A DNA stretch of 5,054 nucleotides from the NCBI GenBank assembly GCA_029256645.1, contig JAQSXM010000286.1, positions 1 through 5,054 on the forward strand, given 5' to 3'. This document shows, piece after piece, positions 1-5,054 of this stretch (position 1 is its first letter; every line of letters starts with the position of its first letter). The position numbers and the translations under genes were made by a program. The DNA comes from Sporomusa sp. Lineage in GTDB: Bacteria > Bacillota_C > Negativicutes > Sporomusales > Sporomusaceae. Below the pieces are notes generated by a model that worked only from the letters and a program-made list of their open reading frames with translations, ran no database searches and was not told where the DNA came from.

Positions 1-930
1 GTAAGGAACACCCTGGTCTTTCATCCAGCAGGCTTTAAACACCAACAACCGGGCAGCTTCAATCTGCATAGCCATATCAGCCAACATAGCCTGCACCAAT
101 TGGAATGAAGCAATTGGCTTATCAAACTGCACGCGCTCTTTAGAATACTTAACCGCAAGTTCAAATGCAGCTTGGGACAATCCTACCGACACTGCGCCCA
201 CAAAAGGCCTGGCAGCATCAAGTGTCTTCATGGCGATTTTAAACCCTTCACCATCGCGACCAATCCTGTTGGTTGCTGGAATACGAACATTTTCCAAAAC
301 TAATTCACAGGTGTTAGATGCCCGGATACCCATTTTTTCTTCTTCTTTACCAACAGAAAAACCAGGTGTGCCGCGTTCAACAATAAAGGCCGTCAAACCG
401 CGGATACCAGCAGTTTTGCGAGTGTTAGCAAATATAATATAAATATCGGCAATACCGCCGTTGGTTATAAAGCACTTAGTTCCATTAATAACATAATAAT
501 CGCCATCTTTGACAGCAGTAGTGGCTACTGCTCCAGCATCTGAGCCGGCACCAGGTTCAGTCAGAGCAAAAGCTGCCAACTTCCCATTATTAATCACATC
601 AAACATTTTTCTTTTTTGAGCGTCAGTACCTAGTAAAACCACCGGATAGGAAGCCAATGCATTAGCAGCTGTTGTTGTCGCTACACCTGCACAGCCTTTG
701 CCTAATTCTTCATATATAAGAGCAATTGAAACCGCATCAAGACCAGGCCCGTCATATTCTTCGGGAACAGTTAAATTAAGCAAGCCCGCTTCGTCAAGCT
801 TCTTCCACAGATCTGGTGGGACTACACCCTCTTTATCCATTTCTAAAGCGTGAGGCGTAATTTCTTTAGCAACAAAATCTTTTACCATCTTCTGTAGATC
901 CAGTTGATCGGGAGTAAAGTTAAAATCCAT
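1..930 (-). CDS. Acyl-CoA dehydrogenase, FAD-dependent (C-terminus beyond window)
   Basis: The product oxidises an acyl-CoA to the 2,3-enoyl-CoA with FAD, normally passing electrons to electron-transfer flavoprotein in the cytoplasm. The visible 310 residues begin MDFNFTPDQLDLQKMVKDFV. Residues 1-115 form the helical N-terminal domain, about 120-225 the beta domain, and about 230 onward the C-terminal helical domain. ALTEPGAGSDAGA at residues 122-134 fits the family signature for the FAD/substrate region, and RVQFDKPIASFQ near 266-277 is the usual flavin-contacting stretch. Family members are about 380 residues, so roughly 70 are missing at the window edge. The catalytic Glu of the butyryl/medium-chain type would lie there and cannot be checked. 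The ATG is set by AAAGGAGG six bases upstream (937-944) and by the promoter at 980-1008. Chain-length specificity (butyryl-CoA or other) cannot be told from this part. Confidence 0.95.
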   Translation of the reverse strand, partial: MDFNFTPDQLDLQKMVKDFVAKEITPHALEMDKEGVVPPDLWKKLDEAGLLNLTVPEEYDGPGLDAVSIALIYEELGKGCAGVATTTAANALASYPVVLLGTDAQKRKMFDVINNGKLAAFALTEPGAGSDAGAVATTAVKDGDYYVINGTKCFITNGGIADIYIIFANTRKTAGIRGLTAFIVERGTPGFSVGKEEEKMGIRASNTCELVLENVRIPATNRIGRDGEGFKIAMKTLDAARPFVGAVSVGLSQAAFELAVKYSKERVQFDKPIASFQLVQAMLADMAMQIEAARLLVFKACWMKDQGVPY

Positions 931-936
931 GCTGTG

Positions 937-944
937 CCTCCTTT
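937..944 (-). promoter_or_regulatory. Ribosome binding site of the acyl-CoA dehydrogenase gene
   Basis: AAAGGAGG sits six bases before the ATG at 930. It is a near-perfect match to the 16S rRNA 3' end and fixes the start codon. Confidence 0.85.
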
Positions 945-979
945 GTTTGTTAATATAATACCAAAAAATACTAATGATA

Positions 980-1008
980 AGTATACCGCAATTTTTTTTC
1001 TTTGTTAA
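980..1008 (-). promoter_or_regulatory. Sigma-A-type promoter for acyl-CoA dehydrogenase
   Basis: Reading the minus strand, TTAACA (1003-1008) and TATACT (980-985) are separated by exactly 17 bases. Each differs from consensus at one position. Predicted transcription start is near 973, giving a leader of about 43 bases. The promoter lies just after the terminator of the upstream transporter gene, so the dehydrogenase probably begins its own transcript. The -35 box lies between the arms of an inverted repeat (CGCAATT/AATTGCG), a possible operator. Confidence 0.7.
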
Positions 1009-1028
1009 CACCTAATTGCGAAAAATAT

Positions 1029-1062
1029 AAAAAAAAGCGCTATTTTAATAATAATTTAGCGC
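1029..1062 (-). terminator. Intrinsic terminator of the YdcZ-family gene
   Basis: On the minus strand GCGCTA (1057-1062) pairs with TAGCGC (1037-1042) around an AT-rich loop, followed by eight U residues (1029-1036). The stem contains the last codons and the TAG stop of the transporter gene (1042-1040). The six-base-pair stem is short, but GC-rich at its base, and the U-tract is strong. Confidence 0.8.
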
Positions 1063-1471
1063 CAACGGCGAGTAAAACCACTCCAAATAGCTGTTGTGGA
1101 CTGCAGGCAGAACGTTCAAGACCAAATCCGCCAAAATGGTCAATAATAATAGCCGTTAACACCTGACCAACAATAATAGCCGTGGTGGCGTTAGCCACAC
1201 CCACACTGGGGATGCTGGCAGCAACCAGATATATTATACCTACGCCGATAATACCTCCCAGCCAGGAATACCACGGCGCGTCCTGCCATGCATACAAATT
1301 GCCTTTACCCATGTTAAATATAAACAACAATATCATTACTAAAATAGCTCCGGTCAGCTGAACAACAAAAGTGGCCTCTAATAGACCAATAGCCTTACTT
1401 AACAACGCATTAAGTGATCCTTGTATTGCCATTAATACTCCGGAGATTAACGCCAGTGCCAGTGGCAACAT
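1040..1471 (-). CDS. YdcZ/DUF606-family half-size DMT transporter
   Basis: This is a 143-residue membrane protein of the drug/metabolite transporter superfamily, YdcZ (DUF606) branch. Such proteins are about 140-150 residues, half the size of EamA transporters, and probably work as dimers; the substrate is unknown. Five hydrophobic segments are visible: about 1-22 (with the family-like GVLMAIQGSLNALL at 11-24), 33-53, 68-88, 92-112 and 126-143. The ATG at 1471 is chosen because it gives the family length and starts directly in the first helix. It is preceded by AGGTG only two bases away, which is close. A TTG at 1549 would add 26 residues (LDKLVGFSLDNLYGSV and so on) that are not typical of the family and has no ribosome binding site. 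No convincing promoter was found upstream. The gene lies between two terminators and has no obvious functional partner here. Confidence 0.85.
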   Translation of the reverse strand: MLPLALALISGVLMAIQGSLNALLSKAIGLLEATFVVQLTGAILVMILLFIFNMGKGNLYAWQDAPWYSWLGGIIGVGIIYLVAASIPSVGVANATTAIIVGQVLTAIIIDHFGGFGLERSACSPQQLFGVVLLAVGAKLLLK

Positions 1472-1610
1472 TTCACCTGAGAAAAAATTCAATCCCAACA
1501 CGCTCCCATACAAATTATCAAGCGAAAACCCAACAAGCTTATCCAGCAATAGTCACCAGATAAATGTAGTATATACCTGAGACTCTTTAATATTCCGGGA
1601 TAAATCAGTA

Positions 1611-1619
1611 ACCTCCTCA
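1611..1619 (-). promoter_or_regulatory. Strong Shine-Dalgarno sequence without an obvious start codon
   Basis: TGAGGAGGT on the minus strand lies directly after the U-tract of the preceding terminator. The next bases (TACTGATTTATC) hold no ATG, GTG or TTG at a usable distance; only CTG or ATT would fit. The reading frame they would open ends at a TGA just before the transporter ATG. It may be a leader peptide site, a relic of a lost gene, or chance. Confidence 0.35.
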
Positions 1620-1620
1620 A

Positions 1621-1649
1621 ATAAAAAATAGCAGGCTGCAAGCCTGCTA
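1621..1649 (-). terminator. Intrinsic terminator of the 3D-domain gene
   Basis: On the minus strand TAGCAGGCT (1641-1649 complement side) and AGCCTGCTA (1629-1637 side) form a perfect nine-base-pair stem around a three-base loop (1638-1640). Six U residues follow (1623-1628). It begins six bases after the TAA stop at 1657-1655. Confidence 0.93.
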
Positions 1650-1654
1650 ATCTT

Positions 1655-2305
1655 TTAATCAAGAATATAGACGGTTACTTTTTGAACACCGAAATTCAGA
1701 GCGTCACGACGGCTGTCAAAAGCTAAGTCAATTCGCTGGCCTTTAATAGCACCACCGACATCATCAGCTATTGCATAGCCATATCCTTTGATATACAATC
1801 TGGTTCCCAGAGGAATTACCGAGGGATCAACAGCAGCCATGCCTTTGCGTAAGAGGTTGCCTCGACTCGTATAACTTCCATTGCCAGGATCATGTGCAGT
1901 GTAGGCAGATGCATTCATAATAAGCGAACGACTGTATCTACTGGGCTCACCAGCCAAACGAGCAAGGTAGGTAAATGTTTCTTTATCAACAATACCAGTA
2001 ATTTGCAGGCTGTTACTACGTTGGAACTCTTTTACAGCCTTCGCAGTAACAGGACCGAAAACACCGTCAATTTCTCCGGCATAAAATCCACCATCAGCAA
2101 GAAACTTTTGTATGGCTCGCACATCGTCGCCACGCGTCCCCATAGCCAGCGGCGCCTGTTCAGGTACTGCTTCGGTCACCTGGGGTGCTGTAGCGGCTGG
2201 TGATGCTGCAGGTGCCACCGATGCCGCAGCCGATCCCACTGAAGGAATACTAACACTCAACAACAGCGTGACGGCAAAAATTACTGTCAGAAGGGCCTTA
2301 TTCAA
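1655..2305 (-). CDS. Secreted peptidoglycan-binding and 3D-domain protein (putative wall hydrolase)
   Basis: This is a 216-residue exported protein likely to cut or remodel peptidoglycan. Residues 1-27 are a signal peptide (MNKALL, a hydrophobic core, then VGSAAAS). An Ala/Pro-rich linker runs to about 53. A PG_binding_1 repeat spans about 56-115 (GDDVRAIQKFLADGGFY, DGVFGPVTAKAVKEFQ). The 3D domain spans about 128-216 and carries its three aspartates, D160 (AVDPSVIPLGTRLYI), D182 (ADDVGGAIKG) and D193 (RIDLAF). 3D domains share the double-psi barrel of MltA and occur in YocH/YabE-type and resuscitation-promoting proteins; lytic transglycosylase activity is inferred. The start is TTG at 2305, placed by GAGGTG five bases upstream; no ATG fits. 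A c-di-AMP riboswitch precedes it, a well-known arrangement for wall hydrolases, so expression should follow wall and osmotic state. A terminator follows the gene. Confidence 0.93.
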   Translation of the reverse strand: MNKALLTVIFAVTLLLSVSIPSVGSAAASVAPAASPAATAPQVTEAVPEQAPLAMGTRGDDVRAIQKFLADGGFYAGEIDGVFGPVTAKAVKEFQRSNSLQITGIVDKETFTYLARLAGEPSRYSRSLIMNASAYTAHDPGNGSYTSRGNLLRKGMAAVDPSVIPLGTRLYIKGYGYAIADDVGGAIKGQRIDLAFDSRRDALNFGVQKVTVYILD

Positions 2306-2310
2306 TATAT

Positions 2311-2371
2311 CACCTCTCTTACGATAAGCCGCCGAGGTTAGTTATCGCGATGCAAATAACAAAAGACCTCG
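2311..2371 (-). promoter_or_regulatory. Riboswitch expression platform with Shine-Dalgarno sequestering hairpin
   Basis: On the RNA, ACCTC (2334-2338) can pair with GAGGT of the Shine-Dalgarno sequence (2312-2316). An inner CTTA/TAAG helix (2325-2328 with 2318-2321) supports this, hiding the ribosome site. Alternatively ACCTCG (2333-2338) can pair with CGAGGT (2366-2371), helped by GTTAT/ATAAC (2356-2360 with 2341-2345), which frees the site. The two folds exclude each other. Neither hairpin is followed by a U-tract, which points to control of translation rather than termination. The folds were drawn by eye and no energies were computed. Confidence 0.55.
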
Positions 2372-2380
2372 TAAACGTTA

Positions 2381-2501
2381 GCCTCCGGGGTTAGCTGTCG
2401 GGATAGGGAAAAGAGAGAATCAGAATACGCCCTTCCGTTCTTAACGGATTATCCCCTTTGTTTATATATTGGTTCCCCCGTACCTGATAAGGATTCGGCA
2501 T
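2381..2501 (-). ncRNA. c-di-AMP riboswitch aptamer (ydaO/yuaA class)
   Basis: Conserved blocks of the class appear in order on the minus strand: TGCCGAATCC (2491-2500), ACGGGGGAACC (2471-2481), AAGGGGATAATCCG (2445-2458), GGAAGGGCG (near 2428-2436), and CCGACAGCTAACC followed by CCGGAGGC (2381-2401). The class binds two molecules of c-di-AMP and usually lowers expression of cell-wall hydrolase, osmolyte and potassium-transport genes when the ligand is high. Its place 76 bases before a secreted 3D-domain gene fits that role. The closing helix looks short, GCC with GGC (2497-2499 with 2381-2383), and the predicted transcript starts only a few bases before it. Confidence 0.93.
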
Positions 2502-2508
2502 TGTAAAT

Positions 2509-2537
2509 ATGATACACTGAAATTCCAGATTGGTCAA
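2509..2537 (-). promoter_or_regulatory. Sigma-A-type promoter for the riboswitch/3D-domain gene
   Basis: TTGACC (2532-2537) and TATCAT (2509-2514) are separated by 17 bases on the minus strand. Predicted start is near 2502, exactly where the aptamer begins, so promoter and riboswitch support each other. The rest of the gap to the L,D-transpeptidase stop (2538-2618) is AT-rich and shows no clear terminator for that gene, so some read-through into the riboswitch is possible. Confidence 0.75.
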
Positions 2538-2618
2538 ATTCAGTAAAATGCTGTATTTTTATTTTATCATCCATTATCGTCCAATTATTAAACTTTTATT
2601 GACATTCCTTAGTTAATT

Positions 2619-3338
2619 CTATATCCCTAGCGCTGTGCAAAGTTCTTTAGTGGCAATACCGTTAACATTTATTCCTTTATCTGCCTGATAGGACTTTACA
2701 GCTTCCTCGGTCATAACGCCAAATAAACCGTCGGCCCGTCCCTGAAAATAGCCCAACTCTTTTAATTTTAGTTGAAGGATAACTACATCAGATCCCGCAG
2801 TCTTGTATTTCAAGCTTCTGCTAATTGTTATCTTCCGATCCTCAATACGCACAGGAGTTCCAACAGGAATCCATTCAAAAAGCTCTTCAACATCTTTATT
2901 ACGCATCCTTATACAGCCATGGCTGGCGAATTGACCAATTGACCATGGTTTATTCGTTCCATGAATGCCATATGTACCCCAGGGCACATTTAACCCCATC
3001 CAGCGTGTTCCAAACCCGGTTCCCCAGTCATAGTCCTTCCATACAATATTCCACTCACCGATAGGTGTAGGTGTTTTGCTTTTCCCTACAGCGATCCGGT
3101 ACTTTTTATACAGCTGGTCCTCATTGTAAACCTCCAGCACCCTCGACTGAATTTTAACTATAATACTCACTTTACCTGATGGTATTTCAGTAGGCTGATT
3201 GCTCCCCAGGGAGGATAATTCTATCTCATCCATATATTCAAAACCTATTATGCTAAAAACAATACTCAAAATTGCTAAAATTGCTATACCATAAAAGAGT
3301 TGGGATCGTCTAAATTTAAAAGATATGATTGAATTCAT
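2619..3338 (-). CDS. L,D-transpeptidase (YkuD) with C-terminal peptidoglycan-binding domain
   Basis: This 239-residue envelope enzyme should form L,D (3-3) cross-links in peptidoglycan or attach proteins to it. Residues 14-33 are a single hydrophobic segment after a basic start (FKFRRSQ), so it is probably membrane-anchored with its domains outside. The YkuD catalytic domain spans about 57-170. It contains the motif GIHGT (His126) and, 13 residues on, SHGCIRMRNKD, with His140 and the nucleophile Cys142. All expected catalytic residues are present. A PG_binding_1 repeat follows at about 180-237 (GSDVVILQLKLKELGYF, GLFGVMTEEAVKSYQ). The ATG at 3338 has GGAGG seven bases upstream, within GGGAGGGGAGA. 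No convincing promoter or terminator was found for it. It is next to the riboswitch-controlled 3D-domain gene, which carries the same binding-domain type at its N-terminal side. Confidence 0.95.
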   Translation of the reverse strand: MNSIISFKFRRSQLFYGIAILAILSIVFSIIGFEYMDEIELSSLGSNQPTEIPSGKVSIIVKIQSRVLEVYNEDQLYKKYRIAVGKSKTPTPIGEWNIVWKDYDWGTGFGTRWMGLNVPWGTYGIHGTNKPWSIGQFASHGCIRMRNKDVEELFEWIPVGTPVRIEDRKITISRSLKYKTAGSDVVILQLKLKELGYFQGRADGLFGVMTEEAVKSYQADKGINVNGIATKELCTALGI

Positions 3339-3410
3339 GTTCTCCCCTCCCGCAACCCAACTATACTTCTCAAAAATATATGCAATAACGTGAAGAGATA
3401 TGAGACAAGA

Positions 3411-3438
3411 ATAAAGAAAAAACCGGCCGTAGCCGGTT
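3411..3438 (-). terminator. Intrinsic terminator of the secreted unknown gene
   Basis: AACCGGC and GCCGGTT (3432-3438 with 3421-3427) form a perfect seven-base-pair stem with a four-base loop, followed by a U-rich run (UUUUCUUUAU). The TAA stop at 3439-3437 overlaps the base of the stem. Confidence 0.92.
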
Positions 3439-3946
3439 AGTTAATCACATCAAGTATTTTATGATTATTTTGCGGAGCGCCGCTAAGTGTATTATTACTT
3501 TCCACAGCCTTAGGAGTTAGGATATTGCTACTGCTTAGCAACGTAGAGAGCAAGGCCATTTCATTTTGGTATCCGGCCAGGCGATCAGTTACCTCTTGCT
3601 GGACTTTACCTCGTGCAGCAGTCTCTACAGCCTTAACAATATTATTTTTTATATCTGTCTGATCCTGAGCAAGCAGTTGTGCGGCCACAGTAGTAATATC
3701 ATTAACTGCATCTGCTTTTCCTGAGCGTTCAATAGCACTTTTAGCAATTGTTCCTAATAAGGCTTCTTTGCCGCCCGGATTATCTTTTATCTGAATTAAC
3801 TCTTGTATTTGGGCAGCAGTTGTATTGGCAACAATGGATTCCGCCAGTTGGTCCTCTAAATAAGCGGCCTCAGCTTCAGGCAATGCTGATGAGAGCAGCG
3901 GCATTGCAAAAAACATCAACAGAATCGCGGTTATCTTTTTCTTCAA
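3437..3946 (-). CDS. Secreted Ala-rich helical protein of unknown function
   Basis: I do not recognise a family. With the start chosen here it is 169 residues. MKKKITAILLMFFAMPLLSSALPEAEA is a textbook signal peptide, with cleavage likely after AEA near residue 27. The mature part (about 140 residues) is rich in Ala, Gln, Glu, Asp and Thr and looks largely helical (ESIVANTTAAQIQELIQ, AKSAIERSGKADAVNDITTVAAQLLAQ, NNIVKAVETAARGKVQQEVTDRLA). It contains no Cys or Trp and ends in a polar Asn/Ser-rich tail. The TTG at 3946 is preferred because AGAGGAG lies eight bases upstream; the in-frame ATGs at 3988 and 3964 lack a ribosome site and would put extra residues before the signal peptide. The next gene downstream is an L,D-transpeptidase, so an envelope role is possible, but a terminator separates them. 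Confidence 0.8.
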   Translation of the reverse strand: MKKKITAILLMFFAMPLLSSALPEAEAAYLEDQLAESIVANTTAAQIQELIQIKDNPGGKEALLGTIAKSAIERSGKADAVNDITTVAAQLLAQDQTDIKNNIVKAVETAARGKVQQEVTDRLAGYQNEMALLSTLLSSSNILTPKAVESNNTLSGAPQNNHKILDVIN

Positions 3947-3954
3947 GGCTAATA

Positions 3955-3961
3955 CTCCTCT
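3955..3961 (-). promoter_or_regulatory. Ribosome binding site deciding the TTG start at 3946
   Basis: AGAGGAG lies eight bases before TTG (3946-3944). No comparable site precedes the in-frame ATG at 3988 or the one at 3964, so the shorter TTG-initiated product with an immediate signal peptide is favoured. Confidence 0.7.
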
Positions 3962-3998
3962 CATTTGATATCTTGGTTCAAATGACATTTTATCATAT

Positions 3999-4027
3999 AC
4001 TTTACATAAAAAGTAGTGGTAAGTTAA
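3999..4027 (-). promoter_or_regulatory. Weak candidate promoter for the secreted unknown gene
   Basis: TTAACT (4022-4027) and TAAAGT (3999-4004), each matching consensus at four of six positions, are 17 bases apart on the minus strand. The predicted start near 3992 would leave the ATG at 3988 nearly leaderless and place the ribosome site at 3955-3961 correctly for the TTG. The -35 overlaps the U-tract region of the preceding terminator. Alternative -10 boxes in this AT-rich stretch cannot be excluded. Confidence 0.3.
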
Positions 4028-4055
4028 AGAAAAAGCGCCTGGCTCGCCAAGCGCT
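4025..4055 (-). terminator. Intrinsic terminator of the sulfite reductase-like gene
   Basis: On the minus strand AGCGCTTGG pairs with CCAGGCGCT (4047-4055 with 4034-4042, one G-U pair) around a CGAG loop. UUUUUCUUU follows. It starts eight bases after the TAA/TAG-region end of the coding sequence at 4064. Confidence 0.92.
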
Positions 4056-4063
4056 TTACTATG

Positions 4064-4735
4064 TTAAGCTAAAATACCCTGTTTTACAGTGTCTAATCCC
4101 AAACGGTCAATCATCATACCAATACGTTCATGCTTACGCGCACTTGCCTTGTAATACGTAATAATTTTTTCAATAATTGGCAGCACTTCAACCTGTGGTA
4201 TTTCTTCAGCCAAGAGATCTGCAATTCTGGCTCGGGCGCCAGCACAACCACCAATTACAACTTTCCAGCCTTTAGCAGTACCGATAAGCCCGATGTCCTT
4301 AACCCAGCCCTCAGCGCAGGAGTTGGTACAGCCGCTGACGCCAAATTTAAGTTTTCCCGGTAACTCCATACCATGATACAGTTTATCAAGTTCAAGACCG
4401 AGTGTTAGACCGTCTTGCTGAGCACGCTTACAGAAATGAGTTGCAGGACATATTTTAATGCTACGGACGCACAGTCCGACAGCAGCCCCCTTTTCCATCC
4501 CCAGATCTTCCCAAACAGCATCAATCTTATCTTCAGGAATACCAACTATGGCAATCCTTTGTGCTGAAGTCAATTTGAGCGCCTTAGCACCATATCTTTC
4601 GGAGACATCAGCAATTTTCCTTAATAAATTGACATCAAGGATAACCCCCCCTGGAATATGAGGAGCAATTGCATATGTTTCTCTGTCGCGCTGAACAATA
4701 GCGCCCTTCGCCAGTAAATCTGTCTTAAGTTCCAT
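4064..4735 (-). CDS. Small siroheme/[4Fe-4S] sulfite (nitrite) reductase-like protein
   Basis: This 223-residue single-repeat member of the nitrite/sulfite reductase family probably binds siroheme coupled to a [4Fe-4S] cluster. An N-terminal ferredoxin-like half domain spans about 1-75, with LTSAQRIAIVGI (55-66) in the usual substrate/siroheme-contacting place. The four cluster cysteines are all present: C96 and C102 (CPATHFC) and C136 and C140 in SGCTNSC. The stretch SGCTNSCAEGWVKDIGL matches the family signature. Ordinary assimilatory enzymes carry two such repeats and exceed 500 residues. This length instead matches the low-molecular-weight assimilatory-type sulfite reductase described in Desulfovibrio vulgaris. 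Sulfite as the natural substrate is inferred; nitrite or another role is possible. The ATG at 4735 has GGGAGG seven bases upstream (4743-4748), so it is preferred over ATG 4750, which overlaps that site. No electron-donor or siroheme-synthesis gene is visible nearby. Confidence 0.9.
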   Translation of the reverse strand: MELKTDLLAKGAIVQRDRETYAIAPHIPGGVILDVNLLRKIADVSERYGAKALKLTSAQRIAIVGIPEDKIDAVWEDLGMEKGAAVGLCVRSIKICPATHFCKRAQQDGLTLGLELDKLYHGMELPGKLKFGVSGCTNSCAEGWVKDIGLIGTAKGWKVVIGGCAGARARIADLLAEEIPQVEVLPIIEKIITYYKASARKHERIGMMIDRLGLDTVKQGILA

Positions 4736-4742
4736 AAGTAAA

Positions 4743-4748
4743 CCTCCC
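4743..4748 (-). promoter_or_regulatory. Ribosome binding site deciding the ATG start at 4735
   Basis: GGGAGG lies seven bases before ATG 4735. The alternative in-frame ATG at 4750-4748 touches this site and has no ribosome site of its own. Confidence 0.8.
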
Positions 4749-4828
4749 ATAAAGATAATTATATTTAATAGAATATAATTATAAATTGGATATTAATTGA
4801 AAAAATCCTGCTAAAAATTTTTATTATT

Positions 4829-4857
4829 AAAAAATAGCGCCCATAAGACGCTATTTT
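4829..4857 (-). terminator. Intrinsic terminator after the ferritin-like gene
   Basis: On the minus strand AAAATAGCGTC (4847-4857) pairs with GGCGCTATTTT (4831-4841, one G-U pair) around a five-base loop, leading into six U residues (4829-4834, four of them in the stem). This is the second of two hairpins after the stop codon and the one with the U-tract. Confidence 0.85.
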
Positions 4858-4858
4858 C

Positions 4859-4881
4859 TACTGCTGTAAATTACAGCAGTA
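4859..4881 (-). repeat. Perfect inverted repeat (hairpin) before the terminator
   Basis: TACTGCTGTA and TACAGCAGTA form a perfect ten-base-pair stem with a three-base loop, five bases after the TAG stop of the ferritin-like gene. It has no U-tract of its own. It may protect the mRNA 3' end, or be a protein-binding palindrome. Confidence 0.7.
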
Positions 4882-4886
4882 CCCAA

Positions 4887-5054
4887 CTATGCCCAACCAT
4901 CAAGCATTTCCCGCAGTTTAACCACATGCGTCTGTTCTTCAAATTTCAAGAGGTTGAATACATTCCTGGCATCTTCAAACTTAGCACATTTAGCTAAGGC
5001 GTCATAAAACAAAATTGAATCTTTCTCATCCTGCATAGCTGCCCTCAAGATATC
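4887..5054 (-). CDS. Ferritin-like/rubrerythrin-type protein, C-terminal end (start beyond window)
   Basis: Only the last 55 residues are visible, ending in a TAG at 4889-4887. They form two amphipathic helices typical of the four-helix ferritin-like fold. AMQDEKDSILFYDALAK supplies a probable metal-binding Glu (visible residue 10), and the later FEEQTH supplies the ExxH pair (visible Glu40 and His43), as in rubrerythrin-type di-iron proteins (COG1633-like). Such proteins reduce hydrogen peroxide or store and sense iron in anaerobes. No C-terminal rubredoxin-type cysteine pair follows: the protein stops soon after the helix (KLREMLDGWA), so this is not a classical rubrerythrin with a C-terminal rubredoxin domain. 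The N-terminal half, with the other metal ligands, lies beyond the window. Two hairpins follow the gene. Confidence 0.75.
   Translation of the reverse strand, partial: DILRAAMQDEKDSILFYDALAKCAKFEDARNVFNLLKFEEQTHVVKLREMLDGWA

Follow-up and report, generated by a model that had tools for sequence, protein, structure and literature searches.

The leader of a cell-wall gene from Sporomusa sp. probably works as a translational OFF switch of the docking type, in which the strand that docks onto a c-di-AMP aptamer has been shifted about 53 nt downstream by a spacer hairpin derived from a duplication; we put the probability of this reading at about 0.68. The ligand-bound aptamer would pair its pyrimidine loop (positions 2418-2411) with the Shine-Dalgarno (SD) strand (2320-2313) and hide the SD sequence, and c-di-AMP would consequently lower translation of the 3D-domain gene downstream. 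A sequence-only reading of the window, by which we mean the whole stretch of 5,054 nucleotides that was analyzed, had instead proposed an attenuator-like leader of four alternating segments, which taken alone would behave as an ON switch, with the sign treated as an open question.

Results

Architecture of the locus

All features described here lie on the minus strand of the window. The regulated gene (1655 to 2305, TTG start at 2305-2303) encodes a cell-wall protein of 216 amino acids with PG_binding_1 and 3D domains, whose best relative is from S. malonica (89% identity over residues 49 to 216); the closest relatives found all belong to Sporomusa species. A promoter-like site (2509 to 2537), consisting of TTGACC (2537-2532), 17 nt, and TATCAT (2514-2509) and recognized solely by its match to the consensus (10 of 12 positions), lies directly 5' of the aptamer, and promoter-like sites were seen by eye at the matching place in several orthologous leaders. 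The aptamer (2365 to 2510) aligns to the full model (positions 1 to 134) of the c-di-AMP (ydaO/yuaA) riboswitch family RF00379 with an E value of 2.4e-14 and a covariance-model score of 66.6 bits, passing the gathering score of 38. Its GGG..CCC hairpin, just upstream of CAGCUAA, carries in the loop the pyrimidine sequence UCUCUCUU (2411 to 2418), the putative docking (pseudoknot) strand. The 3' strand of the aptamer core contains the first copy of a repeat (CUAACCCCGGAGGCU, 2380 to 2394), which holds segment 1 (ACCCCG); this segment lies at 2391-2386 and had been misplaced at 2387-2392, while the positions given for the other three segments were correct. Segment 2 (CGAGGU, 2371-2366), probably a decayed first docking/SD strand, is the 5' arm of a spacer hairpin (2328 to 2376; -13.1 kcal/mol, z -2.06) built on its pairing with segment 3 (ACCUCG, 2338-2333), which belongs to the second repeat copy (CUAACCUCGGCGGCU, 2327 to 2341), a duplicated aptamer 3' strand, and is also complementary to the GAGGU of the SD sequence. 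The latter (AAGAGAGGU, 2312 to 2320), the predicted 3' strand of the docking helix, includes segment 4 (GAGGU, 2316-2312) and is found 60 nt 3' of the GGC that closes the aptamer.

Upstream of the riboswitch gene, on the same strand, lies a gene for an L,D-transpeptidase with PG_binding_1 (2619 to 3338), for which no RF00379 match of its own was found in the window. As picked by script, rare start codons are kept in the 3D genes, with TTG in all eight duplicated and eight of ten compact leaders (both defined below) and GTG in the other two. The window, L048, and L059 share a concerted variant of the aptamer core, GGGGAUAAUCC with CCCUAUCCC, in place of GGGGUGAAUCC with CCCGAA- or CCCUAA-type strands; of 87 parsed places, 3 have the second strand of the variant (1 of the 87 was false, and for 53 the first strand went unread). 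In this variant the junction strands are AUA/UAU rather than UGA/GAA; they could pair, and the change may affect ligand binding.

Orthologous leaders compared

A search of 28 genomes of the order, in which one best 3D-gene match was taken per genome, delivered 25 best orthologs from 25 genomes (L047 to L071), and the remaining three genomes, with weaker best matches only (L072, L073, and L074), were left out. An upstream aptamer was present in 21 of the 25; L067, L069, L070, and L071, which had none, were also set aside. Ten of the 21 leaders are compact, with ACCUCGGAGGC (ACCCC in L055) followed after 5 to 9 nt by AAGAGAGG; five (L047, L048, L051, L053, and L054) are duplicated like the window, and six have a spacer in which a copy could not be told from shuffles. 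L119 and L120 were added through a repeat-pattern search of 380 genomes; of the seven that matched, the other five had been included before. The resulting duplicated set (n = 8, window included) is therefore partly selected by the repeat pattern, with L120 counted by pattern and by its kinship with L119, and only five of the eight rows are distinct across the four segments. The hairpins of these eight leaders were cut by hand, and kinship among leaders was not removed from the pairing, shuffle, and permutation statistics given below.

The repeat as a tandem duplication

The repeat described in the sequence-only reading is real: CTAACCCCGGAGGCT (2394-2380) and CTAACCTCGGCGGCT (2341-2327) are identical at 13 of 15 positions. 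No other 15-base repeat in the leader (220 nt) is better, and 16 of 2,000 dinucleotide shuffles equaled it (a chance of about 0.8%). GAGGT follows each copy at nearly equal offsets of 24 and 25 nt. The proposal that the repeat is a duplicated part of the aptamer held up as well, as the insert (SD sequence excluded), aligned to the best-matching of the ten compact aptamer 3' strands, outscored all 300 shuffles in seven of eight duplicated leaders; for the L120 insert, 226 of 300 shuffles were as good in the same alignment. Aligned to a compact leader from a different species, copy 2 of the window reaches a score of 32, compared with 24 when aligned to its own copy 1. Since copy 2 matches the compact aptamer 3' strand better than copy 1 does, the repeat looks like a tandem duplication. 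Copy 1 (2380-2394), identical in all eight duplicated leaders, reads ACCCC at a site that is ACCUC in most compact leaders. We dropped the idea that every spaced leader is duplicated, as no copy stood out in the six spaced 3D-gene leaders, whose alignments were equaled by 28 to 241 of 300 shuffles.

Pairing among the four segments

Pairing of segments 2 and 3, one element of the four-segment proposal, is conserved in all eight duplicated leaders, where both segments sit in the lower stem of a hairpin of -10.0 to -23.4 kcal/mol (z -1.61 to -6.46). On the five distinct rows, with gap-free segments chosen by hand for this and the other segment helices, 93.3% of the cells of the 2:3 helix are paired (6 of 500 shuffles as high), three of six pairs have changed on both sides in a compensatory manner (50 of 500 shuffles as many), and no slid register exceeds 57% paired. 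The claim that segments 1 and 2 can pair is only partly right: they form five of six pairs in the window, with a C.A mismatch inside the helix, every duplicated leader has a mismatch, and the pairing is not conserved: 20 of 30 cells are paired (66.7%), one column never pairs, and double-sided changes are absent among the five distinct rows. The 1:2 helix is also weak, at -5.8 to +0.7 kcal/mol versus -8.7 to -16.3 kcal/mol for 2:3. Since the ON logic was to be driven by 1:2 pairing, it is left without a driver. Segment 3 is complementary to the SD sequence in 8/8 duplicated leaders (100% of cells), but the SD sequence is invariant, rendering covariation uninformative, and the 1:4 helix contains one C.A in every row. 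When pairings were forced in the region 3' of the aptamer, 2:3 was more stable than 3:4 in all eight duplicated leaders. We conclude that the 2:3 helix is real and that 1:2 is not supported; 3:4 pairing is possible but would be restrained by 2:3.

Plain secondary-structure prediction, to which a pseudoknot is invisible, indicated no excess stability of the leader (z +1.09 and +0.78). Folding with and without the aptamer strand, suggested in the sequence-only reading as a check, yielded values for SD accessibility, but no consistent sign across forms; in the region 3' of the aptamer folded alone, the SD sequence is unpaired with a probability of 0.19 in the window and 0.00 to 0.77 over the eight duplicated leaders.

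Complementarity between the aptamer loop and the SD sequence

The four-segment scheme did not include one potential partner of the SD strand, namely, the aptamer loop, which in the window is complementary to it in 8/8 pairs. In a hand-chosen loop register, complementarity amounts to at least 7/8 pairs in all 24 3D-gene leaders and to 8/8 pairs in 18 of them, with one compensatory pair (U-A to C-G) in the five AAGAGGGG leaders. Covariation here is weak, with one pair and 90 of 500 shuffles as good; it rests on a single pair because the SD sequence hardly varies among 3D-gene leaders. A register slid by two is paired in 100% of cells, since each strand consists of a simple repeat and any SD sequence can be matched by a pyrimidine tract. 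The energies discriminate between the two tails: in 8/8 duplicated leaders, the loop pairs with the SD strand at -9.5 to -11.7 kcal/mol versus -3.0 to -6.0 kcal/mol with the copy 1 tail (-9.5 versus -4.5 kcal/mol in the window), and the window loop would thus have its partner in the distant copy 2 tail and not in the adjacent copy 1 tail. Within 100 nt of tail, the best loop partner is the SD sequence in 14/14 spaced 3D-gene leaders, while L065 and L066 favor the adjacent tail when a 20-nt loop stretch including stem bases is used.

In whole-leader ensembles, in which no pseudoknot is allowed, the loop region is the main SD partner in seven of eight duplicated and nine of ten compact leaders; among the six nonduplicated spaced leaders, it is the main partner in none, and the aptamer 3' strand (a 1:4-like pairing) takes this place in three. 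The SD sequence of the window pairs with the loop region at 0.94 per base and with the stretch holding segments 2 and 3 at 0.00. Because these plain ensembles pair it with the loop without aptamer fold or ligand, the SD sequence could be hidden both with and without ligand.

A broader signal comes from compact c-di-AMP leaders upstream of many genes, 51 of them unique among 86 parsed. Own loop and tail pair at -8.95 kcal/mol versus -7.86 kcal/mol for swapped partners, a difference reached in 2 of 5,000 permutations, or 1 of 5,000 when the 3D genes are removed (n = 43). In 19 of the 51, own pairing is weaker than -8.5 kcal/mol, with four of these at -3.2 to -4.2 kcal/mol; the parser missed unusual hairpin strands, and the 13-base loop stretch includes stem bases if the loop is short.

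Distribution of duplicated and other spaced leaders

The protein tree scatters the duplicated rows over three positions (window/L047/L048, L051/L053/L054, and L119/L120) among compact leaders, with compact L050 and L055 beside L051/L053/L054; ten of 21 inner branches are open, and the one-change count made on this tree sets the duplicated rows against the six spaced rows only. Because the inserts of the window, L047, L051, L053, L054, and L120 share, by eye, a UUUGCA/UGCAU-like stretch, the duplication may have had one origin with subsequent losses. L055 is compact yet has ACCCC, which is otherwise found in the 3D-gene set only in the eight duplicated leaders and L059; it may be a former duplication that has collapsed between direct repeats.

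Hairpins of differing sequence occupy the place of the spacer in 11 further leaders. Among leaders of the c-di-AMP class, L087, L109, L115, L116, and L117 have a folded insert between aptamer and SD sequence, and their loop:SD energies range from -6.0 to -20.4 kcal/mol; the insert of L109 is 101 nt long, and a second stretch there is an almost equally good partner of the loop. Spacers between aptamer and SD sequence seem to recur in c-di-AMP leaders. Terminator-like hairpins were seen by eye past the c-di-AMP aptamer in L024, L025, L028, L093, L095, L105, L106, L110, and L111, several of which precede a gene whose start resembles what we take to be KimA. In these leaders the strand immediately preceding the hairpin is complementary to the aptamer loop, which suggests that the same docking strand drives transcription control.

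Discussion

The sign of control in the Sporomusa leader is most likely OFF and not ON. The complementarity of loop and SD strand in 24/24 leaders predicts an OFF response, while the 1:2 pairing on which the ON prediction was based did not pass the conservation test. OFF is also the better bet because of what is described for related RNAs. Section 5 of a 2024 review places ydaO among the docking riboswitches, whose ligand-bound aptamer occludes the ribosome binding site (RBS) in translational control (PMC10907184). The nlpC riboswitch is likely translational and is repressed by c-di-AMP, with a proposed pseudoknot involving the RBS (PMC9960051); a further c-di-AMP switch is a transcriptional OFF switch (PMC6488665). 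In the crystallized ydaO RNA, for which a stable pseudoknot is described, CUCCUUCG lies in the loop and CGAAGGAG in the tail (PMC5393176), and the window loop occupies the same position as this tail-complementary loop; that these two strands are the ones forming the pseudoknot is our own reading of the sequences.

We propose the following route to the present leader: (i) compact leaders, with the SD sequence 5 to 9 nt past the closing GGC of the aptamer, are taken as ancestral; (ii) a tandem duplication of about 53 nt would have copied the aptamer 3' strand together with the SD strand; (iii) copy 1 would have been kept in the aptamer, where, with ACCCC, the G.U pair to CGGGG on the 5' strand is gone; and (iv) the old SD strand of copy 1 would have lost its match to the loop and become segment 2, pairing with segment 3 from copy 2. 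The 2:3 hairpin formed in this way would serve as a spacer and, at the same time, would neutralize segment 3, a ready-made anti-SD strand, by holding it off the SD sequence. A variation on this mechanism, which we consider possible but clearly less probable than the docking switch described above, is a two-layer switch, where the aptamer loop (in a ligand-dependent manner) and segment 3 are rival partners of the SD sequence and segment 2 sets the availability of segment 3.

Several other mechanisms would account for parts of the data. In the original four-segment scheme, pairings 1:2 and 3:4 hide the SD sequence without ligand, and ligand takes segment 1, allowing 2:3 to form and the SD sequence to be freed. 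Segment 1 does lie inside the aptamer core, 2:3 covaries, 3:4 complementarity is retained in 8/8 leaders, and in the window and L048 the forced combination of 1:2 and 3:4 comes within 1 kcal/mol of forced 2:3 and 1:4. This scheme is nevertheless improbable, given the mismatched 1:2 helix, the preference of the region 3' of the aptamer for 2:3 over 3:4, and the cost of forcing 1:2 together with 3:4, which in all eight leaders amounts to 4.4 to 19.3 kcal/mol relative to the unconstrained fold. A strand exchange bridged by the nested hairpin, in which 1:4 pairing hides the SD sequence until ligand frees it, would likewise act as an ON switch and appears to us just as doubtful. It would be in line with CCUC/GAGG complementarity in nine of ten compact leaders (full ACCUC/GAGGU in eight of ten), with spaced leaders that have a hairpin between both strands, with the two strands differing together in AAUCCCC...GAGGGGU leaders, and with the aptamer 3' strand as main SD partner in half of the six nonduplicated spaced leaders; the C.A mismatch in all eight duplicated leaders, where copy 1 takes at most 0.06 of SD pairing, and the OFF behavior of the two c-di-AMP riboswitches described in PMC9960051 and PMC6488665 argue against it.

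Copy 2 might also take over from copy 1 in the aptamer, supplying its 3' strand and so bringing the SD sequence into a compact docked form. The window retains CUAACCUCGG-GGC in copy 2, and L047 and L119 nearly so, but by eye L048, L051, L053, L054, and L120 lack needed pairs there, and copy 1 does not vary in 8/8 leaders, which makes such an aptamer of two registers very unlikely. We give slightly less weight still to transcription attenuation, at the U-rich stretch past segment 2 or elsewhere in the leader. By eye, this stretch is present in seven of eight duplicated leaders (weak in L048), and other c-di-AMP leaders of the order have terminators past the aptamer; the stem in question is weak, however, and no terminator-like site was found within positions 2250 to 2620.

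Alternating complementary segments also occur in the attenuators of amino acid operons, which have four of them; the leader studied here shares this likeness but differs in that its 1:2 member is not conserved and its output is the SD sequence rather than a terminator. With the RF00379 riboswitches it has in common an aptamer above the family threshold, loop/3' tail complementarity, and a downstream cell-wall gene, and it departs from them in its duplicated 3' strand, in the core variant GAUAA/UAU, and in a docking strand located 60 nt, not 5 to 9 nt, past the closing GGC. An aptamer loop complementary to the RBS strand is also found in the interdomain docking riboswitches preQ1-III, cobalamin, and ydaO, whose ligand-bound state hides the RBS (PMC10907184), whereas in the window docking is predicted from complementarity and a hairpin of duplicated aptamer sequence separates aptamer and RBS. 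The nlpC riboswitch of Corynebacterium glutamicum similarly combines a cell-wall gene and translational control with a proposed CTCC:GGAG(RBS) pseudoknot upon ligand binding, a mechanism that is likewise a proposal; the available part of that report describes no duplication (PMC9960051). Among the literature matches listed, titles and abstract openings mentioned neither the duplication of an aptamer strand within c-di-AMP leaders nor Sporomusa c-di-AMP leaders, although the crystal or founding ydaO papers may mention them.

To conclude, this analysis corrects the expected sign of control, for which four-segment pairing alone would probably mislead. The leaders suggest a simple evolutionary path for remodeling an expression platform, in which the aptamer 3' strand is copied together with the SD sequence and the first SD copy decays into a partner of the second copy, and a platform rebuilt in this way would keep docking at a distance. 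Since differing hairpins occupy the same place in other leaders, the tolerance of c-di-AMP docking to distance is directly testable. If the two-layer reading is true, basal translation and the response to ligand would be set by separable helices, with a sharper or delayed OFF response.
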